Part shown: positions 1 through 40,565 of the stretch, in pieces
How positions within the stretch are numbered: the stretch's first letter is position 1
How the letters are laid out: each line of letters starts with the position of its first letter
Origin: a virus
DNA: 40,565 nucleotides
Virus record (IMG/VR): IMGVR_UViG_3300033148_006072
Span: 1 to 40,565 of that record
Strand: one strand, 5' to 3'
Position numbers and translations under genes: made by a program
Notes under the pieces: model-generated
What the model was told of the DNA's origin: nothing
Databases searched by the model: none
The model's input: only the letters and a program-made list of their open reading frames with translations

Positions 1-114
1 AGTAGACGGAGGTATTGTCTGGTGTCGTTGCCCAGTTCGGCGATACGGTGGCGATCTGTGATGACCCCGTGTATGCGGTGATCAGCCGTGTCTGAGCTTC
101 CCCGGTCCCGGTAG
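1..114. repeat. Terminal direct repeat, left copy (circular-map overlap)
   Basis: The first 114 bases are identical to the last 114 (40452-40565). Removing one copy and joining the ends keeps a minus-strand tail gene in frame across the junction, so this is most simply the overlap left by assembling a circular or circularly permuted genome. A true short terminal repeat cannot be excluded, but its position inside a coding sequence favours an assembly overlap. Confidence 0.95.
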
Positions 115-1111
115 TGATGCGAACCAACTGCCCTTTGTAGAAATCATTCACCGCGCTCGCCGTAGCGGCTAAAGTTATGGACCCGGCAGCTCCTGCCTGC
201 GCCATTCCGTGCGAGGTGTGCCCGATGTCCTTGCTTGCTACGATCACAAATTCGCTATCGTTAGCTGGATTGATGAGCCATGTCCCGCGAATGCTTGCGA
301 CTTTCGATGAACCATCGTAATTCGTGATCGTTTTGGTCTGCCCTTCGCCCGTACCTCCAACCAAGATAATCACGTCACCAATATACATCTGATCTGTCGC
401 CGATGCCCCCACATCCAGGGTGATTGCATTAGCCGACCCGGCTTGTGCCGTCTCCGCCCGAACCACCATAGCATCCAATTGCCGTAATCGTCGGCCCGCA
501 CTCGTAGCATCGTTGTGAGTTGCTCCGGTCAACGGCTCATCCCACACCAGATCAACGAGATCGGCCGCAGCTATCGTATCGACGCTGTTCGTACCACGTC
601 CTTGCTCAAGTGCATTCACGGTGAGCCGACTCACGCCTGCGTCGCTCTCAACCAGCTCATTAAGTAGCGCGGTCCCTACCCCCGGTTTACTTGCCGGGTC
701 ATAGTCCGCTGCCAGGAGGTGGTCAAGGTGGATAGCTACCAAGGCTGCAGTCACTACTGCTAAGTTAACACCAATCGAGAACCCGCCAATCCAAGCGTTG
801 ACGGTCCCGCCATCAATGGTCACTCCCTCAATCCGCACGATAAATCGTGAACCCGAAGAGTAGAACCCGGCGTCGTCGTTGTTGGTCAAATCAACCGTAA
901 CCCAATGAGACCCGGCGATTCCATCCACGTCTATGTCAACAGCAATACCCAAGAAGCTCGTTCGTTGCGTCAAGCTAGCGTCTTTATAGACATAGACATC
1001 CGTGTTCGCCAAATTGGTCACGGTGACCGAAACCGATGGGTCATCGCTTGTAAAGGCGTTGACCGGAATCATTACCGTCTCGGTCCCTGTAAAATCGCCC
1101 GCGTTGTACAT
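1..1111 (-). CDS. Fibre-like virion protein, N-terminal part (continues across the circular junction to 39928)
   Basis: Starts at ATG 1111 after a strong GGAGGAGAGG site, 9 bases beyond the preceding stop. It stays open to the left edge and continues at 40451-39928, giving 544 aa in all. The N-terminal 110 or so residues look like a beta-rich domain (MYNAGDFTGTETVMIPV). The middle carries a helical segment with WDEPL and RRLRQLDAM. Two tandem beta repeats of about 85 residues follow, each with a GTGE(G/A)QT motif followed by an I-T-x-Y segment; repeats of this kind are common in phage tail and fibre proteins. It sits after the beta-helix gene in the GC-rich host-interaction segment. Exact function is unknown; a fibre or adsorption role is inferred. 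Confidence 0.75.
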   Translation of the reverse strand, partial: MYNAGDFTGTETVMIPVNAFTSDDPSVSVTVTNLANTDVYVYKDASLTQRTSFLGIAVDIDVDGIAGSHWVTVDLTNNDDAGFYSSGSRFIVRIEGVTIDGGTVNAWIGGFSIGVNLAVVTAALVAIHLDHLLAADYDPASKPGVGTALLNELVESDAGVSRLTVNALEQGRGTNSVDTIAAADLVDLVWDEPLTGATHNDATSAGRRLRQLDAMVVRAETAQAGSANAITLDVGASATDQMYIGDVIILVGGTGEGQTKTITNYDGSSKVASIRGTWLINPANDSEFVIVASKDIGHTSHGMAQAGAAGSITLAATASAVNDFYKGQLVRITTGTGEAQTRLITAYTGSSQIATVSPNWATTPDNTSVY

Positions 1112-1120
1112 CCTCTCCTC

Positions 1121-2143
1121 CTATCCTACCGGCCCGCCGAAAGGTCCAACAAGCGGCCCTTGTAATGCTCCCGTCGGTGCGTTCCCGCCTGCTGCTGCTA
1201 TCTCATCCGGCCCAATGTCGCACGTTGTACCGCTGCGTGTAGTACCGTCAATGTCAGGCGTGGGTACCTTGGCATCACTGCCGGGGCCGATGCCATTGTC
1301 CTCCATATTGCCGCCCGTTTTCGCGGTATAGTCGCCGTTCGATGCGTCAACAAACTCATTAGCCCAACTCGCGCTAAGTGGTTGCACATTGGTCGTTTCC
1401 GAGTGAATGGTATTAAGGTCGTCGTCGGCACAATTATATTGAACAGTTGCGGTGCCCGCGTTGTCAATATCCTCGCCGCCGCCGTTGTTCATCAGTGCGT
1501 TATTTTTGATTACTGCAGTCACACCAGCCTGTAGCTCAATCAGGTCAACCGCGCCGTTTATGATGTTGTTGTAGATGTCTGCCGTGAGGCCGGATGTGTT
1601 CATCAATATCCCACGGGACTTGCACCCGTGGATGATGTTGCCCATGATGTCGATGTCGGTATCGGCATCGTTGACTGTTATTCCACGATTACTGTTTACA
1701 CCGTTGGACCGCACATAATTGCGCGATATTGTCACGTCGCCCGCCGCCGTTTGCGAGTCAATGGTGATGCAATTGTCACCCGACCCCGATGAATAAACGA
1801 TCTCAATCTGAATATTGTCAACCGTCACAAGGTCGTCGTAAATGAATAGCGCATCCGCATCGGTCACAGATAGCCGATAGCGTCCGGTATCCCATCCAGT
1901 CTTGGCGGCCTCGTCTCCTGGAGTCGGTTTGATTGTCAGTCGATGCGTGTTGGCGCAGCCATTGATTGTCGTGGCCGTGGTATCTGCCGCAGCACCCGAC
2001 AGCCATAAAGTAGAGGCTTCGGTCAAACTTCCGGTAAGCTGTGACTCGGCATAGGCAAACGTCGCCCACGCCCCCGCACCAGCCGAGCCGCCGTGACCAG
2101 CGTCGTCCGTGCCTAAATCTGTATCGACGTAGAAATTAGCCAC
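1121..2143 (-). CDS. Right-handed beta-helix (pectate-lyase-like) protein
   Basis: 340 aa, starting at GTG 2143 behind TAGGGGAAGAC, 8 bases after the upstream stop. The centre (about residues 90-230) is a run of short strands with Asn- and Ile-rich turns (ISRNYVRSNG, DIMGNIIHGC, ADIYNNIING, VIKNNALMNN). This is the pattern of parallel beta-helix proteins of the pectate-lyase or Beta_helix fold, which phages use as spikes or depolymerases. The C-terminus is Gly/Pro-rich (GPLVGPFGGPVG). There is no signal peptide. The gene lies in a markedly GC-rich block with the fibre-like gene, consistent with exchangeable host-range genes. Carbohydrate binding or cleavage is inferred from the fold only; no catalytic residues were identified. 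Confidence 0.65.
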   Translation of the reverse strand: MANFYVDTDLGTDDAGHGGSAGAGAWATFAYAESQLTGSLTEASTLWLSGAAADTTATTINGCANTHRLTIKPTPGDEAAKTGWDTGRYRLSVTDADALFIYDDLVTVDNIQIEIVYSSGSGDNCITIDSQTAAGDVTISRNYVRSNGVNSNRGITVNDADTDIDIMGNIIHGCKSRGILMNTSGLTADIYNNIINGAVDLIELQAGVTAVIKNNALMNNGGGEDIDNAGTATVQYNCADDDLNTIHSETTNVQPLSASWANEFVDASNGDYTAKTGGNMEDNGIGPGSDAKVPTPDIDGTTRSGTTCDIGPDEIAAAGGNAPTGALQGPLVGPFGGPVG

Positions 2144-2151
2144 GTCTTCCC

Positions 2152-2649
2152 CTACATCCCCGAATCCCGCAAGTCCGAACCCGGCGGGACTGTCCCCGGT
2201 AGTGGCACGGGGATATAGACGAAAGGGACGCCCGAAGCAGTATCGGCCGCCCTTGAACTTGCAAGGAAACCCTCGTAATCTATCCGGTTCCCCCCGCCGT
2301 CGATATGCGTACCAGCCACGGCAACGCCCCAGCTACGCCGGTCAGCAAAGTCCAACAATGCCGACTCTTCACCGTTTTCATCTGCGGTAAACGGGTCAGT
2401 GTCAATCCACGTCACCCGAAGATCCATCAATCCAAGCGCGGGCGGTGGGGCAAACCCGAGCAGCTCGGTATCCCATACATAGATGCGATACTCCACCGTG
2501 TCACCGGCGAGAAAAGGTCCATCGTTCGGCGTTGTGGCCGCAGGGGTCCACATTACCGTCGGCGTCGAGTTGTAGTAGATCGGCTCTTGCGCCATCCCCG
2601 CGCAAGCCACAAAGGCCAACGCGAAGAGGATGAGTAGTGCGCGCCTCAT
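2152..2649 (-). CDS. Secreted protein with signal peptide, unknown function
   Basis: 165 aa. The N-terminus (MRRALLILFALAFVACAGMAQ) is a clear signal peptide: two Arg, a hydrophobic core and a possible cleavage after AGMA. A cysteine at residue 16 (FVAC) loosely resembles a lipobox, so a lipoprotein is possible. The rest looks like a beta-rich extracellular domain (VEYRIYVWDTELLG). The start overlaps the stop of the preceding 49-aa gene as ATGA. Its place in the lysis/small-membrane-protein cassette would fit an outer-membrane or periplasmic role, but I do not recognise the family. Confidence 0.55.
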   Translation of the reverse strand: MRRALLILFALAFVACAGMAQEPIYYNSTPTVMWTPAATTPNDGPFLAGDTVEYRIYVWDTELLGFAPPPALGLMDLRVTWIDTDPFTADENGEESALLDFADRRSWGVAVAGTHIDGGGNRIDYEGFLASSRAADTASGVPFVYIPVPLPGTVPPGSDLRDSGM

Positions 2650-2795
2650 TTTTCACCTTCCTTTGTGTTCTTCATGATTTCTACAACAGCTACGATGAAC
2701 GCCTGAAGCGCCTTGCTGTCGCCCCGCCCTCGAATAATGGCAAACACCACCACTCCGGCCAAGATTGTGATTGAAGCCAATTCAGTCCAGTCCAT
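2646..2795 (-). CDS. Small membrane protein (49 aa)
   Basis: ATG 2795 lies one base after the TAG of the upstream gene, and the AGGAGG site lies inside that gene's last codons. The protein starts MDWTELASITILAGVVVFAI, a single N-terminal transmembrane segment, then a short helical tail ending KNTKEGEK. Its TGA overlaps the next ATG (ATGA). Size, topology and location fit a small holin-like or lysis accessory protein, but the sequence is too short to assign. Confidence 0.6.
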   Translation of the reverse strand: MDWTELASITILAGVVVFAIIRGRGDSKALQAFIVAVVEIMKNTKEGEK

Positions 2796-2796
2796 T

Positions 2797-3018
2797 CTAT
2801 CCTCCTATATTTGCTTTGACTCGTTCTACAAAATCTGAAGTGTCTGTAAACTTTTGAGCCCTAGGCTTCTCAATTACCACAGTTGTCTTTTTAACCCGTT
2901 TCTTAGATAATCGGCCTATCCAAAAGCCGACAATCACTGTGACCCCCCAAATCATCCACTCAAAATAAGCCCAGCCAATTATAATAATTATCGTCTTTTG
3001 CAAGCCTTCAAACTCCAC
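2797..3018 (-). CDS. Small membrane protein, lysis-cassette member
   Basis: 73 aa. Hydrophobic stretches at about residues 9-20 (TIIIIIGWAYF) and 22-35 (MIWGVTVIVGFWIG) form one or two membrane spans, followed by a basic segment (RLSKKRVKKTT) and a polar tail. ATG 3018 is preceded by AAGGAGGGAAAAGTGG. This is the composition of a holin or holin partner. It lies between two other small membrane genes and is AT-rich compared with the GC-rich genes on both sides. Confidence 0.55.
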   Translation of the reverse strand: MEFEGLQKTIIIIIGWAYFEWMIWGVTVIVGFWIGRLSKKRVKKTTVVIEKPRAQKFTDTSDFVERVKANIGG

Positions 3019-3043
3019 TTTTCCCTCCTTATAATAGGATGCA

Positions 3044-3316
3044 TCATCCCCTAATATCCTTTATGTAACTCAAAGCTTTTTCACCGAATATGAGGACAAT
3101 TGTAGTAGCCAACCAAGCCCATGCTGGGAGGAGTCCCTTCATCAATAAATAAGTAGCTGTAACAAACCCGATCCCCTTCATAGAGAGCAATTTCGTTATG
3201 ACAGTAATGATCCGCTTCGGAAGCGTCTTCAAAAGCTCCGAAAACGTCTTCTCCATAAGAGGGTCCAAGCCAATCTCCTTCGCTCGTTTACCTGAATTAA
3301 GTTCTTCCATAGTCAT
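3044..3316 (-). CDS. Holin-like membrane protein
   Basis: 90 aa from ATG 3316, chosen because GGGAG lies 8 bases upstream and the ATG follows the previous stop by two bases; an upstream in-frame GTG at 3340 would overlap the previous gene and lacks a good site. It has a charged amphipathic N-terminus, then two hydrophobic segments (IGFVTATYLLMKGLL and AWLATTIVLIFG) and a short basic end. This small multi-span architecture next to a candidate lysin fits a holin; function is inferred. Confidence 0.5.
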   Translation of the reverse strand: MTMEELNSGKRAKEIGLDPLMEKTFSELLKTLPKRIITVITKLLSMKGIGFVTATYLLMKGLLPAWAWLATTIVLIFGEKALSYIKDIRG

Positions 3317-3318
3317 AC

Positions 3319-3843
3319 TTAAATCTCCCAACTCGGCCACGGCGGAACATCAAGATACACCCGCTCCCGTGCACCCATCACCCGCCGGATCACGTCACCG
3401 AGTGCAACGGCATCATCCGGCGTATCAGTGTTGATACACCCGAGCGTCGTGTTGCTGCGGACAAGCTCACCACCAGACCGGACCCGCGAATAGTGCGCCC
3501 CATATCCACGAGCTCGGAATCGTGCGCCGGTCGGATGGTCGTAGCAGCCATCCTTGTCGAGTTGCCAGTACTCCAACCACTGCCACGCATTCGTCGCGAT
3601 GAACACCGGTGAGTACACGCTCGTTGGCAACTTGTCGATAACCTCAGTTATTAGCCACCGCCCACACGGAAACGGCCGCGGTTGATACGGTGTCCCGGTC
3701 GGTCGGACATGACCGTCTTGCTCGTACAACACCTCACTCGTGAGCCGCCACCCGTTCACCTCGTTGCGCACAATGCACGATGCGGGGATTGTCAAGCCGA
3801 GACCGACGATCGCTTTGCCGGTGAAGCTGAGAACCTCAATCAT
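3319..3843 (-). CDS. Candidate endolysin with YkuD-like (L,D-transpeptidase-type) active-site motif
   Basis: 174 aa from ATG 3843, which overlaps the upstream TGA as ATGA. The C-terminal half has GYGAHYSR (His117) followed by NTTLGCINTD (Cys136) and DDAVALGDVI. This resembles the H...S/T-x-G-C-[IV]-[RN]...D arrangement of YkuD-fold L,D-transpeptidases and related peptidoglycan enzymes. No signal peptide is seen, so export would need a holin, and holin-like genes lie on both sides. The gene is GC-rich, unlike 2797-3316 next to it. It could instead be a non-lytic relative of the fold; assignment rests on the motif and location only. Confidence 0.5.
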   Translation of the reverse strand: MIEVLSFTGKAIVGLGLTIPASCIVRNEVNGWRLTSEVLYEQDGHVRPTGTPYQPRPFPCGRWLITEVIDKLPTSVYSPVFIATNAWQWLEYWQLDKDGCYDHPTGARFRARGYGAHYSRVRSGGELVRSNTTLGCINTDTPDDAVALGDVIRRVMGARERVYLDVPPWPSWEI

Positions 3844-4103
3844 CCCGCGCCCCCGGTCAACCACTGCATAAACGCCGCTTTGATTCCGTCCAGCAATCCA
3901 ATAGACTGAGCCCCAACCGTGGCCGCGATGACGACTGTCAGCACGGCCGTGCGCCGGGGGTTTTGATCGTTGCGAGTGGACACCTTTTTCTCCACCGCCT
4001 CCATGCGACCGACAAGCCCTACGGCTCCATTGGTGCCATACATCCCGTACCACACCTGATCAAGCGTTTCTTTTTGCGTTGCCGGTTTCTTCGATGTTGC
4101 CAT
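3840..4103 (-). CDS. Small tail-anchored membrane protein (holin/XhlA-like architecture)
   Basis: 87 aa. The N-terminus is polar and helical (MATSKKPATQKETLDQVW), followed by a short heptad-like stretch (VGRMEAVEKKVSTRND) and one transmembrane segment near the C-terminus (TAVLTVVIAATVGAQSIGLL). This soluble-helix-plus-C-terminal-span layout resembles hemolysin XhlA-type holin accessory proteins. It immediately precedes the candidate lysin and overlaps it by ATGA, so the two are probably translated together. A GGGGGG run 2 bases before the ATG is an unusual ribosome-binding context. Confidence 0.5.
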   Translation of the reverse strand: MATSKKPATQKETLDQVWYGMYGTNGAVGLVGRMEAVEKKVSTRNDQNPRRTAVLTVVIAATVGAQSIGLLDGIKAAFMQWLTGGAG

Positions 4104-4144
4104 AGCCCCCCCAGGTTACGTCACAGTTATACATTAGATTACCT

Positions 4145-4933
4145 TTATTCTGCGTACCAAATCGTTATCCAACCTCTATTAAAGGAAGTTGCATTAAAAG
4201 CAGCGGAATCAAAATATCCAGGATCTGCTGCTCTATTCAAATAAACATATGTATCATCCACGGCGTAGTAACCAGAACTTTGATTCCCAGCTGCCGCGTA
4301 ATAATCACAAAATGGATAAACGTCATCTCCAGTAGAAATCCGAATAAGTATTTGAATCATTCGAATCTTTGTACCAAGGCCTGTAATTCCGTGGGCAATA
4401 GTGGCCTCAGCTGTTGTATCCATATTCCAGTCACCTATTTCAATTACTTTAGTCTGAAGAACCTCTGCTTCAGCACCAGTTTCAGTTATCCCCCCAGCAT
4501 TTCCTGTCACATCCCCAGTTACATCCCCAGTTACATCCCCAGTTACATCCCCAGTTACATCCCCAATTAAATCCCCAATTAAATCAGCAGTCACCTGGTT
4601 AAATACAACATCGTCTGTGGTTAATAATTCTTGGTCTTGGTCGATACCTATCCCTTCTTCCTGATAATAGACTATGGCTCTGTACTTGTTCTGTATAAGA
4701 AGCGAATAGTCCCCAGTAGTGTAAAGCTGTCCCGGGGATCCATTATAAATGGCATAGCCTCCTTTGGTCCTAACAGGTTGTGCAGCCGCGATTGTAAGAG
4801 CTTCATCCCAATAAGCGGCTTCTGGATTTGTTATTGGATTTAACCCAGATTCTCCAATATAGATATACCCTTCATCGATGGGTTCTCCATCCTTATCCAT
4901 GAACACAGCATAGCCATTTTTAACAGTTTTCAT
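4145..4933 (-). CDS. Tailspike-type protein with P22-like head-binding N-terminus and GD-rich shaft
   Basis: 262 aa. Residues 1-110 match the head-binding domain that joins P22-type tailspikes to the tail (GYIYIGESGLNPITNPEAAY, YWDEALTIAAAQPVRTKGGY, GDYSLLI). Residues 117-145 are a tandem GDVT repeat (12-bp DNA unit), typical of fibre shafts. The C-terminal 120 or so residues are a separate beta-rich domain (GDWNMDTTAEATIAHGITG). No beta-helix or enzymatic domain is attached, so this is a short spike or adaptor; the beta-helix protein at 1121-2143 may supply receptor binding. It lies directly after the gp16-like ejection gene, as gene 9 follows the ejection genes in P22. Confidence 0.75.
   Translation of the reverse strand: MKTVKNGYAVFMDKDGEPIDEGYIYIGESGLNPITNPEAAYWDEALTIAAAQPVRTKGGYAIYNGSPGQLYTTGDYSLLIQNKYRAIVYYQEEGIGIDQDQELLTTDDVVFNQVTADLIGDLIGDVTGDVTGDVTGDVTGDVTGNAGGITETGAEAEVLQTKVIEIGDWNMDTTAEATIAHGITGLGTKIRMIQILIRISTGDDVYPFCDYYAAAGNQSSGYYAVDDTYVYLNRAADPGYFDSAAFNATSFNRGWITIWYAE
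4509..4580 (-). repeat. 12-bp tandem repeat (six units) coding the GDVT shaft
   Basis: Six head-to-tail copies of the 12-bp unit ACATCCCCAGTT (plus strand). The last two units vary (AATT), and the final one also begins AAAT instead of ACAT. They lie in frame inside the tailspike-type gene and encode G-D-V-T and I-G-D-L units. Copy number probably changes easily by slippage. Confidence 0.9.
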
Positions 4934-4934
4934 G

Positions 4935-7169
4935 TTACCCCCTTATGAGTTGTGCTTCTTCTTCATTGACTCGTTCTGGCCTTTCAGGAGCCTCCTGTGT
5001 AGCTTCTACGGCTCTAATTGTATCAAATAATCTTCTTAATAGGGCTGCTTCTTGTGTACTACCCTGAGCTACCCGGGGAAGAGCCATTAGTATGTTTCTT
5101 ACAGGAACTGATTCGTATGCCCTAGCAGCTAGACCATAAGCTGCTCCGCCCCCTATTGCAAGACCAAAGCCCTTTACACCGCCCCCAAAATACGATGCTA
5201 TTCCAGCAGCACTAAGGGGCACGACTCCCATTGCTATACTTGAAGGCCCTTTACTTGCTGACGCAGCTCTACTTGTAATTTCTAATACACGCATGAGTCC
5301 TTCTAATTGACGAGCATCTCCATCATTAAAGAAGACTCCTACTTGATCACCAAGTCTTTTTACTTCACGAACAAATATATCTGGATCAGGTATCTCACCA
5401 CCCGCCCTCTCTGCAGCACGAGCAATAATAGCGGTTCTTGCTGTTGCTCGGCCATCAGGAGTAAGTTCTCGATACATTCTAGCCACATCTGATCTATTCC
5501 TAGAAAATAAAAGGTTGTTGACAACTTCAGGAGTGGCGTCTCCTCTATTAAGTACTCGCTTGAGAGCAGGAACTGCCATTTCTTCAGCCATTTCAGAAAG
5601 ACGGTTATTTGCTGTAACCCATTTAGTTAAAAGCCTTTCTGTACCAAACTCTTTAATATAGTCTGTCATATCTTGACGAAGAGGCCCATATATATTAGTT
5701 AGAGCCCGTTCACTAACAGACCGTACCCCTACAAGAGATGGTGCAGAAAAGCTTTCACCGAGTTGCCTCCGAAGGACCTCTATATTAGCTAGGTCTTGGT
5801 TTTGAATTGCTACAGCCCAATCTTCTAATCGACTAATAACAGGTTGAACTTCTCTAGTATTGAGACTCTTAAGTTGAGTAACCTGCACATCAATAGCATC
5901 AAGGGTTCTTTGGACTCCAACAGCAATATCCGTATCAGTCATAGCCTCTATTACTTCTTCTTTTGCCCCTGTGAATTGGGATAGTCTACTGCGCCTAGTA
6001 GTAAGCAGATCATCAACAATATCATCGGCCAAATTGGCCACATCATCAGCACCATACTGTCGAATAATACTTCTAACTGCAGCTGCCCTCTCCGCTTGCT
6101 GGGCACTTCTTAATGTACCGGTACCTACAATAGGTATTCGTTCCCCCAAATTACGTATCCACTTCCCCACAAAAGTATTAGGAGGTCGAACATCAGATGT
6201 CATTACTCTGACCCCTGCGCTTGCTGCTTCCTCAATTGGGGGCTTTGTGCTCCGAACCAGATTTATATTAGATAGACCAGCACCAACAACTCCCCCTGCA
6301 AGGCCCGCTCCCAATTGAGCTATTGGTCCTGCTCCAAGTTCTTCAGCCCCCTGAGAAGCTGCAGCAGAACCAGCGCCTCCCCCATATTGCGCTACTGGAC
6401 TATCTGCTAACATCCCACCTATAGTACCCTTCATCGTCTGAGTAAGCCCCTGTCCTGCTTGCATAGTTTGACCAAGAGCAACTGAACCACCAGCACCAGC
6501 AACACCCTGTGCCGTAGCCTGAACAATACGTTCTGCCGCAGTATCGGGTTCCGCAACGCCCAGTTTCGTGAATAAGTCGCTTAAAGCAACTGTCGGTAGG
6601 GTGTAATTGGTACCAAGAACTCTATTTACAAGACTAACAATAGGATCACCAGCAATCTGGGTAAGTCCACCAGCCATTGCCCCAATAGCTGCACCAGGAA
6701 CAGCTCCAACACCAGCAAAAGGTGCCCCAATAGCTGCACCAGTTGCTGCACCCATAGCCGTTGGCCCTGCTCCTCTAACAACACCACCCATCAGTCCAGC
6801 TAAATCGGTTCGTGGTCCTGTTTCTTGTGGTCCTGTTTCTTGTGGTCCTGTTTCTTGTGGTGGTGTGTATCCTGGAGGAAGCGGAGGTCCAGCAACTCCT
6901 GCTCGATCTCGTATAGCCATCCGATCAACAAGATCTGGTGGCGATGACTTAGGCTCATATGTCTTTGATGGATGTAAGTATGAAGATTCCGAAGCAGGCA
7001 TACCCTTGAAGGTATATTCACCGGGACCAGAGGTATCCCTAAGTTGCTGTACATATGCTTTCAAGAATTCTTCATCAGTTTCAAGAAGCGATTTTGGAAC
7101 ACCAGCAAGATTTATACCATCACGAGTTCTTATTGTCACTATTTCATTATTGACCACAGAGTCACTCAT
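4935..7169 (-). CDS. Ejection (DNA injection) protein, gp16-like
   Basis: 744 aa, with a strong AGGAGGAATAA site before ATG 7169. It is third in the row of three ejection genes before the spike gene, the place of gp16 in P22. The N-terminal 100 residues are polar, followed by PQETG repeats (104-118). Next come long Gly/Ala-rich hydrophobic stretches (AAIGAPFAGVGAVPGAAIGA, MAGGLTQIAG), a long helical middle (about 380-560) and another Gly/Ala-rich segment near the C-terminus (FGLAIGGGAAYGLA). This composition fits proteins that leave the virion and cross the cell envelope. No transglycosylase motif was recognised. Confidence 0.6.
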   Translation of the reverse strand: MSDSVVNNEIVTIRTRDGINLAGVPKSLLETDEEFLKAYVQQLRDTSGPGEYTFKGMPASESSYLHPSKTYEPKSSPPDLVDRMAIRDRAGVAGPPLPPGYTPPQETGPQETGPQETGPRTDLAGLMGGVVRGAGPTAMGAATGAAIGAPFAGVGAVPGAAIGAMAGGLTQIAGDPIVSLVNRVLGTNYTLPTVALSDLFTKLGVAEPDTAAERIVQATAQGVAGAGGSVALGQTMQAGQGLTQTMKGTIGGMLADSPVAQYGGGAGSAAASQGAEELGAGPIAQLGAGLAGGVVGAGLSNINLVRSTKPPIEEAASAGVRVMTSDVRPPNTFVGKWIRNLGERIPIVGTGTLRSAQQAERAAAVRSIIRQYGADDVANLADDIVDDLLTTRRSRLSQFTGAKEEVIEAMTDTDIAVGVQRTLDAIDVQVTQLKSLNTREVQPVISRLEDWAVAIQNQDLANIEVLRRQLGESFSAPSLVGVRSVSERALTNIYGPLRQDMTDYIKEFGTERLLTKWVTANNRLSEMAEEMAVPALKRVLNRGDATPEVVNNLLFSRNRSDVARMYRELTPDGRATARTAIIARAAERAGGEIPDPDIFVREVKRLGDQVGVFFNDGDARQLEGLMRVLEITSRAASASKGPSSIAMGVVPLSAAGIASYFGGGVKGFGLAIGGGAAYGLAARAYESVPVRNILMALPRVAQGSTQEAALLRRLFDTIRAVEATQEAPERPERVNEEEAQLIRG
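6816..6860 (-). repeat. 15-bp tandem repeat (three units) coding PQETG
   Basis: Three 15-bp copies (TGGTCCTGTTTCTTG-type on the plus strand) in the gp16-like gene, coding the linker PQETG-PQETG-PQETG. Confidence 0.85.
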
Positions 7170-7178
7170 TTATTCCTC

Positions 7179-8696
7179 CTACCAATCTACGTCTATACTT
7201 TCTGCAGAGGGCTGCTGTGCAGTATAAGCGGCATAGCCATTAGGAAAACTTGTCCTTATCTGCTCGGCAGTCATTGTTGCAACATTGGTATTTGTACCGG
7301 GATTGTTAGTAACAATAAATCTTCGAAGCCCCGCTAAGTCAATAGCACCAGGCCTAGCAGAAGCAGCTGCTTCCACTGCTGCTGCCTCTAATCGTTCAGC
7401 CTCTAATCCAAATATATTTTCTTCATTAAGGCCATAGTTCTTTGCGACAATCCGGATATCTTCATACGCCTTTTTAGCATCCTCTTCTGATGCGGCCATA
7501 AACTCTTCAGAGAGAGATAAGAAACTTGCCCTTTGTATTGGAGATAAACTTTCACCGACCATCAACTTCGCATATTGAACCTTTAGTGATTCCCACAACC
7601 CTGCAGTGTCTCTTGCTTGTGCAAACTCCGATTCTCTAACAACTGAACCAGGATCAAGCATCCGCATAAATCCAAAGACAAGGGCAACATCTCCAGCTCC
7701 TGTTCCTGTTGCGGCTGATGCAAGGGCCTTATCATAGTCTAGTCGAGCAAGTTTAAGCGCTTGCGACTGTCTAGTATACTCCGTCCTAAGAGTTGTCTCC
7801 ATTCTAAAGATATCCTCAGTAGAAAGTGTACCAGTCTCTGGATTTACAAGGGCCTCAAGTTCAGCTCGAATCTTCTCAATTTCCCAATAAGTCTTTGCTC
7901 CTTCCATTATATCGGTACCACCAGGAAGTTCTGTCATTAGGTAGCCGATATAGGCTTGAACAGTTGCAGCCCCCTCGGGGCCCGACTCTGCGACAGTGAC
8001 CATACTATCAAAAATATCAGCTTGCTTAGTGGCCCCAGCATTTCTATAAGCCTCAGCCTGTTGTTTAAGTAAATCAACCCCAATATCTGTAGAACCAGAA
8101 TGAAAAGCTGCAAATATAGGGGCCATTTCCGCAACTTCTCTTTCCTGTTGTTGCGTAGACATAATCGCTAAAGATTCCCTAACGGCTTTTGATTGTTCTT
8201 CTGGTAAAAGAGCAGAAAGAATCTGATAGTCTTGAGGTGTGGCAGTTCCATTGTATATCTTATCAAAAAGCTCGGTTATTCTTGCATCCTCTTCTGCTTC
8301 GATTTCTTCTTCTTCCTCAGTTGCAAGACCTGCTCTACGTAAAGCCTCATTTTCTAATCGACGCCTTTCATTTTCTAATTCATTTGTTTCTCTAGCAGTT
8401 ACATTCTCAATTCTTTCCGCTTTGTTTCCTACTCTCGTTTGTTCATTTATAAGTCTATTCTTTTCTTCTAGAGTTAGATTTCCAATCTCTACTGATTTAT
8501 TTCCTAGTCTTAGTTGTTCATTTAAGAGTCGATTCTTTTCTTCTAAGGTTAAATTCTCAATTCCTAATGCTTCATTTGTTAAAACGCCTTTTTCCTGGCC
8601 GAGTCGTGCTTGAATAAGAGCATCCCCCACTGCAACTCCACGTTGTAGGCCCTCTAATGGCTTTATATAATCTACATTATATGCAACAGGATTCAT
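7179..8696 (-). CDS. Ejection (DNA injection) protein, gp20-like
   Basis: 505 aa. ATG 8696 overlaps the stop of the gp7-like gene as TAATG, with AAGGGAG upstream. Residues 46-120 are three 25-residue repeats built on I(E/G)NLTLEEKNRL(L/I)NEQ, strongly helical and probably coiled-coil, followed by an acidic stretch (EEEEEIEAEED). The remainder is almost wholly alpha-helical with few hydrophobic stretches, as in the long helical ejection proteins of P22-like phages. Middle position among the three ejection genes supports the gp20 assignment; sequence similarity to P22 gp20 itself is not claimed. Confidence 0.6.
   Translation of the reverse strand: MNPVAYNVDYIKPLEGLQRGVAVGDALIQARLGQEKGVLTNEALGIENLTLEEKNRLLNEQLRLGNKSVEIGNLTLEEKNRLINEQTRVGNKAERIENVTARETNELENERRRLENEALRRAGLATEEEEEIEAEEDARITELFDKIYNGTATPQDYQILSALLPEEQSKAVRESLAIMSTQQQEREVAEMAPIFAAFHSGSTDIGVDLLKQQAEAYRNAGATKQADIFDSMVTVAESGPEGAATVQAYIGYLMTELPGGTDIMEGAKTYWEIEKIRAELEALVNPETGTLSTEDIFRMETTLRTEYTRQSQALKLARLDYDKALASAATGTGAGDVALVFGFMRMLDPGSVVRESEFAQARDTAGLWESLKVQYAKLMVGESLSPIQRASFLSLSEEFMAASEEDAKKAYEDIRIVAKNYGLNEENIFGLEAERLEAAAVEAAASARPGAIDLAGLRRFIVTNNPGTNTNVATMTAEQIRTSFPNGYAAYTAQQPSAESIDVDW
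8337..8561 (-). repeat. 75-bp repeat (three units) coding 25-residue helical repeats
   Basis: Three diverged copies of a 75-bp unit inside the gp20-like gene; each codes for a 25-aa unit starting I(E/G)N(L/V)T. The first two are close at the protein level, the third is diverged. Confidence 0.75.
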
Positions 8697-9355
8697 TATA
8701 TTACTCCCTTAGTCTTTCCGCCACCACCACCAAGGCCCTGATATGCACCAATTGCTTCCATTATAGAGCCGGGAATACCTGCATAGAATCCACCTTTTGC
8801 AAGGTCTCCACCTGCATCATAAGCCCCCCGTTGAAGCATCATATTCCCCATCATGCCAGCTCCCTGTGCCCCTAAGCCTCCTGCACCTTGTGCCGCTCCT
8901 AATCCCATCTGGGCTAGCCCCCCAAGTTGGCCATATCTCTGATCAATAAGCGCCGATAAGACTTGAGGCCTAAACTGGGCTAATGCACTTTGTGTATTAC
9001 CCCCTCTTAAACCCCCAGTTGCTGAAGCATTTTGGAGTATGGCATTTTCTCCTTGCTCCATCATTGCATTAAATTGAGGACCTTCTTCTATTTCACGAAT
9101 AGCCGCAGCCTGAGCTTCAGGCCCAAGGGCGCCAGTAAGAGCTTGCATCTGTTGGGTAGCATTGCTCCCAGCCCCAAGATAAGGTGCAAATGTTTCTTGT
9201 ATTCCACTAAATGCTTCCTGTTGTAAGTTAAGAGCCTCAGTAGCAGCTTCCGACTGTGTTTCTGAAGCGTTTCTCTTTGCTCTTGCTGCAAGCCCCTTTG
9301 CAATAAGATCCGCTACCAAAGTTCCACCAGCAATCAATAACGCTACAGGTATCAT
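8696..9355 (-). CDS. Ejection (DNA injection) protein, gp7-like
   Basis: 219 aa. It starts with a hydrophobic segment (MIPVALLIAGGTLVADLIA) and carries the motif series typical of P22 gp7 / DNA-transfer proteins: FAPYLGAGSNATQQMQALTG, EEGPQFNAMMEQGENAIL, QNASATGGLRGGNTQSALA, then a Gly/Ala/Met-rich tail (GLGAAQGAGGLGAQGAGMMG). ATG 9355 overlaps the previous stop (ATGA) with GAGGAG upstream. In P22 the homologue is carried in the virion, released first, and helps build the DNA conduit across the envelope. Confidence 0.8.
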   Translation of the reverse strand: MIPVALLIAGGTLVADLIAKGLAARAKRNASETQSEAATEALNLQQEAFSGIQETFAPYLGAGSNATQQMQALTGALGPEAQAAAIREIEEGPQFNAMMEQGENAILQNASATGGLRGGNTQSALAQFRPQVLSALIDQRYGQLGGLAQMGLGAAQGAGGLGAQGAGMMGNMMLQRGAYDAGGDLAKGGFYAGIPGSIMEAIGAYQGLGGGGGKTKGVI

Positions 9356-9753
9356 ACATAACTCCTCTCATCCACGCCCCCAAGTTGATCAGCCCAATTC
9401 TCAGGATAACGAGTATAGTAACTTCCCCAACTTAATATTCTAAACCGAGTCAGAATGTTAAATACAATTGAGGGTAGCCCAACTACAATCAAGTATAATG
9501 GTCCGAGCATCATGGATTGGATTGTATGTCCATGCTCATGCTTTTTGGTTCTATCCGCAAGCATACCACTATAGGAACGTCCTAATAAAATGAACATACC
9601 TAAACTGACTCCCCAATAGACTTGACGCCAAAACACAATTGCATATTTCATCGACTCCCTTTGATCTCCACGAGTCAGCAAAATCAAAAATAACGCAAGG
9701 ATTGTTTGAGGCAATTCCCACGTAAAGGCTAAAAGTATTCTCCACCACTTCAT
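9352..9753 (-). CDS. Membrane protein with HExxH motif, candidate zinc metallopeptidase
   Basis: 133 aa from ATG 9753, which overlaps the upstream TAA as TAATG and has AGGAG 9 bases before it. Three hydrophobic segments lie at about residues 3-27, 44-58 and 82-103. HEHGH (72-76) fits HExxH, and PENWADQLGG (Glu118) could give the third ligand of a gluzincin-type zinc site. From memory, bacterial membrane proteins share the pattern HExGHxxQS...GPLY...GLPS...WAD.LGG; none has a function known to me. It sits between virion genes and the ejection genes, near the position of P22 gene 14, so it may act during DNA entry or particle maturation. Peptidase activity is a hypothesis. Confidence 0.55.
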   Translation of the reverse strand: MKWWRILLAFTWELPQTILALFLILLTRGDQRESMKYAIVFWRQVYWGVSLGMFILLGRSYSGMLADRTKKHEHGHTIQSMMLGPLYLIVVGLPSIVFNILTRFRILSWGSYYTRYPENWADQLGGVDERSYV

Positions 9754-10385
9754 TAGAATAGCTCCTTCCATGCATCACCGATATTAATCTGCGCCCCAGC
9801 TACGACTTTCCAAGCATCACCAATATTGATCTGTATTCCAGCAATCTTTTTCCATACATCACCAATATTGATTTGCGTATTTGTTTCTCCAGTCTCGTAA
9901 AGGGCATAAATGGCATGGAGAAGAGTAGTTCCTGTCATTGTTCCAAATGGATCCAATAAAGTTGTTTGCGCACTTTTAGACCCTCCATTATATGCGCCGG
10001 ATTCAGTATCAAGAGAACTCGTCCCAAATGCAGCATCCATTTGAAAAGCCAACCAATAAGTCGTATTCTCAACTATCGAGATATCCAAGCCAGTTACAAA
10101 ATGCCATCCGGGGTCATTAACGTTAAAATACCCTTTTGCCCCAACGATATTTCCAGGTCTGTTATTCCCTGAATCATGATCATAAACGGCTATTTGACAA
10201 TTTTTCGATAATCCACTTTCTGTTGCAATATAACATCCCATTTCAGTGACTTTTATAGCCTCAGATGGAGAAGTAAACTTTGTAGTGCGTGACATACCAT
10301 CTATTGTGTAGTGATAAGTAGCAGTCGGATCACTCGTTGGTCTACTGGATACAAATCCGCAATTAGTTCCTATTACTAATCCCAC
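9753..10385 (-). CDS. Tail-associated beta-sandwich protein with C-terminal INIGD repeats
   Basis: 210 aa, GTG start at 10385 with GAAGG upstream. Residues 15-160 look like a jelly-roll or carbohydrate-binding-like domain (KNCQIAVYDHDSGN, NPGWHFVTGLD-type strands, ENTTYWLAFQMD). The C-terminal 40 residues are three copies of a 14-residue unit QINIGD(A/V)WK, a short repeat common at the ends of phage virion proteins. It follows the needle-position gene, so a decoration or adhesion role is inferred. Confidence 0.55.
   Translation of the reverse strand: MGLVIGTNCGFVSSRPTSDPTATYHYTIDGMSRTTKFTSPSEAIKVTEMGCYIATESGLSKNCQIAVYDHDSGNNRPGNIVGAKGYFNVNDPGWHFVTGLDISIVENTTYWLAFQMDAAFGTSSLDTESGAYNGGSKSAQTTLLDPFGTMTGTTLLHAIYALYETGETNTQINIGDVWKKIAGIQINIGDAWKVVAGAQINIGDAWKELF
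9756..9875 (-). repeat. 42-bp repeat (three units) coding INIGDxWK
   Basis: Three copies of a 42-bp unit at the 3' end of the beta-sandwich gene, each coding QINIGD(A/V)WK plus a five-residue spacer; the last is cut short by the stop codon. Confidence 0.85.
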
Positions 10386-10397
10386 TCTACACCTTCT

Positions 10398-10937
10398 TTA
10401 TGCCGTATATTCAACATAAATTGTTCCTCTTGGAAATCCGGACGCTGCGGGAGGAGTAGAATCTGTTCCGAAAAGAACCATCGGTACATAAGCCGTATCG
10501 GCACTAGTGTTGTCTCCAGTCAGTGTCAGTCCAACCCCCTGATCAACAGCATTGTTTTTCAAATAATCTGAATGCGCTTGATTATTATTGCTACGATGTG
10601 TGTTATTAAGAACCACATCCGAATGATTTTTACCGTCTGAAGCTCGATGTGTGTTATTAAGAACTACATCCGAATGGTCTTTACCATCTGAGCTTCTATG
10701 TGTGTTATTAAGAACCACATCTGAGTGGTTCTTACCATCTGAGCTTCTATGTGTGTTATTAAGAACCACATCGGAATGATCTTTGCCATCTGAGCTTCTA
10801 TGAGTCGTATTAAGGGCTACAGCCGATTCATCTTCTGAAGTAGAAATAGCTATCTGTTCTAAAACCTCTATTGCCTCAGGATCCCCTTGTGCTATTCGAC
10901 TCCATTGTTCTCTAGATAAGGTTAATTTTTCACTCAT
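10398..10937 (-). CDS. Repeat-rich virion protein in tail-needle (gp26) position
   Basis: 179 aa; ATG 10937 lies 2 bases past the gp10-like stop, with GAGG upstream. Residues 1-40 are helical (LSREQWSRIAQGDPEAIEVL). Residues 42-126 are five tandem 17-residue units (LNNTHRSSDGKDHSDVV), followed by a C-terminal beta-rich tip (GLTLTGDNTSADTAYVPMVL). Such repeats usually build trimeric fibres. In P22 the gene directly after gp10 is the needle gp26, also a trimeric fibre plugging the tail, so location and architecture agree, though there is no clear sequence match to gp26. Confidence 0.55.
   Translation of the reverse strand: MSEKLTLSREQWSRIAQGDPEAIEVLEQIAISTSEDESAVALNTTHRSSDGKDHSDVVLNNTHRSSDGKNHSDVVLNNTHRSSDGKDHSDVVLNNTHRASDGKNHSDVVLNNTHRSNNNQAHSDYLKNNAVDQGVGLTLTGDNTSADTAYVPMVLFGTDSTPPAASGFPRGTIYVEYTA
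10560..10814 (-). repeat. 51-bp tandem repeat (five units), coding
   Basis: Five in-frame copies of a 51-bp unit containing TTATTAAGAACCACATC (plus strand), each coding LNNTHRSSDGKDHSDVV or a variant. The three central units are nearly identical at the DNA level, which implies recent expansion or gene conversion. The outer units are diverged. Confidence 0.9.
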
Positions 10938-10939
10938 GG

Positions 10940-12349
10940 TTACCTCAACAAAGGCTCTATTTCAGCTTCCAATCGAGAAACCGAAATATAGGCATTACTA
11001 TCCCCACGAAACCGTTGTATTCTGTTACTTCTCATTGCCCCTTGTCTTCGCCACACGATGCGTTTTAACCGATCTCCTATCGTACCTATGTTTCTAGGAT
11101 GTGCCTGACTCCATAATCGTCCATCAAGGGAATAAGATGTACTTATAATTGGAGATTCCCCGAATGTGACATGACCTGTTAAAGCCACCAATTCCAATGA
11201 ATTGAATACCGCCCCCATACTGTCATTATATACAATTTTAGTACTAAACTCCCATGCCACAGTATTTCCATAATGGCTACTGATCGTTTTATCTAATATG
11301 CCATAACTGATTGACTCAACATCGCCCACTTGCCAATCGTCATAACACCAAATAACATCTATGCCCCGATATTGTGCGAGAGAAGTGCCCCCACTTGAAC
11401 TCATTATATACCATACTGCCTCTTCAAGAGCTATAGAAGTAGTGTGATCAAAAACAATAGTCTTATCCGGTAGCCTAAGCCATAATAGGCTATGATTTCT
11501 TTCACTCACCGTCTCCATAACGGATTCTGATAATTGAGTCTCCGTATAGGCCCCTAAAAGTTCATCTATTTCTCTTGTGCTTATTTTAGTCGATCGTCCA
11601 TTTTGTGCCATATATATCCCGGGAGACTCCCCAGGACCACTACCAAGAAATGCTATTGACTGTTCATACACTATTGCACAATGCGTACCGAGGGCTCCTC
11701 GTTGTATCTGAGCACCATTAATACGTTCAAATGGAAACCCCGAACCACCTATATTACGAAATACTTCAATAGTGTACCTATTTATAACATAGGGTTCATT
11801 TCGAAGTTTAAGAATACAAACTATCGGATCAGGATCTATTTCAGAGGACCCATACTTGAGAGGATTTATCTCCATGGGATCGGTGAGTTCCGTTACTATT
11901 ATATATTCACCATCAATGATCATAAAATAACTATCTATCCAAATAGCATCGAGAGCCACTCCTAAATCAGAATCTGTGACTTCTACGAGTCCCCCACTAC
12001 TATTATAATAGAATAATCTTCCATTAGACACAATAGCTAATTGATCAAAGGAGTAGGTCATAGTAACCGGTCTATTGTTGTTATCTACATCACCAAGTTC
12101 TGTTAGACTATAAGTTTCATCTATTAAACAAAGCTTACTCCCCATTACACGATAATGCTTCCCTTCCCAATTAATTGCCCCACGACTTATTCCGGGCCCT
12201 TCTCCTTTTTTAACAATACCATCAACGGGTCGCAGATATCCGCCACTTACGCCTGTATCGCTAACAATGGGTTTCATGTTTACAGGATAAGAGGACCGAT
12301 AATCTGCTTTTGCGTCTGTGTATATACCGTTGATGATAGGTATCTGCAT
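10940..12349 (-). CDS. Tail accessory factor / DNA stabilisation protein, P22 gp10-like
   Basis: 469 aa, close to P22 gp10 (472 aa). Matching features are the N-terminal YPVNMKPI (P22 YLPVNMLAT), GGYLRPVDGI and SRGAINW, a central GSGPGESPGIY (P22 IGSGQASPI region), SVMETVSERNHSLLWLRLP (P22 VMETLRFDSHELLIIHLP), and a C-terminal RIVWRRQGAMRSNRIQRFR (P22 VLWKRVGRIRRLIGF). gp10 forms the hexameric ring below the portal-gp4 assembly that holds packaged DNA. It follows the gp4-like gene with one small gene between them. Confidence 0.85.
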   Translation of the reverse strand: MQIPIINGIYTDAKADYRSSYPVNMKPIVSDTGVSGGYLRPVDGIVKKGEGPGISRGAINWEGKHYRVMGSKLCLIDETYSLTELGDVDNNNRPVTMTYSFDQLAIVSNGRLFYYNSSGGLVEVTDSDLGVALDAIWIDSYFMIIDGEYIIVTELTDPMEINPLKYGSSEIDPDPIVCILKLRNEPYVINRYTIEVFRNIGGSGFPFERINGAQIQRGALGTHCAIVYEQSIAFLGSGPGESPGIYMAQNGRSTKISTREIDELLGAYTETQLSESVMETVSERNHSLLWLRLPDKTIVFDHTTSIALEEAVWYIMSSSGGTSLAQYRGIDVIWCYDDWQVGDVESISYGILDKTISSHYGNTVAWEFSTKIVYNDSMGAVFNSLELVALTGHVTFGESPIISTSYSLDGRLWSQAHPRNIGTIGDRLKRIVWRRQGAMRSNRIQRFRGDSNAYISVSRLEAEIEPLLR

Positions 12350-12356
12350 TACTGCC

Positions 12357-12821
12357 TTATCCTATTCGATACCAGGTTGTAGTTATCAAATCATACTTGA
12401 GCTTAAAGAATCCACCAGCTGTCATGGCAGTAGGTGTTCCAACAATGGAACTAGCCCCATTTGCCCCAACAGTCAGAGCAGTAATGATTTGTGAACTTGA
12501 AACTAATACTTCTTGCTTATCCCGCAGGGCAGTGGAAAGAGGCAAGGTGACAGTAAGAGTGGCTAAAGTGCCTGCAGGAGTTAACATTAAGTGAACATCA
12601 CTATCTTCATCATCCCCGTCAGTAACAACGACAGTTCCTGCTGCAATAGGTGTAGAATACTGGCTTACTTTCTCAACGACAAGTATTACATCTGCATTGG
12701 CCTCAAACAAATCCTTTACGTCATTAAGGGTGGCCAATCTCCAGTCTGAGTTTGCCGAATCCCATATAAGAGCAAGGTCAGACACAGTTGGATTTTCTTT
12801 CCTTGAATAATTACGTCCCAC
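12357..12821 (-). CDS. Conserved-looking virion protein of unknown function
   Basis: 154 aa from GTG 12821, chosen because AGGAGG lies 5 bases upstream; it overlaps the gp4-like gene's end by 11 bases. The sequence is beta-rich with a segment like phage surface proteins (GTLATLTVTLPLSTALRDKQ, ASSIVGTPTAMTAGGFFKLK, YDLITTTWYRIG). That pattern is often seen in small virion proteins whose C-terminal domains measure fill or trimerise. It sits between the gp4-like and gp10-like genes, where P22 has no gene. Structural role inferred. Confidence 0.5.
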   Translation of the reverse strand: MGRNYSRKENPTVSDLALIWDSANSDWRLATLNDVKDLFEANADVILVVEKVSQYSTPIAAGTVVVTDGDDEDSDVHLMLTPAGTLATLTVTLPLSTALRDKQEVLVSSSQIITALTVGANGASSIVGTPTAMTAGGFFKLKYDLITTTWYRIG

Positions 12822-13299
12822 TTGATCCTCCTGATGGGTCAAACGACTCTTCCACTAGTTCTAGTGTTCTATCTTCTGGATGAACGGTAAACGGATACCT
12901 TGTATTTTTATATCCAGCTCCTTTGGGCATGCCGGGCAGTCGTCTTTCTAAAGGCTTAGCAATAACTCCAACAAGATAAGTCATTGAGTTCTTTGCAGTA
13001 ATCCGAGTGTCCGGTTGTACTTGCTTACCATAAGACGGAGCTAAACGAAGGGCCAAATTCGTTACTACAGCTTCAATAGCAATGTCTGGAATGTTTGAGT
13101 CTGTACCTTCTTCAGATGTATTAGGAGAACTATTCGTTGGATATGATAGCAAGATTCCCTGATTGACCCATTCGGCCATCATAGAATCAAGTCTACGCAT
13201 ATCTTTCTCCATTTGCTCTGGAACAACGTCAAATTCATCCCCAGCAATACCTATTTCTGTGAGAGCTGCTTCTACTAAATCGCCCTTCGTATAACCCAT
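12811..13299 (-). CDS. Tail accessory factor, P22 gp4-like
   Basis: 162 aa, the size of P22 gp4 (166 aa). TKGDLVEAALTEIGIA aligns with P22 TKGDLVRAALRKLGVA, and MRRLDSMMAEWVNQGILLSY aligns with DDLEAMMAEWYQDGIITGY. Also conserved are the segment before NLALRLAPSYG (P22 NLACRIAPDYA) and the basic stretch LERRLPGMPKGAG (P22 PYPSRMPTGSG). gp4 binds as twelve copies beneath the portal and starts tail assembly; in P22 it also has muramidase activity, which I cannot judge here. Confidence 0.85.
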   Translation of the reverse strand: MGYTKGDLVEAALTEIGIAGDEFDVVPEQMEKDMRRLDSMMAEWVNQGILLSYPTNSSPNTSEEGTDSNIPDIAIEAVVTNLALRLAPSYGKQVQPDTRITAKNSMTYLVGVIAKPLERRLPGMPKGAGYKNTRYPFTVHPEDRTLELVEESFDPSGGSSGT

Positions 13300-13304
13300 A
13301 ATTC

Positions 13305-13646
13305 TTATCGGGCCTTTTCAGCAGTCATGGATTCACTTTCAGCGTCCAAGGCCTCGCCAAAGTTGTCCAACCAACCTTTCTTCACGGCAACACCCAATTC
13401 CCGTTGGGTATTGACGAGTAGCTCACTATAATGAACGTTATGTCTACAGACCATTCTGCCCCCTGGCTTATACAGAGTTCTCGGAAACACTATCTCTTTT
13501 AATGGTCCTTTAGTAAGTTCATCCGGCTCATTTTTCTTCTTCTTCTTCTTCTTATTCTTATTCTCGTCATTCAGTTCTTCATTCAGTTCTTCATTCAGTT
13601 CTTCATTCAGTTCTTCATTCAGTTCTTCATTCAGTTCTTCACTCAT
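13305..13646 (-). CDS. Low-complexity (EELN repeat / poly-Lys) virion-operon protein
   Basis: 113 aa from ATG 13646 with GGGAG 6 bases upstream. A longer in-frame reading upstream only translates the terminator-like hairpins. Residues 3-26 are six EELN units, then a Lys/Asn run (residues about 28-38), followed by a normal domain with IVFPRTLYKPGGRMVCRHN, VHYSELLVNTQRELGVAVKK and WLDNFGEALDAE. The second half could be a small virion domain; the N-terminal repeat is probably a flexible or coiled extension. No family recognised. Confidence 0.6.
   Translation of the reverse strand: MSEELNEELNEELNEELNEELNEELNDENKNKKKKKKKNEPDELTKGPLKEIVFPRTLYKPGGRMVCRHNVHYSELLVNTQRELGVAVKKGWLDNFGEALDAESESMTAEKAR
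13569..13640 (-). repeat. 12-bp tandem repeat (six units) coding EELN
   Basis: Six almost perfect copies of the 12-bp unit TTCATTCAGTTC (plus strand) in frame at the start of the 113-aa gene. The downstream TTCTTCTTC run adds further slippage-prone sequence. Confidence 0.9.
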
Positions 13647-13660
13647 ATTCACTCCCGGAT

Positions 13661-13693
13661 AAAAGGTTACTGGGGTCAATGTTGACCCCAGTA
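13661..13693 (-). terminator. Intrinsic terminator-like hairpin after the decoration-like gene
   Basis: On the minus strand a perfect 12-bp stem with a 2-nt loop (13668-13693, TACTGGGGTCAA paired with TTGACCCCAGTA) is followed by CCTTTTATC. A second hairpin, CAGACT...AGTCTG (13694-13710), lies just upstream. The pair is a copy of the one at 14359-14401. It probably reduces read-through between the abundant coat/decoration genes and the rest. Confidence 0.6.
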
Positions 13694-13728
13694 CAGACTT
13701 ATCGAGTCTGGTCAAATGATACTCTTCT

Positions 13729-14334
13729 TTACGAAGCCGCGATAGCAAGTGCGTACGTCACATATGTGGCCGCAGCAGTCTTTCGTGTTCGGAAGAGAGC
13801 GGAGCAGGTAGTGGCAACAGCCATGAGACCTACAACCGTATGGCCAGTGGCGGCAGTAACTGTGAAAGCATTCGCACCCGTGGAAGAAATGACAGCCCAG
13901 TCGAATGAGTCGCCGATCTCCATTTCCACAGCAGCATCCAGAACGGTGCCAGTTGGAAGGGTGGCTGTTACAGCAGCACCAACTGTTGTGGTCACAATGC
14001 CAGACAGGATCATTGCAGCAGTGAGGGCACCGGTAGCGTTCAACACGCCCGGAGTACCCTGTCCACGAATCCCTCTACGGTTCAGAACTGCCGGAGCAAC
14101 ACCGTAGTTGTAAAGTACCTCACGCCCACCCGCTTCGATCTTTACAGATGCAGCCGCAGCTAAGCCACTAGAAGCATACTCTATGCCCCCGACAGTCTTA
14201 GACAATAGTCCGTAAACCGAGTCACCGGTAGGTTTGGTATACACCTTTGCATCGTCCTGAGAATACACTGTGATTATGTCACTTGCAGCAGCATCAAAAA
14301 TCGCTGTGCCATAAGGAACAATATTTTGTAGCAT
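13729..14334 (-). CDS. Capsid decoration-like protein (unknown family)
   Basis: 201 aa from ATG 14334 with AGGAG 8 bases upstream; upstream in-frame codons are the translated hairpin region and are excluded. The N-terminus (YGTAIFDAAASDIITVYSQD) and C-terminus (IGDSFDWAVISSTGANAFTV, GHTVVGLMAV, LFRTRKTAAATYVTYALA) show the patterns of small surface proteins coded beside phage coat genes. It follows the coat gene and is set between two matching hairpin pairs, which suggests its own expression level. Decoration or head-fibre function is inferred. Confidence 0.55.
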   Translation of the reverse strand: MLQNIVPYGTAIFDAAASDIITVYSQDDAKVYTKPTGDSVYGLLSKTVGGIEYASSGLAAAASVKIEAGGREVLYNYGVAPAVLNRRGIRGQGTPGVLNATGALTAAMILSGIVTTTVGAAVTATLPTGTVLDAAVEMEIGDSFDWAVISSTGANAFTVTAATGHTVVGLMAVATTCSALFRTRKTAAATYVTYALAIAAS

Positions 14335-14350
14335 TCTAAATCTCCTATTG

Positions 14351-14383
14351 AAAAAGATTACTAGGGCCCGTATGGGCCCCAGT
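14351..14383 (-). terminator. Intrinsic terminator-like hairpin after the coat protein gene
   Basis: On the minus strand an 11-bp stem with one wobble pair (14359-14383/14384, TACTGGGGCCC paired with GGGCCCTAGTA) is followed by ATCTTTTTC. A second hairpin with a 7-bp stem (CAGACTT/AAGTCTG, 14385-14401) overlaps the coat stop codon. Likely a partial terminator lowering transcription after the coat gene. Confidence 0.6.
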
Positions 14384-14392
14384 ACAGACTTA

Positions 14393-15664
14393 TTAAGTCT
14401 GGCTAAAGAGGATGATACCGGCCATTTCCGGTGCCTTGCAGACAACACCGTAACGGACGTCTATCCTGAACTTCGTCTTGAGTGTGTCGATATCAAATTG
14501 CTTTGACAGGCACAATTCAAGTCCGCTATCAGTGGTTCCCCGCATGATCGCGGCACCTGCATTCTCAGGAACCGCATAACGACCTGGAAGAATCTCCATA
14601 GCATCCTTCTGCCAGAATGGATTGATCTTTGCCGCAACGGTGTTCAACCAAACCAGCGCAGCAGTTCCAGACTTTGTGTTATTGACACAATTCTGATACT
14701 GTACCTCAGCTTCAGAACCACCAACTGCCGAAACAATCGCTGGGCTAATCTTAAGATGAGTACCATCGGTAACTTCCATGACGCGGAACGTCTTCAGTTG
14801 CCCGGTGTCTTCCTTGGTGATATGATGCACTGCGTTCATACCAGCAATGGTAAAGCAATCACCAACCGCGATAGCAGTTGTGGCTGATACCACAATGTCG
14901 TGATATCTATTATCCCGGTTGACTCGTTCAGATGTCGTCGGAGTTCCCTGCAGGGCAGTCGGCACGTAAAAATTCGCCGTTACCGCATCTAGAGTACTCA
15001 TGGTAAGAGCACCAACCGTTTCGGCCCGAATAGCCTTGGCATAGTCGAGCTTCCAAGTGTCGAACGATGCAATCTGCCCAACGTATGCCCGCTCATAAGC
15101 GGCGGTAGGCTTCTCATTCATCGTTTCCCTTTTTGCCAGATCACTCGCCATACCGTTATAGTCACGAGTTGAAAGAGCAAGGATACGATCCCATGGGGGA
15201 ACACCCTGTTCATTCATAATCGCTTCACAAAGTGCGACATCTGCAAAACCCGCTGCAGCAGTTGTCTGTTTGACGACTAACGTACCCTGCATTGCAGCCA
15301 AATTGAGGATTGAGACGTTGATGTCTGATGCCAGCTTCTGCTTTGCACTATCGCCAAGGCTCTTCTCCCGAAGAGCATCACGCAATTCAGTAGCTGTCAT
15401 GATCCATGGAACCGATCGCTCAATGTTGATTGATGCCGGTATGGAGAGTTGAGTCTTGTCATTGAAATTGCTTGACTGGTCCTGACCAGAAAAGCTATTC
15501 ATAATATAGGGCTGCGGACGCCAAATAGTGTCCCCGGACCTTTCCATTTGCTGCTGATCAGTACTGTACTTTGCCACATTTCGAGACATGACCTCAGCGT
15601 CCTGGAAACCTTCCAGGATTTGTTCGAACGCTACACGTTCTTCTTTATTGAATTCATTAGCCAT
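14393..15664 (-). CDS. Major capsid (coat) protein, P22 gp5-like
   Basis: 423 aa (P22 gp5 is 430). Alignable blocks are QQMERSGDTIWRPQ (P22 ASMQRSSNTIWMPV), LRDALREKSLGDSAKQKLAS, NVSILNLAAMQGTLVV (P22 NVELKVANMAAEMGSLVI), VNRDNRYHDIVVSATTAIAV (P22 VDNRFATVTLSATTGM) and VMEVTDGTHLKISP (P22 VVRVVDGTHVEITP). This is the P22 coat version of the HK97 fold, with its inserted domain near residues 220-340. ATG 15664 overlaps the scaffold stop (TAATG), with AGGAG upstream. Confidence 0.93.
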   Translation of the reverse strand: MANEFNKEERVAFEQILEGFQDAEVMSRNVAKYSTDQQQMERSGDTIWRPQPYIMNSFSGQDQSSNFNDKTQLSIPASINIERSVPWIMTATELRDALREKSLGDSAKQKLASDINVSILNLAAMQGTLVVKQTTAAAGFADVALCEAIMNEQGVPPWDRILALSTRDYNGMASDLAKRETMNEKPTAAYERAYVGQIASFDTWKLDYAKAIRAETVGALTMSTLDAVTANFYVPTALQGTPTTSERVNRDNRYHDIVVSATTAIAVGDCFTIAGMNAVHHITKEDTGQLKTFRVMEVTDGTHLKISPAIVSAVGGSEAEVQYQNCVNNTKSGTAALVWLNTVAAKINPFWQKDAMEILPGRYAVPENAGAAIMRGTTDSGLELCLSKQFDIDTLKTKFRIDVRYGVVCKAPEMAGIILFSQT

Positions 15665-16602
15665 TAGTCAGCACTCCTATGTTTCTTTTTGTAGGCGATG
15701 ACCTTGGTATAATCCCCGGTCTTTTCAGCTTCCCCTCTAAGCCTTTCTAGTGCAGAATCAACGGCACTATTACTTCGGCCACTACCAGTGACCTTTTTCT
15801 CGGGCCCAGGCTTTTTCTTACGGTTCGATACTTTCAATTGAGCCTCCAGTTTCGCCGCTGCGAAAATAAACTTTACCGGGTCTTTAATCTCAGCGAGTTT
15901 ACGAGCTTGAGTTTCATTTTTTCCAAGTGCATATACAAGAAGGGCGGGATCTTCTGATCCTTGCAAAATAGCCCCCTGCTGCGTTTCGCTGAGTATATCA
16001 ATTACAACCTCCTCTGCCTCGTTAAAATCAGGCACTTTAAGTGCGATTTTATCAGTGTTGTATTTGTTGTACTTTGCATTGTGCTCTTCTTGCAGTTGCA
16101 CCCGGATTTTGTTTTCTTCAGCTTGATTAAGCTCAATTTTTTGTTTCTTTTCGAACCATTCTTTTAGACGTTTTTCGTAAGTCCTTGCATCATAATCAGA
16201 AGATTCGAGGGTTGGTTCTAGACCTAGTTTCTCTAACTTTGTAGAATCCTTATCGACAAGTTTCTTCTCAAGCTCTTTAATACGCTTGGCATCGATTCTA
16301 CGTTGCTTTCTAAGGTCCTTTACCCATTTTGGAGCGGCCTTGTGTTCTTCATCATCGAGCTTTTCCGTTCCATCTTCGATGCTGACCACAATGTGATCCG
16401 ACTCTTCATCATTCTCGTCTTCTTCACCCCCTTCTTTCTGATCATCGTTCGAATCTTCTGATTCATCATCAGAAACCTCTTCTTCTGAACCTTTGTCGGG
16501 TTCTTCGACTTCCGTCTTAACATCGGTTTCGAGTTCAGCTTCTCGCTCTTCCTCGATTTCTGTCTCAATGTCATCGACTTCTTCAATTATCTGACTACCC
16601 AT
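15664..16602 (-). CDS. Scaffolding protein
   Basis: 312 aa between portal and coat genes, the place of gene 8 in P22 (303 aa). The first 90 residues are extremely acidic (EIEEEREAELE, SDDESEDSNDDQKEGGEEDE). Next comes a long helical middle with many Lys/Glu (KWVKDLRKQRRIDAKRIKEL) and a basic C-terminal segment (NRKKKPGPEKKVTG, IAYKKKHRSAD). P22-type scaffolds bind coat through a basic C-terminal helix-loop-helix, which fits. Start ATG 16602 has AAGGAG upstream. Confidence 0.8.
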   Translation of the reverse strand: MGSQIIEEVDDIETEIEEEREAELETDVKTEVEEPDKGSEEEVSDDESEDSNDDQKEGGEEDENDEESDHIVVSIEDGTEKLDDEEHKAAPKWVKDLRKQRRIDAKRIKELEKKLVDKDSTKLEKLGLEPTLESSDYDARTYEKRLKEWFEKKQKIELNQAEENKIRVQLQEEHNAKYNKYNTDKIALKVPDFNEAEEVVIDILSETQQGAILQGSEDPALLVYALGKNETQARKLAEIKDPVKFIFAAAKLEAQLKVSNRKKKPGPEKKVTGSGRSNSAVDSALERLRGEAEKTGDYTKVIAYKKKHRSAD

Positions 16603-16622
16603 ACCAAACTCCTTCTTCCACT

Positions 16623-18671
16623 TTATTGCGCCCGTGGAGGAGGCGTATTTCGAACAGCAGGAATACCAGCAATGGTCTCTGCTGTTTTTGCCTTAGTTAA
16701 ATCGGTCTCTGCCCGTGTCTTTTCAGTATCCGCTAATGTCTCAACTACTTCAACATTTGCCTTAGCGGCTTTCGCTCTAGCTTCTTCTGCCATTGCAGTT
16801 AACGCATCCTCCTGAGCATTCGGTTGCTCCGCCGCAGCCATTTGTTCTGCCTCTTCATCTGTTGGTTCGAGGACGCCCAATTGAACAAGCTGCTTTCTAA
16901 AGTATTCTCTTACATCGGCAATACCTTCTCCTTCCATATTCATTATTGCCATGCCCATCAGTACCTGCATTGTCTGCTGATCACCCCCAGACATTTGCAT
17001 CATACCAAGAAGTGTCTGTACTGTTGCTTCACGTCTACTAGCTGAAGAAGGCCCAACATCCACTGTTACATCAAGGGCCGCACGAGATAAATCATTGGCC
17101 ATGTAAGTTCCACCATTCTTTATATCGGCCATTGGTTGCATGAGTTTAGCGTTAGCTGTTTCATCAGTTCTATCAATGACCTTCATACTGCGATCTTCTT
17201 CTACATATAATTCCTTAGCCATTTGAATCCAAATTTCACCAACTCGTCTTATCGCCTTTGCGAAATTGCTTGTATAAATAAAACTTTGCATATCTTTGCG
17301 ATTCTGAATCAACTCAACAGCCTTACCAGATACATTAGACATGAGTTGTTCTGCTTCTTGTTGGTTGCCAAGAAGCTCAGTAATATCAGAATCGGTTTGT
17401 GCGAGCATTGCAGCCAACGCCTGTGGAATATCTGGGGGCTCTACATAACTAACTGGGCCAGAAGGCATTGGGGCCCCATTAGCATCAGTGAGTGGATTAA
17501 CAAGCATATATGGGTAATTCTTTATATTATCTTCAGCCCACATTGTTGCATGCCCAGCCATTTGTTCTGGTGTGAATATGGGTTTTTTAATAGGGGACAT
17601 AGCAGAGATTTCTGCCAGCTTAGATAGTTGCATATTCTTCAGTCGCTGAGCATCCTTCGCAAGACGAACATGTCCCATACAACGTTCTATATTATCAACA
17701 AACCAACGTTTACCATATACAGGAATAATTGGAATATACTTACCTGCAAGATAACCACAATCTTCAAGAATCGAATTACCACAGATAATATACTTGTGTA
17801 CTCGTTGTCGCTGTACTTTCTTACTACCTGCGGCATTTGCCCCAATACTCTTTAAGTAAGATTTTAGATTCGGGTCATTCTCAAAATCCTCTTCATCATA
17901 ACGCTCTTCCCTCCCATCAAGGGTCTGGTAAGTAAGAACTTTTACTTTCTGCTTCTCTATGTGGTAGTATTCTGCTATGTAAACAAGGTCTGGTGTGTAC
18001 CAGTCATATCCAACACTGGATATTTGCTTCGGAATACTTGAAACCGCCTCTTCGCCCCATTCTTCTTCAAATGCATCAACAGTCATAGAATCGATTACAA
18101 AGCAATGTTTGGCATCGGACTTGTCCTGCCGCTTTGCATCAAGGTCGAAGAAGACTGAAGAATCCGCATCAAAAATGGGTTCGATACGAATTCGTTGTTC
18201 ATCATTATCATAGTCATCTTCGTCTTCTAGCTCAGCTCGTAGTCGAATGGCCCCAAATCCACCGCCTACGGCCTCTTCAAATGCGTTATCATAGGCTTCT
18301 TCCGCACATGAATCTTGTTCATCTGCTCGGAATAACCCATCACAGAGTTCTGCAAGTTCATCTTTAGGGCTCCCATCTTTAGGAATAAAATCTACTGTGA
18401 TGCGATTATTACGATATTCATTGATTACTCGTATTACAGCCAGATGAATCTTGTTAACTTCGAACTTGGGTTTTGACTCGAATTGCTCAGATAAAGCACC
18501 TTCCCATTGAGCTCCCGCGATAGAATAAAATCTACGATCCTCAAGACACTGTAATCGTTCGCCTCGCATAGCTGTCTGGATATCATCAAATAGTGCTATT
18601 GCGTCGGCATGAATATTTGCGAGATTCTTTCCGAGATTCTTTCCTTTTGGTCGTTTCTTCTTGTCGCTCAT
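16623..18671 (-). CDS. Portal protein, P22 gp1-like
   Basis: 682 aa. Recognisable P22 portal blocks are VNEYRNNRITVDFIPKDGSP-like sequence near residues 83-105 (P22 VSEMRQNPIDVLYRPKDG), VFFDLDAKRQDKSDAKHCFV (P22 [20 protein letters not shown]), VQRQRVHKYIICGNSILED, IPIIPVYGKRWFVDN (P22 IPIVPVFGEWGFVED), HVRLAKDAQRLKNMQLSKLA and RREATVQTLLGMM. The C-terminal 80 residues are a helical, Ala/Glu/Lys-rich barrel-like extension. The dodecamer is the DNA entry and exit channel. ATG 18671 follows the terminase stop by 7 bases. Confidence 0.93.
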   Translation of the reverse strand: MSDKKKRPKGKNLGKNLANIHADAIALFDDIQTAMRGERLQCLEDRRFYSIAGAQWEGALSEQFESKPKFEVNKIHLAVIRVINEYRNNRITVDFIPKDGSPKDELAELCDGLFRADEQDSCAEEAYDNAFEEAVGGGFGAIRLRAELEDEDDYDNDEQRIRIEPIFDADSSVFFDLDAKRQDKSDAKHCFVIDSMTVDAFEEEWGEEAVSSIPKQISSVGYDWYTPDLVYIAEYYHIEKQKVKVLTYQTLDGREERYDEEDFENDPNLKSYLKSIGANAAGSKKVQRQRVHKYIICGNSILEDCGYLAGKYIPIIPVYGKRWFVDNIERCMGHVRLAKDAQRLKNMQLSKLAEISAMSPIKKPIFTPEQMAGHATMWAEDNIKNYPYMLVNPLTDANGAPMPSGPVSYVEPPDIPQALAAMLAQTDSDITELLGNQQEAEQLMSNVSGKAVELIQNRKDMQSFIYTSNFAKAIRRVGEIWIQMAKELYVEEDRSMKVIDRTDETANAKLMQPMADIKNGGTYMANDLSRAALDVTVDVGPSSASRREATVQTLLGMMQMSGGDQQTMQVLMGMAIMNMEGEGIADVREYFRKQLVQLGVLEPTDEEAEQMAAAEQPNAQEDALTAMAEEARAKAAKANVEVVETLADTEKTRAETDLTKAKTAETIAGIPAVRNTPPPRAQ

Positions 18672-18678
18672 TTAATTC

Positions 18679-19974
18679 CTACCATTTGGCCGCCACAGGA
18701 ACCGGCGTCTCGGTTTTACGTTTTTTCGCCGCTCTCCGTGCAGCTATTATTAAATCAGATAAGGCGTATCTTGCTGCATCAAGACTATGGTTGTCTTTGT
18801 CTGGATATTTACTTATAACATCACCTTGCCGAGTTACATCTAAGGCATAATTTACAAACTCATGAGCGGCCAAAGGACAACGATTACCGTCAATAATAAT
18901 TTCTTCTAGGTCTTGCATATATTTAATACCCGCAGCTATACTACCAGGAGCTCTTTCGACACCTAGAATATCTAAGCCATGGTCAAATCGAAGTTCATCA
19001 ATACTCTTTGGTTCAGAACTATCGGCCATAATCACTTCTGTACGTTGATCATAGTTCAGCATGTGCGCAAACTTTCTATTTGAAATCTTTATACCTGATA
19101 TCTCAAAGAAGATATAAAGTTTCTTACGCTTAACCTCAAAATGAACTTGCAAGAATGCCATTGGATCTACAGCATAACCAAAATCCAGACCCTGACGATA
19201 ATTATCAAAATAGGCGATCTCTTTATCGCTAATGGGCCGTACAGTAACATTATCAAATACCTCTAACCCCGTTCCCACCTCTTCACCAAGATATTCATGG
19301 TTATAAGCATTCTCATTTACTTCCTTTAAGTGTTCTGCTTCAGCGATAAATGTCTTACCTAACCAATCTTTTGGTACAGAACGATAATCTGAATAGTGGA
19401 CCGTTCTACTTAACTTCTTTGTACGAGTCTCTTCGTTTGTCCAAGAGCGCGCCGATTTCGGTGGATTGTAAGAAAAGATGGCTATCTGTTTTTCGTTGGT
19501 ACCCCTAAAGATAGACTGTAAAAGGTTACGTATTTCTTCCATCCCACCAAATTGGTCTACTTCCTCGAACCATGCAAACTTGAGATAGCCCTTTGCAAGT
19601 TTTATCGATTTAATCTTTTTAGGCTGATCCGCGCCCTTGAATATGATCTTTTGCTTTGTTGGTAGGTATACGATACGAAATGGAGCGACATAAGATTTGA
19701 ATAAATGGTCTAGGTTCATTTTGTTGATTGCCCATTCCATCTGTCCAAATACAGAATCCCTTATCTCATTTTCAAATCGTCTGAATACGACAGCATTAGC
19801 TTCAGGGTCATTAATAATTCCAAGTAACAATTCAATAGAGGCAAATGAAGACTTAGTCGAGCCTCTTCCCCCACGGAGCCAGTATTCTGTAAATCTATCA
19901 TTTTTAATATCAGAATGGAGGCTATAGAAACTGGGGCAGATACAATCAACTAGCTCTGTTCTAATTGTTGGCAT
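18679..19974 (-). CDS. Terminase large subunit (Terminase_3 family)
   Basis: 431 aa from ATG 19974 (GAGG 6 bases upstream; ATG 19980 is an alternative). It overlaps the small subunit by 14 bases. ATPase: Walker A LRGGRGSTKSS (residues 33-43) and Walker B AWFEEVDQF. Nuclease: acidic residues in GLDFGYAVDP, IMADSSEP and DNHSLDAARYAL, as in RNase-H-like headful terminases. The family matches Terminase_3/PBSX-SPP1 type enzymes, which usually package by a headful mechanism, fitting a circularly permuted genome. Confidence 0.93.
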   Translation of the reverse strand: MPTIRTELVDCICPSFYSLHSDIKNDRFTEYWLRGGRGSTKSSFASIELLLGIINDPEANAVVFRRFENEIRDSVFGQMEWAINKMNLDHLFKSYVAPFRIVYLPTKQKIIFKGADQPKKIKSIKLAKGYLKFAWFEEVDQFGGMEEIRNLLQSIFRGTNEKQIAIFSYNPPKSARSWTNEETRTKKLSRTVHYSDYRSVPKDWLGKTFIAEAEHLKEVNENAYNHEYLGEEVGTGLEVFDNVTVRPISDKEIAYFDNYRQGLDFGYAVDPMAFLQVHFEVKRKKLYIFFEISGIKISNRKFAHMLNYDQRTEVIMADSSEPKSIDELRFDHGLDILGVERAPGSIAAGIKYMQDLEEIIIDGNRCPLAAHEFVNYALDVTRQGDVISKYPDKDNHSLDAARYALSDLIIAARRAAKKRKTETPVPVAAKW

Positions 19975-20404
19975 CTTCATCCTCAAGGGTTTCAGAGTCT
20001 TCTTTAGGTAAGGCGTTGCCTATATGATCTTCTTGATTAAGTGGGTTATTTAATCCCGGTATTTCTACGATAAGAACTGCTGGAGCGTTACTGTTAAGTT
20101 CTCCAGGAACCTTACCCCATTTTGAAGGATTTATGCGCTCGAGCTTCCATTGCACGGCCCCGGTTTTTCCTTGAGCTAACTGGATGTCCATCGCACTATC
20201 ATGACGTTCGATAAGATTCATCTCAAGGATTGATTTTGTAATATCCACTCGGCGCATAAACTCTTCGTCTTTCTCAAGAGTCTCCATCTCTTGATCATTA
20301 CATGCGACAGTGTACATGGCGCTTTGTAAATCCATCCCGAGTTTAACACACCGGATTATTTGCTCTTTGCGGTAGTCTTCTGTCTTTCCTTCAATTATAC
20401 CCAT
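19961..20404 (-). CDS. Terminase small subunit (probable)
   Basis: 147 aa, first gene of the leftward block, ending inside the large-subunit gene. The N-terminus has a helical DNA-binding-like region (YRKEQIIRCVKLGMDLQSAM, acid-rich QEMETLEKDEEFMRRVDITK). A middle segment (GAVQWKLERINPSKWG) is typical of phage terminase small subunits with a helix-turn-helix, where it follows the oligomerisation helices. Function rests on this pattern and its position upstream of the large subunit. Confidence 0.75.
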   Translation of the reverse strand: MGIIEGKTEDYRKEQIIRCVKLGMDLQSAMYTVACNDQEMETLEKDEEFMRRVDITKSILEMNLIERHDSAMDIQLAQGKTGAVQWKLERINPSKWGKVPGELNSNAPAVLIVEIPGLNNPLNQEDHIGNALPKEDSETLEDEDANN

Positions 20405-20670
20405 CTCACTATATATAATATCGTTAACCTGGAATCTTGTATATAGGGGAATCGTAATTTGTTAGGGAACTTAGAATTAAGAAATTAAGAGTTTAAGGGA
20501 CGTTTTGAAAGCGGAAAAACCTGTGGACGAGGCTAATCCATATACAACATCATACACCTGTTAATGAGGCGCAGGCCCCCTTGATTAGGATATCAATGGG
20601 CTAATCTACAAAACGATTTCGATCGGCTTAGTCATCAATAGATTTATAACGAATAAGATCATCTTTATAA

Positions 20671-20796
20671 TTATAATCTTGATTGTTCTAATCGATATTA
20701 ATCAATCTAATTCATAACTATTTCAATCGATATTATAATCTTGACTGTTCTAATCATCATCCAACTATCCAACTTACGACTGTTTTAATCATCATC
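20671..20796 (+). repeat. Short direct repeats in the divergent region
   Basis: TTATAATCTTGATTGTTCTAATC-like units at 20671-20693 and 20733-20755 differ at one base. A related unit, GACTGTTTTAATCATCATC, lies at 20778-20796 and matches 20743-20761 with one change. Their even spacing (about 62 and 35 bases) and AT-rich content resemble iterons or regulator-binding sites. Confidence 0.6.
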
Positions 20797-20960
20797 TAGT
20801 CTAGAATCATCCTAATGTACTAATAGATCAATACAATTTAAGCCTTAAAAATAGGCCCACAAACGTTACCCTATTCACTGGAACTTTCTTCAATTCTTTC
20901 AAATCTTTTTCCTTTAAGGGTGTTCATTCCTATAGAAATAGACTATATTGTATTTATGGA

Positions 20961-20979
20961 TGAATGAATAATTCATTCA
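20961..20979. promoter_or_regulatory. Perfect 19-bp palindrome, candidate operator
   Basis: TGAATGAAT-A-ATTCATTCA is a perfect 9-1-9 inverted repeat. It starts about 12 bases after a TATATT box (20944-20949) and ends 14 bases before the AAGGAG site of the first rightward gene. This is where a repressor or activator dimer would control the early operon. In RNA it could also form a weak hairpin. Confidence 0.5.
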
Positions 20980-21005
20980 AATAAGCGATTCGTAAGGAGA
21001 CTAAA

Positions 21006-21362
21006 ATGGCTGGAAAAAAGACAACCGACGAAAGATTGTGGGATGCAATCGAAAAGAATGGTATTCTATCATTCACCGACTTTGAAAAGAAGTTCGGCAA
21101 AAAGCCAAGGGAAATGCTCTCAAAAGAATATCTTGAAAAGAATGATTTGAGAGTGACAAGATTAGGAGGAGAAAAGGTTCTGGCTTTGGCGAACAAAACA
21201 CAAACGGTTCTTGCCTATATTCAGGAAAATGAATCTATTCATGTTGGAGCGATCTACGAATTGAACCAATGGGATTCACATGTAACTGGTTCAATTTTTC
21301 GCCAAAGTGCTCGCGACAAATTTGGAATCGTCAAAAATGACGATGTTCTTGCAAGGAAGTAA
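21006..21362 (+). CDS. Small early protein of unknown function
   Basis: 118 aa, first gene of the rightward block, with AAGGAG 6 bases before ATG. It is Lys/Glu-rich and mostly helical (RLWDAIEKNGILSFTDFEKK, FGKKPREMLSKEYLEKNDLR), with a winged-helix-like alternation (VTRLGGEKVLALA). It might bind DNA, but no family is recognised. First position behind a palindrome suggests very early expression. Confidence 0.6.
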   Translation: MAGKKTTDERLWDAIEKNGILSFTDFEKKFGKKPREMLSKEYLEKNDLRVTRLGGEKVLALANKTQTVLAYIQENESIHVGAIYELNQWDSHVTGSIFRQSARDKFGIVKNDDVLARK

Positions 21363-21372
21363 AGAGAAAAAG

Positions 21373-21528
21373 ATGGAATCAAAAATGATAACGAAGTATA
21401 TGACAATTGAAGAAGCCGCAAGACTTCCAAATATGCTTGGTATTTTAGCGAGTCGATTCCTTCAAAGCACTGGTGAATACTATTACACCTATAAAGGTGA
21501 GCGTATTTGCTTAAAGCTCGTAAGCTGA
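21373..21528 (+). CDS. Small unknown protein (51 aa)
   Basis: ATG 21373 follows the previous stop by 10 bases, with AAAGAGAAAAAG before it. The sequence (MTIEEAARLPNMLGILASRF) has a short helix like the recognition region of small DNA-binding proteins, then YYYTYKGERICLKLV, a beta hairpin. Lies immediately before a strongly structured region. Confidence 0.45.
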   Translation: MESKMITKYMTIEEAARLPNMLGILASRFLQSTGEYYYTYKGERICLKLVS

Positions 21529-21640
21529 TACCAATTGCCAAGTGTATTCAAAAGGATACACTTGGCAGATTCCAAACTTTTTGAGATTCTTTCTCAAAAG
21601 GGGTGTTCAAAGAGTTTGGAATCTGGTATATTGATATCAG
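21525..21640 (+). ncRNA. Candidate structured RNA (closed multi-hairpin element)
   Basis: CTGATA (21525-21530) can pair with TATCAG (21635-21640). Inside are a perfect 12-bp hairpin (21536-21547 with 21556-21567, 8-nt loop) and a long hairpin whose 17-nt arms (21568-21584 with 21607-21623) differ at one position. The long arm holds an alternative inner hairpin TTTTGAGA/TCTCAAAA. This is a three-way-junction-like fold in the leader of the next gene. Its role (regulatory leader, processing site or antitermination element) is unknown. Confidence 0.5.
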
Positions 21641-21659
21641 ATCAAAGGGATCTTTGAAA

Positions 21660-21690
21660 AATAGTTTATTATTGAGATCGGATATAATAA
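21660..21690 (+). promoter_or_regulatory. AT-rich inverted repeat with TATAAT box before the 164-aa gene
   Basis: TTTATTAT and ATAATAAA flank a 9-base loop with a perfect TATAAT (21673-21678). It may be a -10 element for the 21767 gene, but no -35 stands at 16-18 bases, so it may simply be another leader hairpin. Confidence 0.3.
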
Positions 21691-21766
21691 ACTTAGGGAA
21701 GGGTGAAAGTTAAAGTCGATCGTATGGTTGACTTAAGAAAATTGGCGAAAGCCAAAGGAGCCTATC

Positions 21767-22261
21767 ATGGCGAAAGAAAGAACTGTTTATACTGAGGAGC
21801 AAGTCGCAGAGATCAAGCGACGGCGCGATGAAAGGAATGCAGCGACGAAAGCAATCGTCAGTTCCTTACTTGCAAAGAGTGAGTTTACACAGGAAGAGAT
21901 CGCAGAAATGAGAGATCTTGCTCAGCTTGCTGCTCCAAAGTCCGGGGGAAGAAGTGGAAGTGGAACTTCACGAACTTCGGTTATGTCCATCGTCTCCGGA
22001 ATTTTTGATGAGACCAAGTTGATCAGTGAAGACCAAATCTTCATCGATCACAAGCTTGGGCGAACTGAAATGGCAACTGCCTGCAAGAACATCATCAAAA
22101 AGTTCGCACCAGAAGATCGAAAGTGGATTAGCTTTGATCCTGAGACTGGTGAATACAAGCTCACTGGTAAGGGACCGAATCCACCAAAGAATTGGACTGG
22201 CTATGTACCAGTCGACGAGACACTCGAAGATGAGTCTGAAGAGGACGAATCCGAAGAGTAG
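21767..22261 (+). CDS. Early protein with very acidic C-terminal tail
   Basis: 164 aa, with AAAGGAG 7 bases before ATG. The N-terminal 60 residues are charged helices (EEQVAEIKRRRDERNAATKA), then a Gly/Ser/Arg linker (GGRSGSGTSRTS). The second half has a compact fold (DETKLISEDQIFIDHKLGRT, FAPEDRKWISFDPETGEYKL) and an acidic end (DETLEDESEEDESEE). Acidic tails of this kind occur in phage ssDNA-binding proteins and DNA mimics, so a nucleic-acid-related role is possible, but no family is recognised. It is the last gene before a strong terminator and has the longest leader in the window. Confidence 0.65.
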   Translation: MAKERTVYTEEQVAEIKRRRDERNAATKAIVSSLLAKSEFTQEEIAEMRDLAQLAAPKSGGRSGSGTSRTSVMSIVSGIFDETKLISEDQIFIDHKLGRTEMATACKNIIKKFAPEDRKWISFDPETGEYKLTGKGPNPPKNWTGYVPVDETLEDESEEDESEE

Positions 22262-22283
22262 TGAATGATCGCAAGATCAATTG

Positions 22284-22311
22284 GAGGCGAGCTTCGGCTC
22301 GCCTCTTTTTT
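22284..22311 (+). terminator. Rho-independent terminator of the first early operon
   Basis: Perfect 9-bp GC-rich stem GAGGCGAGC/GCTCGCCTC with a UUCG tetraloop, followed directly by six T. It lies 22 bases after the stop of the 164-aa gene and separates the first operon from the long early operon. Confidence 0.95.
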
Positions 22312-22326
22312 CGCTCCAATAATTCT

Positions 22327-22375
22327 AGCTTTAGCGAAACGAGGTCGTTTGATTTGAGTTCGCTTCGCTAAAGCT
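22327..22375. repeat. 12-bp inverted repeat (AGCTTTAGCGAA / TTCGCTAAAGCT)
   Basis: The arms 22327-22338 and 22364-22375 are perfectly complementary, separated by 25 bases. TTCGCTAAAGCTTAAAG occurs again as a direct copy at 22454-22470. Confidence 0.8.
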
Positions 22376-22431
22376 TAAAGCCAAAGCCTACGGAAGCGAA
22401 GTAAAAGCTAAAAGTTCAATCGTTAAAGTCA

Positions 22432-22481
22432 AAAGCTTAAAGTTGAAGTCCAATTCGCTAAAGCTTAAAGTTGAAGTCCAA
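22432..22481 (+). repeat. 22-bp direct repeats, 28-bp period
   Basis: AAAGCTTAAAGTTGAAGTCC with AA following occurs at 22432-22453 and 22460-22481 without mismatch. A weaker variant follows (AAAGTTTAAC). Confidence 0.85.
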
Positions 22482-22733
22482 AGTTTAACTAACGAAAGTT
22501 GAACCCAAAGCCTTTATCCGCAATATGAGTTTTTAGAGCAGTACAAGGTTGGCCACTCATTTTCTTAAACCCTTAAAGTAACGGTCACAAGGCCAAATGA
22601 CCTAAATCCTTACAATGAAAGCACTTAAGACAGATAACAATGGGTGAAATACTAATCAGTGGACAATATTCCACTAGTGACGGGGTGCATACAAAGGCCT
22701 TTTTGGGCCCTTTTCGGGTACTTCGAGGATTTG

Positions 22734-22760
22734 CCTAGTGTCCCTAGTGTCCCTAGTGTC
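22734..22760 (+). repeat. Three tandem 9-bp repeats (CCTAGTGTC)
   Basis: Exact head-to-tail copies at 22734-22742, 22743-22751 and 22752-22760, followed by CACCCCCC. Related CTAGTG motifs occur on both sides (22672, 22874), which suggests binding sites or an iteron cluster. Confidence 0.85.
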
Positions 22761-22953
22761 CACCCCCCAAAATGACCCACTGATAATCCTATATATTACA
22801 AGGATTTAGACAATTTTGTAATATATTCTGTGCGGACACTGCTTCATTTTGACACACCCCCTATAGGACGTCCCTAGTGGCCACGTATAACGATCGATAT
22901 ATATAATTCCCCCTATATAGTATCCATACTACATAGAAGTTTCATTTTAGGGG

Positions 22954-22982
22954 TTTACAGGATCTCAATTTTATGGTATATT
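22954..22982 (+). promoter_or_regulatory. Sigma70-like promoter for the long early operon
   Basis: TTTACA (-35, 22954-22959), a 17-base spacer, then TATATT (-10, 22977-22982), with TGG just before the -10 as in extended -10 promoters. Transcription would start near 22989, with a short leader ending in AAGGAGG and the ATG at 23010. It is the best promoter match noticed in the window and stands ahead of the 15.6-kb early/replication gene run. Confidence 0.75.
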
Positions 22983-23009
22983 ATATACAAGGTTATAAGG
23001 AGGTTGGGC

Positions 23010-23381
23010 ATGCCAACAAGAGAAAAGAAAGTGGCCAAGCCTGCGACCACTACTTCTAAGAAAGTGCAGGACCCATCAAATGATATTAGGGATCTTGAAA
23101 ATGACAAAGTTACTAAGACCGTAATGATACAACCTGCGATTCCAATCCCAAATGAAGGAATCACAGTAAGAATCGACCCAACAAAAGTCGATGACACACC
23201 ATGTATTTCCATCAGTGAATTCGCTTTTCTCATGGGTTGGACAGTACAGAACGTATATTACCATATCAACCAAGAAGACCCAAAGAAGCGAATCAAATCA
23301 AAAAAGATCTTTCGGACTCTCTTTGTCATTCCCTATTCAGAGTATTTGAGGCTAAGTGCCTCACCACTTATAGAGGATTAA
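23010..23381 (+). CDS. Small protein with MerR/Xre-like C-terminal region, possible DNA-binding protein
   Basis: 123 aa from ATG 23010, after AAGGAGG. The N-terminal 50 residues are charged and probably disordered (REKKVAKPATTTSKKVQDPS). The C-terminal part ISEFAFLMGWTVQNVYYHIN followed by KRIKSKKIFRTLFVIPYSEY resembles the helix-turn-helix plus wing of excisionase/AlpA-type proteins. First gene of the operon, so a regulatory role is plausible but unproven. Confidence 0.5.
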   Translation: MPTREKKVAKPATTTSKKVQDPSNDIRDLENDKVTKTVMIQPAIPIPNEGITVRIDPTKVDDTPCISISEFAFLMGWTVQNVYYHINQEDPKKRIKSKKIFRTLFVIPYSEYLRLSASPLIED

Positions 23382-23383
23382 AA

Positions 23384-23845
23384 ATGACTACAAACGACCT
23401 CAAACATTGCCCATTTTGTGGAACCCAAGATGAAGAAGAAATGGCCGTATTTACAAAATCTGCACAATTCCCTTGGGATGAAGAAGCTCATGATATTTGT
23501 AATGTAGCTTGTTCTTGTGGGGCTTATGGACCACATGCAAAGTCAAAGGATGAAGCAATAACAAGATGGAATAGTCGTCAAAGATGTTTTGACATAACCT
23601 CCCTAGACGAAAAGAAAGAAAAACCATACCTTTGTATTGTTGCTTGGGGACTTGTAATGCAAAGTTTTGGCTATTATGTCGATGCTCAAATACGAAAAGC
23701 TCGTCAAGACAATGCTCCAGAAGATGCTTTCTGTTGGGATGAAGACAATAATAAATGGAATGTAATGAATGAAGATATGAAAAATGTGCCTTGCCGAAGA
23801 GAAATGGAATCATATCTATCCGTGCTTAAAAGGGAAACAGCCTAA
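23384..23845 (+). CDS. Lar-like zinc-ribbon protein (restriction-alleviation family N-terminus)
   Basis: 153 aa. Residues 7-67 have the Lar pattern: HCPFCG (Cys9, Cys12), CSCGAYGP (Cys43, Cys45), then a conserved DEAITRWNSRQ. Lar of prophage Rac relieves type I restriction, and related domains are common in phage early operons. The C-terminal 85 residues (VAWGLVMQSFGYYVDAQIRK, AFCWDEDNNKWNVMNEDMKN) are an extra part of unknown role. It follows the putative DNA-binding gene after two bases. Confidence 0.65.
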   Translation: MTTNDLKHCPFCGTQDEEEMAVFTKSAQFPWDEEAHDICNVACSCGAYGPHAKSKDEAITRWNSRQRCFDITSLDEKKEKPYLCIVAWGLVMQSFGYYVDAQIRKARQDNAPEDAFCWDEDNNKWNVMNEDMKNVPCRREMESYLSVLKRETA

Positions 23846-24012
23846 TGAATAGAAAACCAAGAATATATCTTAATCCAGAAGATATAAAAAACCTATCAAA
23901 AAATGTCGACGAACAATATGAAGTTATGATTAGGACATATATTCTACCTAATCGACCTTTGATAGTTTATGGTGGAAATGTAAGCCTTAATAATAAAAAG
24001 GAGACAACGTAA
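23845..24012 (+). CDS. Small unknown protein (55 aa)
   Basis: ATG 23845 overlaps the previous TAA (TAATG), and its own TAA overlaps the next ATG in the same way. The sequence begins MNRKPRIYLNPEDIKNLSKN and ends in a beta-like segment (RPLIVYGGNVSLN). No family recognised. Confidence 0.6.
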   Translation: MNRKPRIYLNPEDIKNLSKNVDEQYEVMIRTYILPNRPLIVYGGNVSLNNKKETT

Positions 24013-24197
24013 TGCCAAAAAATGAAATTGATATAATGAATGGTCCCCAAAACCTTTACGTAAACAATAGGGCTTTATCCGACATTGAAATACGAAAGTC
24101 CTATGCCTCTGTTACATTCAAAAAGAGCAACAAGACAATTGGCGTTTCTTTTGATAAAATCATATGGCAGTCACCTTTATGGAACGAAGTAATCTAA
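24012..24197 (+). CDS. Small unknown protein (61 aa)
   Basis: Starts as TAATG behind the 55-aa gene, with AAAAAGGAG 10 bases upstream. Beta-rich (YASVTFKKSNKTIGVSFDKI). No family recognised. Confidence 0.5.
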   Translation: MPKNEIDIMNGPQNLYVNNRALSDIEIRKSYASVTFKKSNKTIGVSFDKIIWQSPLWNEVI

Positions 24198-24198
24198 A

Positions 24199-24402
24199 AT
24201 GGAAAGCGACAACGATAATAAACTTTATCCATTGGGTTCGAATACAATTATCATAGACTTAAAATATGAAAACGCCTATGGTCAAAAGATCTACGCATTA
24301 AAGGTTGATATAAACAAATTCAGTATAGTGATTTATCAAGGGCCTTATGGCGACTGTATGGAAGTATATCAAAGAATCATCGAAGGTGCTTTATGCACTT
24401 AA
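24199..24402 (+). CDS. Small unknown protein (67 aa)
   Basis: Follows the previous stop by one base. Beta-rich (TIIIDLKYENAYGQKIYALK, KFSIVIYQGPYGDCMEVYQR). The weak ribosome binding site suggests coupled translation. No family recognised. Confidence 0.5.
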   Translation: MESDNDNKLYPLGSNTIIIDLKYENAYGQKIYALKVDINKFSIVIYQGPYGDCMEVYQRIIEGALCT

Positions 24403-24662
24403 TGAACATTCAAAGCGTTTTCTATGGTTGGATTGGTTCTTTATGTATTATTGCATCTATTACTTGGCTTGTAGGTCGTGCTAGTCTTCGTCGAACATTT
24501 GAAAAGGCCGTACGGGCTATAGAAATCATCAAAGAACAAAAATCTGAGATTTCGTATCTGACAAAAGAAAATGAAGCATTGGAAAAAAGAAATAGTGATA
24601 TGAAGCGTGCTCTTAATGGTATCGTATCATTAGCCTCGACCAGTACAACAATAGGGGGATAA
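24393..24662 (+). CDS. Membrane-anchored coiled-coil protein
   Basis: 89 aa. One transmembrane segment (VFYGWIGSLCIIASITWLVG, about residues 9-28), then a basic turn and a helical coiled coil (KAVRAIEIIKEQKSEISYLT, KENEALEKRNSDMKRALNG). ATG 24393 has GAAGG 6 bases before it; ATG 24402 (TAATG) is possible. Topology suggests an inner-membrane early protein, for example a superinfection-exclusion or takeover factor, but this is a guess. Confidence 0.55.
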   Translation: MHLMNIQSVFYGWIGSLCIIASITWLVGRASLRRTFEKAVRAIEIIKEQKSEISYLTKENEALEKRNSDMKRALNGIVSLASTSTTIGG

Positions 24663-24663
24663 A

Positions 24664-25002
24664 ATGACAAATGATTTAGAAGAAAATTATGAAAAAGCAA
24701 AAGCTCTTGCAGATGATGCTGTACAATTTTTCGAACGTCTTCAAAAGATACCAATGGTTATTCATATAGAAATTGTTAGAGTAACTTACAATGATCTTCC
24801 TATTCCAGAAATTGGAAAAGAAGAAGAGTTATCGAGCTCCCTGTGTAGAGCCCTAGAAATAACGATCGAAAATCATTTTCCCCTGCTAATGGGTCGTGTA
24901 GCTCTTGATACAAATACAGCTGCTATTGCAAGTTTAGATGCAAAAATTAAAGCTGAAAGTTTTATCGAGAACCATAAAACAATGGAGGCGATTGATGACT
25001 AA
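24664..25002 (+). CDS. Unknown helical protein (112 aa)
   Basis: Start one base after the previous stop, with a GGGGGATAA site. Helical ends with a short beta middle (MVIHIEIVRVTYNDLPIPEI). No family recognised; downstream gene overlaps by 8 bases. Confidence 0.5.
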   Translation: MTNDLEENYEKAKALADDAVQFFERLQKIPMVIHIEIVRVTYNDLPIPEIGKEEELSSSLCRALEITIENHFPLLMGRVALDTNTAAIASLDAKIKAESFIENHKTMEAIDD

Positions 25003-25162
25003 ACGACAACAAGAAGCCTTAAACAGAATTCAGCAAGATCTAAAAAACGAGGATCATTGTGACGATCATCTGCCGATGAAAGTCGGTCAAGCTCAAAGTT
25101 ACTTGATTCATCTTATTGAAGTTTTATCATCGGAGGACACAAGTGACAATAAAACCGATTGA
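24995..25162 (+). CDS. Small unknown protein (55 aa)
   Basis: ATG 24995 chosen for GGAGG 6 bases upstream. Helical, charged (TKRQQEALNRIQQDLKNEDH). Overlaps genes on both sides. Confidence 0.5.
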   Translation: MTKRQQEALNRIQQDLKNEDHCDDHLPMKVGQAQSYLIHLIEVLSSEDTSDNKTD

Positions 25163-25385
25163 TCAAAACAAATGTGACCATGAACCTGATCCCGATACTA
25201 TTCAGTATGATAAAAAGGTTGGTAGAAGGGCCACTTGTATCAAATGTGGCGCACCATTGGTCTTAATCAAAATGCATCGACGACCAGGGGAAAAGGCCCA
25301 TCCAACAATGAAGACTACAGCATCCGATAGACGAGAAGCAAAGAGGAGAAATTATGCACAATCCAAAAATGCCAAATCTGAGTAA
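25143..25385 (+). CDS. Small zinc-binding-like protein
   Basis: 80 aa, GTG start at 25143 with GGAGG 6 bases upstream. CDHEPDP and CIKCGAPL give Cys/His and CxxC pairs that could bind one zinc ion, followed by a basic C-terminal tail (DRREAKRRNYAQSKNAKSE). May bind nucleic acid. It is overlapped at the end by the next gene. Confidence 0.5.
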   Translation: MTIKPIDQNKCDHEPDPDTIQYDKKVGRRATCIKCGAPLVLIKMHRRPGEKAHPTMKTTASDRREAKRRNYAQSKNAKSE

Positions 25386-25530
25386 ATTTGATAATCGAGA
25401 TGAATATCATGAAGCTCTAGATCAATACGATGCAGAAAAGGAAGCTTATGATGAATGGGTTGAAATAGAGATTGATAGAAGACGTGAAGAGGAGACAAAA
25501 GATGCAAGAATTATTTCAATTAACCGATGA
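25354..25530 (+). CDS. Small acidic helical protein (58 aa)
   Basis: ATG 25354 has GAGGAG 5 bases upstream. Sequence is Asp/Glu/Tyr-rich and helical (DEYHEALDQYDAEKEAYDEW). It overlaps the zinc-like gene before it by 32 bases and the next gene by 29. Confidence 0.55.
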   Translation: MHNPKMPNLSKFDNRDEYHEALDQYDAEKEAYDEWVEIEIDRRREEETKDARIISINR

Positions 25531-25723
25531 AATGAAAAAGAAAATTGATGATATGAGCTACCAAGCAATGCTAGCGAAATGGCGCTTTGCCCCTATAGGT
25601 GATCCTTTCTTTCGGCATGGTCCTGTCTTCGATTACTTTAATGTCAGAATGCAAAAACTTCGAGCAGAAGACGAAGGCCAAGAACGACATGTTGCGGCGT
25701 CAAAAGCTATAGGATGGGATTAA
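25502..25723 (+). CDS. Conserved small phage protein (73 aa)
   Basis: ATG 25502 with AGAGGAG 7 bases upstream. The pattern MSYQAMLAKWRFAPIGDPFF looks like small hypothetical proteins I have seen in other phage genomes, where it is uncharacterised. Its TAA overlaps the next ATG (TAATG). Confidence 0.55.
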   Translation: MQELFQLTDEMKKKIDDMSYQAMLAKWRFAPIGDPFFRHGPVFDYFNVRMQKLRAEDEGQERHVAASKAIGWD

Positions 25724-26166
25724 TGAAACAAATAAAAGCAAGAGGGTGGCATGTCTCTCAAAAGAAAATGTATAGTGCAGAAGAAATGGGTCGTGATCAA
25801 TTGACGATATCTGCAGATGGAAGAGGCTTTGTCAATGTGAGCGGTTCTGATACACAGAAATCAGTATTCTTTTATGATGCATTTATTCCATTGCTCTTTA
25901 CTGGTTTTAGCGATAAGCATAACAAAGAAATGTATGATGGAGACATTATACGATTTGTAAATAGCATGATTTCTAGTAACGATCCCATGCCAGGGATTCG
26001 TATTATAGTTTGGGATGAAGAGATTGCGGGGTTTGCTCATGCGTATGTTAATGGAGACACAGCCACAAGTGGTTACGTATGGTGCAAAAGTAACGCCGAA
26101 AGAATGTTTGAAGTTATTGGCAATATCTATGAAAACCCAGAGTTAATAAAAGTTGACGATGCTTGA
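25723..26166 (+). CDS. YopX-like protein
   Basis: 147 aa (alternative ATG 25714 gives 150). The YopX family pattern is clear: IKARGWHVSQKKMYSAEEMG, then FTGFSDKHNKEMYDGDIIRF (usually FTGLKDKNGKEIYEGDIV), IIVWDEEIAGF, and IGNIYENPEL at the C-terminus. YopX proteins are widespread in phage early operons and form symmetrical oligomers, but their role is unknown. Confidence 0.85.
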   Translation: MKQIKARGWHVSQKKMYSAEEMGRDQLTISADGRGFVNVSGSDTQKSVFFYDAFIPLLFTGFSDKHNKEMYDGDIIRFVNSMISSNDPMPGIRIIVWDEEIAGFAHAYVNGDTATSGYVWCKSNAERMFEVIGNIYENPELIKVDDA

Positions 26167-26191
26167 AAATCCAAAACGACTGGAGGATAGT

Positions 26192-26440
26192 ATGATTGAG
26201 AACGAAGGAGATCAGGCAGAAGAGCTGAGAATACAGTTTGCAACAATAATGGGTCGGTCTAACCTGGATAGTCCAAATGCTGTCCCTGTGGCATATCTTG
26301 GAGACGCTGTCTATGCAAAGTATGAGAATGGTATGATTGGTCTTACTCTTGATGATCATTGTAATCCAGTAATGATCTGGCTCGAGCCAGAAGTTATGTT
26401 AGCTTTGAATCACTTCTATCAGAGGTGTCGAAATGAATAG
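26192..26440 (+). CDS. Conserved small phage protein (82 aa)
   Basis: ATG 26192 chosen for GGAGG 5 bases upstream; a further ATG at 26159 overlaps the YopX gene but lacks a site. AYLGDAVYAKYENGMIGLTL and MIWLEPEVMLALNHFYQ form a small beta fold seen in uncharacterised phage proteins. Confidence 0.55.
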   Translation: MIENEGDQAEELRIQFATIMGRSNLDSPNAVPVAYLGDAVYAKYENGMIGLTLDDHCNPVMIWLEPEVMLALNHFYQRCRNE

Positions 26441-26594
26441 CCTAGAAGAAAAAGTAACCGCACATGAAGCATTTCAAAATATCTCTATTCATGGCCTTCC
26501 TTTTCCAACAAAACGGATCAGCGATAAAGTTGTAGAAAAATGGCATGAAGCTAAAATATATCGAACACCTGGATTCAACTTTGGGACGAAATAA
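26433..26594 (+). CDS. Small unknown protein (53 aa)
   Basis: ATG 26433 overlaps the previous stop by 8 bases, with AGAGGTG upstream. Starts MNSLEEKVTAHEAFQNISIH and ends YRTPGFNFGTK. No family recognised. Confidence 0.5.
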   Translation: MNSLEEKVTAHEAFQNISIHGLPFPTKRISDKVVEKWHEAKIYRTPGFNFGTK

Positions 26595-26611
26595 ATATAA
26601 AGGAGTAATAA

Positions 26612-26722
26612 ATGGGAAAGCTCGGGAAACTGTTATGCCAATACTATCGTGATGGAATAATTGATCGTATAACCTTTATTACTTACTGGAGAAAACACAT
26701 TTATAAAAAGAGCAACAAATGA
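26612..26722 (+). CDS. Very small basic protein (36 aa)
   Basis: ATG 26612 has AAAGGAG upstream at the right distance. Basic and aromatic (QYYRDGIIDRITFITYWRKH). Its TGA overlaps the next ATG. Supported by site and overlap only. Confidence 0.4.
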   Translation: MGKLGKLLCQYYRDGIIDRITFITYWRKHIYKKSNK

Positions 26723-26907
26723 CTCTTGAAGAACGTCAGAAAGATTGGTGGTTTAAGATGGATTATCTTATGGAAAGCCCAAAAGGCTTAAACGACTGGG
26801 AAATCGAGTTTATAGATTCGATAAGCTTTAGCTTAAGTCGAGATAAAAATCTTAGTTTTCACCAATCATCAAAACTCAGAGAGATCTACAATAGGATGAC
26901 ATCATGA
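26719..26907 (+). CDS. Small unknown protein (62 aa)
   Basis: Starts as ATGA over the previous stop and ends as ATGA with the next. Helical (LEERQKDWWFKMDYLMESPK, FHQSSKLREIYNRMTS). No family recognised. Confidence 0.5.
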   Translation: MTLEERQKDWWFKMDYLMESPKGLNDWEIEFIDSISFSLSRDKNLSFHQSSKLREIYNRMTS

Positions 26908-27023
26908 CCATATTATCGCCAATAATAGAAAGAATCTTGGCCCAACCTTTTGAAGCAACCGTTATAATAGTTTGTTGTATTGTATTTGTTTTAGGCATTG
27001 CTTGGGATGGTAAGCCTCAATGA
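26904..27023 (+). CDS. Single-span membrane protein (39 aa)
   Basis: ATGA overlaps both ends. The sequence is an amphipathic start, then one hydrophobic span (ATVIIVCCIVFVLGIAW) and a short tail. It is kept between the small genes and the helicase, so translation coupling is likely. Confidence 0.45.
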   Translation: MTILSPIIERILAQPFEATVIIVCCIVFVLGIAWDGKPQ

Positions 27024-28687
27024 ACAATATACATTATTTAACTTCTAAAACATTGCCTCCAATGCAACACCAAACTGACTGCTTTTTTAAGCTCTATAAC
27101 CATGAATACGCTGGAATCTTTGGCGAGCAAGGCACCGGAAAATCTCGAATGCTTATTGACATCGTATCAAACCATTTTGCTGAAGGGCATATAAATGCTG
27201 TTTTGTTAATCGCTCCAAAAGGTGTTCACCAACAATGGAAAGATGAACAAGTCCCTATTCATAGTCCAATTGATGTTGTAAGTTTTTTATGGAACTCTTC
27301 CGGTGGAAAAGCTTATAGATATCATATGAAAAAGTTCGTAGAATTGAAAGCCCCCACAAAGTTGAAATGGTTTTTTGTCAATGTTGATACATTCAGTACA
27401 GATAGACATATTCCATTTTTACGAGAGTTTGTCAAACTTCATAATACAGCAATAGTGATCGATGAATCAACACGTATAAAAAATCATACCGCTAATAGAA
27501 CTCACAATATAGTCTATAACCTTGCAGCATTAAGAAAAGAAGGACGCGCCATTAAGCAGGTTGTACCTTATGCAAAATATCGTTATGTCCTAACGGGAAT
27601 GCAAGTTACAGATTCTCCTTATGACCTTTGGGCTCCATTTAGCTTTCTAAAATATGACTTCTTTGGCATGAACTTCTATGCCTTTAAGGCGAAATATGGA
27701 ATTGAAGTGATAGATAGAAACAAGCAAACTGGACAACGATATCCTAGGAAGATCTCACCAACAGAAATACAATCTATCTTGAAGTATTATCAACAAGGAT
27801 TTGATATTGAGCAAGTGTCGAATATTCTAGGGATAGGTGAAAGCAATGTAGGGTACATTATTGCACATCCAAATATCCGGTTTCCGTACAAACATCTTGA
27901 GGAGCTGAAGACAAAAATTGAGCCTTACACCTTTACTATTCGTAAAGAAGAATGTATGGACTTGCCAGAAAAGATCTACGAAAAAATAATAGTGGAAATG
28001 TCAATGCCACAAAAGCGAGTTTACAATGATCTAAAAAATAAAATGATTGCCGAATATAGCGATAAGGAGTTAACTGTAACTAGCAAGCTCGCACTTCTTG
28101 TTCGGCTACAACAAATAACATCTGGTTTCTTTCCATATGAAACAGCAGAATTTGACACAAAAGAAGAGGTCTGGAAAACTAATACAGATATCATACCAAT
28201 AGGAACAAAGAACCCAAAGATTGAAGCAATCAAAGGACAAATAGACGAACTAGGCAATGCTAAGATCTTCATAGCCGCTAAGTTTATTGCTGAAATAAAA
28301 TTGCTTCATGACCAGTTGGCAAAAGCCTATCCTGACAAAAACATTGCAATGTATTATGGGGCAATAAGTGATAAAGACAGAAAAATTGCAAAAGAAGGTT
28401 TTCAATCTGGTGAAATAGATATTCTTATTATGAATGTCCGTATGGCTTTGGGATTCAACTTCCAAGAAACTTGTCACAATGCAATGGCTATTTCCGGTAC
28501 ATATTCTTTAGAGGATAGAAAGCAATGGGAAGATAGGATTCATCGGATAGGCCAAAAGATGCCCGTATTATACCAAGACTACATTATGAAAGGAACAGTG
28601 GATGAAAAAATTTATGCTGCAATTAAGTTCAAAGAGGATCTTTTAGACTTCTTTAGAGACAAGTCAATAGTCGAGTTTATACAATAA
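27020..28687 (+). CDS. SNF2-type SF2 helicase/translocase with inserted helix-turn-helix
   Basis: 555 aa. Motif I GEQGTGKS (35-42), motif Ia LLIAPKGVHQQWK (62-74), motif II VIDES (146-150), motif III LTGMQV (191-196, usually LTGTP), and motif VI EDRIHRIGQ (504-512), with NVRMALGFNFQ before it. Family members use ATP to translocate on duplex DNA; in phages they usually serve replication or transcription. Residues 244-290 look like a separate helix-turn-helix (ISPTEIQSILKYYQQG, VSNILGIGESNVGYII) placed between the two RecA-like lobes. ATG overlaps the previous gene (ATGA). Confidence 0.88.
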   Translation: MNNIHYLTSKTLPPMQHQTDCFFKLYNHEYAGIFGEQGTGKSRMLIDIVSNHFAEGHINAVLLIAPKGVHQQWKDEQVPIHSPIDVVSFLWNSSGGKAYRYHMKKFVELKAPTKLKWFFVNVDTFSTDRHIPFLREFVKLHNTAIVIDESTRIKNHTANRTHNIVYNLAALRKEGRAIKQVVPYAKYRYVLTGMQVTDSPYDLWAPFSFLKYDFFGMNFYAFKAKYGIEVIDRNKQTGQRYPRKISPTEIQSILKYYQQGFDIEQVSNILGIGESNVGYIIAHPNIRFPYKHLEELKTKIEPYTFTIRKEECMDLPEKIYEKIIVEMSMPQKRVYNDLKNKMIAEYSDKELTVTSKLALLVRLQQITSGFFPYETAEFDTKEEVWKTNTDIIPIGTKNPKIEAIKGQIDELGNAKIFIAAKFIAEIKLLHDQLAKAYPDKNIAMYYGAISDKDRKIAKEGFQSGEIDILIMNVRMALGFNFQETCHNAMAISGTYSLEDRKQWEDRIHRIGQKMPVLYQDYIMKGTVDEKIYAAIKFKEDLLDFFRDKSIVEFIQ

Positions 28688-28702
28688 CAAAGGAGAAAAC
28701 AA

Positions 28703-28939
28703 ATGCAAGTTGAAACGGGAAAGATCTTTGAGGGTGACGAGGATGAATTAAAAAAGCGGCTTGGTGGTAACTTTGTACCAATTGATTCAGAAGATTTGAC
28801 TAAAGAGCAAAAGAAAAAGCAACAAGTAAATATACATGACCATAGATCAAAACTAGGAAAGCAACTAACCAAAATACGTAGCACTTTTGGCTTAACAAAA
28901 AACCAACGACGCAATTTGCGTAGGAGATTAAAAGGATGA
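28703..28939 (+). CDS. Small basic protein (78 aa)
   Basis: AAAGGAG precedes ATG at 28703. Acidic first third, then very basic (KEQKKKQQVNIHDHRSKLGK, KNQRRNLRRRLKG). It probably binds nucleic acid; no family recognised. Overlaps the next gene by ATGA. Confidence 0.55.
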   Translation: MQVETGKIFEGDEDELKKRLGGNFVPIDSEDLTKEQKKKQQVNIHDHRSKLGKQLTKIRSTFGLTKNQRRNLRRRLKG

Positions 28940-29439
28940 AACGGTATATTGACATAGTATTTGATGGTCCGCCAAATGCCATTGCTGGTCGGTTTGTTGA
29001 AGTAGAAAATGAAAATGGGGCCGGGATCAACTTTGGAGAATGGGTACATCGTGAAGATGGATATTGGGCATTGCGATTTATTCGTCGTGATCTAAGTATT
29101 GATGAGTTTATAAAAGATTCCCCTCTACAAATAAATAATTTTAAATTAACAGAGCGATTAACAATACAAGCAAATGGTCATGGGGGATTTCGACTTATTC
29201 CAGTGGATGAGGAAGAAGCTGTTCCGCAATTAGTCTATGCCGATATTTATGACCAAGATATAAAAAAGCTAAAAAAAATTATAACGGGAATAACCAACCG
29301 AGATATTCTTGCAAAGGCTTTTGTGAAATTATCAGAAATTAACGATAAGCAAGCTGAAACAATTAAAGCCCTAGAACTTGAAATATATAATGGTTCACAG
29401 AAACTCCTCAAAGAAGCAGTACCTAGAAAAAATGTTTAG
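28936..29439 (+). CDS. Conserved phage protein of unknown function (167 aa)
   Basis: The N-terminal 60 residues (FDGPPNAIAGRFVEVENENG, GEWVHREDGYWALRF) match a pattern found in many uncharacterised phage proteins. The second half is a helical coiled-coil-like region (DIKKLKKIITGITNRD, KAFVKLSEINDKQAETIKAL). It may be a small assembly or replication accessory factor; not assigned. Confidence 0.5.
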   Translation: MKRYIDIVFDGPPNAIAGRFVEVENENGAGINFGEWVHREDGYWALRFIRRDLSIDEFIKDSPLQINNFKLTERLTIQANGHGGFRLIPVDEEEAVPQLVYADIYDQDIKKLKKIITGITNRDILAKAFVKLSEINDKQAETIKALELEIYNGSQKLLKEAVPRKNV

Positions 29440-29484
29440 AATACTTCGGCGTATGCTGGAGTAAATATATTTTAAGGAGGGCAT

Positions 29485-30048
29485 ATGAAAAGTGAAGACT
29501 TAGACTTCCTGGAGCAACCACAAGCACTCGACAAAACTGCTTTGGCTACTCTGCAAGACAAGCTAAGCCGCTTGCGCGAAAAGCGTAAAAACATTGCCAG
29601 TCTTGAGGCGGAGCTCAAAGCGACCAAAGCTGAAGAGAGATCAATGTCAGGGGAGGACATTCCAAACTTCCTACAGCAATTCGGTATCTCCGGCCTAACA
29701 CTTGAGACCGGAGAGAAGCTAACAATTAAGGAGGATATTGAAATAAATATCCCTAAGACGGATGCGAAGAAACGAGCAATCGTATTCAAGTTCTTTAGGG
29801 ATCATGGAGGAGGTGGCTTAATAAAGGATACACTTTCTATGGAGGATCCAACAATTGCAGTATTGGACTTACTTGAAAAAGGGGAGGTACAATATACAAG
29901 AGCATTAAGTGTCAATACCAATAGCGCAAAGTCACTAATGAGATCATTGCTCGGACTGTCAAAGGGCAGCATTGCAACGATTCAACCAAACGAAGCTCCA
30001 AACGAGCTCAACCTGTTTGTTACAAAACAAACAAAAATAAAGGAATAA
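29485..30048 (+). CDS. Coiled-coil protein, possibly replication-associated
   Basis: 187 aa, with AAGGAGGGC before ATG after a 45-base gap. Residues 16-52 are a coiled coil (KLSRLREKRKNIASLEAELK). The rest has compact alpha/beta patterns (FLQQFGISGLTLETGEKLTI, FKFFRDHGGGGLIKDTLSME). It is paired with the next gene, 3 bases away, and both stand before the primase, so a role in recombination or replication is plausible. No family recognised. Confidence 0.5.
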   Translation: MKSEDLDFLEQPQALDKTALATLQDKLSRLREKRKNIASLEAELKATKAEERSMSGEDIPNFLQQFGISGLTLETGEKLTIKEDIEINIPKTDAKKRAIVFKFFRDHGGGGLIKDTLSMEDPTIAVLDLLEKGEVQYTRALSVNTNSAKSLMRSLLGLSKGSIATIQPNEAPNELNLFVTKQTKIKE

Positions 30049-30051
30049 CCA

Positions 30052-30861
30052 TTGTCAGATGCAAAGAAGAAAGAAGTCACAGTAAAGAATAAAGGCGAAG
30101 TTGTATCCGCAGATTTTATGGAAGAACTTGCCGGCCAAGGCTATGATGGAATGACACCAGAGGATTTTTCACAAGCATTTGTTGCTATCCTTCAGCCTCT
30201 CAGCCCACAATGTTTGGAAGACAATGATGCCCATGTGGAGGGAGCTAAGTCAGGTCTCTTCTTTAATCGGGCAATCAGTTTCATCTATGGCAAGACCTTG
30301 GAAATCATTCCATTATACTATCGGCATGATTGGACAGAATGGAAACCAGACCGAGGTGGTTTTGCAGGACGACATGATCCAGAGTCAATTTTTGTTGACA
30401 AGTCGGATTATTCAACTTGGAAGAAAGGTGAAGCTGTAGGTCTAGTTGAAGGAAAAGATCCACGAAACATCATCAACGACACTTATACTTTCTATTGTTT
30501 TCTTCCTGAATATCCGGAGCATGGGATTGTAATTCTCTCCTTTACTTCGACAAACATCAAGCCGGCAAAAAATCTGAATACCCTCATCAATATGGTGCGG
30601 ACCCCAGGTGGTAAGCAGGCCCCATTCTTTTCCTCAGTGTGGAAGCTTACAACCAGTAAGAGAAGTGATGGGAAGAACACCTGGTATGTGATCGGAGAGA
30701 GTAAGGCCAATGCTGAACGTATCCGGTACATTACAGGAGAAGAGTACAACAATTTGATTAAGCCACTCATCGAGATGGCAAGAAACATGGAAGCAGACTT
30801 CTCTAAAAGTGAGGAGGTCGAACGGGAACGGAATGTAACTCCCGAAGATGTAGATTACTAG
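30052..30861 (+). CDS. Phage protein of unknown function, possible ssDNA-binding
   Basis: 269 aa, TTG start at 30052 with AAGGA upstream. The core has IEGAKSGLFF-like sequence (VEGAKSGLFFNRAIS), IIPLYYRHDWTEWKPDRGGF and NMVRTPGGKQAPFFSSVWKL followed by a TT-containing strand. From memory, phage replication operons carry proteins with this RTPxGKQAPLFS and VWKLTT pattern. The C-terminus is acidic (SEEVERERNVTPEDVDY), like those of ssDNA-binding proteins. Binding ssDNA is an inference from tail and place. Confidence 0.4.
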   Translation: MSDAKKKEVTVKNKGEVVSADFMEELAGQGYDGMTPEDFSQAFVAILQPLSPQCLEDNDAHVEGAKSGLFFNRAISFIYGKTLEIIPLYYRHDWTEWKPDRGGFAGRHDPESIFVDKSDYSTWKKGEAVGLVEGKDPRNIINDTYTFYCFLPEYPEHGIVILSFTSTNIKPAKNLNTLINMVRTPGGKQAPFFSSVWKLTTSKRSDGKNTWYVIGESKANAERIRYITGEEYNNLIKPLIEMARNMEADFSKSEEVERERNVTPEDVDY

Positions 30862-30879
30862 AGGCTGTTGCAGAAGCCA

Positions 30880-30907
30880 GGGTCCTTCCCTATAATAGGG
30901 GAGGACC
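30880..30907 (+). promoter_or_regulatory. Strong hairpin upstream of the primase gene
   Basis: GGGTCCTTCCCTA and TAGGGGAGGACCC can pair over 13 positions, with one G-U/mismatch, at 30880-30907, just after the stop of the 269-aa gene. There is no T run, so it is more likely an RNA processing, stability or attenuation element than a terminator. Confidence 0.55.
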
Positions 30908-30936
30908 CGTATTACTAAACATCACAGGAAAGGTTG

Positions 30937-32511
30937 ATGCAACGATTATCACCACAATTGCTTAATGACTTTAGTCTGGTATTCAAGGGTAATGAACATG
31001 CCCATGGTTGTCACCAATATACTGGTGAATTAGAAGAGAATGGGAAAAGAAAAGGCAAGAGCTGGACAGTAGCTGAACCTACAACAGAGGAAGATTATCA
31101 AGCCCATTTAGCAGGAGAACAAGGTCTTGGTATTGTTCCTATAAACCATAGTAATAACGTATCATTTTGCGTAATAGATATCGATGAATATAGCGAGACT
31201 TCTAATCATTATATAGATAAAATATACGATAACCACATGCCGCTTATTCCTTTTAGGAGTAAGTCTGGTGGGTTGCATTTATACTTATTCTTTTCAAACG
31301 AGGTTAGAGCCGATGCAGCAATAGCCTTAATGAAGAAGTTTATAACTTTCTTCAATTTACCATCTAATACAGAAATCTTTCCCAAACAAAAGAAACTACG
31401 TGCAGGAGATTCAGGTAATTGGATAAACTTACCATATTTCGGGTTAGGAGAAGCATTTGATGGTAATATGAAATCGGGCCTTGAGGACCAAACTGGGAGG
31501 GTACTCGAAATTGAAGCGGCCATCGAGTACGTAAAGCGGCATAAACAAAGTATAGATGACGTAAATACCTTCTTTGACCAATTACCCTTGAAAGATGGAC
31601 CCCCCTGCTTGCAAGCGATTTATATAAAAGGAGAGACGGAATATCGAAACAATTACTTATTCAACTTCTCTATATACTTAAAAAGTAAATATGGCGAAGA
31701 TTTTGAGTCCCATTTAGTCGAAGCAAATACTCAATTAGCAAGGCCCTTATCTCTTGAAGAATTAACGAAGACAGTATCTAGGAGCCAGAAAAAAGATTAT
31801 ACATATACTTGTTCGCAAGAACCCATCTGTAGCTTATGTAACAGAGCAGAGTGTCGGACAAGAGAGCATGGAATAGATGGAGATACAATATCAAAACTCA
31901 ACTTTGAAGAATTGACACAATATCTTACAGAGCCACCATATTACGCTTGGAGAATAAATGGTAAAGAGTTAAAGTTCTTTAAGGAACAAGATATAATACA
32001 ACAGAACCGATTTCGTGAGCTTTGTATGAGAGAGCTTCATATATTACCAAATAGGCTTAAAGATATAACTTGGTCTCGAATAGTGAATACAGCACTGTCT
32101 GATATAAAGGTACAAAAAGTAGATCCTGCAGATGATATTTCTCCCGGTGCAATGTTCAATAACCATCTTGCGGACTTCCTGGAACGTCGAGCAAAGGCAG
32201 CGTCTAAAGAGCAAATACTTATTGATCGAGTATACAAAGATCAAGAAGATAAGCTATACGTATTTCGTGCTAAAGACTTTGTACACTTCTTAGTTCATGT
32301 AAAGCAGTTTCGAATATTCGGACAGACAGAAGTACAAGACAAATTAAAGACCCTCGGAGGGTTTCCTAGGAAGTACTATATAAGCAAAGAGCAAGGAGCT
32401 GTTCGATGTTGGCTTTTACCCTTTGCAAGTATGAAAGACTATGTAGCAGAGATAGCAATAGATAGTCAGAATATAGATTTTAATGAGGAGTTTGACAATG
32501 AACCATTCTAA
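30937..32511 (+). CDS. Archaeo-eukaryotic-type (AEP) primase
   Basis: 524 aa from ATG 30937 (an in-frame TTG lies just before it), with AGGAAAGG upstream. Catalytic signatures are VIDIDEY (Asp81, Asp83), RSKSGGLHLYLFF (His114) and GNWINLPYF (160-168), as in the primase domain of AEP enzymes such as those in TOTE-type systems and phage primases. A Cys cluster follows (Cys292, Cys298, Cys301, Cys306: CSQEPICSLCNRAEC), which may bind metal. The C-terminal 200 residues resemble a helical replication-initiation domain. It supplies primers for the PolA-type polymerase. Confidence 0.82.
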   Translation: MQRLSPQLLNDFSLVFKGNEHAHGCHQYTGELEENGKRKGKSWTVAEPTTEEDYQAHLAGEQGLGIVPINHSNNVSFCVIDIDEYSETSNHYIDKIYDNHMPLIPFRSKSGGLHLYLFFSNEVRADAAIALMKKFITFFNLPSNTEIFPKQKKLRAGDSGNWINLPYFGLGEAFDGNMKSGLEDQTGRVLEIEAAIEYVKRHKQSIDDVNTFFDQLPLKDGPPCLQAIYIKGETEYRNNYLFNFSIYLKSKYGEDFESHLVEANTQLARPLSLEELTKTVSRSQKKDYTYTCSQEPICSLCNRAECRTREHGIDGDTISKLNFEELTQYLTEPPYYAWRINGKELKFFKEQDIIQQNRFRELCMRELHILPNRLKDITWSRIVNTALSDIKVQKVDPADDISPGAMFNNHLADFLERRAKAASKEQILIDRVYKDQEDKLYVFRAKDFVHFLVHVKQFRIFGQTEVQDKLKTLGGFPRKYYISKEQGAVRCWLLPFASMKDYVAEIAIDSQNIDFNEEFDNEPF

Positions 32512-32749
32512 TGATCTAGTTGAGGTTTTGGCTGCAGAAGCCCATGCCGCTTGGAGTGGCTGGATGGAATACTTATTTGATAAATGTGAGTCAAATGATA
32601 TGGGGGAAGCAATCCTTCCAGAATGGGCTGTAAATAGATGGATGCGGCAAATGACTACCCCTTACGCAGATCTATCTGAAGAAGAAAAAATTTCCGATAG
32701 AAAAGAAGCGGCACGATACCTGAAACATATAGAGACGAAGAAGAAATGA
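32498..32749 (+). CDS. Conserved small phage protein (83 aa)
   Basis: ATG 32498, GAGGAG 7 bases upstream, overlapping the primase end by 14 bases. AAEAHAAWSGWMEYLF and WMRQMTTPYADLSEEEKISD follow a pattern present in many uncharacterised phage proteins. The TGA overlaps the next ATG. It may be a replication accessory, since it lies between primase and helicase. Confidence 0.6.
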   Translation: MNHSNDLVEVLAAEAHAAWSGWMEYLFDKCESNDMGEAILPEWAVNRWMRQMTTPYADLSEEEKISDRKEAARYLKHIETKKK

Positions 32750-34134
32750 AAGTCAAAGTAGTATTTGGACCGCCAGGAACGGGTAAGACTCACCGGCTCA
32801 TGGATATACTTGAAGAAGAATTGAAAGATTATGAACCAGAAGAAATAGCCTATGTTTCCTTTACAAGAGAAGGAGCCTATCAAGGAAGAGATAGGGCGGT
32901 TGAGGCTTACGGAATGAAAACAAGTAGATTCCCATACTTTAGAACCTTACATAGTATGGCCTTTAGGGCGCTTGATCTAAATAGAAGAGATGTATTAGGT
33001 AAAAAGGAATATCGTGAGTTTAGTGAAAAGATGGGAATGCAATTTACAGGTTATTATACAGAAGATTTACGACATGACGATGACTTGTATCTTTTCTTTA
33101 TTGACCTACATAAGAATAATCCAGTTACAGCCGCACAGTATTTAAGTCTACTTGAGATTGATAAATTAGGCTTTGTAAAGAATAACTATATTCGTTACAA
33201 AGCAGCCAGAAACAAAATTGATTATACAGATATGATTCTTAAGTTTGTAGAAGTCAATAAATCGGTGCCCGTGAAAGTTGCTTTTATTGACGAAGCCCAA
33301 GATCTTACTACATTACAATGGAGAATGGTATGGACAGCATTTAGAGACTGTGATAAAGTATATATAGCAGGTGATGACGACCAAGCAATATACCAATGGT
33401 CCGGAGCAGATGTTGAATACTTCTTGTCAATAAATGCAGAGATCGAGATACTCCGGCATAGTTGGCGTGTCCCAAATAATCTTCTATATCTCCCACGAAG
33501 TATAAGCGGGTTAATATCAAAGAGGGTTGAGAAAAAATACGATGGGGTGGAAAGCAGTGGAACTCTCATGTATGTAAATACATATGAGGAAGTTCCAATA
33601 GGCCAAGATGGAACATGGCTAGTACTGAGTAGAAATAATTGTTTCCTAAAAGAAGTAGAAGCTCACTTAAGAGACCTTGGACTTGTCTATTATAGAAAAG
33701 GTAAACTATCAATAGACAAATCTAAAGTGGATGCAATAAACTTGTTTGAAAAACTACGTAAGACTAGAATGATAACAGAGGCAAACGACCAAAGAATTAG
33801 GCACCAATTAAAACTCGTTGTAAACTTAGGACAACCTTGGTATGATAATATGAATTGGCCCATGGAGGAGGTTGCATATTATAGAGATGTTATTTCACAT
33901 AAGACGCATCTGAATGAGTGTAACATTAAAATTGGGACTATTCATAGTGCTAAGGGTGATGAGGCTGATAACGTTCTTATATTATCAGATATAACAAAGG
34001 CTGTGAAAACAAACCTTGATCTAAATCCTGATAGTGAACATCGTTGTTTTTATGTCGGGGTAACGAGAGCGAAGAAGAATCTATATATCGTGACACAGCA
34101 GACAAAACATGCCTACATGGCACTGGGGTTATAA
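32746..34134 (+). CDS. UvrD/Rep-like SF1 DNA helicase
   Basis: 462 aa. Motif I GPPGTGKT (8-15), motif II FIDEAQDLTTLQW, motif III GDDDQAIYQWSGAD, motif IV/V region IGTIHSAKGDEADNVLIL and motif VI GVTRAKKNLYIV. Compact for a UvrD relative (about 700 aa), lacking large 1B/2B domains, as in some phage and Dda-type enzymes. It is a 3'-5' or 5'-3' translocase for fork or recombination work; polarity cannot be told. Confidence 0.88.
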   Translation: MKVKVVFGPPGTGKTHRLMDILEEELKDYEPEEIAYVSFTREGAYQGRDRAVEAYGMKTSRFPYFRTLHSMAFRALDLNRRDVLGKKEYREFSEKMGMQFTGYYTEDLRHDDDLYLFFIDLHKNNPVTAAQYLSLLEIDKLGFVKNNYIRYKAARNKIDYTDMILKFVEVNKSVPVKVAFIDEAQDLTTLQWRMVWTAFRDCDKVYIAGDDDQAIYQWSGADVEYFLSINAEIEILRHSWRVPNNLLYLPRSISGLISKRVEKKYDGVESSGTLMYVNTYEEVPIGQDGTWLVLSRNNCFLKEVEAHLRDLGLVYYRKGKLSIDKSKVDAINLFEKLRKTRMITEANDQRIRHQLKLVVNLGQPWYDNMNWPMEEVAYYRDVISHKTHLNECNIKIGTIHSAKGDEADNVLILSDITKAVKTNLDLNPDSEHRCFYVGVTRAKKNLYIVTQQTKHAYMALGL

Positions 34135-34433
34135 TGGCAAAAGAAATAGAGGGTAAACCAGAACTTGGTTTAATATATTATACATTGATGGAGGAGGTAG
34201 CTAAGGTAAGAGCCTATGGTATAGAGAAGTATGGCGATAGGTCTAATTGGAGGGAAGTACCAACAGAGTATTATTACGATGCGGCTATTCGTCATTTAAT
34301 GAAGGCAAAAGCTGCTATGTTTGATGAACAAACCCAATTTAATGAAAGAGATGAAGAATCAGGTTTGTTGCACCTGTCCCATGCAGCAGCGGATCTTATG
34401 TTCCTTATCGAAAGGGCATGTAACAAGGAGTAA
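34134..34433 (+). CDS. DUF5664-like dATP/dGTP diphosphohydrolase-type protein
   Basis: 99 aa; ATG overlaps the helicase stop (TAATG). The pattern VRAYGIEKYGDRSNW, YYDAAIRHLMKA, DEESGLLHLSHAAADLMFL matches the N-terminal domain of dATP/dGTP diphosphohydrolases (DUF5664). In Z-genome cyanophage S-2L a member, MazZ, hydrolyses dATP and dGTP. Metal ligands would be the Glu and His residues in EESGLLHLSHA. Here no PurZ homologue is present, so ordinary pool control is likelier. Confidence 0.7.
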   Translation: MAKEIEGKPELGLIYYTLMEEVAKVRAYGIEKYGDRSNWREVPTEYYYDAAIRHLMKAKAAMFDEQTQFNERDEESGLLHLSHAAADLMFLIERACNKE

Positions 34434-34436
34434 TAA

Positions 34437-35069
34437 ATGGGTGTAAAGTTTGTAGAGCAGTCAATTGAAGTAATGACTAAGCCTCGAGAATATCGAGAGT
34501 TTACAAAAGGGCTCGAAAAGATTGCAAGAGTCTGTTACAAGTCCGAGGACAAAGTCAGCCCCGGTTCTGACCTTATTCTTTTAACTAGAATTATGAAAAG
34601 TGGGCATGGCTCTGTGCTTGAGCATATGAACCTTACGATCAAATTAATAACAGATAGAGGAGTATCCCATAGACTTGTACGGCACCGCCACTGTTCTTTT
34701 ATGCAAGAAAGTACTCACTATATTGATTATCATAAAAAGGGGGATCTTACTGTTATACGACAAGCTGGTTGGCATAGTACAGAGGAAGAAGCAATTTGGG
34801 AAGAAAGCATGTTAGCAATTGCAGACCGCTATACTAACTTATCAGAGGTCGGAGTAAGGCATGAATTAACCGCGAGTGTTTTGCCAATAGCTCTTAAAAC
34901 GGAACTAATAATAACGACAAACCTTTTACAGTGGCGGCATATAATGAAGATAAGGTCTACTCCTAAAAATCATCCTCAAACAAAAGTTATGGTAAGACTC
35001 ATTATTAAATGGTTCAAAAAAGAGTTACCGTTCTTTGTTCAAGATATTGAAATACAAGAGGAGATGTAA
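34437..35069 (+). CDS. thyX: Flavin-dependent thymidylate synthase-like protein (divergent ThyX)
   Basis: 210 aa. The ThyX signature RHR(x7)S is present as RHRHCSFMQES (82-92), with upstream FHASVLEH-like sequence (SGHGSVLEHMNLTIKL) and C-terminal QWRHIMKIR and HPQTKVM. ThyX transfers a methylene from folate to dUMP with FAD. By alignment from memory, three arginines usual in this family appear changed: STRY to STHY, a VLP-preceding Arg lost (LTASVLP), and NLREW to NLLQW. Substrate choice may therefore differ. The upstream ATG is separated by 3 bases from DUF5664, and the downstream deaminase overlaps (TAATG). Confidence 0.8.
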   Translation: MGVKFVEQSIEVMTKPREYREFTKGLEKIARVCYKSEDKVSPGSDLILLTRIMKSGHGSVLEHMNLTIKLITDRGVSHRLVRHRHCSFMQESTHYIDYHKKGDLTVIRQAGWHSTEEEAIWEESMLAIADRYTNLSEVGVRHELTASVLPIALKTELIITTNLLQWRHIMKIRSTPKNHPQTKVMVRLIIKWFKKELPFFVQDIEIQEEM

Positions 35070-35776
35070 TGAACTACGCAATGTACTCTCTGTTGAATGA
35101 GCTTAAGAGGCAATCTCTTTGCCGGGATAAGCAAGTAGCTTGTATAATCACAGATAAGGAAGATAAGATTTTATCTGTTGGTATAAACCAAGTTATCAAC
35201 TGTAAAAGATGTGGGATTGGTCTTGCAACTGCTAACTGTGAAAGTATCCATGCAGAGATAGTTGCGGTAAAGGCCGTAAATGATGATATTATAACAAAAT
35301 GTCATCGAGCCTATGTATCACTTTATCCTTGCCCAAATTGCCAAAGGGAACTCGATAGATATGTTGAAGAGATAATCGTCTTTAATAAAAAACATAAAGA
35401 GTGTGTAATAGACGAGAATAAGATTAAAGTAGTTGGCGATTTAGCAATGGACCTAGTAGAGGTAAACGGAAAACAAAAACAATTGGCAGTGATATCTGGT
35501 GAACTCGGTGAATTGATTACAGTTATATCCGATTACTTTTACCGACGGCATGAACGTATTATTACTCCTATTAGTCTCATGTCTGAAATAGCCGACACAG
35601 AATTGATGATACAATGCCTACTAAATATTTTAACAAAGGATGTAGATAGCGCGTTAATTGACTATAATACACTAAAACAGGGGAAATTGCGTAGGGTAGT
35701 GGACAAATTGCATTCAGGTGCAATTAAAACCGGTTCTCCTTTCGATAAATCCTTTCAAGATAAGGAGATGAACTGA
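35069..35776 (+). CDS. Deoxycytidylate deaminase fused to MazG-like NTP pyrophosphohydrolase
   Basis: 235 aa. Residues 1-110 are a zinc deaminase: HAE (61-63) and PCPNC (87-91) bind the catalytic zinc, and the extra Cys motif CKRCG lies near 45-49, as in dCMP deaminases. Residues 125-215 hold a MazG-like motif, GELGELI (ELGE, 145-148) and EIAD (173-176), the ExxE...ExxD ligands of all-alpha NTP pyrophosphatases. One protein could turn dCTP to dCMP and then dUMP, which fits ThyX next door. Substrates are inferred. Confidence 0.75.
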   Translation: MNYAMYSLLNELKRQSLCRDKQVACIITDKEDKILSVGINQVINCKRCGIGLATANCESIHAEIVAVKAVNDDIITKCHRAYVSLYPCPNCQRELDRYVEEIIVFNKKHKECVIDENKIKVVGDLAMDLVEVNGKQKQLAVISGELGELITVISDYFYRRHERIITPISLMSEIADTELMIQCLLNILTKDVDSALIDYNTLKQGKLRRVVDKLHSGAIKTGSPFDKSFQDKEMN

Positions 35777-35782
35777 AATTGT

Positions 35783-35861
35783 CCCGTATCTATGGCCATC
35801 TATATGAGTAGTATGAATACCTACCTATCATATAGAAAGTCTCTCTGGTCATAGATACGGG
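35783..35861 (+). ncRNA. Long near-complete hairpin, candidate structured RNA
   Basis: CCCGTATCTATG (35783-35794) pairs perfectly with CATAGATACGGG (35850-35861), extended by CCA/TGG after one mismatch. Inside, TCTATATGA pairs with TCATATAGA (9 bp), and GTAGTAT with ATACCTAC (one bulge) at the tip. About 79 bases fold into one long stem in the leader of the zinc-cluster gene, with a small ATCCT/AGGAT hairpin next to its ribosome binding site. May control that gene or be an RNA processing site. Confidence 0.55.
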
Positions 35862-35877
35862 ATCCTCAGGATAGGAT

Positions 35878-36246
35878 ATGATACACAAGTGTGAGAATAT
35901 TGATTGTGGCCTTCCGTTTCACCGCCTTACGAAAAAAGAGAAGTATTGTCATAGGTGTAGAAAATCTGGAGTGGCATATTATAAGCCGGTCGATACTGTT
36001 GTGAAAGAGTGCCCTATTTGTGGTAAGTCTTTCAAGACTAATTATAGCCGAAAAGTATATTGTTCACGGCAATGCCGTGAAGTTGCAGATACAAGAGGAA
36101 ACCCGGAGGTAACTAAAAGATGTGAATACTGTGGGAGCAAGTTTAAGACAACCGATACAAGAAAAAAGTATTGTAGCAGGGAACACTACTTAAAAGCCAA
36201 AGCACTAAGGAGTAATAGTAATGGGAATGATATCAACAAAGTATGA
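35878..36246 (+). CDS. Triple zinc-cluster protein
   Basis: 122 aa with three treble-clef-like Cys sets: Cys5/10/24/27, Cys45/48/62/66 (CPICG...YCSRQC) and Cys82/85/99/His103 (CEYCG...YCSREH). Each repeats the order knuckle, basic loop, YC(S/H)RxC. No HNH motif is seen, so it is more likely a nucleic-acid-binding or adaptor protein than a homing nuclease, although it interrupts a replication operon and follows a long hairpin. Confidence 0.65.
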   Translation: MIHKCENIDCGLPFHRLTKKEKYCHRCRKSGVAYYKPVDTVVKECPICGKSFKTNYSRKVYCSRQCREVADTRGNPEVTKRCEYCGSKFKTTDTRKKYCSREHYLKAKALRSNSNGNDINKV

Positions 36247-36427
36247 CATTGGCGACAAAATAATTATTAGAACCCCGCACATTAAAGCAGAAGTAATTGC
36301 TGTAACCTATACAGGATTTACTATGACTTACCGATGTGTCTATTGGCAACAAGGAGTGGCATTCTTTTATGAGGCATATGACTATGAAGTAATTGGAGAA
36401 GAGGAAGAGGAGGAGGAAGAGCTATGA
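36221..36427 (+). CDS. Small SH3/KOW-like protein with acidic tail
   Basis: 68 aa, AAGGAG 11 bases upstream of ATG 36221. The pattern YDIGDKIIIRTPHIKAEVIA, TYRCVYW and YDYEVIGEE suggests a small beta barrel. It ends in eight consecutive Glu. It overlaps both neighbours and precedes the polymerase, so it may be a polymerase accessory; unproven. Confidence 0.5.
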   Translation: MGMISTKYDIGDKIIIRTPHIKAEVIAVTYTGFTMTYRCVYWQQGVAFFYEAYDYEVIGEEEEEEEEL

Positions 36428-38265
36428 TTAAGCCATATGTTACCGATAAAACCATTCGGTATCCAGATTTATCTAACAGTAAAGTAATTGCTTTAGATAC
36501 TGAGACTTATGATCCAGAACTAACGAAACTTGGTCCAGGTGTATATCGGCGAGATGGTAACTTACTAGGCTTTTCAATAGCAAATGATTTAGGGTTTGTT
36601 GAGTATTATAACCTTGGCCATAAGGGAATAACAGGAGAAACAAAACGACGAAACTATGACTATCTCAGAGAGGTATGCGCTCTTGATATAAAAAAGTTAG
36701 GAGCGAATATAAGATATGATTTAGACTGGATTGAAAACTGGGCTAATATCCCAGTCAATGGCGATATCCATGATATACAAATTGCTGAGCCCTTAATAGA
36801 TGAATATGGTTTATTTAGCCTTGATATGCTAGCCTCGAAATACCTAAATAAGCATAAGAATACCATTGAGATACAAAACTGGTGCGACGATAGGGGGCTT
36901 CCTGGCGACCCCCGAAAACACCTATGGCGGATGCCATATGAAACAGTAAGGGGATATGGTAAAGAAGATGCAATCCAGCCTATAGAGATATTTCAATTGC
37001 AATGGGCCATAATGAAAGAACAAAATCTACTTGGAGTATACGAAATAGAGAGAAAGTTAATTCGTCCCTTATTGGCCATGCGTAAAGCTGGTGTAAAATT
37101 GGATATTGAATATACAAGCAAAGCAATAAAAGAACTTCGAAGTAGTATTAAAAGTCTAGAGCACGAGTTGTACAGGGAGTACGGCGAATTCAATTACAGT
37201 TCAACACAGCAAGTTGCTAAGGTATTTGATAGATTAGGCCTTTCCTATAGAATAATAGAAAAAACAGGTAACCCTTCCATTACAGCAGATGACCTTGAGA
37301 CAATGGATCACCCTATCGCTGAAAAGATATTAGAGGCTAAAAGATATAAAAGAACGTTAAAGGCCTTCTTTATAAACTCCTTTGGTGAAAACCGAGTTGG
37401 TGAATACATTCATACAATGTTTAACCAATTGAAAGCGGATGAATGGGGAACTATAACAGGTCGATTCTCTTCTACATTACCAAATCTACAACAGATTCCA
37501 GCTAGACATAAATATCTTGGCCCATTATGCCGTAGGGCTTTCATACCAGAGGAAGGCTGCTGGTGGGGGAAAATAGATTGGTCACAAATTGAGTATAGGA
37601 TAATAGCCCACTATGCTGCTGGGCCTGGAAGTGATGAAGTTAGAGAACGATATAGAAATGATCCGAATACCGATTATCATGAGTTTGTAATGGGCTTAAC
37701 GGGGTTAGAACGAAAGCCAGCAAAGAATCTAAACTTTGGGGCTGCTTATTTCATGGGGCCAAATACTTGTGCAAAAAAGTTCCATTGGGATGTGGCTACA
37801 GCAAAAGAGCTATTAACTCTTTACCATGAGAAGGTACCCTTTGTTAGATATACGGGGGAACAAGTGTCTAATATTGCTGAAGGCCGAGGTTACATAAAAA
37901 CCTTAACAGGTAGGCGGTCAAGAGTCACCCCAGAGATGGTAGCAAGAGGTAAAACTTTCGTAATGTTTAATCATCTAATACAAGGAACAGCTGCAGATAT
38001 TATGAAAATCGCCATAGTTCAAGCCTATGAGGAAGGGTTATTTGCAAGACTCATTTTTCACTTGACTGTTCATGACGAACTTGGTGTATCTATCCCTAAA
38101 ACTATAGATGGGGTATTGGCATATAAAAGATTAAAGGAAATAATGGAGACCTGTGTAGAGCTTAAGGTTCCTATTATAGCAGATGCTGAGATAGGGGATA
38201 ATTGGCATGCTGTTGGTCCATTTGACCCAGATAAGCTAATAGAGGAAATCAAAAATGCGTCCTGA
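36424..38265 (+). CDS. DNA polymerase, family A, with 3'-5' exonuclease domain
   Basis: 613 aa. Exonuclease: motif I ALDTETYD (Asp25, Glu27), motif II GANIRYDLDW, motif III YGKED (178-182). Polymerase: motif A KIDWSQIEYR (Asp385), motif B RKPAKNLNFGAAYF (Arg430, Lys434, Phe438, Tyr442), motif C HDE (550-552). The finger residue is Phe rather than Tyr, as in E. coli Pol I, which discriminates against ddNTPs. No 5'-3' exonuclease domain. This is the replicative polymerase; the ATG overlaps the previous stop (ATGA). Confidence 0.93.
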   Translation: MIKPYVTDKTIRYPDLSNSKVIALDTETYDPELTKLGPGVYRRDGNLLGFSIANDLGFVEYYNLGHKGITGETKRRNYDYLREVCALDIKKLGANIRYDLDWIENWANIPVNGDIHDIQIAEPLIDEYGLFSLDMLASKYLNKHKNTIEIQNWCDDRGLPGDPRKHLWRMPYETVRGYGKEDAIQPIEIFQLQWAIMKEQNLLGVYEIERKLIRPLLAMRKAGVKLDIEYTSKAIKELRSSIKSLEHELYREYGEFNYSSTQQVAKVFDRLGLSYRIIEKTGNPSITADDLETMDHPIAEKILEAKRYKRTLKAFFINSFGENRVGEYIHTMFNQLKADEWGTITGRFSSTLPNLQQIPARHKYLGPLCRRAFIPEEGCWWGKIDWSQIEYRIIAHYAAGPGSDEVRERYRNDPNTDYHEFVMGLTGLERKPAKNLNFGAAYFMGPNTCAKKFHWDVATAKELLTLYHEKVPFVRYTGEQVSNIAEGRGYIKTLTGRRSRVTPEMVARGKTFVMFNHLIQGTAADIMKIAIVQAYEEGLFARLIFHLTVHDELGVSIPKTIDGVLAYKRLKEIMETCVELKVPIIADAEIGDNWHAVGPFDPDKLIEEIKNAS

Positions 38266-38671
38266 AACTGCAGTATATAGAAGTATTAAAAATCGATTAG
38301 CCAAATATGTAATGGAGTTAATTCGAATAGAGAGCTCTGCGGGTATAGCAGTACCAGATGTATATTTCTATACCCCAGAGTCGGAGGGTTGGATAGAGTT
38401 TAAGTATATCCGGAGTATGCCAAAATTAAAAAGTACTATTATCAAAATACCCTTTCGGCCTGGGCAAGTTGCATGGTTACATCGGCGATTCAAGATGAAT
38501 AAAAACTCTCTTGGCTTTGTATTAGTAGCCATTGGAAATGAGATATTTCTATTCAAGAATGAAAATATAGAGGCCTCGTATACTAAGACGGAACTATTTA
38601 GTAAGGCAAGTATTGCCGGCCTCTTATCAGATTACAATATCGCTTCAAGGCTTTACCGGGCCCTTCTATAA
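38255..38671 (+). CDS. VRR-NUC-type (PD-(D/E)xK) nuclease
   Basis: 138 aa, overlapping the polymerase by 11 bases. IAVPDVYFYTPESEGWIEFK gives PD (34-35) and E-x-K (48-50), followed by FRPGQVAWLHRR and GFVLVAIGNEIFLF, the pattern of VRR-NUC nucleases (Holliday junction or structure-specific). Phage T7 gp3-like role in junction resolution or host DNA breakdown is plausible. It is the last rightward gene and meets the leftward block only 29 bases away, with no clear terminator. Confidence 0.75.
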   Translation: MRPETAVYRSIKNRLAKYVMELIRIESSAGIAVPDVYFYTPESEGWIEFKYIRSMPKLKSTIIKIPFRPGQVAWLHRRFKMNKNSLGFVLVAIGNEIFLFKNENIEASYTKTELFSKASIAGLLSDYNIASRLYRALL

Positions 38672-38700
38672 AGAGTTAATAAAGCTGTAAGCTCCTGTTT

Positions 38701-38895
38701 CTATTCCGTATTGATATAGTACCCACCATGACCATCTGGTATCAATTCAATTTTACTGATTGTATCTCCTTTACCAAAAGTCACAGTCTCGAGTCGCTGA
38801 GCGCCTTCCGCTAAAAGACCATAAGCAAAATCTTCATTGCTGTCGTGCAGATCCGCAAGTACTTTCAGGCCCTCTTGCCACTGTTCATTTGTCAT
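38701..38895 (-). CDS. Small unknown protein, last gene of leftward block
   Basis: 64 aa from ATG 38895, which overlaps the stop of the 169-aa coiled-coil frame (ATGACAAATGA). No ribosome binding site stands before it, so reinitiation after that stop is likely and argues that the 169-aa frame is translated. Starts MTNEQWQEGLKVLADLHDSN; no family recognised. Confidence 0.5.
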   Translation of the reverse strand: MTNEQWQEGLKVLADLHDSNEDFAYGLLAEGAQRLETVTFGKGDTISKIELIPDGHGGYYINTE

Positions 38896-39394
38896 AAAAC
38901 GTACCAACCAAGAAACCGACCACTAATCCTCCAGCAAATCCGCTCGCTACTCCAATTATCATCCTACGAACCATCTGCTTCTTGTAATTCTCGAACATAC
39001 TCGAGAGCTCTATTAATCTCTGTTGCAAGCTCTCTGCCAAGTTGTTCAACGTCGATAATTCCATCTGCAAGTCCGATACTAAGTCGTGTGACCTCATCAA
39101 CGATTTCGAGAGCTCTGAGATTGTTTGTTGTAAGAGTATCAACTCTGCTTGCGAGCTCTCCAACTCTTGTGTCAGCTGTTGCAAGCTCTTCAGTGAGATT
39201 GACGACTGTAGCTTCAAGTCTTCGATGCGATTCTGTAATAGCCGCACTTTCAAAGAGAGCCTGATTAAGCTCAGCCTCAATTCTTCGAGCTTGGACCCGT
39301 TCTCTATTGATTGTGGGAATAGTGAGAATGGTAATAATAATGAGAGCACAAGCAAGACCGATACTAGACGTACGCCAAATTTTGGAAACTCCAT
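38885..39394 (-). CDS. Coiled-coil protein with N-terminal signal and C-terminal membrane span (spanin-like, overlapping frame)
   Basis: 169 aa in the +1 frame relative to the 144-aa gene. N-terminus RLVSVLLVLSLLLPFSLFPQ is signal-like; residues 36-135 are a Leu/Ser/Glu-rich coiled coil (KLEELRLSLIRLSLKVRLLQ). The C-terminus is a transmembrane segment with Gly pattern (MIIGVASGFAGGLVVGFLVG) coded outside the overlap. ATG 39394 is 4 bases after ATG 39398, with AGGAG 13 bases away. Its place at the end of the lysis region suggests a spanin or membrane tether. The C-terminal span and coupled downstream gene support real translation. Confidence 0.55.
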   Translation of the reverse strand: MEFPKFGVRLVSVLLVLSLLLPFSLFPQSIENGSKLEELRLSLIRLSLKVRLLQNRIEDLKLQSSISLKSLQQLTQELESSQAELILLQQTISELSKSLMRSHDLVSDLQMELSTLNNLAESLQQRLIELSSMFENYKKQMVRRMIIGVASGFAGGLVVGFLVGTFYDK

Positions 39395-39398
39395 TCAT
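38964..39398 (-). CDS. i-spanin-like membrane coiled-coil protein
   Basis: 144 aa. Residues 11-30 are a transmembrane segment (TSSIGLACALIIITILTIPT), followed by a long coiled coil (RRIEAELNQALFESAAITES, VVNLTEELATADTRVGELAS). This N-terminal anchor plus periplasmic coiled coil is the i-spanin layout of Gram-negative phages. ATG 39398 has AGAGGAG 9 bases upstream. The 169-aa frame overlaps it for 431 bases, so the locus may work as an i-spanin/partner pair, as Rz/Rz1 do. Confidence 0.6.
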   Translation of the reverse strand: MNGVSKIWRTSSIGLACALIIITILTIPTINRERVQARRIEAELNQALFESAAITESHRRLEATVVNLTEELATADTRVGELASRVDTLTTNNLRALEIVDEVTRLSIGLADGIIDVEQLGRELATEINRALEYVRELQEADGS

Positions 39399-39417
39399 TA
39401 TACCCTGCTCCTCTTGA

Positions 39418-39714
39418 TTAAGGTAACGAAACTACTGATACTTCTTCTGCTTCAGCGGTTCTCTTAAGATAAAGCTTACCTGAAGAGATAGCCACAGAAG
39501 TAAATAATCCTACATGAGATTCTCCATCTGCCATGGAGCCAATAACAGCATCCCAGTTGGCTGTCATTGCAGTGACAACGGTTGTGCCTTTTGCAATGAT
39601 CATTCCCCAAGGACCTCCAGAAATAGTACCTGCTCCATCTTGTGTATCTGTTCCATAGTCACCACCCCATGCCAAAGTCTTTCTGGCGGCATGAATTTCA
39701 CCTCTATTACTCAT
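39418..39714 (-). CDS. Small virion-like protein of unknown function
   Basis: 98 aa; ATG 39714 overlaps the previous stop (ATGA). GGPWGMIIAKGTTVVTAM, SMADGESHVGLFTSVAISSG and KLYLKRTAEAEEV look like a small beta domain found in phage virion genes of unknown role. It stands between the fibre-like gene and the spanin-like locus. Confidence 0.5.
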   Translation of the reverse strand: MSNRGEIHAARKTLAWGGDYGTDTQDGAGTISGGPWGMIIAKGTTVVTAMTANWDAVIGSMADGESHVGLFTSVAISSGKLYLKRTAEAEEVSVVSLP

Positions 39715-39926
39715 GACATCCTCCCCATCATCATTTTAATCAAATCGAAACGATATCTATTTCGATAATTACTTTCCACAGATTCACTCAACGCAAACCC
39801 GTTATATAATCCAAGCCACGATACCCGGTCCTCTGTTGACACTACAGCATCAACAATAACTAAATTTACTAATGACGAAGCAAACCCGAGCATAGCAAAA
39901 CGTTTTGTTGCTGTATCTACGGCCAT
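39711..39926 (-). CDS. Small unknown protein (71 aa)
   Basis: ATG 39926 is one base after the TAA of the fibre-like gene. N-terminal hydrophobic helix (FAMLGFASSLVNLVIVDAVV), then polar (YNGFALSESVESNYRNRYRF) and Met-rich end. Possibly a membrane-associated or assembly protein; no family recognised. Confidence 0.5.
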   Translation of the reverse strand: MAVDTATKRFAMLGFASSLVNLVIVDAVVSTEDRVSWLGLYNGFALSESVESNYRNRYRFDLIKMMMGRMS

Positions 39927-39927
39927 T

Positions 39928-40565
39928 TTATGGTCCTGACTCAATTTCACCAAACGTCGCCGTTCCGGCAACATCTGATACTGTAGCTTTCTGATCAACT
40001 GTCGCGGCATCATCGGCCATTAGCGACCAAGTTGTTGCGGTCTGCGTTTTCAAGTTTCTAAAAGCTTTGTAGAGATAGTCGATCTTGGTCATGGCATCGG
40101 GATTCACTGGAGCTGCTCCTTGCCCCGGCTCCCCTCTCACGTCATCAAGTAGCGCGAGTATCGCCGCAACTTCTGTGTCGATGTACGAAGCCACATCGAT
40201 GAGGTTATCCTTGATCGTCGCCCCGGACCCAAGGTCAGACGGCGTTCCCAATCTGGTTTCGATCTGATCAACATTGGTGTCGATGATATCCTGTTTCGCT
40301 TCAGTCGCGAGTAGGGCGTGTGCCGTATCCATCTCGGCTTTCGTCGGGCCACCATAGTCGCTTAGCGCCGTATCGCATGCAGCATTGATCGCGTCGGTTG
40401 CGTCGCCGCCCTCGATCAATCCAACGTCGGCACGGGCCCCGTTAGCCGTGTAGTAGACGGAGGTATTGTCTGGTGTCGTTGCCCAGTTCGGCGATACGGT
40501 GGCGATCTGTGATGACCCCGTGTATGCGGTGATCAGCCGTGTCTGAGCTTCCCCGGTCCCGGTAG
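39928..40565 (-). CDS. Fibre-like virion protein, C-terminal part (continues from 1111 across the junction)
   Basis: Joined with 1-1111 after removing one copy of the terminal repeat, this makes one 544-aa frame. This part starts after the second 85-residue repeat (YYTANGARADVGLIEGG). It carries a helical stalk (TDAINAACDTALSDYGGPTK, AEMDTAHALLATEAKQDIID, EVAAILALLDDVRGEPGQGA) and a short tip (KIDYLYKAFRNLKTQTATTW). A helical stalk after beta repeats resembles trimeric fibre architecture. Stop TAA at 39928. Confidence 0.75.
   Translation of the reverse strand, partial: TGTGEAQTRLITAYTGSSQIATVSPNWATTPDNTSVYYTANGARADVGLIEGGDATDAINAACDTALSDYGGPTKAEMDTAHALLATEAKQDIIDTNVDQIETRLGTPSDLGSGATIKDNLIDVASYIDTEVAAILALLDDVRGEPGQGAAPVNPDAMTKIDYLYKAFRNLKTQTATTWSLMADDAATVDQKATVSDVAGTATFGEIESGP
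40452..40565. repeat. Terminal direct repeat, right copy
   Basis: Exact copy of bases 1-114; see left copy. Unique genome length after joining is about 40,451 bp. Confidence 0.95.

Follow-up and report, generated by a model that had tools for sequence, protein, structure and literature searches.

A probable dual-coded pair of membrane coiled-coil proteins near the end of a phage late operon

The window, that is, the whole 40,565-base stretch of DNA analysed here, carries an exact direct terminal repeat of 114 bases at 1-114 and 40452-40565, and hence most likely represents a complete genome map that closes into a circle; the junction of its ends is spanned by a tail-protein gene. Its genes include matches to a P22-like portal, a large terminase, a scaffold, the head closure protein Hc3, a DNA-transfer protein and a phage DNA polymerase, which indicates a short-tailed phage with a podophage-type map. 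In the measured genes of 1-4053 and 39928-40565, which include tail-fibre, beta-helix and possible lysis genes, G+C is 0.54-0.60 (GC3 0.56-0.66), against 0.36-0.49 in the rest, and these two parts look like a module from another background. The late genes lie on the minus strand. Near the end of their operon, which continues 3' with just one gene of 64 aa before a convergent gene, two long reading frames, here called A and B, occupy nearly the same nucleotides. The features of the locus, from the open reading frame list and from hydropathy, are as follows.

39418..39714, minus strand: preceding late gene, 98 aa, function unassigned (ORF list)
39408..39413, minus strand: ribosome-binding site GAGGAG, anti-SD duplex about -8.3 kcal/mol
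38964..39398, minus strand: frame B, 144 aa, N-terminal TM-like segment and coiled coil (ORF list)
38885..39394, minus strand: frame A, 169 aa, hydrophobic N-terminus, 15-heptad coil and C-terminal Gly-zipper TM (ORF list)
38964..39394, minus strand: region common to A and B, 431 bp, A being the +1 frame of B
39314..39367, minus strand: A residues 10-27, signal-like or TM hydrophobic segment (hydropathy)
39309..39362, minus strand: B residues 13-30, N-terminal TM-like segment (hydropathy)
38906..38959, minus strand: A residues 146-163, TM span beyond the overlap (hydropathy)
38701..38895, minus strand: next gene, 64 aa, its ATG overlapping A's stop by 11 nt (ORF list)

The ATGs of B and A stand 4 bases apart (ATGAATGG), and the overlap takes in about 99% of B. 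Two in-frame stops lie immediately 5' of A's ATG, which makes 39394 the earliest possible start of A. The spacing from GAGGAG is 9 nt for the ATG of B and 13 nt for that of A, so that B is better placed for ribosome binding. The ATG of the 64-aa gene, at 38895, overlaps A's stop (ATGACAAATGA), and this gene is probably translationally coupled to A. The first-pass annotation of this DNA had described the 431-base overlap, with starts 4 bases apart, and the better-placed site of the 144-aa frame, and both are confirmed at 39398-38964 and 39394-38885. It had also held that the next gene overlaps A's stop and has no ribosome-binding site; the overlap is there, and so is a weak match (-4.7 kcal/mol).

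The predicted anatomy agrees with that annotation as well, which gave B an N-terminal membrane anchor plus coil, and A a signal-like N-terminus, a coil and a glycine-patterned span outside the overlap. Single-sequence AlphaFold2 models return B as one helix (residues 2-142, pLDDT 94.7) and A as a short helix (6-20) followed by a long one (30-167; pLDDT 77.0). The coil of A keeps a single heptad register across about 15 heptads, with 81% hydrophobic residues at a/d positions against 21% at other positions. Its C-terminal span lies 3' of B's stop, within frame A only, and the tail carries a glycine zipper with perfect i+4 spacing (G148, G152, G156, G160, G164; GxxxGxxxGxxxGxxxG). A contains no Cys and no Trp; the sole Cys of B, C17, falls within its TM segment.

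Each frame is open well past chance given the protein encoded by the other. The probability that A stays open given the B protein is 2.9e-9 with genome codon usage and 5.7e-4 with the most favourable usage tried, that of the major head protein gene; in the reverse direction, B stays open given the A protein with a probability of 5.1e-8, at most 2.9e-4. Moreover, 1053 windows of 143 codons taken from 34 other ORFs of this genome all have at least three stops in each same-strand alternative frame; A has none. This openness goes together with one peculiarity of B: at its NTN (LIVF) positions, ATG excluded, only 1 of 44 codons ends in a purine, whereas in other genes 24-67% do. Two antisense frames likewise stay open across the pair for about 140 codons (38845-39264 and 39042-39467, plus strand), probably in part because NTR codons are so scarce in B, and openness alone is thus weaker evidence than it appears.

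These data bear on a rival account, in which B is the sole gene across the overlap and is followed by a separate TM peptide of 29 aa, the remainder of frame A owing its openness to chance, through B's avoidance of NTR. The peptide would come from a tiny ORF (MVRRMIIG...) with an ATG at 38974 that overlaps B's stop; this 11-nt overlap, ATGGTTCGTAG, has the same length as the one at the start of the next gene. Codon usage also speaks for such an account, being genome-like along the full length of B (syn +0.18, full +0.30) and atypical in the overlap part of A, which is expected if frame B is ancestral or dominant, or if A is no gene. Shuffling the codon order of B makes an open frame A unremarkable (P0 = 0.17), and synonymous permutations that keep B's own codon usage leave A open in about 16% of cases; the two open antisense frames fit this account too. 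The shuffle, however, preserves B's deficit of NTR codons, and part of the signal is thereby removed from that null. The 1 in 44 NTR codons, which has no match in this genome, is given no explanation if B is the only gene, and the SD of the tiny ORF is poor (-3.0 kcal/mol). The heptad pattern and the hydrophobic N-terminus of A, moreover, exceed what is seen in permutations that preserve B's codon usage, and we consider a sole gene B improbable.

In those permutations, the synonymous codons of B were permuted and only sequences with A still open were retained; the reverse was done for A. The coil score of A is 1.57, against 1.21 +/- 0.07 in 3000 permuted sequences, none of which equals it; the N-terminus of A has a hydrophobicity of 2.19 against 0.83 +/- 0.53 (reached by 20 of 3000). 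For B the reverse permutation gives 0.95 +/- 0.08, against an actual coil score of 1.40 that none of 2000 sequences attained. Applied to 76 frames of other genes, the same test yields z values with a mean of -0.02, an SD of 1.15 and a maximum of 2.7, compared with 5.0 for A. These coil scores come from a COILS-type matrix, and a matrix-free test of the hydrophobic core agrees with them: the single-register core contrast of A is 0.59 against 0.26 under permutation of B, a value reached in 0 of 5000 cases. Taken by thirds of the coil, this signal is spread along the overlap (middle p = 0.008, last p = 0.005), the first third being weak (p = 0.06), and none of the six controls, coiled-coil and other, shows it, two of them being Rz-like genes from relatives. 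A simple Fourier periodicity or hydrophobic-moment measure shows only a modest excess for A (about 5-10%; p ~0.05-0.1). In both frames, therefore, the protein features exceed those that the other frame imposes, and the codon choice suggests that both are kept under selection; dual constraint is demonstrated statistically from a single sequence, all results on A and B having been obtained from one assembled sequence.

How two coils can occupy the same nucleotides is explained by a shared heptad register: the core positions of A and B coincide at the nucleotide level, and it is this that makes the overlap feasible. A core codon NTT of B (Leu/Ile/Val) with the following purine reads as TTR, a core Leu, in A, and an NTC codon of B gives TCN (Ser) in A, placed mostly off core. 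Indeed, among the LIVF codons of B's coil, those ending in T fall at core positions of A in 15 of 18 cases, as against 4 of 13 for those ending in C (Fisher p = 0.0075). The coil of B thus supplies part of A's coil free, through the shared register and the NTT-purine rule, and the choice between T and C adds the remainder.

The same shared register means that a +1 shift anywhere in the overlap keeps the heptad phase, so that a programmed frameshift or an assembly indel is not an absurd rival. The true product would then be B fused to the C-terminal TM of A, with an N-terminal TM, a coil and a C-terminal TM, and the codon signal, which runs in B up to its stop and then in A's tail, would be as expected. 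A frameshift from one frame into the other had been raised as a possibility by the first-pass annotation; it is weakened, since a scan for -1 slippery heptamers (X XXY YYZ) found none in frame A or B. There is also no homopolymer of four or more near B's stop, and the constraint on A along the overlap is left without explanation, so that this reading appears very improbable to us.

We therefore favor a genuine same-strand dual-coding region in which A and B would both be membrane-anchored coils, and we consider this likely. The TM tail of A and the start of the next gene, which is probably coupled to A, lie in frame A only and were counted in its favor; the distance of 13 nt from the SD to A's ATG and the poor codon usage of A were counted against it. 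Long co-directional overlaps annotated in prokaryote genomes are usually errors (PMC2478687). We infer from the sequence that both frames are translated, that the two proteins have the predicted membrane topology, and that they may act late and across the envelope, in a lysis, spanin-like role.

Relatives of this phage were found through the portal (identity up to 63%) and through the DNA polymerase (up to 37%), and neither A nor B is detectable in them; some of those scanned have ordinary-looking Rz-like genes instead. Among the loci scanned, the window's own copy of the overlapping coiled-coil pair is the only one. Peptide-seed searches, which have low sensitivity for coiled coils that evolve fast and from which near-identical records may have been withheld, found no homologues of A, B or neighbouring genes in viral contigs, and none of A or B in bacterial and archaeal genomes or phage GenBank records. 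A degenerate DNA pattern spanning B's stop gave no match either. In PHROG and Pfam, A and B have weak generic coiled-coil matches, which were rejected as family assignments; the Rz-like spanin families phrog_89 and phrog_739 match the coil region of A only, and not significantly (E = 0.26 and 0.78).

Both frames had been called spanin-like, and the pair a possible dual-coded lysis pair. The label suits B, whose predicted TM (13-30) and coil correspond to the anatomy of an i-spanin, with an N-terminal TMD and a periplasmic, often coiled-coil domain. It fails for A: o-spanins and u-spanins are by definition lipoproteins (PMC6139136), and A, having no Cys, can be neither an outer-membrane lipoprotein with a lipobox Cys nor, in spite of its C-terminal TM, a u-spanin. 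Nor does the pair offer the periplasmic Cys for intermolecular disulfides of two-component spanins, which act at lysis by disrupting or fusing the outer membrane, C17 in the TM of B being the only one. Lambda Rz/Rz1 resembles A/B in that two envelope proteins are read from different frames of one stretch, the second gene in the +1 frame, and in that the long partner combines an N-terminal TM with a coiled coil. However, Rz1 is a short Pro-rich lipoprotein, whereas A is helical, contains no Cys, exceeds B in length and overlaps about 99% of it; most embedded o-spanin genes begin 0.4-0.5 of the way along the i-spanin gene and stop at 0.9-1 (PMC6139136). Like A, the unimolecular spanin T1 gp11 has an export-like signal at the N-terminus and a TM at the C-terminus, but A has no lipobox and is coiled coil throughout.

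Of the lysis-pair proposal, dual coding is well supported by the codon-level tests, and the lysis part is no more than a plausible reading of a pair in which A has no Cys. Given dual coding, we regard a lysis role as tentative, with somewhat less than an even chance. Position at the end of the late operon and the N-TM/coil anatomy of B, both common among spanins, argue for it. Alternatively, both frames might be translated with no part in lysis, for instance as a superinfection-exclusion or a virion/ejection membrane pair. This possibility, which overlaps with our preferred reading and competes with the lysis role only, we also rate as a serious one that falls short of probable: A lacks the Cys or lipobox typical of spanins, neither protein has a family match, and the pair follows tail genes, away from a cluster of membrane proteins at 2646-4103. 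That cluster, elsewhere in the late operon, comprises small membrane proteins and a possible endolysin, and is a candidate lysis cluster by inference, having no family match. Two other genes may be mentioned here: 2152-2649 (minus strand), distant from A/B and the sole lipoprotein-like one among the late genes, encodes 165 aa with FVAC as a possible non-canonical lipobox, and 24393-24662 (plus strand) is an 89-aa ORF with an N-terminal TM and a coiled coil, i-spanin-like and not in the late operon.

On the dual-coding reading, a single late mRNA would be translated from two adjacent ATGs into two different rod-like, alpha-helical, membrane-anchored proteins. The N-terminus of B would anchor it in the inner membrane; the hydrophobic N-terminus of A would export or anchor it, with the C-terminal glycine-zipper helix as a second anchor. 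A more specific version, a lysis or envelope pair whose shared-register coils possibly pair with each other and in which the place of a spanin's lipoprotein partner is taken by the glycine-zipper TM protein, seems unlikely to us. We accordingly name A/B a pair of dual-coded membrane coiled coils that probably act late and on the envelope, a spanin-like role being one possibility.

To conclude, if two long structured proteins do overlap almost completely on the same strand, the case would be exceptional; among 715 co-directional overlaps longer than 60 bp surveyed in prokaryote genomes, none was found to be real (PMC2478687). The reading of NTT followed by a purine as a core Leu in both frames provides a simple, testable account of how a gene for one coil can carry a gene for a second. 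This codon rule also suggests that similar pairs might be worth seeking among phages without a recognised spanin, which number 91 of 677 (PMC6139136).
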